Assembly: GCF_009734445.1 (NCBI RefSeq)
Contig: NZ_CP046457.1
Span: forward strand, 310,001 to 374,000
Direction: 5' to 3'
Length of the DNA stretch: 64,000 nucleotides
Source: Candidatus Syntrophocurvum alkaliphilum
GTDB lineage: Bacteria; Bacillota; Syntrophomonadia; Syntrophomonadales; Syntrophomonadaceae
Of the stretch, positions 1 to 64,000 are shown one piece after another (position 1 is the first letter of the stretch; the number at the start of each line of letters is the position of its first letter). A program made the position numbers and the translations under genes. The notes under the pieces were generated by a model. The model did not search any database. It saw only the letters and a list, made by a program, of their open reading frames with translations, and was not told the DNA's origin.

Positions 1-363
1 TATGCAATGAAGGCTTTAGGAGGAGGAAATTTAATTAGCGAAGCTCATAGTTCCTTTGAATTTGTAAAAAATTTAGATTGCATACATAGTATGGCAGTTG
101 GGATGAAAAGTACTGAAGAAATAGATTTAAATATAGCTTGGATGGAAAACAAAAGAGACTTAGTTTTAGAAAAAAAGGTTTCATCAGTAAAAAGAAACAT
201 TTTAATTGAAGACTGGTGTGAATTATGTGGGGAATGTATAAGAAATTGTAGTTATGAGGCTTTATATTTAAAAAACAGTAAGGTTGAAGTAGATTCAATA
301 AAATGCATTCTTTGTGGTTATTGTGCTAAATATTGTGAAAATTTTTGCATAAAAATGGTTTAA
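1..363 (+). CDS. Aldo/keto reductase with C-terminal ferredoxin domain (5' end cut by window)
   Basis: Partial gene. The frame is open to base 1, so the ATG at base 7 is probably internal. The N-terminal part visible here (ALGGGNL, then VAVGM-type and EEIDLN segments) matches the end of the barrel of Fe-S-containing aldo/keto reductases. It is followed by a two-cluster ferredoxin domain with CELCGECIRNC and CILCGYCAKYC, enough cysteines for two 4Fe-4S clusters. Such proteins are presumed NAD(P)H- or ferredoxin-linked cytosolic oxidoreductases, with substrate usually unknown. ruvX follows after 12 bases, suggesting co-transcription. Family call is good; the function is open. Confidence 0.75.
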   Translation, partial: YAMKALGGGNLISEAHSSFEFVKNLDCIHSMAVGMKSTEEIDLNIAWMENKRDLVLEKKVSSVKRNILIEDWCELCGECIRNCSYEALYLKNSKVEVDSIKCILCGYCAKYCENFCIKMV

Positions 364-375
364 GGAGCAGTAAAG

Positions 376-789
376 GTGAGAATAATTGGATTAGACGTAG
401 GTGATAAAAGAATAGGTATAGCTATAAGTGATCCGATGGGTTGGACCGCTCAGCCACATTCAGTATTAACTAGAAAAAATATAGAAAAAGACTTGGATGA
501 AATTTTGAAGATTTGCAAAGAATATGAAGTTAATAAGATTATTGTTGGACTTCCACTAAATATGAACGGTTCATATGGGCCTAAAGCATCTGAAATAACA
601 AATTTTAGTCAACAACTAGAGGAGTATTCTAAAATATCTATAGAGTATATAGATGAGCGGTTAACAACTAAATCTGCGGAGAGAGTTTTAATTGATGCAG
701 ATATATCAAGAAAAAAAAGAAAACAGGTTATAGATAAGATAGCTGCTCAAAATATACTGCAAATATATCTTGATAGGTTAAATCGATAA
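376..789 (+). CDS. ruvX: RuvX/YqgF Holliday junction resolvase-like nuclease
   Basis: 137 residues, the usual YqgF length. The RNase H-like fold is visible as the first strand with the catalytic Asp (RIIGLDVGDKRIGIA, D7), the VGLP turn near residue 56, the DERLTT motif near 94 and a C-terminal helix with DKIAAQNIL carrying the last acidic residue. Family members act in pre-16S rRNA 5' end maturation and have been linked to recombination intermediates. The start is GTG, eight bases after AAGGAG. In Bacillus the same order ruvX, DUF1292, mltG, U32 protease family is seen, which supports the assignment. Confidence 0.93.
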   Translation: MRIIGLDVGDKRIGIAISDPMGWTAQPHSVLTRKNIEKDLDEILKICKEYEVNKIIVGLPLNMNGSYGPKASEITNFSQQLEEYSKISIEYIDERLTTKSAERVLIDADISRKKRKQVIDKIAAQNILQIYLDRLNR

Positions 790-854
790 ATCGGTTTGAC
801 AATACAATAGGAAAATATTAGAATAGCTTTAGTTTTCTAGAAAGAGGTGAATTT

Positions 855-1151
855 ATGAGTCACGATGAACATCTACACGAAGAAATTCCTATACTCGTAC
901 TAGTAGATGAAGATGGAGTAGAACATCAGTTTGAATTAGTAGCAGAGATGGAGCTTGAAAATGAAACTTATAGGGTTCTAATACCATTAGAAGAAAATGA
1001 GGATTTAGAAGAGCAAGAGGTAGAAGTTGTTATACTTAAGGTTGTTTATGATGAAGAAGGTACTGAGTTCCTAAGTGACATTGAAGATGACACAGAATGG
1101 GAGAAAGTAGCCGATGCTTGGCAGGAACTAGTTGAAAGCGAACAAATTTAA
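855..1151 (+). CDS. DUF1292 (YrzB) family acidic protein
   Basis: 98 residues, strongly acidic. The central pattern (VDEDGVEHQFELVAEMELENETYRVLIP and EEVVILKVVYDEEG-like segments) is the DUF1292 signature. No catalytic motif is visible. The family is conserved beside ruvX in Firmicutes, but its role is not established. ATG start with an AGAGGTG ribosome site seven bases upstream. A strong intrinsic terminator follows a few bases after the stop, so this ends the ruvX transcription unit. Confidence 0.88.
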   Translation: MSHDEHLHEEIPILVLVDEDGVEHQFELVAEMELENETYRVLIPLEENEDLEEQEVEVVILKVVYDEEGTEFLSDIEDDTEWEKVADAWQELVESEQI

Positions 1152-1153
1152 TC

Positions 1154-1190
1154 ATAAAAAAAGAAGTCTAACATAGACTTCTTTTTTTAT
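1154..1190 (+). terminator. Intrinsic terminator after DUF1292 gene
   Basis: Perfect 16-bp inverted repeat (1154-1169 with 1175-1190) around a five-base loop. The core is AAGAAGTCT/AGACTTCTT and the 3' arm ends in seven T. The A-run on the 5' side makes it potentially bidirectional. Confidence 0.9.
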
Positions 1191-1346
1191 GATAAGCACA
1201 GGTATATCATTTAAAAGATTTAATATATAATTAAAAAATTCTTGTTTAATTGATAAAATATTTTATAAGAATTTTAATGCTTGTGAATTTTATCTAATGC
1301 TAATTTAGTTTTGCTTTTTGGGTATGGTACATTGGGGGGATAAGGT

Positions 1347-2786
1347 TTGGATAACAAAAAATTTAAATTAGGAATTCTTTTTACAATAATTTTTCTAATA
1401 GGGATTGTTATGTCAACATCTTTATATTTTTTTAAAAACTATTATGCCCCTGAGTCTTTTTTACCAGGAGTTAAATTATCAGATGTGCCTGTACAAGGAC
1501 ATAGTATTACTACTGCTAGTGAGGAAGTTGATGATTGGTTAGAAGAAAAGTATAATAAAAAAATAATTTTTTTTAGTGATGATTATATTTATAAAACAAC
1601 TTTAGATTCTATTTGTTATCATATAAATACAGATGATTTAGTTAAAAGAGTCTGGGATCAAGAAAGAGAAAGAAGTTTAAAAGAAAAATTTTTAAATATT
1701 GATGGAACTAAAAAAATTATCTATCCTATAGAAGTAAGTTATAAAGTAGAATCTTTAAAAACATTAGAGGAACAGTTTAATGAGGAATTAAGTTTTCCCT
1801 CTAAAAACGCTAGACCCTATTATGATAATATTGATAAACAAATAAAAGTAAAACCAGGTGAAAAAGGACAGAAAGTTGATTTTGAAGCCACCTTTTCCAT
1901 ACTACCTACTAATTTAAATAATTTGGAAGATGAATTTATTAGAGTTCCGATTAAATTAAAAAAAACTGAACCGGAAATAACCAAAGAGGATTTAGATAAT
2001 TTAGAAAAAATTGCTACATACTCAACATGGTTTGATACAAGTGATAAAGGACGTAGTCATAACCTAATTATTGCCACTAGTGCTATAGATTCAACATTAT
2101 TAACTCCAGGAGAAATTTTTTCTTTTAATGAAGTAGTTGGAAAGAGAAGTGTGGAAACTGGTTATCAAAATGCACTTATAATAATTGATGGAAAGTTTGA
2201 ACTTGGAGTGGGAGGAGGAATTTGTCAAGTATCATCTACTTTGTATAATTCAGCGTTATTAGCAGATTTAAATATAATCGAGAGAAATAATCATACCTTA
2301 GCTATAAACTATGTTCCTTTAGGAAGGGATGCATCAGTGTCGTATGGGTTACAAGACTTGAAATTTAAAAACAATCTAAATTCACCCATATATATAAGAG
2401 CATATACTGAGGGTGGAAAATTAACTATTTCTATTTATAGTAATTCTAAACACAATCAAAAAGTAGATATTATAAATAATGTTGATGAAATAAAAGAGTT
2501 TAAAACCAAAACAAAATTTGATGAAAGCCTCAATAATGAGGAAAAAAAAGTGAAGCAAGAAGGTCAGGAAGGTTATGTTGTAAGTTCATTTCGTGTAAGG
2601 TATGATGAGAATGGATATATATTAAATAGAGAATTATTGTCAAGAGATAAGTATAGAGCTATCGACAAAGTAATTGTTAGAGGACCTAATTTAATTGAAG
2701 AAGAAACTGAGGAGAAAGAAGAAGTTTATAATGGTAAACTCGATAATAAGGACTTATTAAATATAGATAATGAAATTATACAATAA
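1347..2786 (+). CDS. VanW family cell-wall-associated protein
   Basis: 479 residues. One N-terminal transmembrane helix (about 7-29) anchors a large extracellular part. Residues 40-215 look like the putative peptidoglycan-binding repeats that precede VanW. The VanW domain (about 225-360) is clear from the LTPGEIFSFNEVVG and GGGICQVSSTLYN motifs. The lysine/glutamate-rich tail (365-479) shows no convincing G5 domain. Start is TTG after GGGGGGA. It lies upstream of mltG and a PBP, consistent with an envelope role. VanW function is not established biochemically; such proteins are not by themselves evidence of vancomycin resistance. Confidence 0.85.
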   Translation: MDNKKFKLGILFTIIFLIGIVMSTSLYFFKNYYAPESFLPGVKLSDVPVQGHSITTASEEVDDWLEEKYNKKIIFFSDDYIYKTTLDSICYHINTDDLVKRVWDQERERSLKEKFLNIDGTKKIIYPIEVSYKVESLKTLEEQFNEELSFPSKNARPYYDNIDKQIKVKPGEKGQKVDFEATFSILPTNLNNLEDEFIRVPIKLKKTEPEITKEDLDNLEKIATYSTWFDTSDKGRSHNLIIATSAIDSTLLTPGEIFSFNEVVGKRSVETGYQNALIIIDGKFELGVGGGICQVSSTLYNSALLADLNIIERNNHTLAINYVPLGRDASVSYGLQDLKFKNNLNSPIYIRAYTEGGKLTISIYSNSKHNQKVDIINNVDEIKEFKTKTKFDESLNNEEKKVKQEGQEGYVVSSFRVRYDENGYILNRELLSRDKYRAIDKVIVRGPNLIEEETEEKEEVYNGKLDNKDLLNIDNEIIQ

Positions 2787-2816
2787 TATTGTTTGTTTAT
2801 AAAAAGGTGAAGTGAG

Positions 2817-3848
2817 ATGAGTGAAATAAAAGTGATAAGAGAAAGATCGATTTTAGTTTTAGGTTTATGTGCATTATTTATCATTATAACTGTTGCACTA
2901 ATTGGATATAATTTAACCAATCAACAATACTTACCTGTAGATCCTGAGGATAAAACATTCAAGTTAGTTACTATTCCTGAAAATAGTACTGCTCCTAAAG
3001 TTGCTGAGATTTTAAAATCACATGATTTAGTACATAGTGAATCTGCTTTTTTAAATTATTGTAGAAAACACGGTTTAGATAGTAAGTTGCAAGCCGGAAA
3101 TTATAATCTTAGTAGAAGTCAATCAGTAAAGGAGATTTCTGACATTATTTCTAAGGGTAAAGTAGTTACTGTTACTTTTACTATTCCAGAGGGCTATACA
3201 GTTCAACAAATAGGAAAATTACTAGTTGATAGTGGAATGTATGAAAAAGATGATTGGAATAAAGCATTAGAAGCGGAGTATAACTATAGCTTTCTACCTA
3301 ATTGTGCCAATATTAATACTAAATTAGAGGGCTTCTTATTTCCAGATACCTATGTAATTTCTGAAAGTACAAGCTCTGAACAAACATTAAACCTTATGCT
3401 ATCAACTTTTAAGCAAATTTGGGATGAGGAGTATACCGAGCTTGCAGAAAAAAAAGGTTTAAGTGTAAAGGAAGCTATTACAATAGCTTCGCTTATTGAG
3501 AAGGAAGCAACAGTAGACAATGAAAGAGCAAAAATAGCAGGGGTTATCTATAATAGATTAGAAAAAGGAATGCTCTTACAAATTGATGCAGCAGTATTAT
3601 ATGCTTTAGGTGAACATAAAAACCAAGTTTTATACGAACACTTAGAAGTAGATTCTTTATATAATACATATAAATATACAGGTCTTCCTCCAGGACCAAT
3701 TGCATCCCCGGGGAAAGCTTCAATTGAAGCAGCTTTAAACCCAGAAGATCATTCTTATTTATATTATGTTCACAAGGGAGATGGAACTCATCATTTTTCT
3801 AAAACTCATACTGAGCATATTAATGCAAGGATTAAGTATGGAGTATAA
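2817..3848 (+). CDS. mltG: Endolytic murein transglycosylase MltG
   Basis: 343 residues. N-terminal membrane helix (about 13-32), a LysM-like region (45-120), then the YceG/MltG catalytic domain. Diagnostic segments are LEGFLFPDTY near 170-179, ASLIEKEA with the probable catalytic Glu228, IAGVIYNRL, and the terminal LPPGPIASPG and THHFSKTHTEH. The family cleaves nascent glycan strands at the membrane and helps set their length. ATG start with AGGTGA just upstream; it lies 30 bases after the VanW gene and 26 before the U32 gene, so probably one operon. Confidence 0.93.
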   Translation: MSEIKVIRERSILVLGLCALFIIITVALIGYNLTNQQYLPVDPEDKTFKLVTIPENSTAPKVAEILKSHDLVHSESAFLNYCRKHGLDSKLQAGNYNLSRSQSVKEISDIISKGKVVTVTFTIPEGYTVQQIGKLLVDSGMYEKDDWNKALEAEYNYSFLPNCANINTKLEGFLFPDTYVISESTSSEQTLNLMLSTFKQIWDEEYTELAEKKGLSVKEAITIASLIEKEATVDNERAKIAGVIYNRLEKGMLLQIDAAVLYALGEHKNQVLYEHLEVDSLYNTYKYTGLPPGPIASPGKASIEAALNPEDHSYLYYVHKGDGTHHFSKTHTEHINARIKYGV

Positions 3849-3874
3849 TAATACCAAATGGAGGTCAAAAAAAG

Positions 3875-5095
3875 ATGTTAAAGCCCGAATTAGTACTCCC
3901 AGCTGGAAATCTTGAAAAGCTTAAGACAGCTTTAATGTTTGGTGCAGATGCGGTATATTTGGGAGGTAAAAACTTTAGCCTTAGAGCACATGCAGATAAT
4001 TTTAGCCTTCATGAATTAGATGAAGGCTTAAAATTTGCACGTGAGATTAATAAAAAAGTTTACGTAACTGTTAATATTTATGCTCATAATAAAGACCTTG
4101 AAAAATTGCCAACATATTTTGAGTATTTGCAGTATCTAGATATTGATGGAGTAATAATATCTGATCCTGGAGTACTAAGGCTAGCAAAAAAATATGCTCC
4201 TAAAATACCAGTTACTATTAGCACTCAAGCAAATATAACTAACTATGAATCTGCACAGTTATATAAAGAATTAGGGGCTAGTAGAATTGTTTTGGCAAGG
4301 GAATTAAATATAAAAGAAATTAAACAAATAAAACAAAAGGTTGATATTGAATTAGAAGTTTTTGTTCATGGAGCTATGTGTGTTTCTTATTCAGGAAGAT
4401 GCCTTTTATCTCACTTTATGACTAACAGAAGTGCAAACTTAGGGTCATGTGCTCATCCTTGTCGATATTCATATAGAGTAGTCGAGGAGAAAAGGCCAGA
4501 AGAATATTATCCTATAGAAGAAGACGATCGAGGTAGTTATATTTTAAATTCTAAAGATTTGTGTTTAGTTGAATATGTTCCAAATTTAATAGAAGCAGGA
4601 GTCAACTCTTTTAAAGTGGAGGGACGGATGAAAAGTCCGTTATATGTAGCTACTGTAGCAAACGTTTATGCAGAGGCAATTAATAAGTACTTAAATAATA
4701 AGTGTGCCTATACCGACCAAGAAGTATCTTATTGGATTAATGAACTACAAACAGTTGCTACTAGGCCATTTACAAATGGTTTTATAGAAGGTGAGTCAGA
4801 AAATATTCAAGATATTAAAAAGGGTAAAGAAGTACCTCGTACTGCATTTTGTGGGGTTGTTATTGGTTATGACCTCAATACAAAAAGAATTCAAATTCAA
4901 CAAAGAGCTAATTTTGGCTTAGAAGAAAATATTGAAATTTTAACTCCGGAAGGGAAAACTATACCTTTAATTATTTCTAAACTTTATGATGAGGAAGATA
5001 ATTTAATAGAAAGAGCTAGACATCCAAAACAAATTGTATATATCCCTTATAATGAAATAATACCAAACTTTTCAATACTTAGAAGGGTGGAATAA
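3875..5095 (+). CDS. U32 family protein, TrhP-type tRNA uridine hydroxylation factor
   Basis: 406 residues. The N-terminal barrel contains LVLPAGNLEKLKTAL and GADAVYLGGKNFSLRA. The U32 signature follows with four cysteines (C169, C176, C192, C196) in the EVFVHGAMCVSYSGRCLLS and LGSCAHPCRY segments, and FKVEGRMKSP later. Members once called collagenase-like peptidases (YrrN/YrrO, YegQ) are now known as prephenate-dependent tRNA 5-hydroxyuridine factors (TrhP). The four cysteines are expected to bind a 4Fe-4S cluster. Its place after ruvX-mltG matches the Bacillus yrr locus. Only one U32 gene is present here, where Bacillus has two. Confidence 0.88.
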   Translation: MLKPELVLPAGNLEKLKTALMFGADAVYLGGKNFSLRAHADNFSLHELDEGLKFAREINKKVYVTVNIYAHNKDLEKLPTYFEYLQYLDIDGVIISDPGVLRLAKKYAPKIPVTISTQANITNYESAQLYKELGASRIVLARELNIKEIKQIKQKVDIELEVFVHGAMCVSYSGRCLLSHFMTNRSANLGSCAHPCRYSYRVVEEKRPEEYYPIEEDDRGSYILNSKDLCLVEYVPNLIEAGVNSFKVEGRMKSPLYVATVANVYAEAINKYLNNKCAYTDQEVSYWINELQTVATRPFTNGFIEGESENIQDIKKGKEVPRTAFCGVVIGYDLNTKRIQIQQRANFGLEENIEILTPEGKTIPLIISKLYDEEDNLIERARHPKQIVYIPYNEIIPNFSILRRVE

Positions 5096-5097
5096 AT

Positions 5098-5301
5098 ATA
5101 TATATTTATGCAAAGTTACAAGTAGAAGATATAGATATGTTAAATAAAATTATTGAAGCATATGATAACTTAGCTATTGTAACTACAATTAATCGTAGTG
5201 AAGGTTTAATAGCAGTAAGGCCAACTAAAGATACATATGAAGAAATACAAGATATATTATCAAACCTTCCATTTGAAATAAACTTCATAAACAAACCGTA
5301 G
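5098..5301 (+). CDS. DUF4911 domain protein with apparent AUA start
   Basis: Open frame of 67 codons that normal start-codon rules miss. The protein reads YIYAKLQVEDIDMLNKII..., then EAYDNLAIVTTINRSEGL and DILSNLPFEI, which matches the small DUF4911 family commonly encoded after U32 genes in Clostridia. Between the upstream in-frame stop (5080-5082) and the first ATG (5137, which would remove 13 conserved-looking residues) there is no ATG, GTG or TTG. GGGTGG at 5085-5090 lies seven bases before ATA 5098, the best initiation site; ATT 5104 is second choice. Function unknown. It lies two bases after the U32 stop. Confidence 0.72.
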   Translation: MYIYAKLQVEDIDMLNKIIEAYDNLAIVTTINRSEGLIAVRPTKDTYEEIQDILSNLPFEINFINKP

Positions 5302-5360
5302 TATAAGAGCCTCCTTTTCAGCTAATGATAAATAATAGTCATGTTAAGGAGGTTACTTTA

Positions 5361-7091
5361 TTGCGTACATCTAGGGCATTTATAATGCTTACTATTTTTC
5401 TATTTATATTCTCGTCTTTATTAGGACGAGTTTTTTATATTCAGATTATTAAAGGGGAAGAAATGGCAAGCCAAGCTGCAGCTATGAGAAGTAGGCAGAT
5501 AGAGTTAAAAGAGTACGAACGTGGTGAAATTTTTGATAGAAATTTAATGCCATTAACGAGTAATGTTGTAGCGGCAGCTGTTTATTGTTTGCCCGGAGTT
5601 ATTAGAAACCAACATTCGCCTCCAAGTTCTGATGATGAACATCTAAAAAATTATGGCTTTAAAATAGTATCTTCTTTTTTAGGTAAGGTATTAGAAGATA
5701 AAAAGCAGGATGAAATATTTAATATGCTTTTATCAGGATATGAATCGAACCAATCTTTTGTAAGAATAGATTCTAACCTAAGTATTGAAGAAATAGAACT
5801 AATAAATAATTCACAGTTTTCTGGAGTAGTGGTTGCTCCAATTCTCAAAAGGTATAGTGAAGATGGTTTTTTAGGTCACATATTAGGTTATGTATCAGGA
5901 GGACGCAACCCTAAAGGCAAATCTGGTTTAGAATTGGAATATGATGAAATATTAAGTAAAAGTCCGTCATCACAAGAATTAATTACTGTTTTAGATGCCA
6001 GGGGTTTAAGCATACAAGGCTTAATGTTTAAACTTCGTAATGAGCAGAATCAAGACAAAGGCTCTATAGTTTTAACAATTGATAAGCGTATCCAAGAAAT
6101 TGTTGAGAAAGCTATGGATGATGGTATTGAAAAGGGGGCAGTTTTAGTATTAGATGCTGAAACAAAAGAAATCCTAGCACTTGCGAATCGACCTACTTAT
6201 AATCCTTATAAAATTGCTGATACAATTAGTATAGATACTAATAGCTCTCTTGTTAATCGAGCTTTAACTCGATATTATCCAGGCTCTTTATTTAAGGTTG
6301 CAGTTGTAACTGCTGCCTTAGAGGAAGGTATTATAAAACCTGATGAAAGATACTTGTGTGATGGAAAATATTGGTTTAATGAAAATATTTCTATTACTTG
6401 TTGGGACAAAGATGGTCATGGAGACTTAGATTTAGAAAAAGCTTTTGCTATGTCATGTAATCCTACTTTTATTGATATTGGTATACGGTTAGGGCATCAG
6501 ACGTTATTGCAATATGTCGATTTATTTCAATTAACTAATGAATCAATTACAGGCTATACCCAACAACGAGCAGGGAGCTATGTTGATATAAGTTCTTCTA
6601 ATCCTGCAATAGGCAATGCTTCGATTGGTCAACAAGGAGTTAAGTTAACTCCGCTACAAATAGCAAATCTATTTGCTACTATTGCCGATGATGGAAGCTG
6701 GAAAGCCCCGTCGCTTGTAAGGAGTATCACAGATTATGATGGTAATAAAGATATGTTAAATAAAGAGACTAAGGCACAAATTATTAGTAAAGACACAGCA
6801 CAGAAAGTTAAAGAAATGTTAGAAAAGGTAGTTATAGACGGTACGGGTCAAAATGCGGCATTAGCCGAAGTGCAAGTTGCAGGAAAGACTGCAACAAGTC
6901 AAACTGGTATGGTGAATGAAAACAATGAAGAGATATTAAATGCATGGTTTGCAGGCTATTTTCCTGCTAATAATCCTGAATGGGTTGTAGTTGTTTTAGC
7001 AGAAGATGGGAGATCTGGGTCACAGGATGCGGCTCCAGTATTTAAAGATATAGCTAGAGGAATTTTAAATTACTTTCCTACACATCATTAA
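5361..7091 (+). CDS. Class B penicillin-binding protein (FtsI/SpoVD-like transpeptidase)
   Basis: About 576 residues. Start chosen at TTG 5361, eight bases after AAGGAGG; an in-frame ATG at 5325 exists but has no ribosome site. N-terminal membrane anchor (about 8-28), PBP dimerisation domain, then the transpeptidase domain. The catalytic motifs are complete: SLFK (Ser309, Lys312), SCN (365-367) and KTATSQTG (from Lys509). No PASTA domain follows, unlike typical SpoVD. It crosslinks peptidoglycan on the outer face of the membrane, in division, elongation or spore cortex. The sequence alone does not tell which. Confidence 0.9.
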   Translation: MRTSRAFIMLTIFLFIFSSLLGRVFYIQIIKGEEMASQAAAMRSRQIELKEYERGEIFDRNLMPLTSNVVAAAVYCLPGVIRNQHSPPSSDDEHLKNYGFKIVSSFLGKVLEDKKQDEIFNMLLSGYESNQSFVRIDSNLSIEEIELINNSQFSGVVVAPILKRYSEDGFLGHILGYVSGGRNPKGKSGLELEYDEILSKSPSSQELITVLDARGLSIQGLMFKLRNEQNQDKGSIVLTIDKRIQEIVEKAMDDGIEKGAVLVLDAETKEILALANRPTYNPYKIADTISIDTNSSLVNRALTRYYPGSLFKVAVVTAALEEGIIKPDERYLCDGKYWFNENISITCWDKDGHGDLDLEKAFAMSCNPTFIDIGIRLGHQTLLQYVDLFQLTNESITGYTQQRAGSYVDISSSNPAIGNASIGQQGVKLTPLQIANLFATIADDGSWKAPSLVRSITDYDGNKDMLNKETKAQIISKDTAQKVKEMLEKVVIDGTGQNAALAEVQVAGKTATSQTGMVNENNEEILNAWFAGYFPANNPEWVVVVLAEDGRSGSQDAAPVFKDIARGILNYFPTHH

Positions 7092-7121
7092 ATAAAATAG
7101 TAAGAAAATATTTTCAAAACA

Positions 7122-7150
7122 TTGACAAAAAATACGTTAGGCATTAAAAT
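7122..7150 (+). promoter_or_regulatory. Sigma-A-type promoter for nadA
   Basis: TTGACA (7122-7127), 17-base spacer, TAAAAT (7145-7150). This is the best housekeeping promoter match in the first 10 kb and lies 60 bases before the nadA start. No NAD-repressor operator was recognised. Confidence 0.7.
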
Positions 7151-7210
7151 AAATCCTACTAAAACAATGGGAATAATAAGTTATTCATTTAAGTTAGTGA
7201 GGTGAGTAGA

Positions 7211-8155
7211 ATGTTCAATGATTTATATCAATTAACAGATAAAGATATAGTTTTACAAAAAGAAATAAAACACTTAAAAGAAAAAAACAATGCTTATATA
7301 ATAGTCCATTTATATCAAAGACCTGAAATACAAGAAGTTGCTGATTTTATTGGTGATTCTTATCAAATGGCTTTAAAGGCAAAAGAATCAGATGCACAAA
7401 TTATTATAGTAGCTGGAGTTACCTTTATGGCTGAAACTGTATTTATCTTATGTCCGGATAAAAAGGTATTAATTCCAGAGCCATTAGCTACTTGTCCTAT
7501 GGCAGAAATGTTAACAGCTAAGCAACTTATTGAATTTAAAGCTAAATATCCAAATGCTGTCGTAGTTGCCTATGTAAACACATCAGCAGAAGTTAAGGCA
7601 CTAGTAGATGTGTGCTGTACATCATCTAATGCAACAAAAATTATAAACCAAATTCCCCAAGATAAAGAAATATTATTTGTACCAGATAAAAATCTAGGTT
7701 CATACCTACAAACTATTAGTGGTAGGAATATTATTTCATGGCAAGGATATTGCCCGACCCATAATCATGTATCCGTAGATGAAGTGAATGCAATTAAAGA
7801 TAAACATCCTCAGGCAAAATTATTAGTTCATCCAGAATGTATAAAAGAAGTAGTAGATCAGGCTGATTTTATAGGCAGTACTAGTGCCATTATAAATTAT
7901 GCACTTAATTCTGAAGAAAGTGATTTTATAATTGGAACAGAGCATGGGGTTTTATATCCTATGATGAAAAACAGGAATGATAAAAACTTTTATTTAGCCA
8001 GTGAAAAGCTAATTTGTCCAACTATGAAGAGTATAACATTAGAAAAGATAATATATTGTTTAGAGAATCATAATAACCAAGTTACAGTTGAAGAGAATAT
8101 AAGAAAAGATGCTGCAAAGAGTCTAAACCAAATGATAGAGTGGACACAATCATAA
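7211..8155 (+). CDS. nadA: Quinolinate synthase NadA
   Basis: 314 residues from ATG 7211 (GAGGTG seven bases upstream); a GTG nine bases earlier overlaps the ribosome site and is less likely. It condenses iminoaspartate with dihydroxyacetone phosphate to quinolinate, using a 4Fe-4S cluster. The three cluster cysteines are present: C95 (ATCPMAEM), C181 (GYCPTHNHV) and C269 (LICPTMKSI). LLVHPEC and ETVFIL segments are also typical. The gene stands alone, flanked by its own promoter and terminator, with no nadB or nadC beside it, which differs from the common nadABC operon. Confidence 0.94.
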   Translation: MFNDLYQLTDKDIVLQKEIKHLKEKNNAYIIVHLYQRPEIQEVADFIGDSYQMALKAKESDAQIIIVAGVTFMAETVFILCPDKKVLIPEPLATCPMAEMLTAKQLIEFKAKYPNAVVVAYVNTSAEVKALVDVCCTSSNATKIINQIPQDKEILFVPDKNLGSYLQTISGRNIISWQGYCPTHNHVSVDEVNAIKDKHPQAKLLVHPECIKEVVDQADFIGSTSAIINYALNSEESDFIIGTEHGVLYPMMKNRNDKNFYLASEKLICPTMKSITLEKIIYCLENHNNQVTVEENIRKDAAKSLNQMIEWTQS

Positions 8156-8158
8156 TAT

Positions 8159-8198
8159 AAAAAATCCCTTAATAGGTTTTAAAATTAAGGGATTTTTT
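8159..8198 (+). terminator. Intrinsic terminator of nadA
   Basis: Perfect 15-bp stem, AAAAAATCCCTTAAT (8159-8173) with its complement at 8184-8198, ending in six T. Confidence 0.9.
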
Positions 8199-8532
8199 AA
8201 TTTTCTTCTTGGGCAACTCTTCTAAAACGATTTCTACCTTTCAAAATATATTTTCCAAATTAATTTGTCAAGCAAAGATAAGATATTACAAGTATAACTA
8301 AATGAAATTAGAATTCTTTGATTGTAATAATCTAAAACATATTTGCATATTCAATTATAAAGCAAAATTGGTTTTATCTTACATCAATTCTTTTTTTATG
8401 GATATATAACTTTCTATTTTTAGCCATAATATGAAGACTTTAGCCAAAAAAGGATTTAAAAACAAAACGAGGAAATTATAACCATAAAAGGAGGAATTAT
8501 TCTTAATATGTAGAATATGAAATTTAAAGGGG
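8199..8532. other. AT-rich intergenic region before the mutase operon
   Basis: About 330 bases with no supportable gene. I looked for a cobalamin riboswitch because a B12 adenosyltransferase follows, and saw no B12-box-like sequence or matching fold. A ribosome-site-like AAAGGAGG near 8487 leads only to ATG followed at once by TAG. The promoter of the downstream operon should be here, but no clear -35/-10 pair stands out. Confidence 0.5.
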
Positions 8533-9084
8533 GTGAGAGGGATTCCTGAGCAAAAAAAAGATAGCAAGCAGGGGATAGTTTTATTAATAACAGGAAATGG
8601 AAAGGGCAAAACGACTGCTGCTTTTGGCCAGGCATTGCGTGCAATTGGACAAAATTATCGCGTATGTATTATTCAGTTTATGAAAGGTAGAGAATATGGG
8701 GAAATTCGAGCAGCAAAAGAGTATTTACCAAATTTACAATTATTTCAGTATGGCTTAGACAGCTTTGTAATGCGCGACAATCCGGCTTCTGTTGATGTTG
8801 AACTGGCTGAAGAGGGGTTTGAAAAGGCCAAAGAGGTTATTGGTAGTAATGAATTTGATATGGTTATTTTGGACGAAATAAATGTAGTAGTAGACTTTGG
8901 TCTTGTTGATGAGGATGAAGTGTTGGAGTTAGTGAAAACAAAACCACCCGAGTTAGACCTTATTTTAACTGGTAGATATGCATCAGATGAATTAATTAAA
9001 AATGCAAATACAGTTAGTGAGATTAAAGAAGTTAAGCATCACTATAACAACGGAATTAAAGATAGAGCAGGAATAGAATATTAA
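8533..9084 (+). CDS. cobO: Cob(I)alamin adenosyltransferase, CobO/BtuR type
   Basis: About 180 residues. It transfers adenosyl from ATP to cob(I)alamin, giving coenzyme B12. P-loop GNGKGKTTAAFG near residue 22, the CIIQFMKG strand, the FDMVILDEIN Walker-B-like segment and LTGRYA are typical of CobO. The start is unclear. GTG 8533 sits inside the ribosome site AAGGGGGTGA (8527-8536), while ATT 8542 lies five bases after it and would be better spaced. Placement directly before a B12-dependent mutase indicates that it supplies that enzyme. Confidence 0.92.
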   Translation: MRGIPEQKKDSKQGIVLLITGNGKGKTTAAFGQALRAIGQNYRVCIIQFMKGREYGEIRAAKEYLPNLQLFQYGLDSFVMRDNPASVDVELAEEGFEKAKEVIGSNEFDMVILDEINVVVDFGLVDEDEVLELVKTKPPELDLILTGRYASDELIKNANTVSEIKEVKHHYNNGIKDRAGIEY

Positions 9085-9127
9085 ATATTTGGGTGGTAAC
9101 GTAATGAAAAAGTAGGGAGGGTTAAGA

Positions 9128-10807
9128 TTGTTTACCAAAGATTTGTTAGATAAGTCCAGTCAGTTACGCAAAAAATGGGAAGATGAAGTTCGTAGAGTTA
9201 TTGAAAAAAATCCTGACCAAAAAGAGCGTTGGACTACAGTATCAGATTTAGAAATAAATAGAATATATGGTCCAGAAGACATTAAGGATATGGATTTTGA
9301 AAAAGATATAGGCTATCCTGGGCAATTTCCATACTTAAGAGGTTGTCAAACTACAGGTTATCGTGGTAGATATTGGACGTATCGTATGTTTGCTGGTATG
9401 GGAGATGCTGAAGAAACTAACAAAAGATGGCATTATTTAGTTAAATCAGGTCAAACTGGTTTAAGTACCGCTTTTGATTATCCAACTTTAATGGGTTATG
9501 ATACAGATTCTCCTAAAGCTAGGGGAGAGTGTGGAAAATGTGGAGTAGCAATAGATACTCAAGAAGATTTTATGAAACTAGTTGAAGGTATGCCGCTTGA
9601 TGAAATAACAACATCAATGACGATTAATCCACCAGCAACTATATTATGGGCAATGTATCTTGCTGCAGCAGATATAAAAGGTATACCTTTAACAAAAATA
9701 GGTGGCACAATTCAAAATGATATGTTAAAAGAATTTATTGCTCAAAAAACCTTTATGCTACCTCCAGAGCCTTCTGTAAAACTAATAACAGATACTGTGG
9801 AATTTGGAACTAAATATGTTCCTAGATGGAATACAATTAGTATAAGTGGATATCACATTCGAGAAGCAGGGTCAACTGCAGTACAGGAGCTAGCCTTTAC
9901 GCTTCGTGATGGAATGGAGTATGTTGAGGATGCCATGAAGAGAGATGGTTTGGAAGTTGATGCTTTTGCTCCTCGTTTATCTTTCTTTTTTAATTCACAT
10001 ATAGATTTCTTCGAAGAAATTGCAAAACTTCGTGCTGCTAGGAGAATATGGGCTAAAGCTATGCGTGATAGATATAAAGCTAAAAGTGAAAGATCATTGT
10101 GGATGCGTTTCCATACTCAAACTGCAGGTTGTTCATTAACAGCGCAGCAACCATATAACAATGTAGTGCGAACTGCTACAGAAGCTTTAGCTGCAGTTTT
10201 AGGTGGTACTAATTCATTGCATACAAATTCATTAGATGAAGTATTGTGCTTACCTTCAGATCATGCGGTACAAATTGCTTTAAGAACTCAGCAAATAATA
10301 GCTGAGGAAACTGGTGCTGCTAATACAATGGATCCATTAGCAGGTTCATATTTTGTAGAAGCATTAACCAATAAAGTCGAAGAAGAAGCATGGGAATACA
10401 TTGAGAAAATTGATGATATGGGTGGTATGATTTCAGCTATTGAAAAGCATTTCCCACAAATGGAAATTGCAGATGCTGCATTTAAATATCAGCAACAAAT
10501 TGATTCTGGTGAAAAGGTTATGATTGGAATCAATAAATATGAAAGTGATGAGGATCCCCCAATCCCATTAGTAGAAATTGATGATGTTGTTGAAGAAAAT
10601 CAGATCAATAGATTAAATGAAGTAAAGAGAAAGCGTGATAATCGCAAAGTAGCAGAGTGCTTAAAAGACATTAAAAGTGCTTGTGAAAATAATAAAAATG
10701 TTATGCCTTACTGCATTGAAGCAGTTAAAAGCTTATGTACTGTGCAGGAAATCTGTGATGTTTACCGGGAAGTTTATGGTGAATATCGTGATCCTGGTAT
10801 GTTCTAA
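9128..10807 (+). CDS. icmA: Coenzyme-B12-dependent acyl-CoA mutase large subunit, isobutyryl-CoA mutase type
   Basis: 559 residues, the length of stand-alone catalytic subunits lacking a B12 domain. Numbering runs exactly one below the Propionibacterium methylmalonyl-CoA mutase: Q196 (TIQND) and H243 (SGYH) match Q197 and H244. The two residues that read the substrate carboxylate are changed: the position of Tyr89 is Phe88 (RMFAG) and that of Arg207 is Gln206 (IAQKT). Phe/Gln is the isobutyryl-CoA mutase pair. Ala115 replaces the Asp seen in 2-hydroxyisobutyryl-CoA mutases. Expected reaction: isobutyryl-CoA to butyryl-CoA. Automatic annotation would probably say methylmalonyl-CoA mutase. TTG start seven bases after GGGAGG. 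Confidence 0.85.
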   Translation: MFTKDLLDKSSQLRKKWEDEVRRVIEKNPDQKERWTTVSDLEINRIYGPEDIKDMDFEKDIGYPGQFPYLRGCQTTGYRGRYWTYRMFAGMGDAEETNKRWHYLVKSGQTGLSTAFDYPTLMGYDTDSPKARGECGKCGVAIDTQEDFMKLVEGMPLDEITTSMTINPPATILWAMYLAAADIKGIPLTKIGGTIQNDMLKEFIAQKTFMLPPEPSVKLITDTVEFGTKYVPRWNTISISGYHIREAGSTAVQELAFTLRDGMEYVEDAMKRDGLEVDAFAPRLSFFFNSHIDFFEEIAKLRAARRIWAKAMRDRYKAKSERSLWMRFHTQTAGCSLTAQQPYNNVVRTATEALAAVLGGTNSLHTNSLDEVLCLPSDHAVQIALRTQQIIAEETGAANTMDPLAGSYFVEALTNKVEEEAWEYIEKIDDMGGMISAIEKHFPQMEIADAAFKYQQQIDSGEKVMIGINKYESDEDPPIPLVEIDDVVEENQINRLNEVKRKRDNRKVAECLKDIKSACENNKNVMPYCIEAVKSLCTVQEICDVYREVYGEYRDPGMF

Positions 10808-10834
10808 AGAATTTTCAAGGGAGGTATAAATAAT

Positions 10835-11239
10835 ATGGCTGATAGAAGAATTCGTATTTTAGTTGCTAAACCAGGTTTGGATGGACATGACCGTGGAGCA
10901 AGAATACTTGCGCGCGCTTTCCGTGATGCAGGTTTTGAAACAATCTATACTGGTTGTCACCAAACATGTGAACAGATAGCTGCTACAGCTATACAGGAGG
11001 ATGTTGATTTAGTTGGACTTAGTTGTCTTTCAGGTGCTCATAAGTATTTATTCCCAGAAGTAGTTAAAATACTAAAAGATAAAGGAGCCGATGATATTAC
11101 TGTAGTCGGAGGTGGAATTATACCAGACGCAGATTTGCAATATCTTTATGATTCAGGGCTAAAAGCATTATTCACGCCTGGTGAAACTTTAGACTCTATT
11201 ATTGACTGGGTAAATCAAAATATTGCTCCCAAGGAGTGA
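10835..11239 (+). CDS. icmB: Acyl-CoA mutase small subunit, cobalamin-binding
   Basis: 134 residues, a single B12-binding domain. The DxHxxG motif is at D16-H18-G21 (GLDGHDRGA), His18 being the lower cobalt ligand. Further markers are VGLSCLSGAH and VVGGGIIPDADL. It pairs with the large subunit 27 bases upstream to make the holoenzyme. The two-gene arrangement is that of isobutyryl- and hydroxyisobutyryl-CoA mutases and of archaeal methylmalonyl-CoA mutases. ATG start after GGGAGG. Confidence 0.9.
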   Translation: MADRRIRILVAKPGLDGHDRGARILARAFRDAGFETIYTGCHQTCEQIAATAIQEDVDLVGLSCLSGAHKYLFPEVVKILKDKGADDITVVGGGIIPDADLQYLYDSGLKALFTPGETLDSIIDWVNQNIAPKE

Positions 11240-11244
11240 GGTTT

Positions 11245-12228
11245 ATGAGCAAATTAGGCAAAAAAACTTTAGCAGGAGACATTAGATCAGCTTCGCGCCT
11301 TATAAGAAACATAGAAGATAATCTGCCTAACACAAGTGAAGATATAAAAGAAATATTCCCACATACTGGGAATGCACATGTTGTTGGTATAACTGGAGCA
11401 CCAGGAGCGGGAAAAAGTACTATTACAGATCAATTAATAGAATCTATTCGCAAAAAACAAAAAAAAGTAGGAGTAATGGCTGTTGATCCTACTAGCCCTT
11501 TTACTGGAGGAGCTCTTTTAGGAGATAGAATTCGTATGTTAAGACATGCGGAGGATCCAGGTGTATTTGTAAGAAGCCTTGCAACTAGAGGAAGTATGGG
11601 AGGACTATCAAAAGCTGTTGGTGATGGTATTCACGTATTAGATGTTATGGGAAAAGATAATATAATTGTAGAAACTGTTGGAGTAGGACAACAGGAAGTT
11701 GATATTATAAACCATGCTCATACAGTAATAGTTGTTTTAGTACCAGGAATGGGTGACGAAATACAAGCAATAAAAGCTGGTTTAATGGAAATTGCGGATA
11801 TCTTTATTATAAACAAAGCTAATAAAGAAGGTGGCAGAAAGTTATACCGGGAAACAAAAAATATGCTTGATATGGGAAACTTTAAAGATGGATGGACACC
11901 ACCTATTCTTATGATTGAAAATAATCTTGATCATGTTGCTTTTGCTGAAAGCGTAGATGAAATCTATGCAAAGATTGAAGAGCATTATCAACATCTAGTT
12001 GAAAACGATCTACTTCAAGAAAGAATAATACGAAAAACAATGACTGAGTTAAATGATGCTTTACATTCTAATATTATGGATCCTATAATTAAAGAACTTA
12101 ATGATTCTGGTGAGCTAGATAATATGATACAAAAACTAGTTAAAAAAGAATCAGATCCATATACAATATCTGAAGAAGTATCAAAAAGATTTATTGTTCA
12201 AGATGAGAAAAAACTGAAAATACTTTAA
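11245..12228 (+). CDS. meaB: MeaB-family GTPase chaperone of the B12 mutase
   Basis: 327 residues from ATG 11245 (AAGGAG eight bases before); a GTG at 11236 overlaps that site. G3E-family GTPase: Walker A GAPGAGKST near residue 50, VDPTSPFTGGALLGDR, ETVGVGQQEVD (switch/Walker B) and NKAN as the guanine-specificity motif in place of NKAD. MeaB gates cofactor loading and protects the mutase from inactivation. The stop of the small subunit overlaps the ribosome site of this gene, so the two are translated together. Confidence 0.9.
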   Translation: MSKLGKKTLAGDIRSASRLIRNIEDNLPNTSEDIKEIFPHTGNAHVVGITGAPGAGKSTITDQLIESIRKKQKKVGVMAVDPTSPFTGGALLGDRIRMLRHAEDPGVFVRSLATRGSMGGLSKAVGDGIHVLDVMGKDNIIVETVGVGQQEVDIINHAHTVIVVLVPGMGDEIQAIKAGLMEIADIFIINKANKEGGRKLYRETKNMLDMGNFKDGWTPPILMIENNLDHVAFAESVDEIYAKIEEHYQHLVENDLLQERIIRKTMTELNDALHSNIMDPIIKELNDSGELDNMIQKLVKKESDPYTISEEVSKRFIVQDEKKLKIL

Positions 12229-12258
12229 CTGTAAAGTATTTTAGAGGGGAGGGGAAGT

Positions 12259-12795
12259 ATGAGAGAGTTAACCCCATCTGAAGAAAGAATTAAAGATAAG
12301 GCCTGTGATGCTGCTAAAAATAATTTTAAATCCGGTCTTAATTGTGCAGAATCAGTTTACATGGCTCTTATTGAAGTGGGTTTAGTAGATTTTCCCTCAG
12401 AAACTGTTGCAATGACAACTGCGTTTGGTGGAGGTATTGGTTTAACAGGTGGTGTTTGTGGAGCCTTAGCGGGTATGGTTATGGGGGTTAGTGCTGTACA
12501 TGGACGTTTTGAACCTTTAAATAAAAACCAACAGGATAATATTAAAGAATTGTATGGAAATCCAGGTCGCTATAGATTCTTTAATCAAATACCACATAAG
12601 TTCAAACAAGAATTTGGATCAACTCAATGTGATGAGTTAAATAAAGATTATTCAGAATGGGCAGATAAGGAAAGAATGCGTAATTGCATGAAGATTGTTC
12701 TAGCTTCTACTGAAATGGCAGTTGAATTTATATACCTAGGTAATAAAGAAGGATATACTCAACCGTTTGGGGATAATATGGCAGGTAAAGCCTAA
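12259..12795 (+). CDS. C_GCAxxG_C_C family putative redox protein
   Basis: 178 residues. The family cysteine pattern is visible: NCAESVYMAL near residue 32, GGGIGLTGGVCGALAG near 62-78 (the glycine/cysteine motif that names the family), STQCDEL and RNCMKIV near the C terminus. Members are small presumed redox-active or cofactor-binding proteins of anaerobes, with no proven reaction. It sits 30 bases after meaB in the B12 mutase operon, so a linked role such as cofactor reduction is possible but only inferred from position. Confidence 0.8.
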   Translation: MRELTPSEERIKDKACDAAKNNFKSGLNCAESVYMALIEVGLVDFPSETVAMTTAFGGGIGLTGGVCGALAGMVMGVSAVHGRFEPLNKNQQDNIKELYGNPGRYRFFNQIPHKFKQEFGSTQCDELNKDYSEWADKERMRNCMKIVLASTEMAVEFIYLGNKEGYTQPFGDNMAGKA

Positions 12796-12817
12796 TAATT
12801 GATAGGAGGAATTAACG

Positions 12818-13852
12818 TTGCAACAACCTATATTAATGGATATCAATCAAACAGTTTTTTTGAAAGAAGATGCTGTAGTTATGGTTGACCGGCGTTATCT
12901 TCCTCATAAAATAGTCGAAGTAACTTGTAATAACTATGAAGATGTAGCTTGGGCTATAGAACAGATGGTAGTTCAAGGAGCTGGTGATATAGCTATAGCT
13001 GCTGGATATGGATTATATCTGGCAGCTATAGATATTGAAAAAAATAAAAGTGATCATATTAGTGATGTGCGAGCCTCGCTATGGTCAGTTAAAAAGCGAT
13101 TAATAAATACTCGGCCAACTGGCTATCACTTAAAAGCATTACTTGATAAAACCTTCGATTCAGTGAATTGGGAGGATGATATAGCGTCCCAAATACTTAA
13201 TAGTATTGAGAAAGCTATTTCTAAACAACAAAATCGTTCTAGATTAACAGGGAAAGTGGCAGAGAGGCTTTTAGAAAACGGAGACACCTTATTAACACAC
13301 TGTTTTCCAGGTCCAGCTCTACTTTACATGCTTATGTTTGCTAAAAAAAACAACAAGACAATAAATGTAATAGCAACTGAAACTAGACCGTATCTTCAAG
13401 GAGCACGCCTTACTGCATGGTCAGTTTCCGAGATGGGAATATCAGTGGCATTAATTACTGATAATATGGCAGCGTATTGTATGAGTCAGGAGATGATTAC
13501 TAAAGTCTTTACAGCTGCTGATCGTGTTGCTATGGATGGTACAGTAGCCAATAAAGTTGGAACATTTCAATTAGCACTAGCAGCTAAATATCACCAAATA
13601 CCTTTTTATGTATTAGGTTATGGTGGACCTGATAGCACTTGCTTAAGTGGAAACTCAATAAAAATAGAATCAAGGGATCCCGAGGAAGTTTTAACTTTTA
13701 AGGGATCAAAAATAACTGGTGATGAGGTTGAAGGTATTTATCCTGCTTTCGATTTAACCCCAGCTAGTTTAATAAATGGAATTATTACAGATCGAGGGAT
13801 GCTTAATCCAGGAGAGATTGGTCGTTATTGGAATATTCCTAAGATTGGATAA
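12818..13852 (+). CDS. Divergent MtnA / eIF2B-like sugar-phosphate isomerase
   Basis: 344 residues, MtnA fold. Retained: the THC motif with Cys162, the TRPYLQGARLTAW strand, LITDNMAA, and AADRVAMDG with Asp235. Cys162 and Asp235 correspond to the catalytic Cys/Asp of methylthioribose-1-phosphate isomerase. Altered: the phosphate-loop motif usually reading RGAPA is QGAGD (53-57), and HCNAG is HCFPG. It may therefore isomerise another 1-phosphate sugar, or be a MtnA with shifted specificity. No mtnK, mtnN or aldolase is nearby. TTG start after AGGAGG. Last large gene of the mutase operon. Confidence 0.7.
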   Translation: MQQPILMDINQTVFLKEDAVVMVDRRYLPHKIVEVTCNNYEDVAWAIEQMVVQGAGDIAIAAGYGLYLAAIDIEKNKSDHISDVRASLWSVKKRLINTRPTGYHLKALLDKTFDSVNWEDDIASQILNSIEKAISKQQNRSRLTGKVAERLLENGDTLLTHCFPGPALLYMLMFAKKNNKTINVIATETRPYLQGARLTAWSVSEMGISVALITDNMAAYCMSQEMITKVFTAADRVAMDGTVANKVGTFQLALAAKYHQIPFYVLGYGGPDSTCLSGNSIKIESRDPEEVLTFKGSKITGDEVEGIYPAFDLTPASLINGIITDRGMLNPGEIGRYWNIPKIG

Positions 13853-13877
13853 ACCCATTAAAAAGGAGTGGATTAAA

Positions 13878-14075
13878 ATTCCTATTATAAAAAAAGCAGT
13901 TATTCCACTAGGTCGTCCATTATATCTTAGCAAGGAAAATAATATAACTCAACAAGACTTAATAATCGAAGCTAGTGGAAACTATAGGTTGATAGATAAA
14001 CCAAATCATATAATAATTAAAAATGATGATTGTTGTAGAAGTATTCAAGTAACAGTAAAAACGAAAGATGATTAA
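13878..14075 (+). CDS. Small hypothetical protein, probable AUU start
   Basis: About 65 residues (PIIKKAVIPLGRPLYLSKE..., ending CCRSIQVTVKTKDD), not recognised. Soluble, mixed charge, two adjacent cysteines near the end. AAAAGGAG at 13861-13868 lies nine bases before ATT 13878. No ATG, GTG or TTG follows that ribosome site at a usable distance, and upstream in-frame starts lie inside the preceding gene. A terminator follows, so it closes the B12 mutase operon. Confidence 0.5.
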   Translation: MPIIKKAVIPLGRPLYLSKENNITQQDLIIEASGNYRLIDKPNHIIIKNDDCCRSIQVTVKTKDD

Positions 14076-14115
14076 TAAACAGAACACTAAGTTAAATTAA
14101 TTATGAAAATATGAG

Positions 14116-14168
14116 AAGATGCAGGGTTTGAGCACCTTGTACGAGTGCCCAATTCTGCATCTTTTATT
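14116..14168 (+). terminator. Terminator of the cobO-to-13.9-kb operon
   Basis: Outer stem AAGATGCAG (14116-14124) with CTGCATCTT (14155-14163), an inner helix TTGAGCAC/GTGCCCAA with one mismatch, and TTATT after the stem. Confidence 0.75.
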
Positions 14169-14268
14169 AATTTAATAATTATATTCCTAACCTCTATCTA
14201 TTTCTAATCTTTAAGTTCAAATGCTTTTCTTTTTGTTTACTACCACAAGTTTTATTTAAAGTATTTAA

Positions 14269-14299
14269 TTGCCAATTAATATCATGTTCATGTTATAAT
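14269..14299 (+). promoter_or_regulatory. Possible promoter of the M24 peptidase gene
   Basis: Perfect TATAAT (14294-14299) with TTGCCA (14269-14274) at a long 19-base spacing. It lies in an otherwise featureless AT-rich gap between the operon terminator and the peptidase gene. Confidence 0.4.
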
Positions 14300-14379
14300 T
14301 TTTAACGGGCAAATTAGTTAATTGATTACATTCAAAAAATGCCGATACATAATTTTTGCACAAGGGAGGATTAAATCAA

Positions 14380-15564
14380 ATGATATTTACTCCTAAAGAG
14401 GAGCTAATAAAACGGGTTAATAAATTACAAGAGAAAATGAAAGCTAATAATTGTGATGGGTTTTTAATAAGCCAAAATGTAGATTTATTTTATTTTAGTG
14501 GAACTATGCAAAATGCACAACTTTATATTCCTATAGAAGGTGAACCCATCTTATTTTGTAGAAAGAGCTTTGAAAGAAGTGAAACTGAAACACCTTGGAA
14601 AACAATAAATACAAAAAATTTCAAGCTAATTCCCGAGCAAATTAAAGATCTAGGCATACCAACACCTGAGTGTTTAGCCTTAGAATTAGATGTAATTTCA
14701 GCATCCTCTTACTTGTTTTTAAAAAAGCTTTTTAATAATCAAGAATTAGTAAATGGAAGTAATTGGATAAAAGATGTTCGTTCAGTTAAAAGTCCTTATG
14801 AAATTGAAATTTTACGTAACGCAGGGAAAAAGACAGCTGAGGCTTTTTCTCAAGTCGATAAAATAATAAAGCCAGGTTTATCTGAGTTTGAAATAGCTGC
14901 AGACATAGAAAATTTACTACGACAATCGGGGCACCAAGGAACAATAAGACTTCGTGGTTTTAACCAAGAACTATTCTATGGACTATTTTTATCTGGAGAA
15001 AGTGGAACTAAAACAAGTTCTAATGATGGAATCATAGCTGGTGCTGGTTTAGGACCATATTTTCCAATGGGTCCAAGTGAGAAAAAAGTTAATGTAAATG
15101 AACCATTATTTATGGATTATGTAGGTGTATATGACGGATATGCGGTTGATCAGACTCGAATGAGTGTTATTGGGGTATTACCTGATAAATTATATTATGC
15201 TTATAGAATATCTCTTGAAATTCAAGACTTAGTTATAAATCAAGTTAAACCAGGTTGTTTAGCTAGTAAATTATATAAAATTGCTGTTGATAAAGCTGAA
15301 AAGTCTGGTTTACAAGATAATTTTATGGGATATGGACAAGATGGTGTGAAATTTATAGGTCATGGTATCGGCTTAGAATTAGATGAAATGCCAGTTATAG
15401 CAAAAGGGTTTGATATTTACTTAGAAGAGGGAATGGTTTTTGCACTAGAACCTAAATTTGTGTTGCCGGGTTCTGGTATTGTAGGAATTGAAAATACTTG
15501 GGTAGTAACTAAAAATGGAGTTGAAAAACTAACTGTATTGCCCGATAGATTAATTACGATTTAA
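14380..15564 (+). CDS. M24 family metallopeptidase (Xaa-Pro dipeptidase-like)
   Basis: 394 residues from ATG 14380 (AAGGGAGGA nine bases upstream); an in-frame TTG at 14356 lies before the ribosome site. N-terminal creatinase-type domain, then the pita-bread domain. Metal ligands are present: D246 and D257 (MDYVGVYDGYAVDQTR), the His in FIGHGIGLE, the Glu in FALEPKF and the Glu in VGIENTW. Predicted cytosolic di-metal aminopeptidase or dipeptidase acting on Xaa-Pro bonds. It is clearly different from the second M24 gene at 39.6 kb. Monocistronic. Confidence 0.88.
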   Translation: MIFTPKEELIKRVNKLQEKMKANNCDGFLISQNVDLFYFSGTMQNAQLYIPIEGEPILFCRKSFERSETETPWKTINTKNFKLIPEQIKDLGIPTPECLALELDVISASSYLFLKKLFNNQELVNGSNWIKDVRSVKSPYEIEILRNAGKKTAEAFSQVDKIIKPGLSEFEIAADIENLLRQSGHQGTIRLRGFNQELFYGLFLSGESGTKTSSNDGIIAGAGLGPYFPMGPSEKKVNVNEPLFMDYVGVYDGYAVDQTRMSVIGVLPDKLYYAYRISLEIQDLVINQVKPGCLASKLYKIAVDKAEKSGLQDNFMGYGQDGVKFIGHGIGLELDEMPVIAKGFDIYLEEGMVFALEPKFVLPGSGIVGIENTWVVTKNGVEKLTVLPDRLITI

Positions 15565-15566
15565 TA

Positions 15567-15595
15567 GAGTCAAAGGGGACGGTTCCTTTTGACTC
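15567..15595. repeat. 29-bp palindromic repeat, left copy
   Basis: Starts GAGTCAAAGG and ends TTTTGACTC, so it is itself an imperfect hairpin. Its reverse complement matches the copy at 17162-17190 at 25 of 29 positions. It starts three bases after the M24 stop codon and could also act as a terminator-like hairpin. Confidence 0.75.
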
Positions 15596-15999
15596 ACCCA
15601 TTAACGATAACTTTATGTTCAAAACTAGCAACCATAAAAAATATTTTAAAAAATCTTAAAAAATAAGTAGATTTAGAGATTCATAGAATGACTTATCTTT
15701 CACTTATGAAAACTAATTAATTAACAAAATGAGAATGCATTAAAAAAGACAGGAGAAACACGTCTTTGCTTCTATAATAACATTATTATGCCGCCTTTAT
15801 TAGTAAATAAGGGTGGTAATTTATTTTTATTTAAGCTATTTTATACTTACAGAATAAATGTTTCATAAAATTATTAGAGGTTTTAGTATTCTATAGAATC
15901 TCGGGGGATAGTGAAAGATTTTGTGGTTAGCATAAAATTTTCAAATTTATTTAAAGCTAATGGATAAAGTTGAAACCTATAAAAATAGGAGATAATCTA
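15596..15999. other. Intergenic region with hairpins between repeat and MFS gene
   Basis: About 400 bases without a supportable gene. One good hairpin, CCGCCTTTATT (15791-15801) with AATAAGGGTGG (15806-15816), two wobble pairs, loop of four. A weaker AAAGAC/GTCTTT pair lies at 15745-15767. Neither matches an RNA family I know. The MFS gene's promoter should lie here but is not obvious. Confidence 0.4.
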
Positions 16000-17187
16000 A
16001 TGAATAGCAATCTAAAGGTAGCAAAGGAACACAATAATTTAAAAGGGTTGTTTTTTTTATTTCCAGCGGCATTTTTTGTTTTTGTGAGTATATATACATC
16101 TATTATAGTCCTTCCACATTATGTGTTGGAACTTGGTGGAACAGAGTTTCATTCAGGACTGTTTAATATGCTATATTTTTTCTCAGCAGTACTTTTTCGA
16201 ATTTACTTTGGACCTTTAGCGGACCAAAGAGGCAGGAAATTACCTTTATTAATCGGGGTTTTTGTATATGCGACTACACCACTTCTATTTTTCTTAGTAC
16301 AGGATTTATGGTATCTAGCCCCAGTATATCTTTACCAGGCAATCGGACTAGCATCTTTTCTTTCCAGTGCTAGTTCATTTATAGCTGACTTAGCTCCATT
16401 AAATAGACGGGGAACCTTTCTTGGTGCTTATCGGATAGTCACAATTCTAGCCTTATTAAGTGGGCCTTCATTTGCTTTTTTACTTATCAACACATATGAT
16501 TTTAAAACCTGGTTTATCTTTCAATTTTTTATGGGGCTTTTATCATTTATGTTGATAGCAATGGTGAAAAATCCGGAAATTCCGGTTCCGGGTGGAAGTT
16601 TTGGTTCGCTTGAACGAGTTGTAAGTGTATTAAGGGATCATAAATTACAGCCTATTTTTCTTGGTATTGCTTTAATTGCGGTTTCTTATGGGGCTCTTTC
16701 CACCTTTGTTTCTATTTATACTGAACAGTTTACCCAGATTTCCAACCCGGGAATTTATTTTACTTATTACGGTTTAGCGGGAATATTTGCTACTCTTAGC
16801 ACAGGGTATATTGTAGATCGCTTTGGAGCACCGTTAGTAGCTTGGCCAGCAGTTATGATTATGGGGTTAGGTGTTGCTATTTTGTTTTTCCTTCCCAGTT
16901 TACCACTAATTTTTTATCTTAGCAGCTTTCTAGCTGGAGCAGGTATGGCCGGTGGTTTGCTGGCTTTTATAACTTGGCTAGTAAATAGCTCAGAATTAGA
17001 AGTAAGGGCGACAGCTTTATCGGTACAGGAAAGTACAATAGATTCATTTATGGCTCTAGGTTCTTTCGCGGTAGGAGTTTCAAGTGTTTTAATTGGTCTC
17101 CCTGTTTCTTTTGCGATCATCGGTTTGCTAGTTTTTGCCTTGGCTTCAAAAAAAATCAAACGAGTCAAGAAGAACTGTCACCTTTGA
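16000..17187 (+). CDS. Major facilitator superfamily transporter
   Basis: 395 residues from ATG 16000 (AGGAG eight bases before); TTG 15970 precedes the ribosome site. Twelve hydrophobic segments are expected from the pattern. The loop 2-3 MFS motif is recognisable as GPLADQRGRKLPL, and its echo GYIVDRFGAPL begins the second half. No specificity can be read; sugar, peptide or drug efflux are all possible. Base use seems slightly richer in G and C than in neighbours. Its last codons and stop lie inside a palindromic repeat, and an inverted copy precedes the gene, suggesting insertion as a unit. Confidence 0.85.
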   Translation: MNSNLKVAKEHNNLKGLFFLFPAAFFVFVSIYTSIIVLPHYVLELGGTEFHSGLFNMLYFFSAVLFRIYFGPLADQRGRKLPLLIGVFVYATTPLLFFLVQDLWYLAPVYLYQAIGLASFLSSASSFIADLAPLNRRGTFLGAYRIVTILALLSGPSFAFLLINTYDFKTWFIFQFFMGLLSFMLIAMVKNPEIPVPGGSFGSLERVVSVLRDHKLQPIFLGIALIAVSYGALSTFVSIYTEQFTQISNPGIYFTYYGLAGIFATLSTGYIVDRFGAPLVAWPAVMIMGLGVAILFFLPSLPLIFYLSSFLAGAGMAGGLLAFITWLVNSSELEVRATALSVQESTIDSFMALGSFAVGVSSVLIGLPVSFAIIGLLVFALASKKIKRVKKNCHL

Positions 17188-17190
17188 CTC
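17162..17190. repeat. 29-bp palindromic repeat, right (inverted) copy
   Basis: Inverted relative to the left copy with four mismatches in 29. It overlaps the 3' end of the MFS gene: the TTTGACTC end supplies its TGA stop. Confidence 0.75.
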
Positions 17191-17215
17191 ATATATAGTT
17201 GGAAGAAGGGAGATT

Positions 17216-17451
17216 ATATATGAGGTATTACCAACTGTAAGAGGTTTTACACTTTTTCTGTTTATTAGCTGAAAATGTAGCGGATTTATCTAATAGAACT
17301 ATAAATACCGAGAATAACGTGAATTATTTAGCTAATGCTATAAGATCAATTGGCTAAAAAAATAGATAATAATACTGAAAGACTTAAACGTATAGAAAAT
17401 ATGGTTGAAAAACATGACGTACGAATACAAGTTTTAGATAAAACTAAGTAA
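17216..17451 (+). pseudogene. Decayed coiled-coil gene remnant
   Basis: Successive short frames give LPTVRGFTLFLFIS, then AENVADLSNRTINTENNV..., then QLAKKIDNNTERLKRIENMV... ending KHDVRIQVLDKTK and a stop. They look like one heptad-rich protein broken by frameshifts and stops. No ribosome site or intact frame. The family was not recognised. Together with the flanking repeats it suggests an insertion/decay site. Confidence 0.35.
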
Positions 17452-17546
17452 AAAAATATTAATATTTAAGTTGTATACTCAAACAGCATTTATAGGAAAA
17501 CTATCTCACAAATTGCAAAATGATAATATTGATTTGATAACTAGTT

Positions 17547-17873
17547 TTGTTTGTGGTTATAGTTATACAACTCTACACGGGCGAGCAGATCCTCTTAGAG
17601 CACAAGTTAAACCAATGGTTAAAGCATTTTGAAGAAATATATAATCAAGAAATAGCAAAGGATATAGAAGATGCTTTAGAGCGCATTAGCAATCTTTTAT
17701 TTGAAGTATTTGCCTTGTTTAGTTGCGAAAATGTTACCATCACAGATGAACAGGCTCTTGATTTATCATATAAGCTTAAAAATTTACATTTCTTACTCTC
17801 TGAAGTTGGAGCACCAAGAAACCATTATTTACATGTCAAATTAAGTCACATTTTAGTTACCACCTTCATATAG
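17547..17873 (+). CDS. Hypothetical helical protein upstream of sigK
   Basis: Open frame of up to 108 residues, not recognised. From about residue 18 it is helical and acidic (NQWLKHFEEIYNQEIAKDIEDALERI, then LLFEVFALFSC). The first residues (VVIVIQLYTGEQILL) look like read-in, and no ribosome site supports TTG 17547, so the real start may be further in or the gene may be a remnant of the decayed DNA beside it. It ends 31 bases before sigK. Confidence 0.35.
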   Translation: MFVVIVIQLYTGEQILLEHKLNQWLKHFEEIYNQEIAKDIEDALERISNLLFEVFALFSCENVTITDEQALDLSYKLKNLHFLLSEVGAPRNHYLHVKLSHILVTTFI

Positions 17874-17904
17874 TATAAAGCACTGGATTTTTGGAGGTGG
17901 TATT

Positions 17905-18597
17905 TTGTCACTTGTTTATTGGGCGCTTGCCACTGTGGCAATAATAAATGGTGCTTTATTCTTAGTTGGTTATTTAAGCAATCAGGTGTTTCCTCAGCCT
18001 TTAGGTGAAGAGGATGAAAAAAAATATTTGAACCAGCTGAAAAATGGAAGCGAAGATGCTCGCAATAAACTTATAGAACATAATTTACGTTTAGTTGCTC
18101 ATGTGGTTAGGAAATATGAAACTAGTGGAGAGGATTTAGAAGATTTAATATCAATTGGTACGATTGGACTTATAAAAGCAATAAATACTTTTAAAGATGA
18201 TCATGGAGTTCGGCTAGCTACGTATTCGGCACGTTGTATAGAAAACGAAGTTCTGATGCATTTAAGAAATACCAAAAAGGTAAAACAAGAAGTTTCTATT
18301 TATGATCCTATTGGATATGATAAAGAGGGCAATGAGATTTCATTAATTGACATTTTAACTACTGATAACGAAATAGTAGAGATTGTAGAAGCAAAACTTC
18401 AAGAGGAAAAGATTCGTAGTAAAATGAATATTCTTTCTAAAAGAGAGCGTCAGGTTGTTGAGATGAGGTATGGGTTGTTTAATGGACTAAAAGAGACACA
18501 AAGAGAAATTGCCAAAAAATTAGGTATATCTAGATCATATGTTTCTCGAATTGAAAAAAGAGCATTGAGAAAATTAATTAAAGAGATAAGTGTATAG
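17905..18597 (+). CDS. sigK: Sporulation sigma factor SigK (pro-sigma-K), uninterrupted
   Basis: 230 residues. Starts with a hydrophobic pro-sequence (WALATVAIINGALFLVGYL), as in pro-sigma-K, which in the family is removed by the SpoIVFB protease. Region 2 follows (NLRLVAHVVRKY, EDLEDLISIGTIGLIKA, TYSARCIENEVLM) and region 4 with the helix-turn-helix (LSKRERQVVEMRYG, REIAKKLGISRSYVSRIEKRA). It directs late mother-cell transcription. TTG start five bases after GGAGGTGG. The frame is continuous, so no skin-type prophage interrupts it here. Confidence 0.93.
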   Translation: MSLVYWALATVAIINGALFLVGYLSNQVFPQPLGEEDEKKYLNQLKNGSEDARNKLIEHNLRLVAHVVRKYETSGEDLEDLISIGTIGLIKAINTFKDDHGVRLATYSARCIENEVLMHLRNTKKVKQEVSIYDPIGYDKEGNEISLIDILTTDNEIVEIVEAKLQEEKIRSKMNILSKRERQVVEMRYGLFNGLKETQREIAKKLGISRSYVSRIEKRALRKLIKEISV

Positions 18598-18611
18598 GTT
18601 TTAATTTACTT

Positions 18612-18665
18612 TATTAATATAAAAACTCCTTTAAAGTTAGCTTTAAAGGAGTTTTTATATTAATA
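18612..18665. terminator. Long terminator after sigK
   Basis: Perfect 25-bp inverted repeat (18612-18636 with 18641-18665), loop TTAG. Core CTCCTTTAAAG and its complement, with A-run and T-run on either side, so it can work in both directions. Confidence 0.9.
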
Positions 18666-18799
18666 AATACACATAATACCACAAGCTAAATAATATACTA
18701 ATATGTTATACTGTTAGGCGAGCACCAGAGTGATCATTTTACATAACCTATATTAAAAGTAATACTAAAGGGAATGAGTTGAGGGAGAGGTTTATTCTG

Positions 18800-20215
18800 G
18801 TGAGAGGTTTAACTATTAGTACAAAAAGCAAAAATGTAGCAAAAATTATAGGTATTATTATAACAGCTATAATTGGTGCTTTATTAGCTATATACTTTTT
18901 TAGCTCTACTACATTTAATGTTCAAGGCTTATCTATAAACTTAAAAGCTACCCCAGCTTTAACTGGTAAAACTGTAATTTCACTACCACCAGTTGGCAGT
19001 TTGTCTGCAAACACGCATATTGCACCACTCGAATTTAATGCAAGTCTAGAAAGAATTGAAGCTGATACTATTAAAGAGGTTTTAGCTGATAGTGAAGGGC
19101 GGGAGAAATTAATATCAGAGTTGACCGAACCTAAGCTAACTTTCTTAGTTCCTTTTGCCTGGAAACAGTTAGCACTTGCTGCTGCAGGAGCCGTATTCTT
19201 AGTGATATTAATTTGGCGAACTCGCTTTTGGGCATCGATAGTTGCTGGAGTTGGTGGAGCATTTATGATAGGTATATTTATGCTAATTGCAATATATTCT
19301 TATAATTTAGAAGCTTTTAATGAACCTGAGTATGAAGGGGTCATTTCTTTTGCACCTGAGATGATTACTATGGGAGATGATTTCTTGAGTCAGTTTGATG
19401 AAGTACAAACTCAAACTGAATTAGTGGTAGAAAACTTGTATAATTTATTTGGAAATATTGATAACCTGCCGTTTTTAGGTAATCCAGGTACAGATGAGGA
19501 TACGGTAAGGCTATTATTAGTTAGTGATCTACACTCAAATCCAATAGGTGTAGGGTTTATAAACGCTGTGGTTAATAATTTTTATGCTGATGCTATTATA
19601 GATGCAGGAGATCTTACTGATTTTGGTTCACCAGTCGAGGCACAACTAGCTAATGAATTAAAGGATATTGAAGTTCCTTATTTATTTGCACCTGGAAATC
19701 ATGATACTCCTGAAATAATGGACTTAATTAACAACATGCCTAATGGCACTGTATTAGAAGGGCAAGTTGAAACAATTGAAGATATAAATATAATTGGCAA
19801 TGCAGATCCATTGGCATATTCGTCGGAAGTAATGAATGATGAGCTAATTCGAAATAGAGACCTTAGAAGACAAATTGAAGAATTAAGGTTAACAGCAGCT
19901 GAGCTTGAGGAAATGGTTGATATAATAGTTTTACATGACCCCAAATTTTCAACAACACTTGAAGGGTTAGCAAATGTTGTTGTTACAGGACATCATCATA
20001 GACATTGGATTAAAAATGGAGAAAATACAGTACACATTAATCCAGGTAGTACAGGTTCATCGGGGGCTAGAGGTCTTTATTCTGAAACAAAGGTGCCTTA
20101 CTCAGCAGTTTTACTGTATTATCAACCCGGTGAAGGTCCAATTGCAGCTGATACTATTGCATATCATCCTATTTCTGGACGTTTTAATGTTGAAAGGACA
20201 TTATTGAATAGATAA
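18800..20215 (+). CDS. Membrane-anchored metallophosphoesterase
   Basis: About 471 residues. GTG 18800 follows GGGAGAGG by nine bases; TTG 18779 in the same frame is the alternative. One N-terminal membrane helix, a roughly 80-residue extracytoplasmic-looking segment, two more helices (near 120-165), then a calcineurin-like phosphoesterase domain. All metal motifs are present: SDLHSNP, DAGDLTDFG, APGNHDTPE, VLHDPKF and GHHHRHW. Substrate unknown. The domain side cannot be decided from sequence alone. Flanked by terminators on both sides, so monocistronic. Confidence 0.8.
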   Translation: MRGLTISTKSKNVAKIIGIIITAIIGALLAIYFFSSTTFNVQGLSINLKATPALTGKTVISLPPVGSLSANTHIAPLEFNASLERIEADTIKEVLADSEGREKLISELTEPKLTFLVPFAWKQLALAAAGAVFLVILIWRTRFWASIVAGVGGAFMIGIFMLIAIYSYNLEAFNEPEYEGVISFAPEMITMGDDFLSQFDEVQTQTELVVENLYNLFGNIDNLPFLGNPGTDEDTVRLLLVSDLHSNPIGVGFINAVVNNFYADAIIDAGDLTDFGSPVEAQLANELKDIEVPYLFAPGNHDTPEIMDLINNMPNGTVLEGQVETIEDINIIGNADPLAYSSEVMNDELIRNRDLRRQIEELRLTAAELEEMVDIIVLHDPKFSTTLEGLANVVVTGHHHRHWIKNGENTVHINPGSTGSSGARGLYSETKVPYSAVLLYYQPGEGPIAADTIAYHPISGRFNVERTLLNR

Positions 20216-20228
20216 AAACAATTTTATT

Positions 20229-20262
20229 AAACACTACCGAGGATATCCTTGGTAGTGTTTTA
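20229..20262 (+). terminator. Terminator after metallophosphoesterase
   Basis: 14-bp stem AAACACTACCGAGG with CCTTGGTAGTGTTT (one wobble), loop ATAT, ending in four T. Confidence 0.85.
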
Positions 20263-20447
20263 ATTGTAGTTGAATTGATATTTATAATACAATTGGTTAA
20301 TATATCATATATTATGTATTATGCTAAAGCTACTGTTTTGTTTTAGTTATATAAGATTTAAAACCTTTTTTACAATTGTTACTTAATAGGTGTAAAATAT
20401 TAGTTGAGGTAGTTTGTTACATAAAGGCTTAAAGGAGGTAATCCTAG

Positions 20448-21461
20448 TTGCCAGAGCTTAGAAAAGATATGGTGCGTAATAATTGGGTAGTTGTTGCAAC
20501 TGAGAGAGCATTAAAGCCAAACGATTTTCCAATCAACAAAAAGGACGTTAGCTATGAAACTGAAACTAGCTCAATACATTGCCCTTTTTGTGAAGGAAAT
20601 GAATCTTATACTCCTCCTGAAATATTTGCCTATCGTGATGAAAATATCCCTAAAAACTATCCTGGTTGGTCTGTACGTATAATACCTAATAAATTTGCAG
20701 CATTTGAGTTAACAGGTGAATTAAAACAGGAAGTAAGTGGGGTATTTAGTAGCTGTAATGGTGTAGGACATCATGAAGTAGTTGTTGAAACACCAGAACA
20801 TGGCACTGAATTCCACGAGTTTAATTTAAATAGAATTGAGTTGATTATTAATACATTTATAATAAGATATAATGTATTATTAAAGGATCCAAGGATCAAG
20901 TACATACAAATTTATAAAAATAGAGGTTTATTTGCCGGTGCTTCACTAGATCATAGTCATTCACAGATAGTTGGATTACCTATTGTTCCAGAACAAAACA
21001 AAGGGTTAACTGAGTATTATTTAGAGAATGAAAGATGTCTTTTATGCGATATAATTGAACAAGAGTGTATGTATAAAAAAAGGATAGTTTACGAAACAGA
21101 GTTATTCTTAGTTATTTGTCCTTATGCTTCACGTTTTTCGTATGAAATGTGGGTGTTGCCTAAAGAGCATAGAGAGCATTTTGGTGACATATCTGAAAAT
21201 GAAGTAAAAGAGTTATCAGTAGTAATAAAAAAAGCTACGAGTGTTATTGTAGATTGCCTTAATAATGCTTCCTATAATTTTATTATAAATACGTCTTCAG
21301 TAAATACACCCCAAAATCCTAGCGATCATTGGTTTGTTGAAGTTATTCCTAGGTTAATTGTACCTTCAGCATTAGAAGTTAGTACAGGTTATTATATAAA
21401 TCCGGCTGCCCCAGAAGTGTCGGCTGAATTATTAAGAAAAGAGTTTAAAAATATAGACTAA
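20448..21461 (+). CDS. galT: Galactose-1-phosphate uridylyltransferase family protein
   Basis: 337 residues. GalT/HIT-superfamily landmarks: zinc-type cysteines CPFC near residue 47 and CLLC near 202, GWSVRIIPNKFAAF, HHEVVVETPEHG, and the nucleophile region DHSHSQIVG, where canonical GalT has HPHxQ. The closing DHWFVEVIPR strand is present. It would exchange UMP between UDP-glucose and galactose-1-phosphate; related family members use ADP-glucose. No galK or galE is near, so the physiological substrate is uncertain. TTG start after AAAGGAGG. No clear terminator separates it from yqeG. Confidence 0.82.
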   Translation: MPELRKDMVRNNWVVVATERALKPNDFPINKKDVSYETETSSIHCPFCEGNESYTPPEIFAYRDENIPKNYPGWSVRIIPNKFAAFELTGELKQEVSGVFSSCNGVGHHEVVVETPEHGTEFHEFNLNRIELIINTFIIRYNVLLKDPRIKYIQIYKNRGLFAGASLDHSHSQIVGLPIVPEQNKGLTEYYLENERCLLCDIIEQECMYKKRIVYETELFLVICPYASRFSYEMWVLPKEHREHFGDISENEVKELSVVIKKATSVIVDCLNNASYNFIINTSSVNTPQNPSDHWFVEVIPRLIVPSALEVSTGYYINPAAPEVSAELLRKEFKNID

Positions 21462-21482
21462 AATAATATGTGAGGTAATACT

Positions 21483-21989
21483 ATGTCCAATATTTTATAC
21501 CCTAATGTTTATGTAGATTCGATTTTTGATATTTCTTTGGAAAAATTAAAAAAATTAAAAATTAGAGCTTTAATAATAGACCTTGATAATACTTTAACAG
21601 AGTGGAATAGTAATATAATTGCATCAGAGATTGAAGAGTGGTTTGAACAAATAAAAGATGAAGGTTTTAAAGCTTGTATTTTATCAAACAATGGTGAAGA
21701 AAGGGTAGTAAAGGTTGCTGACAAATTAGGCATACCCTATATTCCCAAAGCTGCCAAACCAAGAAGGAAATCTTTCTATAAAGCAATGGCACTATTAGAA
21801 TCATCAGCAAAAGAAACAGCTGTTATAGGTGACCAAGTTTTTACAGACGTATTAGGTGGTAATCGTGCTGGTTTATTTACTATATTAGTTGTTCCTATAA
21901 ATAGAAAGGAATTTATGGGTACTAAGATATCTCGTGCTATGGAATATTTTGTCTTGCGCCGTTTTAAAAATAGTAAACAAGATATATAA
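21483..21989 (+). CDS. YqeG family HAD phosphatase
   Basis: 168 residues. HAD motif I IIDLDNTLTEW, motif II ILSNNGEER, the KPRRKSFYKA lysine and motif III IGDQVFTDVLGGN are all present. The family (YqeG, subfamily IIIA) includes phosphatidylglycerophosphatase-like enzymes, and a lipid or nucleotide phosphatase role is possible but not shown for this one. In Bacillus yqeG also precedes the shikimate dehydrogenase gene, as here. Confidence 0.88.
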   Translation: MSNILYPNVYVDSIFDISLEKLKKLKIRALIIDLDNTLTEWNSNIIASEIEEWFEQIKDEGFKACILSNNGEERVVKVADKLGIPYIPKAAKPRRKSFYKAMALLESSAKETAVIGDQVFTDVLGGNRAGLFTILVVPINRKEFMGTKISRAMEYFVLRRFKNSKQDI

Positions 21990-22030
21990 TTGATTGAAAT
22001 ATCAACAGAATAATGACATAATTTAACAAT

Positions 22031-22053
22031 AGCGGATGCTTAAAGCATTCGCT
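22031..22053 (+). terminator. Short hairpin between yqeG and aroE
   Basis: AGCGGATGC (22031-22039) pairs with GCATTCGCT (22045-22053) with one wobble. No strong T-run follows, so it may be a weak terminator or an attenuating hairpin close to the aroE ribosome site. Confidence 0.4.
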
Positions 22054-22076
22054 TATATAATATTGGAGGTTTTTCG

Positions 22077-22928
22077 GTGTTTATCAATTCACATACAAAA
22101 TTACTTGGAATAATTGGAATGCCACTAAGTCATAGCTTATCACCTATGATGCATAATCAAGCATTGCAGAACCTAAAATTAGATTATGCTTACATACCGC
22201 TAGAATTTGAAGAATATAATTTAAGTAAGGCTATAGATGCAATTAAGGTTTTTAATATAAGAGGAGTTAATGTAACTATTCCTTATAAAGAAGCTGTTAT
22301 TCCTTATTTAGATGAGTTAACTGATAGTGCTTATAATTGTAAAGCGGTTAATTTAATAATTAATAATAATGGATATTTAAAAGGATACAATACTGACGGT
22401 GAAGGGTTTATGTTAGGAATAAAGGAGCATGATATTGAATTAAAAGATAATGCGGTATTTATTGGTGCAGGAGGTGCAGCTAGGTCAATTGCTTATGAGT
22501 TAGCTCATGAGGTTTCTAGAATAGATTTTTTAGATTTAGATAGGCAAAGAGCAGTAGAGCTTGCTGATTTTATTACAAATAAAACCGATTGTGATTCAAA
22601 CGGTTATTTAATGTTAGAAGAATTGTTTGTAGATTTAACTCTTAAAGCCGATATTATAATAAATTGTTCACCAGTAGGCATGTATCCTAAAGTAGATATA
22701 TCTCCTGTAAGTTGTATAAAACACTTAGCAAAGGAAACAGTTTTATGTGATTTAATATATAATCCATTAGAAACAAAGTTATTGCAAATGGGTAAAGAAC
22801 ATGGCTTAAAAGTAATAAATGGATTACCTATGTTCTTATATCAAGGTGCTCTAAGTTTTGAATATATGACAGGGCATTCAGCACCATTAAAGATAATGAG
22901 AGAAGTGGTTACCAATCAAATTAAATAA
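22077..22928 (+). CDS. aroE: Shikimate dehydrogenase AroE
   Basis: 283 residues. NADPH-dependent reduction of 3-dehydroshikimate. Substrate-side motifs GMPLSHSLSPMMHN and NVTIPYKEAV with the catalytic Lys, the NTDGEGF Asp, and the Rossmann GAGGAARS. The family ending GLPMFLYQGALSFE is present. GTG start after TTGGAGG. Its last 14 bases overlap the likely start of the pseudopilin gene, so translation is coupled. First gene of an aroE-C-K-B cluster. Confidence 0.94.
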   Translation: MFINSHTKLLGIIGMPLSHSLSPMMHNQALQNLKLDYAYIPLEFEEYNLSKAIDAIKVFNIRGVNVTIPYKEAVIPYLDELTDSAYNCKAVNLIINNNGYLKGYNTDGEGFMLGIKEHDIELKDNAVFIGAGGAARSIAYELAHEVSRIDFLDLDRQRAVELADFITNKTDCDSNGYLMLEELFVDLTLKADIIINCSPVGMYPKVDISPVSCIKHLAKETVLCDLIYNPLETKLLQMGKEHGLKVINGLPMFLYQGALSFEYMTGHSAPLKIMREVVTNQIK

Positions 22929-23379
22929 AAATGGATTTACATTAATAGAACTTATATTAGTTCTTTTTATATTATCAATTATATTATTGATAACAACTCC
23001 TTCTATAACAAAAACTGTTGAATTTAACAAGTTAAAAACAGATTCTCATGAAATGGCAGCATTACTCAGACTAATGAGACAAGAGGCCATTACTACACAA
23101 CATCCAAAAACTGTAGTTTTTTACATATATGGAGATAGGTATAATATATTATTTGGTGAGAGCTTTTATTTAAGTGAAGATATACAGTTTGTGGGTGAAA
23201 CTTCTTTTACCGGAAATGTAACGGGAAATCCAGCGGTTACATTTTTGCCTTCGGGTTCACCTAACTCAGGAGGTACAGTCATGTTAGGAAATAGATACGA
23301 TGATATAATGTACATAATAGTAAATCCAGTAGAAGGTAGAGTAAGAGTTTCTAATGAACCACCTGATCATTGGTATTAG
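22915..23379 (+). CDS. GspH-type pseudopilin, apparent AUC start
   Basis: 155 codons if started at ATC 22915. The beginning then reads KLNKNGFTLIELILVLFILSI, a textbook type III prepilin leader: short basic leader, Gly before the cut, methylated Phe, Glu at +5, hydrophobic helix. Between the in-frame stop at 22897-22899 and a TTG at 22987, deep inside the helix, there is no ATG, GTG or TTG. The body (ALLRLMRQEAITTQHPKTVVFY, then a beta-rich part) is GspH-like. Presumably a minor pilin for the pilus machine encoded at 27-36 kb, although placed inside the aro cluster. Confidence 0.75.
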   Translation: MKLNKNGFTLIELILVLFILSIILLITTPSITKTVEFNKLKTDSHEMAALLRLMRQEAITTQHPKTVVFYIYGDRYNILFGESFYLSEDIQFVGETSFTGNVTGNPAVTFLPSGSPNSGGTVMLGNRYDDIMYIIVNPVEGRVRVSNEPPDHWY

Positions 23380-23901
23380 ATGGGAGGAGGTATTATTTTA
23401 GTATTAGAATTACTTTTTATATTTTTTGCTAGGATAATTGATGTTTCATTAGGTACCATTAGAATGATTTTTGTTATTCGTGGAGATAAGTGGCCAGCTG
23501 CTGCTGTGGGTTTTATAGAAATCTTAGTTTATACTTTAGCTTTAGCCCTTGTGGTTGGAGCATTAGGTGATCCGATTAAGTTAATTGTGTTTAGTATAGG
23601 CTTTTCTTTAGGTGTAGTAGTAGGGGTAGTCATAGAAGAAAGGTTAGCTTTAGGTTATAGGGGATTACAGGTAACTATTGATAAAGAACATGGATACATA
23701 ACAGACGAATTAAGGGAAGAAGGGTTTCCTGTAACCTGTTGGGAAGGTAGAGGTAAAGCTGGAGAAAAGTTAGTTATGAATATAATAGTAAAAAGAAACT
23801 TAGCTCCATTTGTAGCTGAAAAGGTTTACGAAAAAGCCCCTAGTGCATTTGTTGTTTTTATGGAACCGAAGCAGTTTCGTGGAGGATACTTTAAAAAATA
23901 A
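23380..23901 (+). CDS. UPF0316 (DUF2179/DUF5698) membrane protein
   Basis: About 170 residues. Three hydrophobic helices in the first 85 residues ([23 protein letters not shown], then [19 protein letters not shown] and [24 protein letters not shown]), then the DUF2179 domain with [11 protein letters not shown] and [16 protein letters not shown]. The latter fold resembles small ligand-binding domains; the function is unproven. ATG 23380 touches the previous stop and has no ribosome site, whereas GGGAGGAGG at 23382-23390 points to ATT 23395, which would give LVLELL as the start. Confidence 0.85.
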
Positions 23902-23921
23902 AAATAAAAGAGGCGATAAAA

Positions 23922-25106
23922 ATGTTTAGATATACAACTGCGGGTGAATCACATGGCAAAGGGTTGGTAGGTATTATTGAAGGGATGCCCTCTGGATTAC
24001 CAATTACGTCTGAATATATTAATAAACAGCTTAAAAGAAGGCAACAAGGTTATGGTCGCGGTGGGAGAATGAAAATTGAATCAGACTCGGTTGATATAAT
24101 TTCTGGTGTTCGAGGCGGGGTTACCACAGGTAGTCCTATTAGCTTTTTAATACACAACAAAGATTATGAAAATTGGCAAGAAGTTATGGATGCAGATGAA
24201 ATTGTTAAGGGACTAAAAGAAGTAAAACGTCCCCGGCCAGGTCATGCAGATTTACCAGGAGCTATAAAATTTAATCATTTAGATATGCGAAATATATTGG
24301 AAAGGGCTAGTGCTAGAGAAACTGCTGCTAGAGTAGCGGTTGGAGCATTTTGTAGGAAATTATTAGAATATTTTAACATATATATATATAGCCAAGTCTT
24401 ATCTATTGGAGAAGTAAGCACTTTGCCTAAAATTGTTAATAAAGAAAACTATCAAATGTTTTGTGATGAGATAGAAACTTCTATTGTACGTTGTGCTGAC
24501 AAAGAATGTGAAAAAAAGATGGTAGAATGTATAGATAAAGCAAAAAATGCAGGAGAATCCTTAGGGGGAAGCTTTGAAATAGGGGTAATAGGCGTGCCTG
24601 TAGGCCTTGGAAGCCATGTGAGTTGGGAAAATAGGCTTGATAGTCAATTAGCTGCATTAATAATGGGAATACCAGCAATAAAATCTGTTGAAATAGGTGA
24701 AGGCATTGAAAATTCTAAATCTTTAGGTTCTTATGTTCATGATGAAATATTCTATAACGATACTACTGGTTTATATCGTAAAACAAATAGGTCAGGTGGT
24801 ATAGAGGGTGGAATAAGTAATGGTGAGACAATAAATATTAAAGCTTATATGAAGCCAATCCCTACTCTTTATAAACCATTAACTAGTGTGAATATTTCTA
24901 ACTGGAAGGAAGAAAAGGCAGATATAGAAAGATCAGATATATGTGCAGTTCCAGCTGCATCCATAGTTGGAGAAGCAATGTTAGCTTTTGGTATTACTAA
25001 AGCATATATTGATAAATTTGGTGGAGATAGTATTGTAGAAGTTGAAAAGAACTACTACAATTACAAAGATTATATGAAAAAGGTGTGGAAATGGGAAAAA
25101 ATATAA
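23922..25106 (+). CDS. aroC: Chorismate synthase AroC
   Basis: 394 residues. Flavin-dependent loss of phosphate from EPSP to chorismate. Signature regions: GESHGKGLVGIIEGMPSG, RRQQGYGRGGRMKIESD, VKRPRPGHADLPG, RASARETAARVAVGA and GGIEGGISNGE. ATG after AGAGGCGATAAAA. Complete; its 3' end overlaps aroK by 16 bases. Confidence 0.96.
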   Translation: MFRYTTAGESHGKGLVGIIEGMPSGLPITSEYINKQLKRRQQGYGRGGRMKIESDSVDIISGVRGGVTTGSPISFLIHNKDYENWQEVMDADEIVKGLKEVKRPRPGHADLPGAIKFNHLDMRNILERASARETAARVAVGAFCRKLLEYFNIYIYSQVLSIGEVSTLPKIVNKENYQMFCDEIETSIVRCADKECEKKMVECIDKAKNAGESLGGSFEIGVIGVPVGLGSHVSWENRLDSQLAALIMGIPAIKSVEIGEGIENSKSLGSYVHDEIFYNDTTGLYRKTNRSGGIEGGISNGETINIKAYMKPIPTLYKPLTSVNISNWKEEKADIERSDICAVPAASIVGEAMLAFGITKAYIDKFGGDSIVEVEKNYYNYKDYMKKVWKWEKI

Positions 25107-25603
25107 TTTTAATAGGCTTTATGGGTACAGGAAAAAGTACAATTGGCTATAAATTAGCAAGTCGTTTAAATAAGCAGTTTGTAGATATGGATAGAGAAAT
25201 AGAAAAAGTAACTGGAATGACTGTAGCAGACTTATTTAGGCAGTATGGTGAAATTCGTTTTCGATCAGAAGAACGATTAATGGCTAAAAAATTAAGTGTA
25301 CAAAATGATATTGTGATAGCTACAGGTGGTGGAGTGGTACTTGATCCAGAAAACATAAATGCCTTTAAAGAAAACGGAATAATTGTATGGCTTGATGCTA
25401 GTCCAGAAATAATATTTGAACGAGTTAATCGAAAGAAAGGTACAAGGCCATTGCTTAGAAAAAAAACTAGTATTGAGGATATTGAAAAATTTTCAAACGA
25501 AAGAGAGCCACATTATTCGTGTGCAGATTATCGATTTGATACAGGAAAAAATTTAGATGAAGTTGTTGAAGAAATAATTAAAGTTATAAAAGATAAAATA
25601 TAA
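25091..25603 (+). CDS. aroK: Shikimate kinase AroK
   Basis: 170 residues from ATG 25091 (AGGTG just upstream); GTG 25085 lies in that site. Walker A GFMGTGKSTIG near residue 8, substrate-binding DMDREIEK, RFRSEE, TGGGVV and the lid RKKGTRPLL. Phosphorylates shikimate with ATP. It overlaps aroC and is followed 22 bases later by aroB. Confidence 0.95.
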   Translation: MGKNIILIGFMGTGKSTIGYKLASRLNKQFVDMDREIEKVTGMTVADLFRQYGEIRFRSEERLMAKKLSVQNDIVIATGGGVVLDPENINAFKENGIIVWLDASPEIIFERVNRKKGTRPLLRKKTSIEDIEKFSNEREPHYSCADYRFDTGKNLDEVVEEIIKVIKDKI

Positions 25604-25625
25604 TGCTATTGAAAGGAAAAACCTT

Positions 25626-26720
25626 ATGCATAAAGTTAACGTTAATCTTGGGGACAAGTCTTATAATATATATATTGATAAAGGTCTTTTAGCTAATACT
25701 GCACAGATAATTAGTGAAGTATCAAGCACTAAAAAAATTTTGCTTGTTAGCAATCCTACCGTTTATTCTCTTTATGGTGAAGTAGTTATAAAAGAACTAA
25801 GAAAAGCTAATTTTGAAGTAATAAAAAGTATTATTCCAGATGGTGAACAATATAAAAATATGAAAGAAGCTTTAAAAGTTATAGATTTAGCAATAAAAAA
25901 TAATTTAGAAAGATCAAGTATAATCGTTGCTTTAGGTGGTGGAGTTGTTGGTGATTTAGCGGGATTTGTAGCTTCAATTTACCACAGAGGAATAGATTTT
26001 GTGCAGATACCAACGACACTTTTGGCTCAGGTAGATAGCAGTGTTGGTGGTAAGGTAGCAGTAAACCACCCAGAAGGAAAAAACATTATTGGAGCATTTC
26101 ATCAACCTAAAGCTGTAATAATAGATACAAACACCTTAAAGACCTTAGAGAAAAGAGATTATAAATCTGGTTTAGCAGAAATAACCAAATATGGTATTAT
26201 TTTTGATAAAGAATTTTTCACATTTATAGAAAACAATTTAGATAAAATCAAAAGCATGAAAGATTTATTTGCTATAGAAGAACTTATTTCAAAATCATGT
26301 ATAATTAAACGGTCAATAGTTGAATTAGATGAAAAAGAATATGGAATAAGAGCAATATTAAATTTAGGTCATACCTTTGGGCATTCCATTGAAAAACTTA
26401 CAGATTATACAACTTATAGACATGGTGAAGCTGTAGCATTAGGCATTCTTTATGCAAGTGAACTTGCTGCAGATTATGGTAGTATAAAAACTTCAGAAAA
26501 ACATAAAATCCAAAATTTATTAGTAAATTTAGAGTTATTAACTAAATTGCCAATGTTAACAGGTGAACAGATTTATAATGGAATGTTAAATGATAAAAAA
26601 ATGGAAAACAACAAATTAAACTTAGTTCTACCAAAAGGAATAGGTGATTACATAATTACAGCTGATATACCAGAAAATGAAATAATACAAGCAATAAATA
26701 AAGTTAATGAAAATTTTTGA
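25626..26720 (+). CDS. aroB: 3-Dehydroquinate synthase AroB
   Basis: 364 residues. NAD- and metal-dependent cyclisation of DAHP. Motifs: IPDGEQYKN, GGGVVGDLAGFVASIYHRG, PTTLLAQVDSSVGGKVAVNH, KNIIGAFHQP, GLAEITKYG, and the metal ligands in LNLGHTFGHSIE and RHGEAVALG. Last of aroE-C-K-B here; aroQ is found 12 kb further on. A minus-strand unit ends against its 3' end. Confidence 0.96.
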   Translation: MHKVNVNLGDKSYNIYIDKGLLANTAQIISEVSSTKKILLVSNPTVYSLYGEVVIKELRKANFEVIKSIIPDGEQYKNMKEALKVIDLAIKNNLERSSIIVALGGGVVGDLAGFVASIYHRGIDFVQIPTTLLAQVDSSVGGKVAVNHPEGKNIIGAFHQPKAVIIDTNTLKTLEKRDYKSGLAEITKYGIIFDKEFFTFIENNLDKIKSMKDLFAIEELISKSCIIKRSIVELDEKEYGIRAILNLGHTFGHSIEKLTDYTTYRHGEAVALGILYASELAADYGSIKTSEKHKIQNLLVNLELLTKLPMLTGEQIYNGMLNDKKMENNKLNLVLPKGIGDYIITADIPENEIIQAINKVNENF

Positions 26721-26754
26721 TAACTTGCTTCGTTTCTTAATATTATAATAAAAA

Positions 26755-26786
26755 GAAGGAATCTTTCATTTAAGAAAGATTCCTTC
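26755..26786 (-). terminator. Terminator for a minus-strand transcript
   Basis: Perfect 13-bp stem GAAGGAATCTTTC/GAAAGATTCCTTC, loop of six. Read on the minus strand it is followed by TTTTTATT; on the plus strand no T-run follows. It therefore best serves transcription coming from 27.2 kb leftwards. Confidence 0.7.
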
Positions 26787-27240
26787 ACAAGCCCACAATA
26801 ATCTACACTAGAGCTACTGCAAATTCCTGCGTAGCCCCTGACAATCTTTCGACTGCCAAAGACCATTACGAAACTTACAATAACCTTCGCTTGATCCGTA
26901 TAAATCCCATAGAAGCATATAACAATCTCTCGACTATTATAACCCTCAAAAGCAAAATTACTTTCGAAATTTATACAGATCTTAGCTCGACTAACAAGTA
27001 TCTCTTACGATTATATAATAGTCCTTCGGACTACTATATAACCTGCCAAAACACTTATCAATCTTCCCTCCAGCTAATACTGAGCCTTTTTTAGACCCAA
27101 TATTAACTTTTGGTCGACTACTACAGAGCCGAATAAAACCCTGTAATAATCTTTGCTCAACTATTGTGAACCTGTTAGTCTTATTATGAACAAAATTAAT
27201 AAAACTATTCTGCCAACTAATGGTTAAACCTTAAAATAAA
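26787..27240 (-). ncRNA. Putative minus-strand non-coding RNA built of ~40-nt degenerate repeats
   Basis: No believable protein on either strand. On the minus strand the sequence is purine-rich, opposite to the plus strand here but like transcribed strands elsewhere in the window. About eight or nine units of 37-57 nt can be followed, most beginning AGTCGA or AGC, then AAGATT within a few bases, then a GGG block (examples: AGTCGAGAGATTGTTATATG and AGTCGAAAGATTGTCAGG). Several units carry a small hairpin, for example TAGTCC/GGACTA at 27018-27033. It ends at a terminator of matching direction. Promoter not identified. Confidence 0.4.
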
Positions 27241-27361
27241 AGTCGAAAAAACCAAGAAAAATTTTCTTTATTTTTACAGAAAAAAGTGGAAATAAAGTAA
27301 AAATAATATAAAATTAAGAAGAGAAAAGAAAAAATAATATTCTTATTTTAAGGGAGTTATA

Positions 27362-28945
27362 ATGGCTAAATTGCATTCAAGTGAACAGTCTTTTAAAAAA
27401 GTGAAAACTATTTATAATAATGTAGACTTTAATTATAGATACGAAAAATTAAGTAGCTTAAATATAAACCCACAATCGATTAAGCTTGTACCTAATGTCT
27501 TATTAAATAAATATAATTTTTTACCTATTTCATTGAAGGAAAACACCTTAATTATCGCAGTAACAGATCCATATGACTTAACTATGAAAGACGAAATAAG
27601 TATAGCAACTGGTATGGAAGTTGAACTAGTAATAGTTGAAAAAAAGGACTTAGAGAGAGCTAGAAAACAATATTTAGTTATTAATATAGAATCAGATATT
27701 AATAAATCATTAAGTCAAATAGGCGAAAATAATAATGAAGCATATTCGACATTAAAAAAATCATATAAATTACAAGAAGACGCACCTATAGTAAGTATTG
27801 TTAGCACTTTAATGATACAGGCAGTACAAGGACAGGCTAGTGACATTCATATAGAACCTCAGAAAGAAGAGGTTAGAGTACGTTTCAGAATAGATGGACA
27901 TTTACATAAGGTTTTAAGTTTGCCCAAATCGATATTATCAGGTGTTATTTCTAGGCTAAAAATTTTAGCAGATATGGATATAGCAGAGAAACGAATTGCT
28001 CAGGATGGTCATATAAACATGACTATCGAAGAGAGAGAAGTAGATTTTCGAATATCTACTTTACCCACCATATTTGGTGAAAAAGCAGTCATAAGAATAC
28101 TTGATAAAGCTAATGCAATAACACAAATCAATTCTCTTGGTTTATCTGAAAAAAATAGAGCAATATTAGTATCTCTATGTCAAAGACCACATGGATTGGT
28201 ACTAGTTACTGGTCCAACTGGATGTGGTAAAACAACTACATTATATAGTATGTTAAATGAAATAACAGATGAATCTTTAAATATTATTACATTAGAGGAC
28301 CCAGTGGAGTTTTGTATTGAGGGGATCAACCAAGTACAAATTAATCCTAAAGCTGGGTTAACTTTTTCAAGTGGTTTAAGATCTATTCTAAGACAAGACC
28401 CTAATGTAATTATGGTTGGTGAGATTCGAGATTACGAAACAGCACAACTATCAGTACAAGCTGCCTTAACAGGTCATTTGGTTTTGTCTACTTTACATAC
28501 TAATAGTGCAGCATTAACTGTTGCTCGTTTAGCTGATATACAAATTGAAAATTTTCTTTTAGCTTCTTGTTTAGCTGGTGTAGTTTCACAAAGGCTAGTG
28601 AGGAAATTATGCCCAAACTGTTCAGAATCTTACATATTGGATGAACATACAGCAATAAGGTTAGGGATTCGGGAAGAAGCTGGTGCTCAATTTTATCGTG
28701 CAAAGGGCTGTAGTATGTGTAGAAACTTAGGGTACTATGGGCGAATTGCATTACAAGAAATAATGATTGTAGGAAAATCCATTAGTGATGAAATAAATAA
28801 AGGGAATACAACTGAAAACTTATTAGAGAAAATGGCTATAGAAGAAGGGATGTCAACGATAAAAAGTGATGGTGTTACTAAAGCTAAACAAGGAATAACA
28901 TCATTAGAAGAAGTTCTCCAGGCTGTATTGCTTGAATCAAGTTAA
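27362..28945 (+). CDS. pilB: Type IV pilus / type II secretion assembly ATPase PilB
   Basis: 527 residues. An MshE/GspE-type N-terminal domain, then the secretion ATPase domain. Walker A GPTGCGKTTT at about 284-293, the Asp box LNIITLEDPVE, Walker B NVIMVGEIRD, and His box LVLSTLHTN. A zinc-type CPNC...CSMC tetracysteine lies near 418-460. Cytoplasmic hexamer that powers pilin polymerisation. ATG after AAGGGAG. The 120 bases upstream are almost pure A/T and should hold the promoter. No PilT retraction ATPase is in the cluster. Confidence 0.94.
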   Translation: MAKLHSSEQSFKKVKTIYNNVDFNYRYEKLSSLNINPQSIKLVPNVLLNKYNFLPISLKENTLIIAVTDPYDLTMKDEISIATGMEVELVIVEKKDLERARKQYLVINIESDINKSLSQIGENNNEAYSTLKKSYKLQEDAPIVSIVSTLMIQAVQGQASDIHIEPQKEEVRVRFRIDGHLHKVLSLPKSILSGVISRLKILADMDIAEKRIAQDGHINMTIEEREVDFRISTLPTIFGEKAVIRILDKANAITQINSLGLSEKNRAILVSLCQRPHGLVLVTGPTGCGKTTTLYSMLNEITDESLNIITLEDPVEFCIEGINQVQINPKAGLTFSSGLRSILRQDPNVIMVGEIRDYETAQLSVQAALTGHLVLSTLHTNSAALTVARLADIQIENFLLASCLAGVVSQRLVRKLCPNCSESYILDEHTAIRLGIREEAGAQFYRAKGCSMCRNLGYYGRIALQEIMIVGKSISDEINKGNTTENLLEKMAIEEGMSTIKSDGVTKAKQGITSLEEVLQAVLLESS

Positions 28946-28962
28946 ATAAAAGAGGCAGGTAT

Positions 28963-30177
28963 ATGCTGTTATATAGTTATCGAGTAAGAGATGAAAATGG
29001 CAGAGTAAAAAAAGGCTATTTAAAAGCAAGTAATAAAGAAAATGCAATTCAAAGCCTTCTGTTTCAAAAATATTATATTTTAGATCTTAATACTACTTCG
29101 AATTACAATATTTTAAATAATAATTTTTTTGTTAGGGTTAAAACTCAAGATCTTATTAATATGACTAGACAATTTTCAACTATGTTATCTGCTGGGCTAC
29201 CGATTGCTGATACCTTAAACATATTAGAAGAGCAAACTCGCAATAAAAAACTACAAACTACAATATCAGAAGTAAAAGAAGATGTTATTGCAGGTTTATC
29301 TATTTGGGAAGCTTTAAATAAACACCCTGCTATATTTAATAATTTATATATAAATATGGTAAGGGTTGGAGAACAGGGTGGATCCCTTAGGACAGTTTTA
29401 AATCGCTTAATATCTTATTTAGAAAGAGAGCAGACTATAGAATTAAAACTTAGGTCAGCATTCATATATCCTGCACTTATTTTAGTTTTTACTATATTAG
29501 TTATACTATTTATTGTTTCCTTTATTATGCCTAATTTAGTAAGTATGTTTGTTGCTTCAGGAAGCACAATTCCATGGATAACTAAAGCTTTTTTGTTAGT
29601 TAGTGAAACTTTAAAAGGTGATTGGTATTTAATAATAATATCTACAGTAATAGCTTTATTATTTTTTAAATTAATTATTAAAACTAAAAAAGGCAAACTG
29701 TACTGGGATAAATTCATAATTAAAGCTCCAATTATAGGCAGTTCGATTTCGCAGATTTTAGTGGCACGTTTTTCTAGAACCATGGGTGTCTTGGTTATGT
29801 CTGGGATAACCGTAATAGGTGCTTTAGAAACTGCAAAAGCTGTTATCAATAATAAAGTAATGGAAATGGCTATTATTGATGCTAGTAATAGTATAAAAGA
29901 GGGTAATTCTGTTGCTAAACCTTTTGCCGAGTCAGGTGTATTTGATTCAATGGTAATACAAATGATTGCAGTAGGTGAAGAAACAGGGACTTTAGATGAA
30001 ATGTTAATCAAAGTAGCAGACTATTTTGACCAAGAGGTAATGTATGTTATTGATAATCTTATAACTATTTTACAACCAGCATTAATTCTAATAGTTGCAT
30101 TTTTAGTAGGTATAGTAGTAATAGCTACTATTCTACCGATTTTTGATCTTATAAATATAATGGGGACAGGTTTTTAG
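28963..30177 (+). CDS. pilC: Pilus inner-membrane platform protein PilC
   Basis: 404 residues, GspF/PilC family with two T2SSF domains. Each domain carries the pattern FSTMLSAGLPI...AL and FSRTMGVLVMSGITVIGALE. Three membrane helices: two near 165-190 and 215-240 and one at the C terminus (LILIVAFLVGIVVIATILPIF). It anchors the pilus base and couples it to PilB, whose gene ends 17 bases upstream. Confidence 0.93.
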   Translation: MLLYSYRVRDENGRVKKGYLKASNKENAIQSLLFQKYYILDLNTTSNYNILNNNFFVRVKTQDLINMTRQFSTMLSAGLPIADTLNILEEQTRNKKLQTTISEVKEDVIAGLSIWEALNKHPAIFNNLYINMVRVGEQGGSLRTVLNRLISYLEREQTIELKLRSAFIYPALILVFTILVILFIVSFIMPNLVSMFVASGSTIPWITKAFLLVSETLKGDWYLIIISTVIALLFFKLIIKTKKGKLYWDKFIIKAPIIGSSISQILVARFSRTMGVLVMSGITVIGALETAKAVINNKVMEMAIIDASNSIKEGNSVAKPFAESGVFDSMVIQMIAVGEETGTLDEMLIKVADYFDQEVMYVIDNLITILQPALILIVAFLVGIVVIATILPIFDLINIMGTGF

Positions 30178-30212
30178 ATACCATTATGGGGGTGTAGGAG
30201 ATTAAAATCAAT

Positions 30213-30572
30213 TTGATAAACAATAAAAAAGGTTTTACTTTAGTTGAATTGATAATTGTAATGGCTATTTTAGCTCTTGTTGCAGCAGTAGCTGTACCTA
30301 AGTTTCAAAATGTATTAGAAACCTCTAAAAAGCAAGCTCATAATACTAATGTAATGGCAATAGAAAAGGCAGCTGAGATGTATTTTTTAGAAACTAATAC
30401 TGAACTTGAGTCATCAGAAATTAAAGAAACCCATGACTTAATTACAAAAAATTACTTGCAAACAGTTCCCACCTATCCATTAAATGACGAGATTGAGTAT
30501 TATACAGTTACTATAAGTGATAGAGGCGTTATTGAAGTTAATCCAAAAAGAAAAGAGATATCTAATGAATGA
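30213..30572 (+). CDS. pilA: Type IV pilin-like protein (major pilin candidate, GspG/PilA type)
   Basis: About 119 residues. Short basic leader then GFTLVELIIVMAILALVAAVAVPKF, the prepilin motif and helix. The remaining 80 residues form a short globular part with EKAAEMYFLETN, similar to Gram-positive ComGC/GspG pilins. TTG 30213 is 12 bases from GTAGGAG (30194-30200), while ATC 30207 is at the better six-base spacing. No cysteine pair. It overlaps pilD by four bases. Confidence 0.88.
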   Translation: MINNKKGFTLVELIIVMAILALVAAVAVPKFQNVLETSKKQAHNTNVMAIEKAAEMYFLETNTELESSEIKETHDLITKNYLQTVPTYPLNDEIEYYTVTISDRGVIEVNPKRKEISNE

Positions 30573-31333
30573 TTACTCTAATTGAAATTATAGTTTATTT
30601 AGGAATATTTATAATAGGTTTAATAATTGGTTCTTTTTTAAATGTCCTTATAAGTAGATTGCCTTATAAAGAGTCAATTATATTTTCAAGAAGCTATTGT
30701 CTCCAATGTAAGAAAAAACTTAAACCATTTGACCTTATTCCACTTGTTAGTTTTCTTATTACCAAGGGACGGTGCAGATATTGTAATAAAAGTATTTCTT
30801 GGTATTACCCCTTGGTAGAAATAATAACGGCTGTTTGCTTTATATTAATTTTTGTCGAGCATAATTTATCACTAAATCTATTAATAGGCTGTTTGTTGGT
30901 TAGTATATTAATTTGCTCATCATTTACTGATATTACTACTGGTCTTATTCCTAATCGCTTAACTTATTTTGGAGTTATAGCAGGACTAAGTTTAAGTTAT
31001 TTTACAATTGGTTTAAAAGAATCATTATTAGGGATTGCATTTTTATTTGGAATATACTTATTAGCTGCAATTATTTCTCAAGGTGGTTTAGGTGGTGGTG
31101 ATATAAAGCTAGCAGCTGCTATTGGAGCTTTTACCGGATTAAAAGGATCTTTTTTTGTATTTATAATTGCTTCGATTATAGGTGGAGTATGGGCTAGTTT
31201 ACTATTAATATCCAAAAAAGCTAGTTTAAAAACAGCTATAAAATTTGGACCTATTTTGTCAATTGCTGCTTTTATTGTTTGGATGTATTTAGAACAATTA
31301 ATAAATTTATATATGAGCATAATATTAAATTAA
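30569..31333 (+). CDS. pilD: Prepilin peptidase / N-methyltransferase PilD
   Basis: 254 residues, A24 family. GSFLNVLISRLPY, then the zinc-type CLQC...CRYC pair. The two catalytic aspartates lie in SSFTDITTGLIPNRL and GLGGGDIKLAAAIG. Seven to eight membrane helices. It removes the leader of the pilins and pseudopilins encoded around it and methylates the new N terminus. ATG overlaps the stop of the pilin gene. Confidence 0.95.
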   Translation: MITLIEIIVYLGIFIIGLIIGSFLNVLISRLPYKESIIFSRSYCLQCKKKLKPFDLIPLVSFLITKGRCRYCNKSISWYYPLVEIITAVCFILIFVEHNLSLNLLIGCLLVSILICSSFTDITTGLIPNRLTYFGVIAGLSLSYFTIGLKESLLGIAFLFGIYLLAAIISQGGLGGGDIKLAAAIGAFTGLKGSFFVFIIASIIGGVWASLLLISKKASLKTAIKFGPILSIAAFIVWMYLEQLINLYMSIILN

Positions 31334-31347
31334 TTGGGATTAACAAA

Positions 31348-31788
31348 ATGTATAAAAAAACAAAAATGATTTTTTCAGATAAAAAGGGATTTACCTTGTT
31401 AGAAGTTTTAGTATCACTACTAATAGTTACTTTAATAGCTATGATGACTTTAAGTATATTTACTAATTCAAGCTTATGGATTTTAAATGCATACAATAAA
31501 AATTTATCATCGCGTTATGCAGGAGTAGTTTTAGAACACATACGTTTAAACTCATATAACCTTAAAGAAGGTTATATTTCTGAAACAGAACTAGGCTTAA
31601 AAGCAAAGAATGGTGGATTTGGTGTTGATCAAACATTTTTCAATCAAGAGTTGGATGAGATGAGCATAAATGTATATGTTGAAAATCATCATGAAATGAC
31701 TAACTTATTTATAGTTAATATAGAAGTTACATGTAAAAAGCAAAAGGTAAAATTATTTGAACTAGTAAGTATAGTGGGAAAGAAATGA
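31348..31788 (+). CDS. Minor pilin / pseudopilin (GspI-like)
   Basis: 146 residues from ATG 31348; a longer frame exists, but its start lies inside pilD. The leader is unusually long (MYKKTKMIFSDKKG), then FTLLEVLVSLLIVTLIAMMT. Globular part has no family mark I recognise. It resembles GspI/PilV minor pilins that cap the fibre. Ribosome site weak (GGGAT), perhaps coupled to pilD. Confidence 0.8.
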   Translation: MYKKTKMIFSDKKGFTLLEVLVSLLIVTLIAMMTLSIFTNSSLWILNAYNKNLSSRYAGVVLEHIRLNSYNLKEGYISETELGLKAKNGGFGVDQTFFNQELDEMSINVYVENHHEMTNLFIVNIEVTCKKQKVKLFELVSIVGKK

Positions 31789-32276
31789 TGAACATACATA
31801 GTGGTGAACAAGGTTTTACATTAATTGAATTGGTTATATCCCTTGCTATGACAAGTTTAATAGTAATAGGGTCAATGTCTCTTTTATGGATTGGAAGTAA
31901 TTCATTTGAAAGACAGCATATACAGGCTGAACTCCAGTATTCTGCTAGGAAAGCGCAAGAAGTTTTAAAAAAGGATATTAGAGAAAGTAGCAATATTAAA
32001 ATCTCTAATGATAAAGAATTAGTTTTAATTACCGACAGAACTGTTTTATATAGGGTGAATACTAACCAAAACAACCGGACTGAACTTCTGCGCAATGGTG
32101 TACCAACAGCAGAAAATATAATTATGCTTAAATATACCTTAACACCTGATAAGATAGTTAACTATGAAATAACAGCTAAGAAAAATCAAATAGAATATAC
32201 TCTTAAAGGTAGTTGTAGACCACAGAATGAAAACATATCATGGATTGCTGGTCAAGGGTCAACTGGTGATAACTAA
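31785..32276 (+). CDS. Minor pilin / pseudopilin (GspJ-like)
   Basis: 163 residues. MMNIHSGEQGFTLIELVISLAMTSLIVIGS is a prepilin leader and helix. It is followed by SARKAQEVLKKDIRES and VLYRVNTNQNNRTELLR, in line with GspJ/PilW-type minor pilins with a beta-sheet head. It overlaps the previous gene by four bases and abuts the PilX-like gene with one base in common, so the three are translated as a block. Confidence 0.83.
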   Translation: MMNIHSGEQGFTLIELVISLAMTSLIVIGSMSLLWIGSNSFERQHIQAELQYSARKAQEVLKKDIRESSNIKISNDKELVLITDRTVLYRVNTNQNNRTELLRNGVPTAENIIMLKYTLTPDKIVNYEITAKKNQIEYTLKGSCRPQNENISWIAGQGSTGDN

Positions 32277-33661
32277 TGAAAAACGAACGAGGTAGTTTAA
32301 TAATACTAACACTTATGGTTTTCTTACTATTAAGTATATTAGCAATATCGGCTTCTAAAATAGCATTTATGGAATACCAAATGGTTAATTATGATTATGC
32401 TAATGAGAAAGCTTTATATGCTGCAAATTCTGGAGTTGAAGTAGTACGTGATGTTATTATCCAAGGATTAAGAAATGAAAAAACTATAAAAAGTATAAGA
32501 AGTGAGGTTTTAGCACTAGATAAAATAAAACTAAGTGATGAATCAGAAGTAGCGGTAAATTCATTTAACATAAATAATTTTAATAGTGATGGTACAGTTG
32601 TAGTGGAAGTAGAAAGTACTTATAAAAATGCAGAAGTTAATTTAAATGTAGTGTTAAGCTTTAGAGGATATCCTTTTTATATTATAAGAAGCAACAAATT
32701 ATCAGTTGCAGGAAAATACAATGAGAAAGAGTTAAACTCTTATTGGATTGACAATGAAGAAGACTCAGGTTGGTTTATAGAAACAGGTTGGAATCCTTGG
32801 AGTAAAATTAACTTAAATAATGAAGTTGTTGGTGTAAATAGTATAAATAATGCTATAGATGATATTTCTACTTTTTTTAATTATTTTAATTACTTAAATT
32901 CTAAAGAACCACCTATTTTGCACACCATGATTCAAGAGTCTAAAGCTTTTGATACAAGAGATTTTATAATTAATAGTGACTATATTATAACCTCTACTCA
33001 CAATCCTTCTCTTAATAATGTTGAAATACAAAGTTTAGAAACTTTGAGTGCTAAAGACTTAGGTCAATGGGAAGTAATACATAAAGATAAATTAGAGAAG
33101 GTAACTGATAATATATATTATCTAAATTTAAATGATATCAAGGCTAATATGCTATATATTGATATTAAACAACAACAAACATTAAAGATTATATTAAGGC
33201 AAAATGATAAATTAGTTGATGATATTCTATATTCTTCTGGTAGTAATCCTATAATTATATGTTCACCTGCTAATTTAAAACTAGATTTTTATATTGAGGA
33301 TTTATTTGATTTAAGTGATATTAGTTTGTTTTTACTAAGCAACTCTAAAATAAGCCTAAATCTTTATCCGAATGATCCTCCCCAATCAAACCTTTCATGC
33401 AGTTTATATTTGTATGTACTTTCTCATCAAGATATTAAAATTAATTCCTATATAACAAACTTAAATATAAAAGGTTCTCTAAATTCAAGGGAACACATTA
33501 ATATATCTTTACATGATGATTTACTAGGTTTTGAAGATTATACAGATTGGGATAATACTCCTAGTCAAATAAACTTTCAATACTGCAATAAATTATTGGA
33601 TGCTTTTGTGTATCGTCTTAGCAGTTTAGGGATAGGAGAAATTATTTCTTATTCTTACTAA
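32276..33661 (+). CDS. PilX-like pilus protein
   Basis: 461 residues. The N terminus MKNERGSLIILTLMVFLLLSILAISAS followed by YEYQMVNYDYANEKALYAANSGVE is the PilX/GspK-type N-terminal domain, where the usual cleavage Gly-Phe is replaced by Gly-Ser. The rest is a large, low-complexity, asparagine- and isoleucine-rich surface part not recognised. Likely the largest minor component, at the fibre tip. It ends the pilin block; 139 bases with small hairpins separate it from pilM. Confidence 0.75.
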   Translation: MKNERGSLIILTLMVFLLLSILAISASKIAFMEYQMVNYDYANEKALYAANSGVEVVRDVIIQGLRNEKTIKSIRSEVLALDKIKLSDESEVAVNSFNINNFNSDGTVVVEVESTYKNAEVNLNVVLSFRGYPFYIIRSNKLSVAGKYNEKELNSYWIDNEEDSGWFIETGWNPWSKINLNNEVVGVNSINNAIDDISTFFNYFNYLNSKEPPILHTMIQESKAFDTRDFIINSDYIITSTHNPSLNNVEIQSLETLSAKDLGQWEVIHKDKLEKVTDNIYYLNLNDIKANMLYIDIKQQQTLKIILRQNDKLVDDILYSSGSNPIIICSPANLKLDFYIEDLFDLSDISLFLLSNSKISLNLYPNDPPQSNLSCSLYLYVLSHQDIKINSYITNLNIKGSLNSREHINISLHDDLLGFEDYTDWDNTPSQINFQYCNKLLDAFVYRLSSLGIGEIISYSY

Positions 33662-33800
33662 ACGGTAATGTCTTTATTATTACGTAGAGGTAATTCATTT
33701 GTAGGTACTATACCTTAGTTATTTAGCTAATAAAAATTATTATCCTTACGTAGTGAAGATAAATTATTTATGTACTAATGACAAATAAGAAGGTGATGTA

Positions 33801-34775
33801 ATGGTGGTTCCAACAAAGTCTTTTGTGGGATTAGATATAGGTAGTAGACAACTTAAAATTGTAGAAGTAAGTATTAAGAAAAATACGCCGATAGTAGTAC
33901 AGCATTTTGTAACTAATATTTCTGAAATGGCAGTAAATGCTGGAACTATATTAAATACTCAATATCTTGGGGAAAAACTGGGTGAAATTTCTAAAGATAT
34001 AAATATAAAAGGAAAAAAAGTAATAACTCAAGTTTATGGTAAGCAAGTTTTTAGTAAAATACTGGTTATGCCTTACATGAATAAAAAAGAAATTAAAAAA
34101 GCTGCAGGATATATGGCTGCTACTTTTTCACCAATACCTATAAATAACACCTACTATGATGTCCATCCTATTAGAGTAATAGAATCTGAAAATGTTAAAA
34201 AAGTAGAAGTTTTTTATGTTGCGGCTAAAAGAGATCAAATTGATGCATTGAAAAACATATGTAAAATAGCGGGACTTAAATTAGCTGCTGTTGATATTGA
34301 ACCCTTAGCTGTAAATAGATTGCTTAATGAAGATATAGAGTTTTATGCATATTTAAATATTGGCTCATCTTGTTCTACATTTGCACTTCTTTCTGAAGGG
34401 ATACCTTTATTTATTAGAAATATTCCGTTTGGAGTATCTACTTTGTATGAAAATTTTAATATAGATGAACTAAGTCAGTTAAGTATAAATGATATTTTGC
34501 TGCAAGACCCAGACTTAATACGAAGTTTATTACTCGAATTGCAATATTCAATTGATTTTGCAGAAACAAAACCAGAAATACTTTATATAGTTGGAGGAGG
34601 AGCTAAAATCAGAGATGTATCAATGTTTTTAGAAAATTATTTAAGTATAAAAATAGGAAACTTGAATATGTTAGAGTCTTTAGCTTTAAAGTCGGTTGAT
34701 AATTCTAATGAAAAAGATAAATTTAAATCAGATTTAGCTATAGCATTAGGATTAGCTATGCGAGGGGTTTCTTAA
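33801..34775 (+). CDS. pilM: Pilus assembly protein PilM
   Basis: 324 residues, actin-like fold. SFVGLDIGSRQLKIVEV at the N terminus (phosphate 1 loop), AYLNIGSSCSTFALL (phosphate 2) and LYIVGGGAKIRDV (adenosine motif). Cytosolic ATP-binding protein that binds the tail of PilN and forms the inner ring of the machine. ATG after AAGGTGATG; its stop overlaps the pilN start. Confidence 0.9.
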   Translation: MVVPTKSFVGLDIGSRQLKIVEVSIKKNTPIVVQHFVTNISEMAVNAGTILNTQYLGEKLGEISKDINIKGKKVITQVYGKQVFSKILVMPYMNKKEIKKAAGYMAATFSPIPINNTYYDVHPIRVIESENVKKVEVFYVAAKRDQIDALKNICKIAGLKLAAVDIEPLAVNRLLNEDIEFYAYLNIGSSCSTFALLSEGIPLFIRNIPFGVSTLYENFNIDELSQLSINDILLQDPDLIRSLLLELQYSIDFAETKPEILYIVGGGAKIRDVSMFLENYLSIKIGNLNMLESLALKSVDNSNEKDKFKSDLAIALGLAMRGVS

Positions 34776-35314
34776 TGGAGAAAAGTAAGATAAGGGTGAA
34801 TTTATTACCAGAAAAGGATAAAGTTTTACTTTCACCTTTAAAAGTTGAAATTATAAGCTTTACCGTAATAAGTTTATTAATATGTGGATGCATATTTTTT
34901 TTATATTACTATCAAGTCAATAAAAAAAATGAACAAATTATATTAAATCAACAACTGGAAATTTCAGCAAATAATTTGATGGAATATAATGAAAACTTGT
35001 CTAAAGTTACCCAATTAGAAAAAGCATTTCTTAAAAGGCAAGAGGCTATAGATCAAATACACTCCCCCAAAATAACTGCTGATATTATAAAAGGTGTAAT
35101 AATAAATATGCCTGCTAAAGTGAATTTATATAGAATTCAATTAACTGATGAAATGGTATTAATTTATGGAAGTACAGCACGATACAAGAATGTTTCTGCT
35201 TTTATAAACAATTTAAGCAATATAGAGGATTTGAGCTTAATTAAAGAAGTATCTACTAATCTTACTGATGAAGAAATTATAGATTTTAGTATTGCTGTAA
35301 AGTGGGAGGGGTAA
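34775..35314 (+). CDS. pilN: Pilus assembly protein PilN
   Basis: 179 residues. The N-terminal RVNLLPEKDK is the PilM-binding motif, followed by one membrane helix (about 26-46), a coiled coil (50-95) and a ferredoxin-like alpha/beta domain. Start overlaps the pilM stop by one base. Confidence 0.9.
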   Translation: MEKSKIRVNLLPEKDKVLLSPLKVEIISFTVISLLICGCIFFLYYYQVNKKNEQIILNQQLEISANNLMEYNENLSKVTQLEKAFLKRQEAIDQIHSPKITADIIKGVIINMPAKVNLYRIQLTDEMVLIYGSTARYKNVSAFINNLSNIEDLSLIKEVSTNLTDEEIIDFSIAVKWEG

Positions 35315-35316
35315 TT

Positions 35317-35865
35317 GTGAGAGCTTTGTCTTTAAGAGAGAGAATATTTCTTTTTATATTATTTTGGTTATGTATAATTTATTTATTTTACAATGTGTTT
35401 TATTTGCCTACTCAAGAAAAAATATTGACTGCTAGCCAAGAAAATAATCAATTAGCAAATTATGTGGAGTTAGTAGATGACAAGAAAGTATCTAGTGAAC
35501 ACTTAGAAACAATGCTTTCTGTAGTACAAGAGCAACATTATAAACAACAAATACTTATACCTAATGATCCATTGCTTTCTGATGTAATAAATTTAATAGA
35601 AGAAATTGCTCAAAAGAAGAATATTAATCTAATATCTATAGTGTATAGAGATAACGATTACATAGATTCTGATGAGTTAATAAAGAATGTTAGTTACATA
35701 TTATCTGCAGTTGGAAATGATTTGGAGTTGCTAGATTTTTTAAATGCAATTGAAAGAAAAGAACGCTTGATAGTTATAGAGAAAACTGAATTGTTGTGGG
35801 ATGAAGAGGAAACGGCTAGATTAAACATTCATTTAACGATGTTCTACGATAATAATGAGTATTAA
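35317..35865 (+). CDS. pilO: Pilus assembly protein PilO-like
   Basis: 182 residues from GTG 35317 (GGGAGGGG just upstream); the longer frame from 35302 includes the ribosome site. ALSLRERIFLFILFWLCIIYLFYNVFY gives a cytoplasmic stub and one membrane helix, then a coiled coil and an alpha/beta domain. Partner of PilN in PilMNO. Assigned partly by gene order, since sequence conservation is low. Confidence 0.75.
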   Translation: MRALSLRERIFLFILFWLCIIYLFYNVFYLPTQEKILTASQENNQLANYVELVDDKKVSSEHLETMLSVVQEQHYKQQILIPNDPLLSDVINLIEEIAQKKNINLISIVYRDNDYIDSDELIKNVSYILSAVGNDLELLDFLNAIERKERLIVIEKTELLWDEEETARLNIHLTMFYDNNEY

Positions 35866-35887
35866 TAAAGTATTTGCTAATACTTTA
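35866..35887 (+). terminator. Hairpin at the end of the pil operon
   Basis: TAAAGTATT (35866-35874) pairs perfectly with AATACTTTA (35879-35887), loop TGCT. No T-run follows, so it may protect a 3' end rather than terminate. Confidence 0.45.
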
Positions 35888-36041
35888 GGGTATTGAAAAC
35901 TAGTTGTTAATATATACTAACAAGAGAGGCTATATTTAGTACGTAATTTAAATAAATATGTTACACCTTAAGTATAGACAATTCTTCTAAATGTAGTCTA
36001 ATATTAAACCTAGCAAAAATATCCATGAAGGAGGTTTTTTT

Positions 36042-37442
36042 ATGATTTTAGACAAAATAGTGCTATCAAAGGTTTTAACTGAAGCTATGTCAAAAGGTGG
36101 CGATTTTGCAGAAATTTATATAGAAGAAAAAAAAGTAAATAGTATATTTTGTGAAGATGATAAAATCGAAAAAATTAATAATGGTAGAGAAAAAGGCGCA
36201 GGAATAAGGGTAATTAAAGATGGTCATACAGCGTATGCTTACACCAATGATTTGTCTGAAGAGGGACTACTAAAGACTGCAACAGTGGCTGCAAAGGCAA
36301 CTGAATTTAAAGAAAAAGTTGATACTGCTATCAACTTAGAAACTAGGCAACCTTCTTTTGAAATAGACTATAAAGTTATGCCGGAATCAGTAGATTTTAA
36401 GGACAAAATAGATTTAGTTTTAAGAGCTAATAATAAAGCACGAAGTCTAGGTGAAGAGGTGAAACAGGTTACAGTTTCTGTGGGAGATGTTCACAAAAAA
36501 AAACAAATAGCCAATTCTAATGGGGTATTAGTAGAAGATGAGCTTGCAAGAGTAAGATTTATGATTAATGTTGTTGCTGCAAGGGATGGCATTATTCAGA
36601 CAGGTTATGAATCAGTAGCTGGAGTACGAGGCTGGGAGATTTTTGGTGAGTTTTCTGTAGAAGATTTAGCAGAAAAAGCAGGTTTAAGAGCAATAAAAAT
36701 GCTTTCTGCTAAACAGGCTCCTGCTGGTAGAATGCCTGTTGTAATGTCGGCAGAAGCAGGAGGGACTATGGTGCATGAAGCATGTGGGCATGGTTTAGAA
36801 TTAGATTTAGTTCAAAAGGGGTTATCAGTATATAAAGGTAAATTAGGACAAAAAGTTGCTGCAGAATGTGTAACAGTTATAGATGATGGAACTATGCTGG
36901 GTGAATATGGCACATTAAGGTTTGATGATGAAGGAAACCCAACTCAAAAAAACGTTTTGATTGAAAATGGTGTATTAAAAAATTATATGAATGATTATAT
37001 TACAGCAGAGAAAGAAGGGGTTTCTTTTACTGGGAATGGTAGACGAGAGTCTTATCAACATAAACCTATACCTAGGATGACTAATACCTATATAGCATCA
37101 GGGAAAGATGATCCCGAGGAAATAATAAAAAGTACAGCTAAAGGCTTATTGGTTAAGAAGATGGGCGGTGGACAGGTTAATACCACCAATGGTGATTTTG
37201 TATTTGACGTACAAGAGGGATATATAATAGAAAACGGAGAAATCAAATACCCAGTGCGAGGGGCTACCTTAAGTGGAAATGGACCAAAAGCATTAGCTGA
37301 TATTGATAAAGTAGGCAATGATTTAGGTTTTGCTATAGGTGTATGTGGGAAAGATGGCCAAGGAGTGCCAGTCTCAGATGCACAACCTACTATAAGAATA
37401 AAGGAAATGACAGTAGGTGGAACAGCAATGGGTGATGAGTAG
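36042..37442 (+). CDS. tldD: TldD-type metalloprotease subunit
   Basis: 466 residues. PmbA/TldD fold with the active-site HEACGH (H245, E246, H250) that marks TldD, the catalytic half of the pair. Further marks are GLSVYKGKLGQKVA, GFPTQKNVLIENG-like and RMTNTYIASG. TldD/TldE cleaves unfolded or modified peptides in the cytosol. ATG after GAAGGAGG. The partner follows 24 bases downstream. No peptide-antibiotic genes are nearby, so a housekeeping peptide-clearing role is likely. Confidence 0.93.
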   Translation: MILDKIVLSKVLTEAMSKGGDFAEIYIEEKKVNSIFCEDDKIEKINNGREKGAGIRVIKDGHTAYAYTNDLSEEGLLKTATVAAKATEFKEKVDTAINLETRQPSFEIDYKVMPESVDFKDKIDLVLRANNKARSLGEEVKQVTVSVGDVHKKKQIANSNGVLVEDELARVRFMINVVAARDGIIQTGYESVAGVRGWEIFGEFSVEDLAEKAGLRAIKMLSAKQAPAGRMPVVMSAEAGGTMVHEACGHGLELDLVQKGLSVYKGKLGQKVAAECVTVIDDGTMLGEYGTLRFDDEGNPTQKNVLIENGVLKNYMNDYITAEKEGVSFTGNGRRESYQHKPIPRMTNTYIASGKDDPEEIIKSTAKGLLVKKMGGGQVNTTNGDFVFDVQEGYIIENGEIKYPVRGATLSGNGPKALADIDKVGNDLGFAIGVCGKDGQGVPVSDAQPTIRIKEMTVGGTAMGDE

Positions 37443-37466
37443 AAAAATTTGAAAGTAGGTGACATT

Positions 37467-38807
37467 ATGGAAAAATATTTACTTAATACAGGAGAAAAAG
37501 CCTTAGATTTATCTAAAAAAAAGGGAGTAGATGCAGAAGTATTTCTGCTTTATGATAAAGAGTTAAGTATTGAGGTATCAGGAGGAAAAGTAGAAACTTT
37601 AAAAGAAGCTGAAGAAATTGGCATGGGTCTTAGAGTTATAAATAATGGGAGAGTAGGTTTTTCCTTTACAAGTGATTTAACAGATTATGCAATTAAGGAA
37701 GCCGTCGAGAATGCTATAACCATATCTGCTTTTTCGGCTGCTGATGAAAATAATATCTTACCTAAAGGATCTTTTTCTTATGAGGCAATGGATACATTTG
37801 ATTCAAATATAGCAAAAGTTTCTTTAGAAGATAAGGTAAGCATGTCTAAAGAAATTGAGGAGGTTGCACGCTCACAAGATAAAAGGATAAGTTTGGTGGA
37901 GCGTTCAGGTTATGAAGATACTGAGTTTATATCAGTTGTAATGAATACTAATGGGTTAGTTGCTGCTGGAAATGGTAACTTTAGTGGTTTATATATTTTT
38001 TTAGTGGCTGAAGAAAATGATAGTGCTGAAAATGGATTTTCAGTGATGGTGAAGAGCAAAATAAACGATTTAGAGCCAAAGAAAGTGGGGGAAGAAGCTG
38101 CTAAAAATGCATTAAGAAGCTTAAATGCTAAAAGCATGAAATCTGCAAAACTTCCTTGCATTTTAGATCCATATGTTGCTACAAAGTTTATGGGAGTATT
38201 AGCTCATTCTGTTTTAGCAGATTCTGTGCAAAAAGGCAAATCAATGTTTATTGGCAAAGAAGGGGAGCAGATAGGTTCAAAAGTGTTAAACATTGTAGAT
38301 GATGCTACCTTTAAGGATGGTATTGCTACATTTCCTTTTGACAGTGAGGGAGTCCCATCACAAAATAATGTATTAATTGAAAATGGGATTTTAAAAGGAT
38401 TTTTATATGATACTTATACTGCAAATAAAGCAGGAGTAACTTCGACAGGAAATGGACAAAGGGGTTCTTTTAGAACACTTCCGTCTGTTGGGACGAGTAA
38501 TTTTATGATATCTCCCGGTGAAGCTAGTCCTGAGAATTTAATTGGAGATATAGAAAAAGGGTTGTATATAACAGAGGTTTTAGGTATGCATACAGCAAAT
38601 CCCATATCAGGAGATTACTCAGTGGGAGCAGCTGGTATTTTAATAGAAAATGGGAAATTGACAATTCCCGTTAGGGGCATAACTATTGCGGGAAATTTAA
38701 TTGATTTTTTACAAGACATAGATTCTGTTGGGAATGATTTGCGATTTTTTGGAAGTAAAGCAGCTTCAACAATAAGATTAAAAAGTATTAGTGTTGGTGG
38801 AGAATAA
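37467..38807 (+). CDS. tldE: TldE/PmbA-type metalloprotease subunit
   Basis: 446 residues from ATG 37467 (GTAGGTGA seven bases before); TTG 37449 is upstream of it. PmbA family, without the HExxxH zinc motif: the corresponding region reads AHSVLADSVQKGKSMF. GSKVLNIVDDATFKDG and RTLPSVGTSNFMI are family marks. Non-catalytic partner of TldD in the heterodimer. Confidence 0.92.
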   Translation: MEKYLLNTGEKALDLSKKKGVDAEVFLLYDKELSIEVSGGKVETLKEAEEIGMGLRVINNGRVGFSFTSDLTDYAIKEAVENAITISAFSAADENNILPKGSFSYEAMDTFDSNIAKVSLEDKVSMSKEIEEVARSQDKRISLVERSGYEDTEFISVVMNTNGLVAAGNGNFSGLYIFLVAEENDSAENGFSVMVKSKINDLEPKKVGEEAAKNALRSLNAKSMKSAKLPCILDPYVATKFMGVLAHSVLADSVQKGKSMFIGKEGEQIGSKVLNIVDDATFKDGIATFPFDSEGVPSQNNVLIENGILKGFLYDTYTANKAGVTSTGNGQRGSFRTLPSVGTSNFMISPGEASPENLIGDIEKGLYITEVLGMHTANPISGDYSVGAAGILIENGKLTIPVRGITIAGNLIDFLQDIDSVGNDLRFFGSKAASTIRLKSISVGGE

Positions 38808-38819
38808 ATCAGAAAAAAT

Positions 38820-39017
38820 GTGTACGCGAAGGTCGCCTTCCTTTATCTTTATGGTTATGATCCGCTAAATACATATATACGAATGTTTAATGGGGCTTTT
38901 GGTAGTACCTATGCTTTATCAGAAACTTTGGTAAAAGCCATCCCTTTAATGTTAGCTGGTTTAGCTCAGCCGATTCCATACTCTAAGTTTAGCTTTTGGC
39001 AGTGGAATCAGAATTAA
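38820..39017 (+). pseudogene. Fragment of a BMP-type ABC transporter permease
   Basis: The translated stretch GYDPLNTYIRMFNGAFGSTYALSETLVKAIPLMLAGLA closely follows the first part of permeases of the sugar/nucleoside (NupP/YufP-like) ABC importers. Both the beginning (first membrane helix) and the rest (some 300 residues) are missing. Immediately after the conserved part the sequence runs into a 16-bp inverted repeat. No ribosome site. Best read as a scar of a deleted or mis-inserted transporter operon. Confidence 0.65.
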
Positions 39018-39038
39018 GAATAGATTCCACTGCCAAAA
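38994..39038. repeat. Perfect 16-bp inverted repeat at the permease fragment
   Basis: TTTTGGCAGTGGAATC (38994-39009) and its exact complement (39023-39038) around a 13-base spacer. No T-run on the plus strand. Could be a terminal remnant of a small mobile element or a strong RNA hairpin. Confidence 0.7.
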
Positions 39039-39105
39039 TATATTTGCAAAGCAAATGATGAATAATTATAAATTATTTTGTATTAATAGCATTGGAGTGA
39101 TTATA

Positions 39106-39558
39106 TTGAATTCTGACAGTGAAAAAAATGTTTTAGTTATAAATGGTCCTAATCTAAATATGTTAGGTAAGAGGGAAAAAGAAGTATATGGAGATATCAG
39201 CTTAGAGATAATAAATGAACAACTAAAAAAACAAGCTTATGAACTAGGGCTTAATATAGAATTTTTCCAGTCAAATCATGAGGGTAATTTAATAGATAAA
39301 ATACATAAATCTAATAATGTTATAGATTTTATTATAATAAATCCAGGGGCACTAACTCACTATAGTATTGCTTTATTAGATGCACTAAAAAGTGTTGAAA
39401 TACCATATATAGAAGTACACATATCTAACATATATTCTCGTGAATCATTTAGACATAACTCAATAACTGCTACTGCTGCATTAGGAGGAATATATGGCCT
39501 CGGTGTTGATAGCTATTTTTTAGCTTTAAAAGCAGCATATTCTTATTTAATCAATTAA
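39106..39558 (+). CDS. aroQ: 3-Dehydroquinate dehydratase, type II (AroQ)
   Basis: 150 residues from TTG 39106 (TTGGAGTGA five bases upstream); the upstream ATG 39055 has no ribosome site. VLVINGPNLNMLGKREKEVYG (general base region with the catalytic Tyr loop), FFQSNHEGNLIDKIH, INPGALTHYSIAL and EVHISNIYSRESFRHNS are the standard motifs. Third step of the shikimate pathway; completes the aro genes of 22-27 kb. Confidence 0.95.
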   Translation: MNSDSEKNVLVINGPNLNMLGKREKEVYGDISLEIINEQLKKQAYELGLNIEFFQSNHEGNLIDKIHKSNNVIDFIIINPGALTHYSIALLDALKSVEIPYIEVHISNIYSRESFRHNSITATAALGGIYGLGVDSYFLALKAAYSYLIN

Positions 39559-39573
39559 TAATGATTGAGGTGG

Positions 39574-40641
39574 ATGGTAATTATTAATCGTATTGAAAAA
39601 TTTAGGACTTTAATGAATAATGAAAACATAGAGGGTTTTTTAATAACTAAGCCAGAAAATATAAGGTATATATCTAATTTTAGTGCAGGAGCAGATGCTA
39701 AGCTATTAGTTACTAATGATGAGCTTTATATTATTACAGATTCTAGATATTATGAACAAGTTGAAAAAGAGTGCTCAAATGATTGGGAACTAGTTAAAAA
39801 CACACAACCTGGCTTTAATTTTTTAACAAACCTAGATTTGAAAATAAATAAAATAGGATTTGAAGCTGAGGCAATGTCTTATGCAGATTATACTAACTTA
39901 AAAAAATATTATAACTCGATAGAAGGATATACTAATATTATAGAACAGCTTAGAGTGAAAAAAGAAGAATCAGAACTAGAACTGTTGCGGTTTGCTGCTA
40001 GTATAGGAGATAAAGTTTTTAGTGAAATAAAAAAATATATAAAACCAGGAGTAAAAGAAAAGGTAATTGCTAATAGAATAGAGTTACTTTTAAAAGAATA
40101 CGGAGCTGAAAAACACGCATTTGATACTATTGTAGTTTCAGGAAAGAAAGCTTCATTGCCTCATGGGAAGCCGGATGACAAATTGCTTGAAGAAAAAGAT
40201 ATGGTTACAATGGATTTTGGCGGTTTTTACAAAGGTTATGCTTCTGATATGACTAGAACAGTTATAGTAAAGGAAAGTTATTCTAAGTTTTATGATTTAT
40301 ATAAAAGACTATTAGAAGCTCAAAAAATAGGTTTATCTTCAGTAAGAGCTGGAGTGGTTTGTTCTGAAGTTGATGATAAAGTACGAACATATTTAAAAAA
40401 GTATGATTTAGATTCTTATTTTGCACATAGTACAGGACATGGGGTAGGATTAGAGGTGCATGAAAACCCGAGATTATCATCAACTAGCAAAATGTTATTA
40501 GAAGAAAATATGGTAGTGACTGTTGAGCCAGGTATTTATATCCCCGGATGGGGAGGAATAAGGATAGAAGATACCGTAATAGTTAAAAATGGGGACTGCG
40601 AGGTTATAACCCAATCTGATAAAAAATTACTAATTATATAG
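39574..40641 (+). CDS. PepP-type M24 aminopeptidase (Xaa-Pro peptidase)
   Basis: About 355 residues. The start is doubtful: GAGGTGG (39567-39573) abuts ATG 39574, and the well-spaced codons are ATT 39580 or 39583, the latter giving [10 protein letters not shown], the common family start. N-terminal creatinase domain, then the catalytic domain with metal ligands in [18 protein letters not shown] (two Asp), [11 protein letters not shown] (His), VTVEPGIYI (Glu) and GIRIEDTV (Glu). Located before efp in many Firmicutes, as here. Releases N-terminal residues before proline. Confidence 0.9.
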
Positions 40642-40654
40642 TGGAGGGATAGTA

Positions 40655-41212
40655 ATGATTTCTGTAAATGATTTTAAAACGGGATTAACAATTGAATTAG
40701 ATGATCAAGCTTATCAAGTTGTTGATTTTCAGCATGTAAAGCCAGGTAAAGGAGCAGCATTTGTTCGTTCAAAATTGAAAAACATTAAAACTGGTGGAAT
40801 AATCGAAAAAACATTTCGTGGTGGAGAGAAGGTAAATAAAGCACATTTAGAAAGAAAAGAAATGCAATATTTATACAATGATGGCGATGGTTTTGTATTC
40901 ATGGACAATCAAGATTTTGAACAAATATCTATTTCTGATGAAATACTAGGTGAAGGTTCTAAATGGTTACTTGAAAATATGAACATACATGTACTGTTTT
41001 TCCAGAACAATATTATAGGTGTTGAACTACCTAATTTTGTTGAATTAGAGGTTGTTGAAACAGAACCAGGTATTAAAGGTGATACTGCAACAGGTGCAAC
41101 AAAAGGTGCTACAGTTGAAACAGGAGTTACAGTCCAAGTACCTTTATTTATAGAAACAGGTGATAAATTACGTATTGATACCCGCACAGGGCAATATATG
41201 GAAAGAGCATAA
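40655..41212 (+). CDS. efp: Translation elongation factor P
   Basis: 185 residues, standard length. KOW-like domain I with the modified-lysine loop [10 protein letters not shown] (K32, a lysine as in Bacillus EF-P), then two OB domains ending [11 protein letters not shown]. Rescues ribosomes at polyproline. No epmA/epmB-type modification gene is near. ATG after GGAGGGA, 13 bases behind the peptidase gene. Confidence 0.97.
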
Positions 41213-41303
41213 AGAAAAAATAAAATTCTAGTGTAAATCTCCTTTTTTGGACAAATACTATTATTAAATTAATGATGGTTCATAAAAAGAAGGAGGTTTA
41301 AAC

Positions 41304-41762
41304 GTGAGAGATATTTGTGAAAAAGTCAGTTATTTGCAAGGCTTAAGTGAAGGGCTTAATATAGCAGATAATTCTCCTCAAGGCAAAATTTTATCTGGTA
41401 TGCTAGAGGTTTTAAATGAAATAGCCGATAGGATAACAGATATAGAAGAAGATTTTGAGGATATGAAAGAATATGTTGAAAGTATTGATGAGGATCTTTG
41501 TGTATTAGAAGAAGATATATATGATGAAATGGATTTTGATAATGACTACTTATATTCAGAAGATACTGATTATGTAGAATTAAGTTGTGATGATTGTGGA
41601 GAACCGATATATTTTGAAAGTGATGTCTTAGATGTTGATGATGTAGTGGAAATAATTTGTCCAAAATGCAATGAAGTTGTTTTCATTAATGATGGTTCAT
41701 TTGATTATGTTTATGAAGAAGGAGATGGTACATTAGATTTTTCTAATCCTTCACCATCTTAA
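41304..41762 (+). CDS. CD1247 N-terminal-domain protein with zinc-ribbon-like cysteines
   Basis: 152 residues, very acidic. The N terminus (CEKVSYLQGLSEGLNI...GKILSGMLEVLNEIAD) is the helical domain named after a Clostridioides protein. Then comes an acidic coiled coil and a CDDCG...CPKC four-cysteine knuckle near residues 95-125, which resembles an RNA polymerase-type zinc ribbon. Function unknown. It sits between efp and spoIIIA in many spore-forming Clostridia, hinting at a link to sporulation, but this is position only. GTG start after AAGGAGG. Confidence 0.82.
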   Translation: MRDICEKVSYLQGLSEGLNIADNSPQGKILSGMLEVLNEIADRITDIEEDFEDMKEYVESIDEDLCVLEEDIYDEMDFDNDYLYSEDTDYVELSCDDCGEPIYFESDVLDVDDVVEIICPKCNEVVFINDGSFDYVYEEGDGTLDFSNPSPS

Positions 41763-41770
41763 AAAATATT

Positions 41771-41800
41771 AAAAAGAACGCGTTTGCGTTCTTTTTTTTT
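41771..41800 (+). terminator. Intrinsic terminator upstream of spoIIIA
   Basis: AAAAAGAACGC (41771-41781) with GCGTTCTTTTT (41786-41796), loop GTTT, then more T. Confidence 0.92.
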
Positions 41801-41813
41801 TGGTTAATTAGTG

Positions 41814-41842
41814 GTCATGCTTTTTAAAAAGCATGACTTTTT
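41814..41842 (+). terminator. Second hairpin upstream of spoIIIA
   Basis: Perfect palindrome GTCATGC-TTTTTAAAAA-GCATGAC (41814-41837) followed by five T; reinforces separation of the spoIIIA operon. Confidence 0.7.
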
Positions 41843-41935
41843 AAGTTTATTGAGCTATTTATTAACTAATTTACAATAAGATGGCATATTTTTTTGGACA
41901 GTCCAATATCTATTTAAAGCAAGGGTGGTGGTAAG

Positions 41936-42889
41936 ATGTTCTGTCGAGATGAAAATAACATAAAAAAGGATATTATCCCTTACCTATCGCCTAAAATAAA
42001 AGATTTAATTCTTAATTTAAGAAGCCAAGATTATACTTTATTAGAAGAAATAAGACTTCGTTGTGGTAAACCTTTGATAATAAAACTAGGCGATAAGGAT
42101 TATACAGTTAATAATAAAGGGATATTTACTGATGAACTAGATGAAGGTTATATAGCCGACGAAGTAGACTTGTATCGCACAATAGCTTCAATAAGTGATA
42201 ATTCACTTTATGCATTTGAAGAAGAAATAAAAAGAGGTTTTATTACTATACCAGGTGGTCATAGAGTAGGGCTTGCCGGTCAGGTGGTTTTAAACGGAGG
42301 AGATATTAAAACAATAAAAGATTTTTCCGGTATAGCTATTAGGGTAGCTCGGGAAATAAACAACTGCAGTGTACATATTTTACCATTAATTTACCCACAA
42401 CGATCTCTTCCTAAAAATACCTTGATTATATCACCTCCTAGGTGTGGTAAAACAACAATTTTACGGGATATTGCTCGTGCTATTTCTAAAGGTTATAGAA
42501 ATAATAAAGGTCTTAATGTAGCCCTTATTGATGAACGTTCGGAATTAGCTGGATCTTTTAAAGGAATACCACAGCTTGATGTTGGACCTAGGACTGATGT
42601 ACTTGATTCTTGTCCTAAAGCAATGGGGATGATAATGGCGACCAGGTCGTTATCTCCTCAAGTCGTAGTAACTGATGAAATTGGCAGAAAAAAAGATGTT
42701 GAAGCTATTGAAGAATGTATAAATGCTGGTGTGACTGTAATTACTACAGTTCATGCTAAAAATATTGAAGAAGTAAAAAAGCGACCTATTTTAAAAGGTT
42801 TAATTTCAAGTGGAGCTTTTAAAATTGGGATTATACTGTCTAGGCGTAATGGACCCGGTTCCATCGAAGAAGTAGTAAGGTGGGATTAA
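41936..42889 (+). CDS. spoIIIAA: Stage III sporulation protein AA (ATPase)
   Basis: 317 residues. Secretion-type ATPase: Walker A PPRCGKTTILRDIAR near 165, ALIDERSELAG, and VVTDEIGRKKDVEAIEECINAGV as the Walker B region. It is the cytosolic mother-cell motor of the SpoIIIA-SpoIIQ feeding channel that joins mother cell and forespore. ATG after GGGTGGTGG. First of eight genes in canonical order. Confidence 0.95.
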   Translation: MFCRDENNIKKDIIPYLSPKIKDLILNLRSQDYTLLEEIRLRCGKPLIIKLGDKDYTVNNKGIFTDELDEGYIADEVDLYRTIASISDNSLYAFEEEIKRGFITIPGGHRVGLAGQVVLNGGDIKTIKDFSGIAIRVAREINNCSVHILPLIYPQRSLPKNTLIISPPRCGKTTILRDIARAISKGYRNNKGLNVALIDERSELAGSFKGIPQLDVGPRTDVLDSCPKAMGMIMATRSLSPQVVVTDEIGRKKDVEAIEECINAGVTVITTVHAKNIEEVKKRPILKGLISSGAFKIGIILSRRNGPGSIEEVVRWD

Positions 42890-42890
42890 T

Positions 42891-43415
42891 ATGTTTTTAA
42901 TTAAAACTATTGGAATAGCATTAGTCATAGGAGGTTGTGGTGTTTTTGGTCTTCTAGGTGCTAAAAAAATTCAAAATAGAGTAGAAGAAATAAAATCTCT
43001 GCGTTTAGCTATTGGTTTTTTGGAAAAGGAAATAAGTTATATGCATACCCCTTTATCGCGAGCATTAGAAAGAACAGCAAATTTTTCCCCATTTCCAGTA
43101 AATGGTTTATTCAAAGAGAGCTCAAAGGCACTAAGCAATAAAGAAGGGGTTACAGCTGCAGAAGCGTGGGAAAAAGGTCTAGAAAAATTGTACAAAAATT
43201 CTGATTTAAAACCCGAGGATATCGAGTTACTACGTTCTATAGCACTTCAAATTGGCATGTCTGATGCTTTTGAGCAAAGAAAATTTTTTAATTTAATTCA
43301 AGAAGAGTTAGTTATTCAAGAAGAAAAAGCCAGAGCAGAAGTAAATTCAGGTCAAAAACTATGGACTTATGGCGGATTTATTTTAGGAGCCATGATTGTT
43401 CTTTTACTTATTTAG
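42891..43415 (+). CDS. spoIIIAB: Stage III sporulation protein AB
   Basis: 174 residues. N- and C-terminal membrane helices frame a helical domain (EIKSLRLAIGFLEKEISYMHTPLSRALERTA), similar to the platform protein GspF. The C terminus WTYGGFILGAMIVLLLI is typical. Starts two bases after the spoIIIAA stop. Confidence 0.93.
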   Translation: MFLIKTIGIALVIGGCGVFGLLGAKKIQNRVEEIKSLRLAIGFLEKEISYMHTPLSRALERTANFSPFPVNGLFKESSKALSNKEGVTAAEAWEKGLEKLYKNSDLKPEDIELLRSIALQIGMSDAFEQRKFFNLIQEELVIQEEKARAEVNSGQKLWTYGGFILGAMIVLLLI

Positions 43416-43480
43416 ATAAATGTTAAAACACTTATGAAAACATTTTATTACTTTTTATTTTGAGAAATGGGGGTAAATTT

Positions 43481-43675
43481 ATGGATATTGATATTCTGTT
43501 TCGAATTGCTGGTATAGGAATACTTATTTCCGTTTTAACCATAGTTTTAAAACAAGCTAAGAAAGAAGAACAGGCCGAACTACTAACGCTAGCAGGAGTA
43601 GTAGTTGTATTTATTATCGTAGTTCAATTAATGAGCCAATTATTCACGGTTGTACGCTCAGTATTTAAATTATAG
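43481..43675 (+). CDS. spoIIIAC: Stage III sporulation protein AC
   Basis: 64 residues from ATG 43481 (GGGGG ribosome site upstream). Two membrane helices, with the family pattern IDILFRIAGIGI...VLKQAKKEEQAELLTLAG. Small membrane part of the channel. Confidence 0.93.
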   Translation: MDIDILFRIAGIGILISVLTIVLKQAKKEEQAELLTLAGVVVVFIIVVQLMSQLFTVVRSVFKL

Positions 43676-43736
43676 TTCATAATTAATACTGTTATTTATA
43701 CCCCAAATACATATAGTTTGAAAAGGAGCGAGTTTA

Positions 43737-44126
43737 GTGGAAATTGCTCAAATTGTGGGGATGGCATTAATCACTACGATGCTTTTAATGATACTACGAC
43801 AGCAAAAACCAGTCATGGCAATAATGCTAAGCTTGGTGTTTGGTGTAATGATTTTTATGTTTCTAATGGACAAAATGGCAGCTATTGTTAATGTAATGCA
43901 GGAATTAGCTAGGCGTGCTGAGATGAATTACTTTTTCTTAACTACAATACTAAAAATCCTGGGTGTAGCTTACTTAGGAGAATTTGCTGCAGCGATTTGT
44001 CAGGATGCTGGAGAACATGCAGTAGCAAAAAAAGTAGAGTTTGCTGCAAAAATTATAATTGCTGTTCTTGCTCTACCAATAATGATAGCTATATTAGATT
44101 CTCTAATGGAATTAATGCCAAGATAA
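43737..44126 (+). CDS. spoIIIAD: Stage III sporulation protein AD
   Basis: 129 residues, mostly membrane helices. The YFLTTILKILGVAYLGEFAAAICQDAGE segment is the SpoIIIAC/AD family signature. GTG start after AAGGAGCGAG. Confidence 0.94.
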   Translation: MEIAQIVGMALITTMLLMILRQQKPVMAIMLSLVFGVMIFMFLMDKMAAIVNVMQELARRAEMNYFFLTTILKILGVAYLGEFAAAICQDAGEHAVAKKVEFAAKIIIAVLALPIMIAILDSLMELMPR

Positions 44127-44149
44127 TTTAATTAAAGTGAGTGTTGATT

Positions 44150-45331
44150 ATGAAAAAGATATTAGCAATATCTATTCTAATAACAATTTTTATACTGGTA
44201 CCATCAGCTATTGCATATAGTTTTGATGATCACGAGAGTGCACAATCAGTTGTTTCTATACACGAGGCTTTACATAGTTTAGACATGAGCACATTAGAAG
44301 AGTATAAAAACCAAATTGATGATGAAATAAGTCCATTTTTTGAAAATAAAACGGTCAAGGATTGGATAATTGGCTTTGTTAGAGGTGAATGGTCATTTGA
44401 TTTTGCTGAAGTATGTGAAAATATACTCCAAGGTTTATTTAAAGAGATTTTAGCTAACTCAAGTTTATTGGGAAAAATATTATTATTATCTGTTTTGTCA
44501 GCTTTATTAGTTAATTTGCAAAATTCATTTTCATCTAGTATTGCTAAAGTTTCATATTTAGCTTGTTTTCTTGCTCTTAGTGCTATTGCACTAAATTCAT
44601 TCCAAATTGTATTAAATATAGGTCATCAAACTATTGATAATATGGTCGCTTTTATGATGGCAATGCTTCCTCAGATGGTAATACTTATAGCTGGATTAGG
44701 GAATATAAATACTTCATTAATGGTTTTTCCTGTACTAATGTCAGCAGCTACAGTCTTTGCTAATTTAATTAAATCAGTAGTTTTTCCTCTAATTATTATG
44801 TCAGCTTTATTACACATAATAAATCAAATGTCAGATACGGTTAAAGTTGCTCGTATGGCTAAGTTTGTTAGTCAGCTTGCACAATTATCATTAGGTTTCT
44901 TTTTAACTATATTTGTTGGGATTGTTACTTTAAGAGCTGTTTATGCTTCTGTTTTAGATAAGGTTACTCTCCGTACTACTAAATTTGTTACTGATAATGC
45001 AATACCCGTTGTAGGTAAAATGTTTTCCGATACTATAGAGGTAGCTGCGGGATATGTAATATTACTTAAGCAAGCTGTTAGTATATACGGAGTTTTAATA
45101 ATATTTGGTATTATTCTTTTTCCTTTATTAAAAATTGCAGCTATAGCTTTAATTTATAAAATAGCAGCCGCAATAGTTGAGCCGATTGGTGATTCTAGAA
45201 CAGCTTCTGTATTAGAAATAATGAGTACTCATCTCTTTCTAATGTTATCTGCTGTAGCTTCTGTGGGTTTAATGTTTTTAATAATGCTAGCAATGTTAGC
45301 TGGAATGACTAATCATATGATGACTCGTTAA
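44150..45331 (+). CDS. spoIIIAE: Stage III sporulation protein AE
   Basis: 393 residues from ATG 44150. A signal-peptide-like N terminus (KKILAISILITIFILVPSAIA), an extracytoplasmic region, then seven to eight membrane helices. GHQTIDNMVAFMMAMLPQMV and KQAVSIYGVLIIFGIILFPLL are typical. Large membrane subunit of the feeding channel. Confidence 0.94.
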   Translation: MKKILAISILITIFILVPSAIAYSFDDHESAQSVVSIHEALHSLDMSTLEEYKNQIDDEISPFFENKTVKDWIIGFVRGEWSFDFAEVCENILQGLFKEILANSSLLGKILLLSVLSALLVNLQNSFSSSIAKVSYLACFLALSAIALNSFQIVLNIGHQTIDNMVAFMMAMLPQMVILIAGLGNINTSLMVFPVLMSAATVFANLIKSVVFPLIIMSALLHIINQMSDTVKVARMAKFVSQLAQLSLGFFLTIFVGIVTLRAVYASVLDKVTLRTTKFVTDNAIPVVGKMFSDTIEVAAGYVILLKQAVSIYGVLIIFGIILFPLLKIAAIALIYKIAAAIVEPIGDSRTASVLEIMSTHLFLMLSAVASVGLMFLIMLAMLAGMTNHMMTR

Positions 45332-45343
45332 TGGGGGGTTGAT

Positions 45344-45928
45344 ATGGAAGTACTAATAACTATAGTCCAAAGCCTCTTAGTAATAATTATTATTGCAAGT
45401 TTTTTAGAATTATTGTTACCTGATGGCAGTATAAAACCATTTGTTCGATTCGCAGTAGGATTATTTGTATTAATAGCAATATTAAATCCTGCCTTAAGCT
45501 TTATTTTTAGCAATCATGATTTAAAATTAGATTTTTGGGATTATACAGTTGATGAGTCTATTGAGGAAAAAATAATGGTTGATGCTCAAGAGCTTAATGA
45601 AAGAATAGTGAATGTTAGTAGTAATACTGTACTTGAAAAAATGCAGGGTCAAATAAGCTCAATGGCATTACTTGTTCCTGGTGTTGAAGAAGTCCAAACA
45701 GAGTTGAAAACAGATCAAGATGGGATTATTGAAAAAATATATTTAGAAGTTACACCTGAAAACAATAGCGACATTGAAGAAATTGAATCAGTAGATATAT
45801 TAAATACTGAAAGCTCAACTGATGAATATGTCGATTATACTAATCTAGAAAATAGAATTATAACGGTAATTAACAATGTCTTTGGATTAAAAGATGTTGA
45901 TATACAAATAGAATTTCAAGGGGGTTAA
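45344..45928 (+). CDS. spoIIIAF: Stage III sporulation protein AF
   Basis: 194 residues. Two N-terminal helices (LVIIIIASFLELLLPDGSIKPFVRFAVGLFVLIAILNPAL), then a soluble domain with YLEVTPEN. FLELLLP and KPFVRF are family marks. ATG after GGGG. Confidence 0.9.
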   Translation: MEVLITIVQSLLVIIIIASFLELLLPDGSIKPFVRFAVGLFVLIAILNPALSFIFSNHDLKLDFWDYTVDESIEEKIMVDAQELNERIVNVSSNTVLEKMQGQISSMALLVPGVEEVQTELKTDQDGIIEKIYLEVTPENNSDIEEIESVDILNTESSTDEYVDYTNLENRIITVINNVFGLKDVDIQIEFQGG

Positions 45929-45932
45929 AATT

Positions 45933-46526
45933 ATGATAGAGGAATGGATTAGGGGGTCAGATGACAAAGAAAAAACGGAGAAACTACCCAATATGGGAAA
46001 AAAGAGCAAATATTTGTTGGTTTTAATAATTAGTTTAGGGATATTAGCACTAATTTGGCCTATGGGCAAAACACCTGAGGAAGAGACTACCAAAATTATA
46101 GATTCAACAAATATTAAACAGTCAAGCGTTGAAACGGGCAATGTTAAAAATGAACTTTCTAGAGAATTAGAGGCAATTCTTAGTCAAATAAACGGAGCTG
46201 GTATAGTAAATGTTAGTCTAAATCTTTCGTCAGAGGGTGTAAAAACATATGCCACGAACAAGAGAGATGAAAGAAGAGAAACTTATGAAACAGATAACAC
46301 TGGCGGAGATAGAAAGATTATAGAGGAAAATCAAACTAGAGATTTAGCAGTTTCTACTGGAGAGGCCTTATTACTAGAAAAAAAATCACCAGAGGTAGTT
46401 GGAGTATTAGTAGTTGCAGAAGGAGCAAGAAGCTCAGTTATAAAAGAAAAACTAACTGATGTTACATCAACCCTTTTGAACATATCTCCCCACCAAGTAA
46501 GGGTAGTGCCTAGGAAGGGGGATTGA
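45933..46526 (+). CDS. spoIIIAG: Stage III sporulation protein AG
   Basis: 197 residues. One membrane helix (about 25-43), then a ring-building motif domain like those of type III secretion rings: LEAILSQINGAGIVNVSLNLS, PEVVGVLVVAEGARSSVIKEKLT and PHQVRVVPRKGD. In Bacillus the homologue forms a ring in the intermembrane space. Overlaps spoIIIAH by reading frame only; AH initiates three bases after. Confidence 0.93.
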   Translation: MIEEWIRGSDDKEKTEKLPNMGKKSKYLLVLIISLGILALIWPMGKTPEEETTKIIDSTNIKQSSVETGNVKNELSRELEAILSQINGAGIVNVSLNLSSEGVKTYATNKRDERRETYETDNTGGDRKIIEENQTRDLAVSTGEALLLEKKSPEVVGVLVVAEGARSSVIKEKLTDVTSTLLNISPHQVRVVPRKGD

Positions 46527-46528
46527 AA

Positions 46529-47062
46529 ATGGTGTTAAATCGTAAAAAAACAATTATAGGTATAGTTAGTATACTAATACTTATAGTAGGGATAAGTTTA
46601 GTAAATCTAACCTTACAAGAACCAGTCAGTGAAAACGAGGAACAAAATGAATCAGTTATTACTGGGGAGATTGAAAAACAAATAAAAGAAAATAAAGACG
46701 AAAAAAAGACTACATTTTTTGCTCAGTATAGAATAGAGCGTGAAAGGGTAAGGGGAAAACAGATAGAATTATTACGTGATATTATTAATGATCAGTCACA
46801 AGAGCCACGTGCAAAAGAAGTAGCTTCAGAAAGATTAGTTGCAATAACTGAAGATATTGAAAAAGAACTAAAAGCAGAAAGTTTTATCAAATCTAAAGGC
46901 TTTAAAGAATGTGTTGTTATAATTATGCCAGAAACTACTACTGTAGTAGTAGAATCAACAGCATTAAGGGTTGATAAGGAAGAAGAAATAAAAAAATTAG
47001 TTAGTAGTGCAACTGGTTGTAGTGAAGATAAAGTAAGTATAATAATACATGAACCTGAATAA
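46529..47062 (+). CDS. spoIIIAH: Stage III sporulation protein AH
   Basis: 177 residues from ATG 46529 (GGAAGGGG eight bases before). One N-terminal membrane helix and the YscJ/FliF-like domain that binds SpoIIQ from the forespore side: FFAQYRIERERVRGKQIELLRDIIND and SFIKSKGFKECVVIIM are conserved. Ends the operon. The usual partner spoIIQ is outside the window. Confidence 0.94.
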   Translation: MVLNRKKTIIGIVSILILIVGISLVNLTLQEPVSENEEQNESVITGEIEKQIKENKDEKKTTFFAQYRIERERVRGKQIELLRDIINDQSQEPRAKEVASERLVAITEDIEKELKAESFIKSKGFKECVVIIMPETTTVVVESTALRVDKEEEIKKLVSSATGCSEDKVSIIIHEPE

Positions 47063-47197
47063 ATTTTCTTTACTTTTTTAGTATAAATATAGTAACCTTA
47101 AGGCAAAGATTAATTTTTTAGATGTTTTGTTTTTAGTATACATGACTTATTTCATTGAAATATAATCTATTTATAATTATAATGTTTACAGTTTATA

Positions 47198-47222
47198 ATA
47201 CTCAGACCTATGGTCTGAGTAT
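47198..47222 (+). terminator. Hairpin after spoIIIA
   Basis: Perfect 11-bp stem ATACTCAGACC/GGTCTGAGTAT with loop TAT, 135 bases after the spoIIIAH stop, followed by ATTTGTAT. The 135 bases before it hold no gene. Confidence 0.65.
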
Positions 47223-47261
47223 ATTTGTATACATATAAAACTTCATATATAAAAATTGGTT

Positions 47262-47413
47262 CTGCTACAAAAAGCAATTAAAAAAACTTAACGCTTAGCT
47301 AACTTGTTTGTTAAAACCCCGAATAGTAAGGGTTGTATAGATTAAGGTGAAAAACCTAGATGATAAGTGTTAAGCTAAAACCGAAATAAAGGACAATGAG
47401 TGGCTTTTTACAG
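47262..47413 (+). ncRNA. Candidate structured leader RNA upstream of the carboxyltransferase gene
   Basis: Nested complementary segments suggest a multibranch fold. Outer helix AAAAAGC (47269-47275) with GCTTTTT (47403-47409), extended by CTG/CAG. Central 11-bp helix CTTAACGCTTA (47287-47297) with TAAGTGTTAAG (47364-47374, one wobble). Inside are three small hairpins: TAAC/GTTA, AACCC/GGGTT, AGGT/ACCT. I do not recognise a known riboswitch or T-box. No T-run closes it. It lies 68 bases before the coding start, so a cis-regulatory leader is plausible. Confidence 0.4.
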
Positions 47414-47480
47414 TGGAATTAAAATTACGAACTAATAAATATAATAATGATAATTGGCTTTAACAGGGAGGTAAACAAAA

Positions 47481-49391
47481 ATGGGTAAGATAAAAATTAC
47501 AGATACTAGCTTACGGGATGGTCACCAAAGTTTATGGGCAACAAGAATGACAACTGATGACATGCTTCCCGTTCTTGAAACCTTAGATAATATTGGATAT
47601 CATTCGCTTGAGGTTTGGGGTGGAGCTACATATGATGTGTGTTTGCGTTATCTGAATGAAGATCCTTGGGAAAGATTGCGTACAATTAGAAAATATGTGA
47701 AAAATACTGAACTTCAAATGTTGTTAAGAGGTCAGTCATTAGTAGGGTATATGCATTATTCAGATGATATAGTAGAAAGATTTGTTCAAAAATCAGCAGA
47801 AAATGGCATAGATATCTTTCGTGTTTTTGATGCATTGAATGATATTAGAAATTTAGAAACTAGTATAAAAGCAACTAAGAAAACAGGTAAACATGTTCAA
47901 GCATGTGTTGTTTATACTATTAGTCCAGTTCATTCAATGGATCATTTTGTTGATACTGCTTTAAAGCTTCAGGATATGGGCGCCGATTCGATATGTATTA
48001 AGGATATGGCTGGTCTTTTAGCACCATATGTATCCTATGATTTAGTATCAGCTTTAAAGGAAAAACTAAATATACCAGTACAATTACATACACATTACAT
48101 TGGAGGGTTAGCTATTGCAGCATGTTTAAAAGCCGCAGAAGCAGGTGTTGATGTTATTGATACTGCAAGTGTACCAATGGCATTTGGCTCATCCCAACCT
48201 CCTGTTGAAACAATTGTTAGAGCACTACAATATACTGATTGGGATACAGGTCTTGATTTGAGCAAACTATTTAATGTAGCTACTCATTTTGAGCAGATAC
48301 GCAAACATAAAGGTTTTGAGCGCGGGGTTACAAGGATTACAGACATGAAGGTGTTCGAACATCAGGTTCCTGGTGGTATGATTACCAATTTAGTATCACA
48401 ATTAGAAGAACAAAATGCTTCTGATAAAATGGAAGATGTATTGGAAGAAATACCTAGAGTAAGAGAAGATTTAGGATATCCACCTTTAGTTACCCCTACA
48501 AGCCAAATAATTGGAATACAGGCTGTTTTAAATGTACTGACGGGCGAAAGATATAAGCTTTGTCCAGGTGAAGTGAAAGATTATGTTCGTGGCTTGTATG
48601 GTAAGCCACCTGAAACTATTAATAATGAAATAAAAGAAAAGATAATTGGTGATGAAGTGGTTGTAACTGAACGCCCTGCAAACTTATTAGAACCTGCTTG
48701 GGACAAAGGTAAACAAGAAATACAGCATTTAGCTGAAACTGAAGAAGATATACTATCTTATCTTTTATTTCCTCAAGTAGCACTTAAATATCTGGAATTC
48801 CGTCAAAACAGAGGCGATGAAGATAAACCCCAAATATTATCAGCAGATGAAGTGAGTGAGGAATTAGAACAGGAAAGTAACATTTCTAAGAAGCAAAAGC
48901 TTACTAAATCCAAAAAAAGACCATTGAACAGGGGAGATGAAGACATGAATATAGATGATATTAGAGAACTTATTTTGCTAATTGACCAAACTTCTGTTGC
49001 AGAGCTTGACGTACAGAAGGATGATTATCGCTTAAGTTTAAGAAAATCAGTAAGTGATAAAAATGAGATATCTTCCAATGAAGTGACTAATAAACCAGTA
49101 AAGGAAAAAATAGAGGAAGAAGAAGTAGAGGTAGAGGTTTCTAGTGATGATTTAGAGGAAGTTAGTTCGCCAATGGTAGGCACTTTCTATGCTGCACCAT
49201 CACCAGACTCTGATCCTTATGTTCAGGTGGGAGATATAGTAGAAAAGGGGCAAACACTTTGTATTGTTGAAGCCATGAAATTAATGAATGAAATAAAAGC
49301 AGAGTTTGATGGTACTATTGCACAAATATGTGTAGAAAATGCTGAACCGGTAGAATATGGACAAACACTATTTTTAATAGATAAAAAATAG
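47481..49391 (+). CDS. Keto-acid carboxyltransferase (OadA/PycB type) fused to AccB-like biotin carrier
   Basis: 636 residues. Residues 1-440 are a PYC/OADA carboxyltransferase: [16 protein letters not shown], the carbamylated-Lys region CIKDMAGLL and metal site LHTHYIGG. Residues 450-488 are a charged linker. From Met489 the sequence is AccB-like: [23 protein letters not shown], then a biotinyl domain with [10 protein letters not shown], the AccB and not the OadA form. With accC next door it probably makes a two-subunit pyruvate carboxylase; decarboxylase use or shared acetyl-CoA carboxylase use are alternatives. ATG after GGGAGG. Confidence 0.85.
48931..48947 (+). promoter_or_regulatory. 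Internal ribosome site and possible independent AccB start
   Basis: GGGGAG (48931-48936) lies eight bases before an in-frame ATG (48945) that is exactly where an AccB protein would begin. The free product would be 148 residues, normal AccB length. Confidence 0.5.
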
Positions 49392-49402
49392 GAGTTGATC
49401 AA

Positions 49403-50749
49403 TTGTTTTCTAAAATACTAATTGCAAATCGTGGTGAAATAGCTGTAAGAATAATACGTGCATGTAATGAATTAAATATACCAACAATAGCAGTTTATTC
49501 TAAAGCAGATAAAGATGCACTTCATGTGCAAATGGCTGATGAAGCTATTTGTATCGGGAATGCTCCTGCAAATCAAAGCTATTTGAATATTTCTAATATA
49601 ATAGCAGCAGCTAAAAACATGAAAGTAGATGCCATTCATCCGGGATATGGTTTTTTGGCTGAAAATGCTTACTTCGCAGAAATGTGTCAAACATATAATA
49701 TAAAGTTTATCGGACCTAATCCTAATGTTATTAATGCAATGGGAGATAAGGTGAAAGCAAGAGAAGTAGTTCAAGCAGCAAATGTACCGCTAGTTCCTGG
49801 TAGTGATGGAGCTATAACAGAATATGAAGAAGCAAAAAAATTAGCAGAACAAATAGGTTACCCAGTAATGATAAAAGCCTCAGCTGGTGGTGGAGGTCGG
49901 GGTATGCGACTTGCACATAATAGTGAATCTTTAAAGGAAGCCATTAATATGGCAAAAATGGAAGCAGAATCAGCTTTCGGTAATGGTGAGGTTTATATAG
50001 AAAAATATATTGAAGAACCTAGACATATTGAAATTCAAATACTTGGAGATGAGCATGGTAATATAGTACATTTAGGTGAAAGAGACTGTTCAATTCAAAG
50101 AAGAAATCAAAAGCTTTTGGAAGAAGCACCTTCTCCGTTTGCAGATGAAGAATTACGTAACAAAATGGGAAATGCAGCAGTAAAGGCGGCAAAAGCGGCA
50201 AATTATTTTAGTGCAGGTACAGTTGAGTTTTTAGTAGATAAAAATAAAAACTTTTATTTTATAGAGATGAATACAAGGATTCAAGTTGAACATCCTGTGA
50301 CTGAAATGATAACAGGTATAGATATTATAAAAGAACAAATAAGAATAGCAGCCGGAGAGTCATTAGGTTATTCTCAAAATGATATTAAACTTACAGGTTG
50401 GGCTATTGAGTGTAGAGTAAATGCTGAAGATCCCAATGATGATTTTATTCCTTCACCTGGTAATGTGCATAAATACTTACTACCAGGAGGGCCTGGTGTA
50501 AGGATAGATTCTTCGGTTTATACAGGTTATACTATACCTCCATATTATGATTCCATGGTAGCTAAGTTGATTGTATGGGGGCATGATAGAACTGAAGCGA
50601 TTGCAAGGATGAAAAGAGCATTAAATGAATTTAAAGTAGATGGAGTAAAAACAACTATTCCATTTCATTTACAAGTACTAAATAATGCATTTTTTCAAAA
50701 AGGTGAAGTTTATACCAACTTTATTCAGCGAAGAATGACTGAGTACTAA
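49403..50749 (+). CDS. accC: Biotin carboxylase AccC (acetyl-CoA or pyruvate carboxylase subunit)
   Basis: 448 residues, a complete biotin carboxylase: [20 protein letters not shown], the ATP-grasp glycine loop [48 protein letters not shown], and [14 protein letters not shown]. Carboxylates the biotin of the carrier encoded upstream with ATP and bicarbonate. TTG start 11 bases after the fused gene. It may serve both a pyruvate carboxylase and an acetyl-CoA carboxylase; no accA/accD lie in the window. Confidence 0.94.
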
Positions 50750-50809
50750 GGAATTTGCTTATTAAAACAAATACTGGTAAAATGTCATCTAATAAACGGA
50801 GGTGAAATA

Positions 50810-51214
50810 ATGGAAAATGAAAAATCCAAAATGGATAATGAATTAGGGGCTATTCGTATAGCAGATGAAGTCGTAGCGACTGTAGCCGGACTTGCAGCAG
50901 CTGAGATTGAAGGTGTTGCTTCAATGAGTGGAGGCTGGAGTACTGACTTAGTTGAAAGGTTAGGAAAAAAGAACTTTGGTAAAGGTATAAAAGTTGAGGT
51001 TAATGAAAATGAAACCTCTATAGATATTTACATTGTTGTTGAATATGGTTACGCTATTCGTGAAGTAGCTGAAAATGTACAAAAAGAAGTCAGTGTAGCA
51101 GTAGAAACTATGACTGGACTTAATGTGGCATCAGTTAATGTACATATAGTTTCTGTTATTATGAAAAGAGATAATCAAGAAGAAGAAGAAGAAATAACAC
51201 CTGAGGCATTCTAG
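50810..51214 (+). CDS. Asp23/Gls24 family envelope stress protein
   Basis: 134 residues. GAIRIADEVVATVAGLAAAEIEGVASMSGG and INVEYGYAIREVAENVQKEV-type segments identify the family; the tail is acidic. In staphylococci Asp23 is held at the membrane by AmaP and responds to alkali. The amaP gene follows here. ATG after GGAGGTG. Confidence 0.93.
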   Translation: MENEKSKMDNELGAIRIADEVVATVAGLAAAEIEGVASMSGGWSTDLVERLGKKNFGKGIKVEVNENETSIDIYIVVEYGYAIREVAENVQKEVSVAVETMTGLNVASVNVHIVSVIMKRDNQEEEEEITPEAF

Positions 51215-51239
51215 CGATATTTTAATTAACGAATAATAG

Positions 51240-51262
51240 AACCCCCTGTTTAGCAGGGGGTT
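51240..51262 (+). terminator. Hairpin between asp23-like gene and amaP
   Basis: AACCCCCTG (51240-51248) with CAGGGGGTT (51254-51262), unusually GC-rich for this DNA, without a T-run. Probably a partial terminator or RNA-stabilising hairpin setting the ratio of the two proteins. Confidence 0.6.
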
Positions 51263-51298
51263 ATCTGTGTCATTCCTAATTGGAAAGGAGAGGTAGTT

Positions 51299-51838
51299 AT
51301 GCCAATGATATGGAGAACAGTATTGATTTTATATAGCTTATTGCTAATTTTTATTTCAGGTGTAGCTCTAAGCACAGCTTTAGGTGGGTTACAACTGTCA
51401 TACTATATAGAATTAGCATTAGCTACTACTCAAAATCAGATCATATTAATTGCTGTTGCTGTATTGTTGATTGGTTTTGCTCTATGGGTTATTGTTGTAT
51501 CCCTAAAGAAGAAACCAAAGCCCCAATCAGTTACTGTAACAGACGGTGTTTTGGGACAAGTCTTAATAACTATTCCAGCAATAAAAGTTATTATTATGAA
51601 AGCAGTTAAACAGGTTGAAGGATTAAAAGAAATAAAAACAGATGTGAAAAATACTACAAATGGATTAACAGTGCAAATGCGGGTTTTAATTAATCCAGAT
51701 TATAATGTTCCTGAACTTAGCCAAAATATTCAAAAAACTGTTAAAGAACATTTGCATGACATAGGCGGCCTTAGTGCTACTGATATAAATGTGTTAATAG
51801 ATGACTTTTATGCACATTCCAAGCCTGCTAATGATTAA
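51299..51838 (+). CDS. amaP: Alkaline shock response membrane anchor protein AmaP
   Basis: 179 residues. Two N-terminal membrane helices (TVLILYSLLLIFISGVAL and IILIAVAVLLIGFALWVIVV) then an Asp23-like soluble domain (LITIPAIKVIIMKAVKQVEGLKEI, DINVLIDDFY). Anchors Asp23 at the membrane. ATG after AAAGGAGAGG. Confidence 0.9.
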   Translation: MPMIWRTVLILYSLLLIFISGVALSTALGGLQLSYYIELALATTQNQIILIAVAVLLIGFALWVIVVSLKKKPKPQSVTVTDGVLGQVLITIPAIKVIIMKAVKQVEGLKEIKTDVKNTTNGLTVQMRVLINPDYNVPELSQNIQKTVKEHLHDIGGLSATDINVLIDDFYAHSKPAND

Positions 51839-51854
51839 GGGGGCATGTTGATTT

Positions 51855-52073
51855 ATGTGGGAAAAAATTTTATTATCAATGTTCCAAGAACACCGAGGAA
51901 AAGTAGTTGGTGTTCTTCTTGGACTAGTTGCAAGTATTTTATTTATAACATATGGTTTTTTAAAGGCTATATTTATAATCTTTTGCATAGTTTTGGGGTA
52001 CCTTATTGGAAAGAGATTAGATGAAAACAAGGGGTTTGAACAGTGGTTACACAAGATGTTTAAAGAAAAGTGA
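51855..52073 (+). CDS. DUF2273 small membrane protein
   Basis: 72 residues. HRGKVVGVLLGLVASILFITYGFLKAIFIIFCIVLGYLIGKRLDE gives two helices and the DUF2273 signature; basic C terminus. Regularly found with Asp23/AmaP, probably part of the same membrane stress complex. Confidence 0.9.
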   Translation: MWEKILLSMFQEHRGKVVGVLLGLVASILFITYGFLKAIFIIFCIVLGYLIGKRLDENKGFEQWLHKMFKEK

Positions 52074-52094
52074 TTTTTGGAAGGAAGATAAACA

Positions 52095-52496
52095 TTGAGT
52101 AGAAGAAAAGCTCGAGAAATAGCATTTAAAGTGTTATTTCAAGTTGACCAAGTAGAAGCAGATCCCAAACAAGCTTTTGAATACTTACTTAGAGAAAAAA
52201 AATTAAAAGACAATGATTATTCTTTTTCTTGGGAGTTAGTTGATGGATGTTTAAAAAATTTGGATGTAATTGATAAAAAAATTATGGTCTATGCAAGAGA
52301 CTGGAGTATAGAAAGAATGCTAAGTGTTGATCGCAATATTATGCGATTAGCAAGCTATGAGATTTTATATATAGATAGTACTGAGGACGTAATAGCAATT
52401 GATGAAGCTATAGAAATATCGAAAAAATATGGTGATGAGAATTCGGGGAAATTTGTAAATGCAATATTAGATAAAATTAGTGGTGAGAAAAAATGA
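52095..52496 (+). CDS. nusB: Transcription antitermination factor NusB
   Basis: 133 residues. SRRKAREIAFKVLFQVDQ at the N terminus and the conserved VDRNIMRLASYEILY and VAIDEAIEISKKYGDENSGKFVNAILDKI. Binds boxA of rRNA leaders with NusE. TTG start after GGAAGG; overlaps the next gene by four bases. Confidence 0.95.
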   Translation: MSRRKAREIAFKVLFQVDQVEADPKQAFEYLLREKKLKDNDYSFSWELVDGCLKNLDVIDKKIMVYARDWSIERMLSVDRNIMRLASYEILYIDSTEDVIAIDEAIEISKKYGDENSGKFVNAILDKISGEKK

Positions 52497-53470
52497 GTTT
52501 ATATTTAGGTATTGATACTAGTGCTTATACAACTTCTATTGCATTACTCGATTCTAATAATAATATTATAGCTGATAAACGAATTACATTGGAAGTTAGT
52601 AAGGGGAAAAGAGGGTTAAGACAGTCAGAAGCCCTCTTTCTACATATAAAAAACCTCCCTGTTTTATTTCAAGAAATAAAATCTATAATAAGAGATAAAT
52701 ACATTAAAGCAATAGCAGTTAGCTCCCAACCTAGAGATACCCAAGAAAGCTATATGCCAGTTTTTCTAGCCGGACTATCTCATGCTCAGGTTGCAAGTAT
52801 TTCTGCTAATGTGCCTTTATATGAAATTAGTCATCAACAAGGGCACATTGCCGCTGGAATTTTAGACAACATGAGCTTAATTGATAAAAATTTTATTACA
52901 GCCCATTTATCAGGAGGTACTTCTGAAATAATAACTGTTAAACCTAGTGATAGTACAGTATTTGAAGTTCAAATTGTACAAGAGACTAGTGATATTCATG
53001 CAGGTCAATTTATTGATAGAATAGGAGTTGCAATGGGCTTATTTTTTCCTTCTGGGAAACCTATGGAACAGTTAGCACTATTTAAAAACGAGGACATAAC
53101 AATACCTTCAAGTGTAGCAGATAAGACTTTTTCATTTTCTGGGGCAGAGACTAGGGCATTAAAACTTCTAAAAGAAGGTTACTCACATGAAGATGTTTCA
53201 TATGCTGTGTTTAGGTGTATAGCAAACACATTAGAAAAAAGTCTAATAAAACAAGCGGAAAATACAGGATATAATTATATGCTTTTAGTCGGTGGAGTAA
53301 TGGCCAATTCAATTATAAAAAATCGTTTAAAAGAGCGATTAGAGCATCCTGCAGTTGGTTTAAAACTTTTTTTTGCTAAACCTAATCTTAGCACAGATAA
53401 TGCAGTGGGAGTAGCTTTATTAGCAAAAATCTTGCATGAATGTAAAGTGCAGGGTGGGAGTGTTTATTAA
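52493..53470 (+). CDS. TsaD/Kae1-family paralogue
   Basis: 325 residues, ASKHA fold: YLGIDTSAYTTSIALLD, the metal motif HQQGHIAAG (His-x3-His), SGGTSEII and a late VGGVMANSIIKNRL. Compared with TsaD it has weaker motifs (for example AHLSGGTSE where TsaD has VSGGHT). It is found next to nusB and xseA in many Clostridia, distinct from the true tsaD gene, which is expected elsewhere. Whether it makes threonylcarbamoyladenosine is doubtful; function unproven. Confidence 0.8.
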   Translation: MSLYLGIDTSAYTTSIALLDSNNNIIADKRITLEVSKGKRGLRQSEALFLHIKNLPVLFQEIKSIIRDKYIKAIAVSSQPRDTQESYMPVFLAGLSHAQVASISANVPLYEISHQQGHIAAGILDNMSLIDKNFITAHLSGGTSEIITVKPSDSTVFEVQIVQETSDIHAGQFIDRIGVAMGLFFPSGKPMEQLALFKNEDITIPSSVADKTFSFSGAETRALKLLKEGYSHEDVSYAVFRCIANTLEKSLIKQAENTGYNYMLLVGGVMANSIIKNRLKERLEHPAVGLKLFFAKPNLSTDNAVGVALLAKILHECKVQGGSVY

Positions 53471-53471
53471 A

Positions 53472-54695
53472 GTGAACGATTATTTTTCTGTTAGTGATTT
53501 AAATAAACATATTAATAAACTTTTAGAAAATGACTTAATCCTATCTGATTTTTGGATAAAAGGAGAACTTTCAGGAGTTAAGCTATATCAACAATCTGGC
53601 CATCTTTACTTTACCTTAAAAGATAAATATTCTTCAGTAAGTTCAGTGATGTTTAAAAGTAGAGTTAGAAATTTAAAATTTGAACCAGAAAATGGAATGG
53701 AAGTTTTAATTCGTGGTTATGTATCAGTTTATAATAAACAAGGTAGGTACCAGATTTATGTAGAGGAAATGCAACCTTATGGTAAAGGTGGCTTATTTTT
53801 ATATCTAGAGCAATTAAAAGAAGATTTAAGACAAAAAGGATATTTTAATGAAAAAGCAAAAAAACAAATACCGAAATTTGCCAAAACAATAGGTGTAGTA
53901 ACATCCCAAGATTCTGCTGCTTTAAGAGATATTTTAAAAGTTTTAAAGGAGAGAAACTATTTAGTACATATTATAATTGCACATAGTTCAGTACAAGGTG
54001 AGGAAGCACCTTACGAATTAGCATGTGCAATTAAAAATCTTAATAAATATCAGAATTTAGATGTGATAATTATAGGTCGCGGAGGAGGGTCTTTAGAAGA
54101 TTTAATGGCTTTTAATAGTGAAAAAGTTGTAAAAGCTATATATTATTCAAAGATTCCAGTAATATCAGCGGTTGGACACGAAACCGATTTTAGCTTGTGT
54201 GATTTTGCTGCTGATTTAAGAGCTGCAACTCCTACGCAAGCAGCACAGCTTGCAGTGCCAGATTTAAATATAATTAAATCAGAACTAGAAAATATTAATA
54301 AAAGAATAGTAAGGTCTATAGAAAGAAAAATTTCAAACAATATTGAATTTTTTGATAGAATAATGTTAAAAAGAGTATGGACGACACCAGAAGTAATGAT
54401 AAATCAATACAATAAAAATTTAATTGACTTACAAAGAAGATTAATCAAAAGTTTTTCAGATTTAACAAAGGATAAGCATCATAAACTCGTTAATTTAAGT
54501 ACTAGTTTAGATAATTTAAGTCCTCTTAAAATTTTGAATAGAGGTTATTCGATTACTGTTAAGGATGAAGAAATTGTCAAAAGTATAGAATTTATAAATG
54601 AAAAAGATAATCTTAATATAAAGGTCCAAGATGGTATTATCGAAGCTATAGTAACAGGTAAGGAGTATGGATTAAATGGAAAAAATAAGCTTTGA
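53472..54695 (+). CDS. xseA: Exodeoxyribonuclease VII large subunit
   Basis: 407 residues from GTG 53472. OB-fold domain first (FSVSDLNKHINKLLENDLILSDFWIKGELSG, HLYFTLKD), then the catalytic domain with IGVVTSQDSAALRDIL, VIIIGRGGGSLEDLMAFN and SAVGHETDFSLCDFAADLRAATPTQAA. A long coiled coil and GYSIT end follow. Degrades single-stranded DNA with XseB. An ATG at 53436 exists in the frame but lies inside the preceding gene. Confidence 0.95.
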   Translation: MNDYFSVSDLNKHINKLLENDLILSDFWIKGELSGVKLYQQSGHLYFTLKDKYSSVSSVMFKSRVRNLKFEPENGMEVLIRGYVSVYNKQGRYQIYVEEMQPYGKGGLFLYLEQLKEDLRQKGYFNEKAKKQIPKFAKTIGVVTSQDSAALRDILKVLKERNYLVHIIIAHSSVQGEEAPYELACAIKNLNKYQNLDVIIIGRGGGSLEDLMAFNSEKVVKAIYYSKIPVISAVGHETDFSLCDFAADLRAATPTQAAQLAVPDLNIIKSELENINKRIVRSIERKISNNIEFFDRIMLKRVWTTPEVMINQYNKNLIDLQRRLIKSFSDLTKDKHHKLVNLSTSLDNLSPLKILNRGYSITVKDEEIVKSIEFINEKDNLNIKVQDGIIEAIVTGKEYGLNGKNKL

Positions 54696-54897
54696 AGAAG
54701 CTTTACAAAAACTAGAAGCTATTGTTGACAAACTTGAATCAGGTGAATTAGAGCTTCAAGAAGCACTAAAGCTGTTTGAAGAGGGTGTTAGACTTTCAGT
54801 TTACTGCCAAAGTGAATTAAAGGCTACTGATTACAAGATAAGTAAATTAATAGAGACTTTACAAGGTGAAGTAGAACTTATTTCATTTGAGGATTAA
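54676..54897 (+). CDS. xseB: Exodeoxyribonuclease VII small subunit
   Basis: 73 residues: ISFEEALQKLEAIVDKLESGELELQEALKLFEEGVRL is the XseB signature, a helical hairpin. Overlaps xseA by 20 bases, giving coupled synthesis of the two subunits. Confidence 0.95.
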   Translation: MEKISFEEALQKLEAIVDKLESGELELQEALKLFEEGVRLSVYCQSELKATDYKISKLIETLQGEVELISFED

Positions 54898-54920
54898 TAT
54901 ATCTAAAGGAATGACAGATT

Positions 54921-55826
54921 ATGAATTTAAACATTAAAGATTTTGAAGATCAAATCAATACGAGAAGAAACTATGTTAACGAATGTCTCGAACAAAATTT
55001 ACCTCCTTTGAATTCTTATCCTCCCATAATTCATGAGGCAATGCATTATGCTGTATTTAATGGTGGCAAAAGATTAAGACCAATTATGGTGTTTGAGGGA
55101 GCTCTAATAGCTGGAATAGAAAAAGAAAAAGTAATACCTACTGCTTGTGCCTTGGAACTTATACACTCGTATTCTTTAGTACATGATGACTTACCTTCAA
55201 TGGATAATGATGATTTTAGGCGAGGAAAGCCCACTTGTCACAAAGTTTATGGTGAGGCTAATGCGATACTTACAGGAGATGCTTTACTAACTTATGCTTT
55301 TCAACTAATAGCTAATAATATAGCTATTAATGGTATTCAACCATTAAATGTTGTTAGAGTAATTAAAGAAATTTCTAGTGCTGCTGGTAGTGAAGGTATG
55401 ATAGGAGGTCAAGTAATTGATCTTGATTCTGAAGGAAAAAATATAAACTATGATACACTTAAGACTTTACATAGCTTAAAAACAGGAGAACTTTTCAGAG
55501 CTTCATTACGAGCCGGTGCTATACTTGGTGGATTAGATAATGAAAAATTAGATTATTTAACTACTTATGCCAACTATTTTGGATTAGCTTTTCAAATTAC
55601 TGATGATTTATTAGATGTTACGGGAGATCAAAAAACCTTAGGAAAGCCAGTAGGCAGTGATGATAAAAATAATAAAACTACTTATGTAAGCTTATTTGGA
55701 ATAGACAAAGCTAAAATGCTTGCTGAGGAAAGTGTAAATACTAGTATCGATAATTTGAAAGAATTTGGAAAAGAAGCTGATTTTTTACGTAATTTGGCGT
55801 ACTTTACTCTTGATAGAACAAAATAA
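54921..55826 (+). CDS. ispA: Polyprenyl (farnesyl/geranyl) diphosphate synthase IspA
   Basis: 301 residues. First aspartate motif LVHDDLPSMDNDDFRRGKPT, second motif QITDDLLDVTGD, plus FNGGKRLRPIM and KTGELFRAS. Two extra residues in the first motif (DDxxxxD) fit the bacterial farnesyl type. Makes C15 (or C10-20) prenyl diphosphate for quinones and wall lipids. Followed by OLE RNA and dxs, all isoprenoid-linked. Confidence 0.94.
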   Translation: MNLNIKDFEDQINTRRNYVNECLEQNLPPLNSYPPIIHEAMHYAVFNGGKRLRPIMVFEGALIAGIEKEKVIPTACALELIHSYSLVHDDLPSMDNDDFRRGKPTCHKVYGEANAILTGDALLTYAFQLIANNIAINGIQPLNVVRVIKEISSAAGSEGMIGGQVIDLDSEGKNINYDTLKTLHSLKTGELFRASLRAGAILGGLDNEKLDYLTTYANYFGLAFQITDDLLDVTGDQKTLGKPVGSDDKNNKTTYVSLFGIDKAKMLAEESVNTSIDNLKEFGKEADFLRNLAYFTLDRTK

Positions 55827-55933
55827 AGTTTTATATTTTTATAAACATATTTGAAAAATTACCTTATATTATGATAAAAATAAAATATAAAGAGAATGTA
55901 AATAAATACAAGTAGAATATGTGAATTTTAGTG

Positions 55934-55942
55934 TGATATACT
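55934..55942 (+). promoter_or_regulatory. Extended -10 promoter element for OLE RNA
   Basis: TGATATACT fits the extended -10 consensus TGnTATAAT with one change. It predicts transcription from about 55949, a few bases before the 5' closing helix of the RNA. A good -35 is not seen, as is common for extended -10 promoters. Confidence 0.5.
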
Positions 55943-55949
55943 ATTTGTC

Positions 55950-56545
55950 TGATAGTTTGGCGAAAGGTTGCAGTATTCTAGTCAATCCTATCAATTTTGA
56001 AGACGGGCCTAAAAATCCGTCAAGGGCACATCGATGAAGCTTTTGGTGATGGCTTCTGACGCCCCGTTGGGGGTCATTGCTGGGAGTTAAGGGTGTTGGG
56101 GCACTCCGCAAGGGCATGCGGAAGATGACCCCTCCATCTGTGGAGGCTCAATATCTTTTTGATATTGAGAAAACCTACATTCTGGTGAAAGCTGGGTGTA
56201 GTGTAGCCTGCCTTGAGTGGTGCCGGCGGATAAGCGTTAATGAATTATAATTACTTTGGCCGGGACATTATAATTCTGCTTTGAAACCGTTTGCTGCAAA
56301 AGAGGCTAGAAATTGATTTGGGTTGTTGAGGAAAACTCCTAGACTGAATGTAATCACACATGGTTTATCGGGGATTAAAGTGCGTACTTAGTGGTAATCC
56401 AGCTCCATATTCGGTGACGATATGGAGTAGGCATAAAGGGAAACCGCCCATTTGGCAACAATTGGGTGTCCTACTGGGAAAACCTGCTGGACCTATGTCG
56501 CAGCGTTTACTCGATAAACAACCTTTCGCCACCACCCTTTTTTAT
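55950..56545 (+). ncRNA. ole: OLE RNA (ornate large extremophilic RNA)
   Basis: About 600 nt of clearly non-coding, GC-richer sequence between ispA and a membrane protein of OapA type, the known OLE position and length. A perfect 13-bp helix closes it: TGGCGAAAGGTTG (55958-55970) with CAACCTTTCGCCA (56519-56531). Many internal hairpins are visible: GACGG/CCGTC (56002-56021), CCTCCA/TGGAGG (56131-56146), CTCAATATC/GATATTGAG (56147-56169), AATTATAAT/ATTATAATT, CTCCATAT/ATATGGAG. OLE RNA forms a membrane-bound complex with OapA and protects against cold, short-chain alcohols and poor carbon or Mg stress in alkaliphilic bacilli. Identified by context, size and fold, not by model search. Confidence 0.88.
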
Positions 56546-56561
56546 GGGGGAATAGCAAAGT

Positions 56562-57122
56562 ATGAATTACATAACTAAAGGCAATATAATATCGGCCATA
56601 ATAGTAACGTTTCTAACTTTTTTTATAGCACTATTGTTAAGCATAGGGTCAGAAACCTTTATGCAGTCAATTGATAATCTTGGGGTAGCTTTTGCTTTCC
56701 TATTACTTATTATTTTTCTAGGCGTGTTTTTTGATACCATAGGTACAGCTGCAACTGCGTCTGACTTGCCGCCTTTTAATGCGAAGGCGGCTAAAAAAGT
56801 ATTTGGAGCAAAACAAGCCGTAAAAATTGCAAGAAATGCGGACAAGGTTGCTAATTACTTTAATGATGTTATGGGCGATATTGCTGGAACTTTAAGTGGA
56901 GCTATTGGTGCTGGAATAGTATTTAGCTTAATAAACACCTTTACCTTATTGGACAGTGTGTTAATGGGTGCTGTAATGACAAGTTTTATAGCTTCTTTAA
57001 CAGTTGGTGGTAAGGCAATAGGAAAGACGATTGCAGTAAACTATTCTAATGCTATTATTTTTAAAGTGGCTATTGTAATGGGATGGTTTGAAAAATTAAC
57101 GGGGATAGAATTACTTAATTAG
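56562..57122 (+). CDS. oapA: OLE-associated membrane protein OapA
   Basis: 186 residues, about 20 kDa. Three to four membrane helices: IISAIIVTFLTFFIALLLSI, NLGVAFAFLLLIIFLGVFFDTIG, IGAGIVFSLINTFTLLDSVLM and a C-terminal one. The DTIGTAATASDLPPFNAKAAKKVFGAKQAVKIARNADKVANYFNDVMGDIAG region is a basic amphipathic loop likely facing the cytosol, where RNA could bind. It directly follows the OLE RNA and precedes dxs, as in other OLE-carrying Firmicutes. GGGGGA ribosome site, ATG start. Confidence 0.88.
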   Translation: MNYITKGNIISAIIVTFLTFFIALLLSIGSETFMQSIDNLGVAFAFLLLIIFLGVFFDTIGTAATASDLPPFNAKAAKKVFGAKQAVKIARNADKVANYFNDVMGDIAGTLSGAIGAGIVFSLINTFTLLDSVLMGAVMTSFIASLTVGGKAIGKTIAVNYSNAIIFKVAIVMGWFEKLTGIELLN

Positions 57123-57132
57123 AAGGTGGATT

Positions 57133-59049
57133 ATGTATAAAATTTTAGACAAAGTAAACACACCCTCAGATATTAAAAAACTAAATATAACTCAAATGAA
57201 TTTGTTAGCTGATGATATTAGACAATTATTAGTGAAATCGGTATCTGAATGTGGTGGTCATTTGGCTCCAAATTTAGGTGTAGTTGAATTAACTATAGCA
57301 CTTCATTATGTGTTTAATACTCCAGAGGATAAAATTATTTGGGATGTCGGACATCAAAGTTATGTTCATAAAATCTTAACAGGAAGAAAAGAAAAAATGT
57401 CATCCCTAAGGCAATATGGAGGTTTAAGTGGTTTTCCAAAGTTTGAAGAATCTATACATGATTGTTTTAATACTGGTCACAGTAGTACATCGGTATCTGC
57501 AGCTGTTGGTATGGCTTTAGCAAGGGATATTCAAAGAAAAAAGCATTCCATAATTGCAGTATTAGGTGATGGGGCATTTACTGGTGGTATGGTTTATGAA
57601 GCCTTAAATCATGCAGGTCACGAAGCCAAAGATCTGATAGTAATTCTAAATGATAATGAAATGTCTATATCAAAAAATGTTGGGGCAATGTCAGGTTATC
57701 TAAATCGATTAAGAACTGATCCTTCCTATGCAAGAACAAAAGAAGAAATTGAATCTGTTTTAAACCGGATACCGGCAATAGGGCAAAATATTGCTAAAGC
57801 AGCTGGAAGATTTAAAGATACTGTCAAGTATCTTATGGTTCCAGGAGTTTTATTTGAAGAATTAGGTTTTTCTTATATAGGTCCTATAAATGGGCATAAT
57901 CTTGATGAATTATGTAATGTATTTTTAAATGCAAAAAAAATGAAGGGACCAATATTAATACATGCAATGACTCAAAAAGGAAAAGGTTATGGTCCGGCAT
58001 TAAAAAATCCTGATATTTTCCACGGTGTAGGTCCTTTTGATATACAGACTGGAAGTCAAGTTAATAAATCTATAAAAACTTATACCGAAGTATTTGGGGA
58101 ATATATTGCAAACAAGGCAGATCATAACAAGGATATAGTAGCAATAACAGCAGCTATGACATCGGGGACAGGTTTAAAGGAATTTGCACAAAAACATCCT
58201 GAAAGATTTTTTGACGTAGGAATCTGTGAGCAGCATGCAGTAACGATGGCAGCAGGCTTAGCGAGATCAGGACTAAAACCTGTAGTAAGTATTTATTCTA
58301 CATTTTTACAAAGATCTTATGATCAAATAATGCATGATGTTGCTTTACAGAACTTGCCTGTAATTTTTGCTATTGATCGAGCAGGATTGGTAGGAGAAGA
58401 TGGTGCAACTCATCATGGTGTATTTGACTTATCTTATTTAACTCATATACCAAACATGACAATTATGGCACCTTCAAATGAAAACGAACTAGTTAAGATG
58501 TTTAACAGTGCATTTGAATTAGATGGTCCTGTAGCTATTAGATATCCAAGGGGAGCAGGAGAAGGTGTTGATTTTGAACCAACAACTAATGAAGCTGTAG
58601 AGTTTGGTAAATCTAAAACTATATCTCAAGGGAAAGATTTAGCAATAATTGCTGTAGGTAGAGGGGTTAACTTAGGTAAAGAGGTATGTAGATTATTAAA
58701 AGAAAAAAATATTAAAGCTGAATTAGTTGATGCTCGATTTGTCAAACCTCTTGATGAGGAGAAAATCTTACAATTAGCCATAGAGTATCCGCATATAGTG
58801 ACTATAGAAGAAAATAGCATAATTGGTGGTTTTGGAAGTAGGGTATTAGATTTATTAGCGAGAGAGAAAATTAATAGTGATGTATTAACAATAGGTGTGC
58901 CAGATGATTTTACTGAACATGGAAATTTAAAAGTACTATTACAATATTTAAATATGGATCCGGAATCAATAACTGAAAAAATATTATATAGGTGGAATAA
59001 GCTTTTGAAAAATGATGCTTGGGAGTTGCTAAAATTTGGCAAAAATTAG
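57133..59049 (+). CDS. dxs: 1-Deoxy-D-xylulose-5-phosphate synthase
   Basis: 638 residues. Thiamine diphosphate enzyme that joins pyruvate and glyceraldehyde-3-phosphate, first step of the MEP isoprenoid pathway. GGHLAPNLGVVELTIALHYVF, the cofactor motif LGDGAFTGGMVYEALN...LNDNEMSIS, then the pyrimidine domain FDVGICEQHAVTMAAGLA and DRAGLVGEDGATHHG. ATG after AGAAGGTGG, ten bases after oapA. Overlaps tlyA by 14 bases. Confidence 0.96.
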   Translation: MYKILDKVNTPSDIKKLNITQMNLLADDIRQLLVKSVSECGGHLAPNLGVVELTIALHYVFNTPEDKIIWDVGHQSYVHKILTGRKEKMSSLRQYGGLSGFPKFEESIHDCFNTGHSSTSVSAAVGMALARDIQRKKHSIIAVLGDGAFTGGMVYEALNHAGHEAKDLIVILNDNEMSISKNVGAMSGYLNRLRTDPSYARTKEEIESVLNRIPAIGQNIAKAAGRFKDTVKYLMVPGVLFEELGFSYIGPINGHNLDELCNVFLNAKKMKGPILIHAMTQKGKGYGPALKNPDIFHGVGPFDIQTGSQVNKSIKTYTEVFGEYIANKADHNKDIVAITAAMTSGTGLKEFAQKHPERFFDVGICEQHAVTMAAGLARSGLKPVVSIYSTFLQRSYDQIMHDVALQNLPVIFAIDRAGLVGEDGATHHGVFDLSYLTHIPNMTIMAPSNENELVKMFNSAFELDGPVAIRYPRGAGEGVDFEPTTNEAVEFGKSKTISQGKDLAIIAVGRGVNLGKEVCRLLKEKNIKAELVDARFVKPLDEEKILQLAIEYPHIVTIEENSIIGGFGSRVLDLLAREKINSDVLTIGVPDDFTEHGNLKVLLQYLNMDPESITEKILYRWNKLLKNDAWELLKFGKN

Positions 59050-59848
59050 GTTAGATATATTAGTACAAAAACATCAATCTATAAGCAGGGAAAAAGCCCA
59101 GGCATTAATTTTGGCTGGATTAGTAGAAATAGATGGTAAGCTCATAGATAAACCCGGAACTAAAATTGATGAAACTTCTGATATTAAACTAAAAGACAAA
59201 GGTTTAAAATATGTAAGTCGAGGTGGTCTTAAGTTAGAGAAAGCAATTAATGACTTTAATATAGATTTTACAAACAAAATAGTACTTGATGTGGGAGCTT
59301 CTACAGGTGGTTATACTGATTGTGCATTACAAAATGGAGCGGCTAAAGTAATTGCTGTTGATGTAGGTTATGGACAGTTAGATTGGAAATTAAGACAAAA
59401 CCCCAAAGTAGTTAATCTAGAGCGTACCAATATACGATATCTTACAATTAAGGATATAAGAGAAAAAGTAGACATAGCAACTATGGATGTTTCGTTTATA
59501 TCAACAATTAAAGTTTATCCTGTCTTAAAAGAACTTTTATTAGAAAATGGTGAAATAGTTTCCCTTATAAAACCACAATTTGAAGCAGGCAAAGATAAAG
59601 TGGGGAAAAATGGGGTAGTAAGAAACTCAAATGTACATATAGAGGTTTTAGAAAACTGCATCAAGGCAGCCGAAGATGAGGGTTTATACTGTAATGGAGT
59701 TTCTTATTCTCCTATAACAGGTCCAAAAGGTAATATAGAATATTTTATATATTTAAAAAAAAGTAGCGTATTTCACCAAGATATTAAAAATGCAATAAAA
59801 GAAGCTGTTGATAAAGCACATGAAACTGTGGAGGGTAAGCATAATTGA
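59036..59848 (+). CDS. tlyA: TlyA family rRNA 2'-O-methyltransferase
   Basis: 270 residues. S4 RNA-binding domain (RLDILVQKHQSISREKAQALILAGLVEIDGK) then an FtsJ-type methyltransferase with VLDVGASTGGYTDCALQNGA, AVDVGYGQLDWKLR and ATMDVSFISTIKVYP. Although sometimes labelled hemolysin, the family methylates rRNA ribose. TTG start inside the dxs end. Confidence 0.92.
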   Translation: MAKIRLDILVQKHQSISREKAQALILAGLVEIDGKLIDKPGTKIDETSDIKLKDKGLKYVSRGGLKLEKAINDFNIDFTNKIVLDVGASTGGYTDCALQNGAAKVIAVDVGYGQLDWKLRQNPKVVNLERTNIRYLTIKDIREKVDIATMDVSFISTIKVYPVLKELLLENGEIVSLIKPQFEAGKDKVGKNGVVRNSNVHIEVLENCIKAAEDEGLYCNGVSYSPITGPKGNIEYFIYLKKSSVFHQDIKNAIKEAVDKAHETVEGKHN

Positions 59849-60678
59849 GAATTTTAATTGTAAATAATCCAGCAATCGAGAGTACATTGCCAGTTACAGT
59901 TAAAATCATGCAGAAGTTGCAACAACTTAATGTTGAAGCAGAGGTTGATAGTAATGCGCAAAACTACAAGGCAAAAAAGTTTGATATAATAATCGTTTTA
60001 GGTGGCGATGGTACTATATTAAGAACTGCTAGAAGGTTTTTGCCAATGGAACCTCATATTTTAGGTGTTAATATGGGTACAGTAGGATTTTTAACAAATA
60101 TAGTAGAAAGTGAATTAGAAAAAGAGATATCAAGGTTAATTACAGGTGATTATAAGGTAGAAGAAAGAATGATGCTAGAAATTCTTATATATAGTGGGCA
60201 AAAGTTAATAAACCAATATTTTTGCTTGAATGAAATGGCATTAAAATCTATAACTTCTAGAATGTTAAGTTTGGAAATAAGTGTTGGTGATCAAAAACTA
60301 AAACCTTATAGAGGAGATGGGTTAATTTTAGCTACACCAACAGGATCAACTGCTTATTCCCTATCTTCAGGTGGTCCTGTTACTGATCCTGATATGGAAG
60401 CCATAATAATGACACCTATAGCTCCTTATGTTTTAAGTAAAAGACCTATAGTAATAGCACCATATAAAGAAATTGAAATATCGCCACTAATATGTGATGA
60501 TTCTGTTATATCGATTGATGGACAGATCAATTTTAATTTTGATCCTAATTATACAATATACATAAGGAAAGCTGATAAAAAACTTAAGTTTATTGATTTA
60601 AAAGATGTTGCGTTTTTATCTAAGATAGAGAGTAGGCTAAGAAAAGCTGAGGTTACTTATGATGATATTAGGACGTAA
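59845..60678 (+). CDS. nadK: NAD kinase
   Basis: 277 residues. IIVLGGDGTILRTAR (GGDG), GVNMGTVGFLTN, LNEMAL in place of NEv, and GDGLILATPTGSTAYSLSSGGPV. Phosphorylates NAD to NADP with ATP or polyphosphate. TTG start overlapping tlyA by four bases. tlyA-nadK-argR-recN is a standard Clostridia order. Confidence 0.95.
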   Translation: MRILIVNNPAIESTLPVTVKIMQKLQQLNVEAEVDSNAQNYKAKKFDIIIVLGGDGTILRTARRFLPMEPHILGVNMGTVGFLTNIVESELEKEISRLITGDYKVEERMMLEILIYSGQKLINQYFCLNEMALKSITSRMLSLEISVGDQKLKPYRGDGLILATPTGSTAYSLSSGGPVTDPDMEAIIMTPIAPYVLSKRPIVIAPYKEIEISPLICDDSVISIDGQINFNFDPNYTIYIRKADKKLKFIDLKDVAFLSKIESRLRKAEVTYDDIRT

Positions 60679-61231
60679 TGCTGTACAGCTATCACATGAA
60701 ATAATTAAACAAACTGTAAAAGTTGGAGACATAGTAGTAGATGCTACATGTGGTAATGGTAATGACACTTTGTTATTAGCCAAATTAGTTGGCAATGAAG
60801 GCAAGGTCTTTGCATTTGATATTCAAAACGCAGCTATAGAAAATACAAACTTATTATTGCAAAAAAATAATATAGCAAATAGAGTGGAATTAATTAATGA
60901 CAGTCATTGCTCCATAACTAAGTATTTGTTGGGTGATATAGATATAAAGGTATGTATGTTTAATTTAGGTTATTTACCTGGTTCTGATAAAAATATTATT
61001 ACTAAACCTGATACTACTATTAAAGCAATCAATAATATACTCCCATTAATGAAAAAAACCAGCGTAATTCCAGTTGTTGCCTATTTAGGTCATGAAGGTG
61101 GATATGCTGAATATATAGAATTAAAAAATTACTTTACTAATCTTGAACAAACTAATTACAGAGTTGTAGAAACAGCTTTTATTAATCAAAAAAACAACCC
61201 CCCAAGATTAATAATAGTAGAGAAACTTTAA
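60659..61231 (+). CDS. YtqB-family class I SAM methyltransferase
   Basis: 190 residues. VGDIVVDATCGNGNDTLLLAKLVG is the SAM-binding motif I, FAFDIQNAAIENT follows, and the MFNLGYLPGSDKNIITKPDTTIKAI stretch is the mark of the YtqB/MraW-like rRNA methylase group. The homologue has been shown to modify tRNA in Staphylococcus and Bacillus (wobble xm5 modification). Overlaps nadK by 20 bases. Confidence 0.85.
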   Translation: MMILGRNAVQLSHEIIKQTVKVGDIVVDATCGNGNDTLLLAKLVGNEGKVFAFDIQNAAIENTNLLLQKNNIANRVELINDSHCSITKYLLGDIDIKVCMFNLGYLPGSDKNIITKPDTTIKAINNILPLMKKTSVIPVVAYLGHEGGYAEYIELKNYFTNLEQTNYRVVETAFINQKNNPPRLIIVEKL

Positions 61232-61241
61232 TGGAGGTACT

Positions 61242-61694
61242 ATGAAAGCACGTAGACAATTTGCTATTATTAATGCTATTTCTAATAAAAGGATAGGCAC
61301 TCAGGAAGAATTACTAGAAGAATTAAAGCAAGCTGGGTTTAACGTTACACAAGCAACTATATCAAGAGATATAAAGGAATTGCAGTTAATTAAAATAGCG
61401 GATAACTATGGCTATAGATATGCACCACCAGAAACACAAGTGCAAACAAATCGTAATGAACGCATGCACAGGAGGTTTAAGGATTCGGTTGTAAATATTG
61501 ATTATAGTGAAAATATTATTGTAGTTAAAACTTTACCGGGAGCAGCACAATCGATTGCTCTTTTAATAGATTCTTCTGAAATCAAAAATATAATGGGTAC
61601 AGTTGCTGGAGATGATACCATATTTATTGCAGTTAAACCCAAACAAACAGTTAAAGAAGTAGCAAATTATTTTAATAATCTAACTATTGATTAA
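61242..61694 (+). CDS. argR: Arginine repressor ArgR/AhrC
   Basis: 150 residues. Winged helix with GTQEELLEELKQAGFNVTQATISRDIKELQLIK, then the hexamer domain with TLPGAAQSIALLIDSSEIKNIMGTVAGDDTIFIAV including the arginine-binding GTVAGDDT. ATG after TGGAGGT, ten bases from the previous stop. Its targets are not in this window. Confidence 0.96.
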   Translation: MKARRQFAIINAISNKRIGTQEELLEELKQAGFNVTQATISRDIKELQLIKIADNYGYRYAPPETQVQTNRNERMHRRFKDSVVNIDYSENIIVVKTLPGAAQSIALLIDSSEIKNIMGTVAGDDTIFIAVKPKQTVKEVANYFNNLTID

Positions 61695-61766
61695 ATTGTA
61701 TCTTTAAAAACTTGCAATATCCTTTATGTTTTATAAGGTACGACATAAATTATTTTCAAAACCTTG

Positions 61767-61795
61767 TTGACATCTTACATTAAATAAGTTATTCA
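61767..61795 (+). promoter_or_regulatory. Possible recN promoter
   Basis: TTGACA (61767-61772), 17-base spacer, TATTCA (61790-61795), 35 bases before the recN start. The -10 is poor. I saw no LexA-type box. Confidence 0.4.
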
Positions 61796-61829
61796 TAATT
61801 TATTTATAAAAAATGGGGAAGGTAGAAGT

Positions 61830-63515
61830 ATGCTACAGGAAATATATATTAAGAATTTTGTGCTTATAGATGAGCTTAAAATTTCATTTACAAAAGGTCT
61901 TAATATTTTAACCGGTGAAACAGGTGCTGGTAAATCTATAATAATAGATGCATTAGGATTAATATTAGGTGAGAGAATAAAAAGTGATCTAATAAAAGAT
62001 GAGAGCCAAAAAGCCTTAATTGATGCAGTAATAGATATTAATAATAACAAAGAGGCTCACACATATCTTATAGACCTAGGACTTATTGATAGAGAAGATG
62101 ATATAATAGTTCTTACTAGGGAAATACATAATAATGGGAAAAGCACAGCTAGGATAAACCGAAGAAGTGTTAATATTAAAACTTTAAAGGATTTATCATT
62201 TTATTTAATCGATATGCACTTACAACACGATAACTTAAGAATCTTAAAACCTGAAAAATATCTTGAATTTGTTGATTCCTTTGCAGATAATAGTAATTTA
62301 TTAAAAGAAATTAAACAAATATATCAAGAATTAAATACAAAGAAAAAAGAGTTAGCAAACCTAGTAGAAAGTGAAAAAGATAGATTACAAAAAATAGACT
62401 TTTTAACATATCAAATAAATGAAATAGAAAATTTAAACTTAGAACCAAAAGAAGAAGAAGAACTAATCAAATTAAGAGATAGAATACAAAATAGTCAGCT
62501 TCTATTAGAAAGTTCAGAAAAAATATTAAGTTTAATATATAGTGGAAACAATAACAATTCAGCCTATGATTTAATATCAGAAGGTGTTAATATATGTATG
62601 AATCTTGAAAAAGAGCCTTTTTTCAAGGAATTAGCAAATGAAATGGAAGAAATCACCTACATTATACAGGATATGTCTACACGTATTGCTTCATTTAGAG
62701 ATTCCCTAGATTTTGAACCTGATTCAATAGATCACATTGAAAATAGATTATATGAAATAAATAAGGTTAAAAGAAAATATGGGGAAGATATAAAAGGAGT
62801 TTTATTACATTTGCAACAAGCAAAAGAAGAAAGGGAACAACTTTATAAAAGTAAGGAAACACAAGTTAATTTACAAGAAATAATAGAAAATTTAGAGGAT
62901 AAATATAAAGAAATAGCACATAGTTTAACTCATAAAAGAAAAGAAGCGGCAGAAAATTTTGAAAAACAAGTATATAAAGAGCTCTATCAATTAAACATGC
63001 CTCATACTCAATTTAAGGTGGAAGTGATGCAAAAAGAATTTAGCTATACTGGTTGGGATGAAATTGAATTCCTTTTTTCAGCTAATCCTGGTGAAGCTTT
63101 GCAGCCAATATCTAGAGTAGCTTCGGGTGGAGAAATATCTAGATTCATTTTAGGATTGAAAAAAGCGGTAGCTGAATTTTATAATGTACCAACCTTAATT
63201 TTTGATGAGATTGATGTTGGCTTAGGTGGTGAAACGCTTAATATAATTGCGCAAAAATTAGCTGAATTTTCATCCACACATCAAGTCATATTAGTTACTC
63301 ATTCACCACAAATAGCAAGCTATTCAGATAATCATTATTTAATTCAAAAAGAAATTGTAAATAATACAACTAATACTACAGTTAAATTATTAAATGAAAA
63401 AGCAAAAGAATTAGAAATAAGCCGAATGTTAGGCGGAACAAAATCAAATACTACTTTAAAACACGCTCAAGAATTATTAAAAAAAGCAACAACTTTTAAA
63501 GAATCTCTCTTATAA
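61830..63515 (+). CDS. recN: DNA repair protein RecN
   Basis: 561 residues, SMC-like. N-terminal half-ATPase with Walker A GETGAGKSIIIDAL near residue 30, two coiled-coil arms (about 150-230 and 290-380), then the C-terminal half with RVASGGEISRFILGLKK, TLIFDEIDVGLGGETLNIIA and VTHSPQIASYSDNHY. Organises double-strand break ends. ATG after GGGGAAGG. The 3' end forms part of a terminator stem. Confidence 0.96.
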   Translation: MLQEIYIKNFVLIDELKISFTKGLNILTGETGAGKSIIIDALGLILGERIKSDLIKDESQKALIDAVIDINNNKEAHTYLIDLGLIDREDDIIVLTREIHNNGKSTARINRRSVNIKTLKDLSFYLIDMHLQHDNLRILKPEKYLEFVDSFADNSNLLKEIKQIYQELNTKKKELANLVESEKDRLQKIDFLTYQINEIENLNLEPKEEEELIKLRDRIQNSQLLLESSEKILSLIYSGNNNNSAYDLISEGVNICMNLEKEPFFKELANEMEEITYIIQDMSTRIASFRDSLDFEPDSIDHIENRLYEINKVKRKYGEDIKGVLLHLQQAKEEREQLYKSKETQVNLQEIIENLEDKYKEIAHSLTHKRKEAAENFEKQVYKELYQLNMPHTQFKVEVMQKEFSYTGWDEIEFLFSANPGEALQPISRVASGGEISRFILGLKKAVAEFYNVPTLIFDEIDVGLGGETLNIIAQKLAEFSSTHQVILVTHSPQIASYSDNHYLIQKEIVNNTTNTTVKLLNEKAKELEISRMLGGTKSNTTLKHAQELLKKATTFKESLL

Positions 63516-63530
63516 TTAGGGAGATTCTTT
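63498..63530 (+). terminator. Terminator overlapping the recN stop
   Basis: AAAGAATCTCTC (63498-63509) pairs with GGGAGATTCTTT (63519-63530), one wobble; the recN stop codon lies in the loop. Confidence 0.75.
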
Positions 63531-63622
63531 AATTTATGTAAAAATCAACTCCCATAATTACGGTATATTCTCTTAATTTGAAGGGGAAAATAAAGCTAGT
63601 AATTATTTGGGAGTGACTAATA

Positions 63623-64000
63623 TTGAATAATAATAATAATAATATTCGTTCTGCTATAGGAATCTTACTAGCTTTTTTATTTTTATCTTTATGTTTTACA
63701 CCTCAAATGCAAACTCTTTTTACAATCCCTGGACATCAAAAATTGGTAGTGGGCGAAACTAGTTCAATTGACATTAGCCTGCCAAATACATTAGATGATA
63801 AATTGGAATTAGTAGTTGCTGGTTTACCATCAACTAGTGTTTTTGCAGCCCCCGAAGATCCTCCAGTAAAGGTTAACCGAAATGAATTTGGATATGAAAT
63901 AGTTGCATTAAGACCTGGTACTGTTGATGTTAAATTAAAATTATTAGGACATATTCCAATAAGATCAATAAAAGTAGAATCCGTACCAACTAGAAGAGTT
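63623..64000 (+). CDS. spoIVB: SpoIVB peptidase, N-terminal part (cut by window end)
   Basis: First 126 codons, open at base 64000. TTG start after GGGAGTGA. MNNNNNNIRSAIGI then a membrane/signal helix (LLAFLFLSLCFTP), then a beta-rich region with PGHQKLVVGETSSIDISLP and the typical LLGHIPIRSIKVESVPTRRV just before the PDZ domain. SpoIVB is the forespore signalling serine protease that triggers pro-sigma-K processing; PDZ and catalytic domains lie beyond the window. Position after recN is the classic one. Six AAT repeats encode the asparagines. Confidence 0.9.
   Translation, partial: MNNNNNNIRSAIGILLAFLFLSLCFTPQMQTLFTIPGHQKLVVGETSSIDISLPNTLDDKLELVVAGLPSTSVFAAPEDPPVKVNRNEFGYEIVALRPGTVDVKLKLLGHIPIRSIKVESVPTRRV

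Follow-up and report, generated by a model that had tools for sequence, protein, structure and literature searches.

The window analyzed here, 64,000 nt in length, spans positions 310001–374000 of the single 2,360,781-bp contig of the 'Candidatus Syntrophocurvum alkaliphilum' genome and carries a gene for OLE RNA (ole) followed by oapA (Table 1). The locus sits inside an exodeoxyribonuclease VII/isoprenoid gene cluster, and Pfam matches to both flanking genes confirmed the predicted position between ispA and dxs. A cmscan search of the whole window returned OLE RNA (RF01071) as the sole Rfam family above threshold, with a score of 491 bits (E = 4.9e-141; gathering score, 50 bits) and a match covering model positions 1–616 of 616, i.e., full length. 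We consider the identity of the locus as an OLE RNA gene plus oapA, put forward in the original prediction, near certain. The ∼600 nt of structured non-coding DNA described there is likewise borne out by this full-length match, by the stability of the fold (MFE z-score of −4.4, with 0 of 100 dinucleotide shuffles as stable) and by a G+C content of 46% for ole vs. 32.5% for the genome. The host genome has one copy, and no OLE RNA was found in 14 control genomes. The host RNA has P1–P3, P9, the k-turn core, and both of the hairpin loops with GGNNAC that belong to the 3′ half. The k-turn, mapped in H. halodurans (PMC9723947), is retained here between J4a/5 and J5/6 as judged by sequence pattern only (CGAUGAAG with GUUAAGG), and most of its columns are ≥90% conserved.

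Table 1. Features of the ole–oapA locus (window coordinates).
Feature	Position	Strand	Basis or remarks
ispA, polyprenyl synthetase, upstream neighbor	54921..55826	+	PF00348, E 1.4e-60
Extended −10 promoter element TGATATACT of ole	55934..55942	+	Sequence; conserved motif and position
ole gene, OLE RNA, full length	55949..56541	+	RF01071; 5′/3′ ends modeled, not mapped
P1 closing helix, 5′ strand	55958..55970	+	Pairs with 56519–56531; 13 perfect pairs
P2 5′ side, CAGU-auu-CUAG	55971..55981	+	Pairs with 56339–56346; 8 bp
P3/P3.1 5′ strand, proposed membrane-spanning helix, 14 bp	55984..55998	+	Pairs with 56309–56324
k-turn core, J4a/5 side, CGAUGAAG	56032..56039	+	Putative OapC site by analogy; partner strand GUUAAGG 56086–56092
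P3/P3.1 3′ strand	56309..56324	+	Covariation
P1 closing helix, 3′ strand	56519..56531	+	Pairs with 55958–55970
Shine-Dalgarno of oapA, GGGGG	56546..56550	+	Sequence
oapA, 186-aa CNNM-like membrane protein	56562..57122	+	Homology to protein after ole; CNNM 23.8 bits; Foldseek
dxs	57133..59049	+	PF13292, E 2.9e-124

The perfect 13-bp closing helix between the 5′ and 3′ ends, noted in the original prediction, pairs T55958–G55970 with C56519–A56531 and is Watson-Crick at every position in the host. Across a 47-sequence alignment of relatives, two-sided changes occurred in 11 of the 13 P1 pairs and in 13 of the 14 P3/P3.1 pairs, the latter with 94% of cells paired. The P2 pairing also fits, but its columns are near-invariant and covariation therefore gives no test of this helix. 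Tested jointly as named pairs, P1 (13 bp), P2 (8 bp), and P3/P3.1 (14 bp) had 90.4% of cells paired vs. 79.1% for shuffled and at most 50.0% for slid partners, a figure somewhat favored by the fact that the pairs were read from the window's own sequence. The joint covariation score was 0.403, compared with 0.208 (shuffled) and at most 0.177 (slid); the shuffled controls ignore relatedness, whereas the slid controls keep it. In the Rfam RF01071 consensus, neither the two ends of the RNA (5′ and 3′) nor the long-range P3 are paired; P1 and P3, missing in that model, covary across the 47 relatives. Because P1, P2, and P3 already belong to the published OLE model (PMC12265935), this covariation confirms membership in the class and is not new.

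These helices also bear on whether the locus could be a decaying, non-functional remnant. Such loci do exist among relatives, such as one with an OLE match of 170 bits and an oapA remnant containing stops (G059), but the host RNA scores 491 bits and has intact P1 and P3 helices that include compensatory changes, the oapA reading frame is uninterrupted, and no partner is missing. Decay is already refuted at the sequence level, and we give it practically no chance. The low-scoring OLE match in G059 (L111:2150-2560) is partly masked as N, the oapA remnant after it lacks its N-terminal half and has several stops, and the genome contains a full CNNM protein, making it a candidate for recent loss of the OLE system. 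In another relative (G043:C176, L110), a 411-nt OLE match is aligned end to end and lies 30 nt from a contig end, which is probably truncation at the contig edge rather than a short variant.

OLE RNA was found in 50 of 61 genomes and is common in Syntrophomonadaceae; to call it rare, as the original prediction did, is too strong for the host's clade. No mention of Syntrophomonas was found in the OLE literature searched, although the published GTDB survey of 2,822 OLE genomes very probably includes Syntrophomonadaceae. A 115-nt segment with a 73% match to the OLE 5′ region was seen on a 504-kb Pusillibacter faecalis plasmid (NZ_AP023421.1:200854-200969), which on this resemblance possibly carries an OLE gene.

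Across the 50 OLE loci, oapA lies directly 3′ of ole in 44, dxs follows ole within 1.5 kb in 47, and about 32 have ispA no more than 1.5 kb upstream (counted by hand, with a few loci ending at contig edges). The order ispA–ole–oapA–dxs is thus the usual state and no peculiarity of the host. Further downstream, argR is located at 61242–61694, 4 kb from oapA; ArgR is an unpublished candidate OLE partner (PMC12265935).

The close coupling of ole and oapA raises the question of whether the 600 nt are instead a long structured leader controlling oapA translation in cis, with no separate RNA. The two genes are nearly always adjacent, the OLE RNA ends about 20 nt before the oapA start and just before its Shine-Dalgarno sequence, and the 3′ CCACCC of OLE could, by complementarity, weakly pair with GGGGG. 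However, in two genomes of one genus (G016 and G032; loci L105 and L103) dxs comes directly after ole with no oapA between them and the oapA-like gene is elsewhere, yet the OLE RNAs still score 447–456 bits. The closing helix is complete before the Shine-Dalgarno sequence, and the ∼630-nt OLE RNA of H. halodurans is processed, abundant, and has its own phenotypes (PMC9723947). On these grounds we rejected control in cis, which we regard as very improbable. Both genomes lacking oapA next to ole have an oapA-sized CNNM-like gene on another contig, a natural separation of ole and oapA.

The original prediction also noted a possible extended −10 promoter belonging to the RNA itself. The element TGATATACT, with one mismatch in its −10, lies 6–7 nt 5′ of the modeled RNA start, and no good −35 was seen upstream. 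Among 48 ole loci with at least 60 nt of upstream sequence, 39 have TGn plus at least five of six TATAAT positions (3.8 expected from shuffling), and 36 have TGn with the full TATAAT (0.4 expected). Control stretches further upstream contained the motif in 3 of 144 cases and a perfect one in none (0/144). In all but one of the 39 sites (38/39), the element starts 9–23 nt before the 5′ end of the OLE model. The conservation of this motif substantiates the proposed promoter, which a generic promoter scan did not pick because it has no −35. A terminator scan found no plus-strand terminator between ole and oapA. For H. halodurans, an ole promoter within a larger operon, plus processing, has been reported (PMC9723947).

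The oapA start lies 30 nt past the closing helix and 21 nt past the end of the OLE model. Its product is 38–68% identical to the protein that follows ole in relatives (60–67% to most Syntrophomonadaceae OapA and 43–46% to Halanaerobium OapA), which together with the CNNM fold identifies it as OapA. The AlphaFold2 model (mean pLDDT 81.5) has five long helices, at residues 6–36, 40–66, 93–123, 129–160, and 162–180, in keeping with the multi-helix membrane protein with a basic loop that had been predicted; the loop, here PPFNAKAAKKVFGAKQAVK, has 6 K/R and 1 D/E in 27 residues, and its PFNAKAAKK motif is invariant in 20 sequences. The top five Foldseek matches of the model were all CNNM proteins (7m1t, 7m1u, 7cff; CNNM/CorB/CorC), with probabilities of 0.93–1.00 and E-values of 0.2–0.6. 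This fold is expected, given the published relation between OapA and CNNM (PMC11332333). No NCBIfam match was found for OapA and no relative by PDB sequence search; the relation to CNNM is visible only by predicted fold and as a weak Pfam match. With 23.8 bits against a Pfam CNNM cut-off of 28.4, a length of 186 aa, and no further domain, we rejected OapA as an MpfA (CNNM-CBS-CorC) protein. An OapA-like segment with 33% identity was also noted in a sequence labeled as a bacteriophage from human feces (MT835614.1:1025-1354), which may be host DNA.

The genome was also examined for the other partners of the RNA. The Pfam KOW model yielded two proteins above cut-off, at the ribosomal L24 and NusG positions, plus one weak match, and missed OapB, which was found via gene order between map and infA and then confirmed by a match to PDB 7k9b ("OLE-associated protein B"; E = 1.7e-10 over 86 residues). 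OapC/YbxF, an L7Ae-like k-turn protein encoded in the order rpoC–ybxF–rpsL, matched 3v7e with E = 5.8e-16 (about 6e-16 for 3v7e/4lck) and keeps the Gly at position 15, a residue that in the H. halodurans protein cannot be changed to Asp without loss of OLE binding (PMC9723947). A second L7Ae-like protein, encoded at C1:619848 downstream of nusA (the YlxQ position), was considered but not accepted as OapC, since both the YbxF gene order and the strong YbxF match belong to the first one. A bS21 gene is present as well; with OapA, OapB, OapC, and bS21, the genome contains genes for all four partners with mapped sites. The full OLE ribonucleoprotein (RNP) core predicted for this organism, consisting of the RNA, OapA, OapB, and OapC, is therefore encoded in the complete genome.

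The start of oapB is unusual. No in-frame ATG, GTG, or TTG occurs between the upstream stop and the conserved LGQIV motif (L059:3167-3484; C1 ∼2259166–2259483), and the Shine-Dalgarno sequence GGGGGTGG precedes an ATT. Scoring of 30 close oapB homologs, counting that of the host, gave 13 with no start other than ATT, ATA, or ATC at Shine-Dalgarno spacing; L086, which has a good ATG, was among them through a scoring artifact, leaving about 12 of 30. The other close homologs have TTG, GTG, or ATG, and 14 more distant ones have mostly ATG, GTG, or TTG, including four from an OLE-negative sister family. A non-standard start in so many genera is not explained by a single homopolymer error. The E. 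coli infC gene starts with AUU and is repressed by IF3. The GTC start of Streptomyces sigR offers a parallel for IF3 repression (PMC5472188). We suggest, as a long shot, that OapB supply in Syntrophomonadaceae could be set by translation-initiation fidelity, with IF3 repressing oapB genes started by AUU, AUA, or AUC; if true, such control would link a stress RNP to the state of translation.

No full-length CNNM/MpfA transporter was found in the host genome, where OapA is the only CNNM-like protein with E < 0.001. Across the 61 genomes, counted by hand, a CNNM match beyond OapA was present in 24 of 50 with OLE vs. 11 of 11 without detected OLE, one of the latter (G036) having only a partial match at a contig edge (Fisher p = 0.0015, with no correction for relatedness or for gaps in the assemblies). 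Several of the genomes without detected OLE are incomplete drafts, e.g., G026 with an OapA fragment at a contig edge; given these drafts and the uncorrected relatedness, the counts only agree with the published anticorrelation of OLE and MpfA. A full CNNM protein also occurs in roughly half of the relatives that carry OLE, and OLE/OapA and MpfA are thus not strict substitutes.

Our direct observations are the RNA and its helical pairings, the genes of its partners, the conservation of the promoter, and the absence of MpfA. The locus as a whole is, with high confidence, best explained by an intact oapA and an intact ole with its own promoter, with a membrane RNP as product. Transcription of ole would most likely start at the extended −10 promoter, with additional read-through from ispA, giving an RNA of ∼590 nt closed by P1, and oapA would be translated from the same transcripts. 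By analogy with OLE in H. halodurans and clostridia, from which dimerization, binding, membrane location, and the stress role are drawn, the RNA would dimerize and OapA dimers would dock it at the membrane near P3/P4; an RNA dimer, OapA docking, and a possibly membrane-spanning P3 have been described in other species (PMC12265935, PMC12286853). OapB would bind P12.2/P13, OapC the J4a/5–J5/6 k-turn, and bS21 P6, and by the same analogy it is likely that this standard membrane RNP forms in the host. The RNP would probably adapt growth and ion (Mg2+) homeostasis at the membrane to stress, in line with stress and Mg2+ phenotypes in other species (PMC11332333, PMC9723947), and OLE/OapA would stand here in the place that a CNNM/MpfA Mg2+ exporter has in other bacteria. 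Whether a Mg2+/CNNM-like role is the core role of OLE we judge to be evenly balanced. Alternatively, OLE RNA could be a ribozyme, e.g., the c-di-AMP synthase proposed by the Breaker laboratory, with OapA only as anchor. Its size, complexity, and invariant nucleotides resemble those of large ribozymes (PMC11332333), and many columns of our 47-sequence alignment are invariant too; no report of catalysis was found in the OLE literature searched, however, and the scaffold seen by cryo-EM is a dimer of the RNA that has protein pockets (PMC12286853). We consider catalysis doubtful and prefer the membrane RNP described above.

The host, strain B(2M) of the Syntrophomonadaceae, comes from a hypersaline soda lake and was grown at 2 M Na+ and pH 9.5 (PMC7005122), in agreement with the extreme niche that had been predicted; OLE alone does not predict an ethanol-rich one. 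It adds a closed-genome example of OLE RNA with OapA, OapB, OapC, and bS21 and no MpfA in a haloalkaliphilic syntroph. OLE without a full-length CNNM exporter provides a clean background for asking if CNNM-type Mg2+ handling has passed to OLE/OapA. The covariation in the 14-bp P3 can serve as data on the helix proposed to span the membrane. By itself, the host locus changes nothing in what is known: ole–oapA here is an ordinary, complete member of the published OLE class. It shares with OLE of H. halodurans, C. acetobutylicum, and C. botulinum (cryo-EM) the same full 616-position model, oapA after ole, and proximity to ispA/dxs. P7 and P8 are short, as in all Syntrophomonadaceae, whose OLE RNAs measure ∼582–600 nt vs. 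mostly 620–640 nt in more distant relatives, and P3/P3.1 has 14 bp vs. "typically 12" (PMC12265935), a difference that end-pair counting may explain. The 186-aa OapA differs in nothing notable from known OapA proteins, with which it shares position, size, membrane helices, the invariant basic loop, and weak CNNM (DUF21) similarity; its membrane fold resembles that of MpfA/CorB/CorC (7m1t, 7m1u, 7cff), from which it differs in having no CBS or CorC domains and in falling below the Pfam cut-off.
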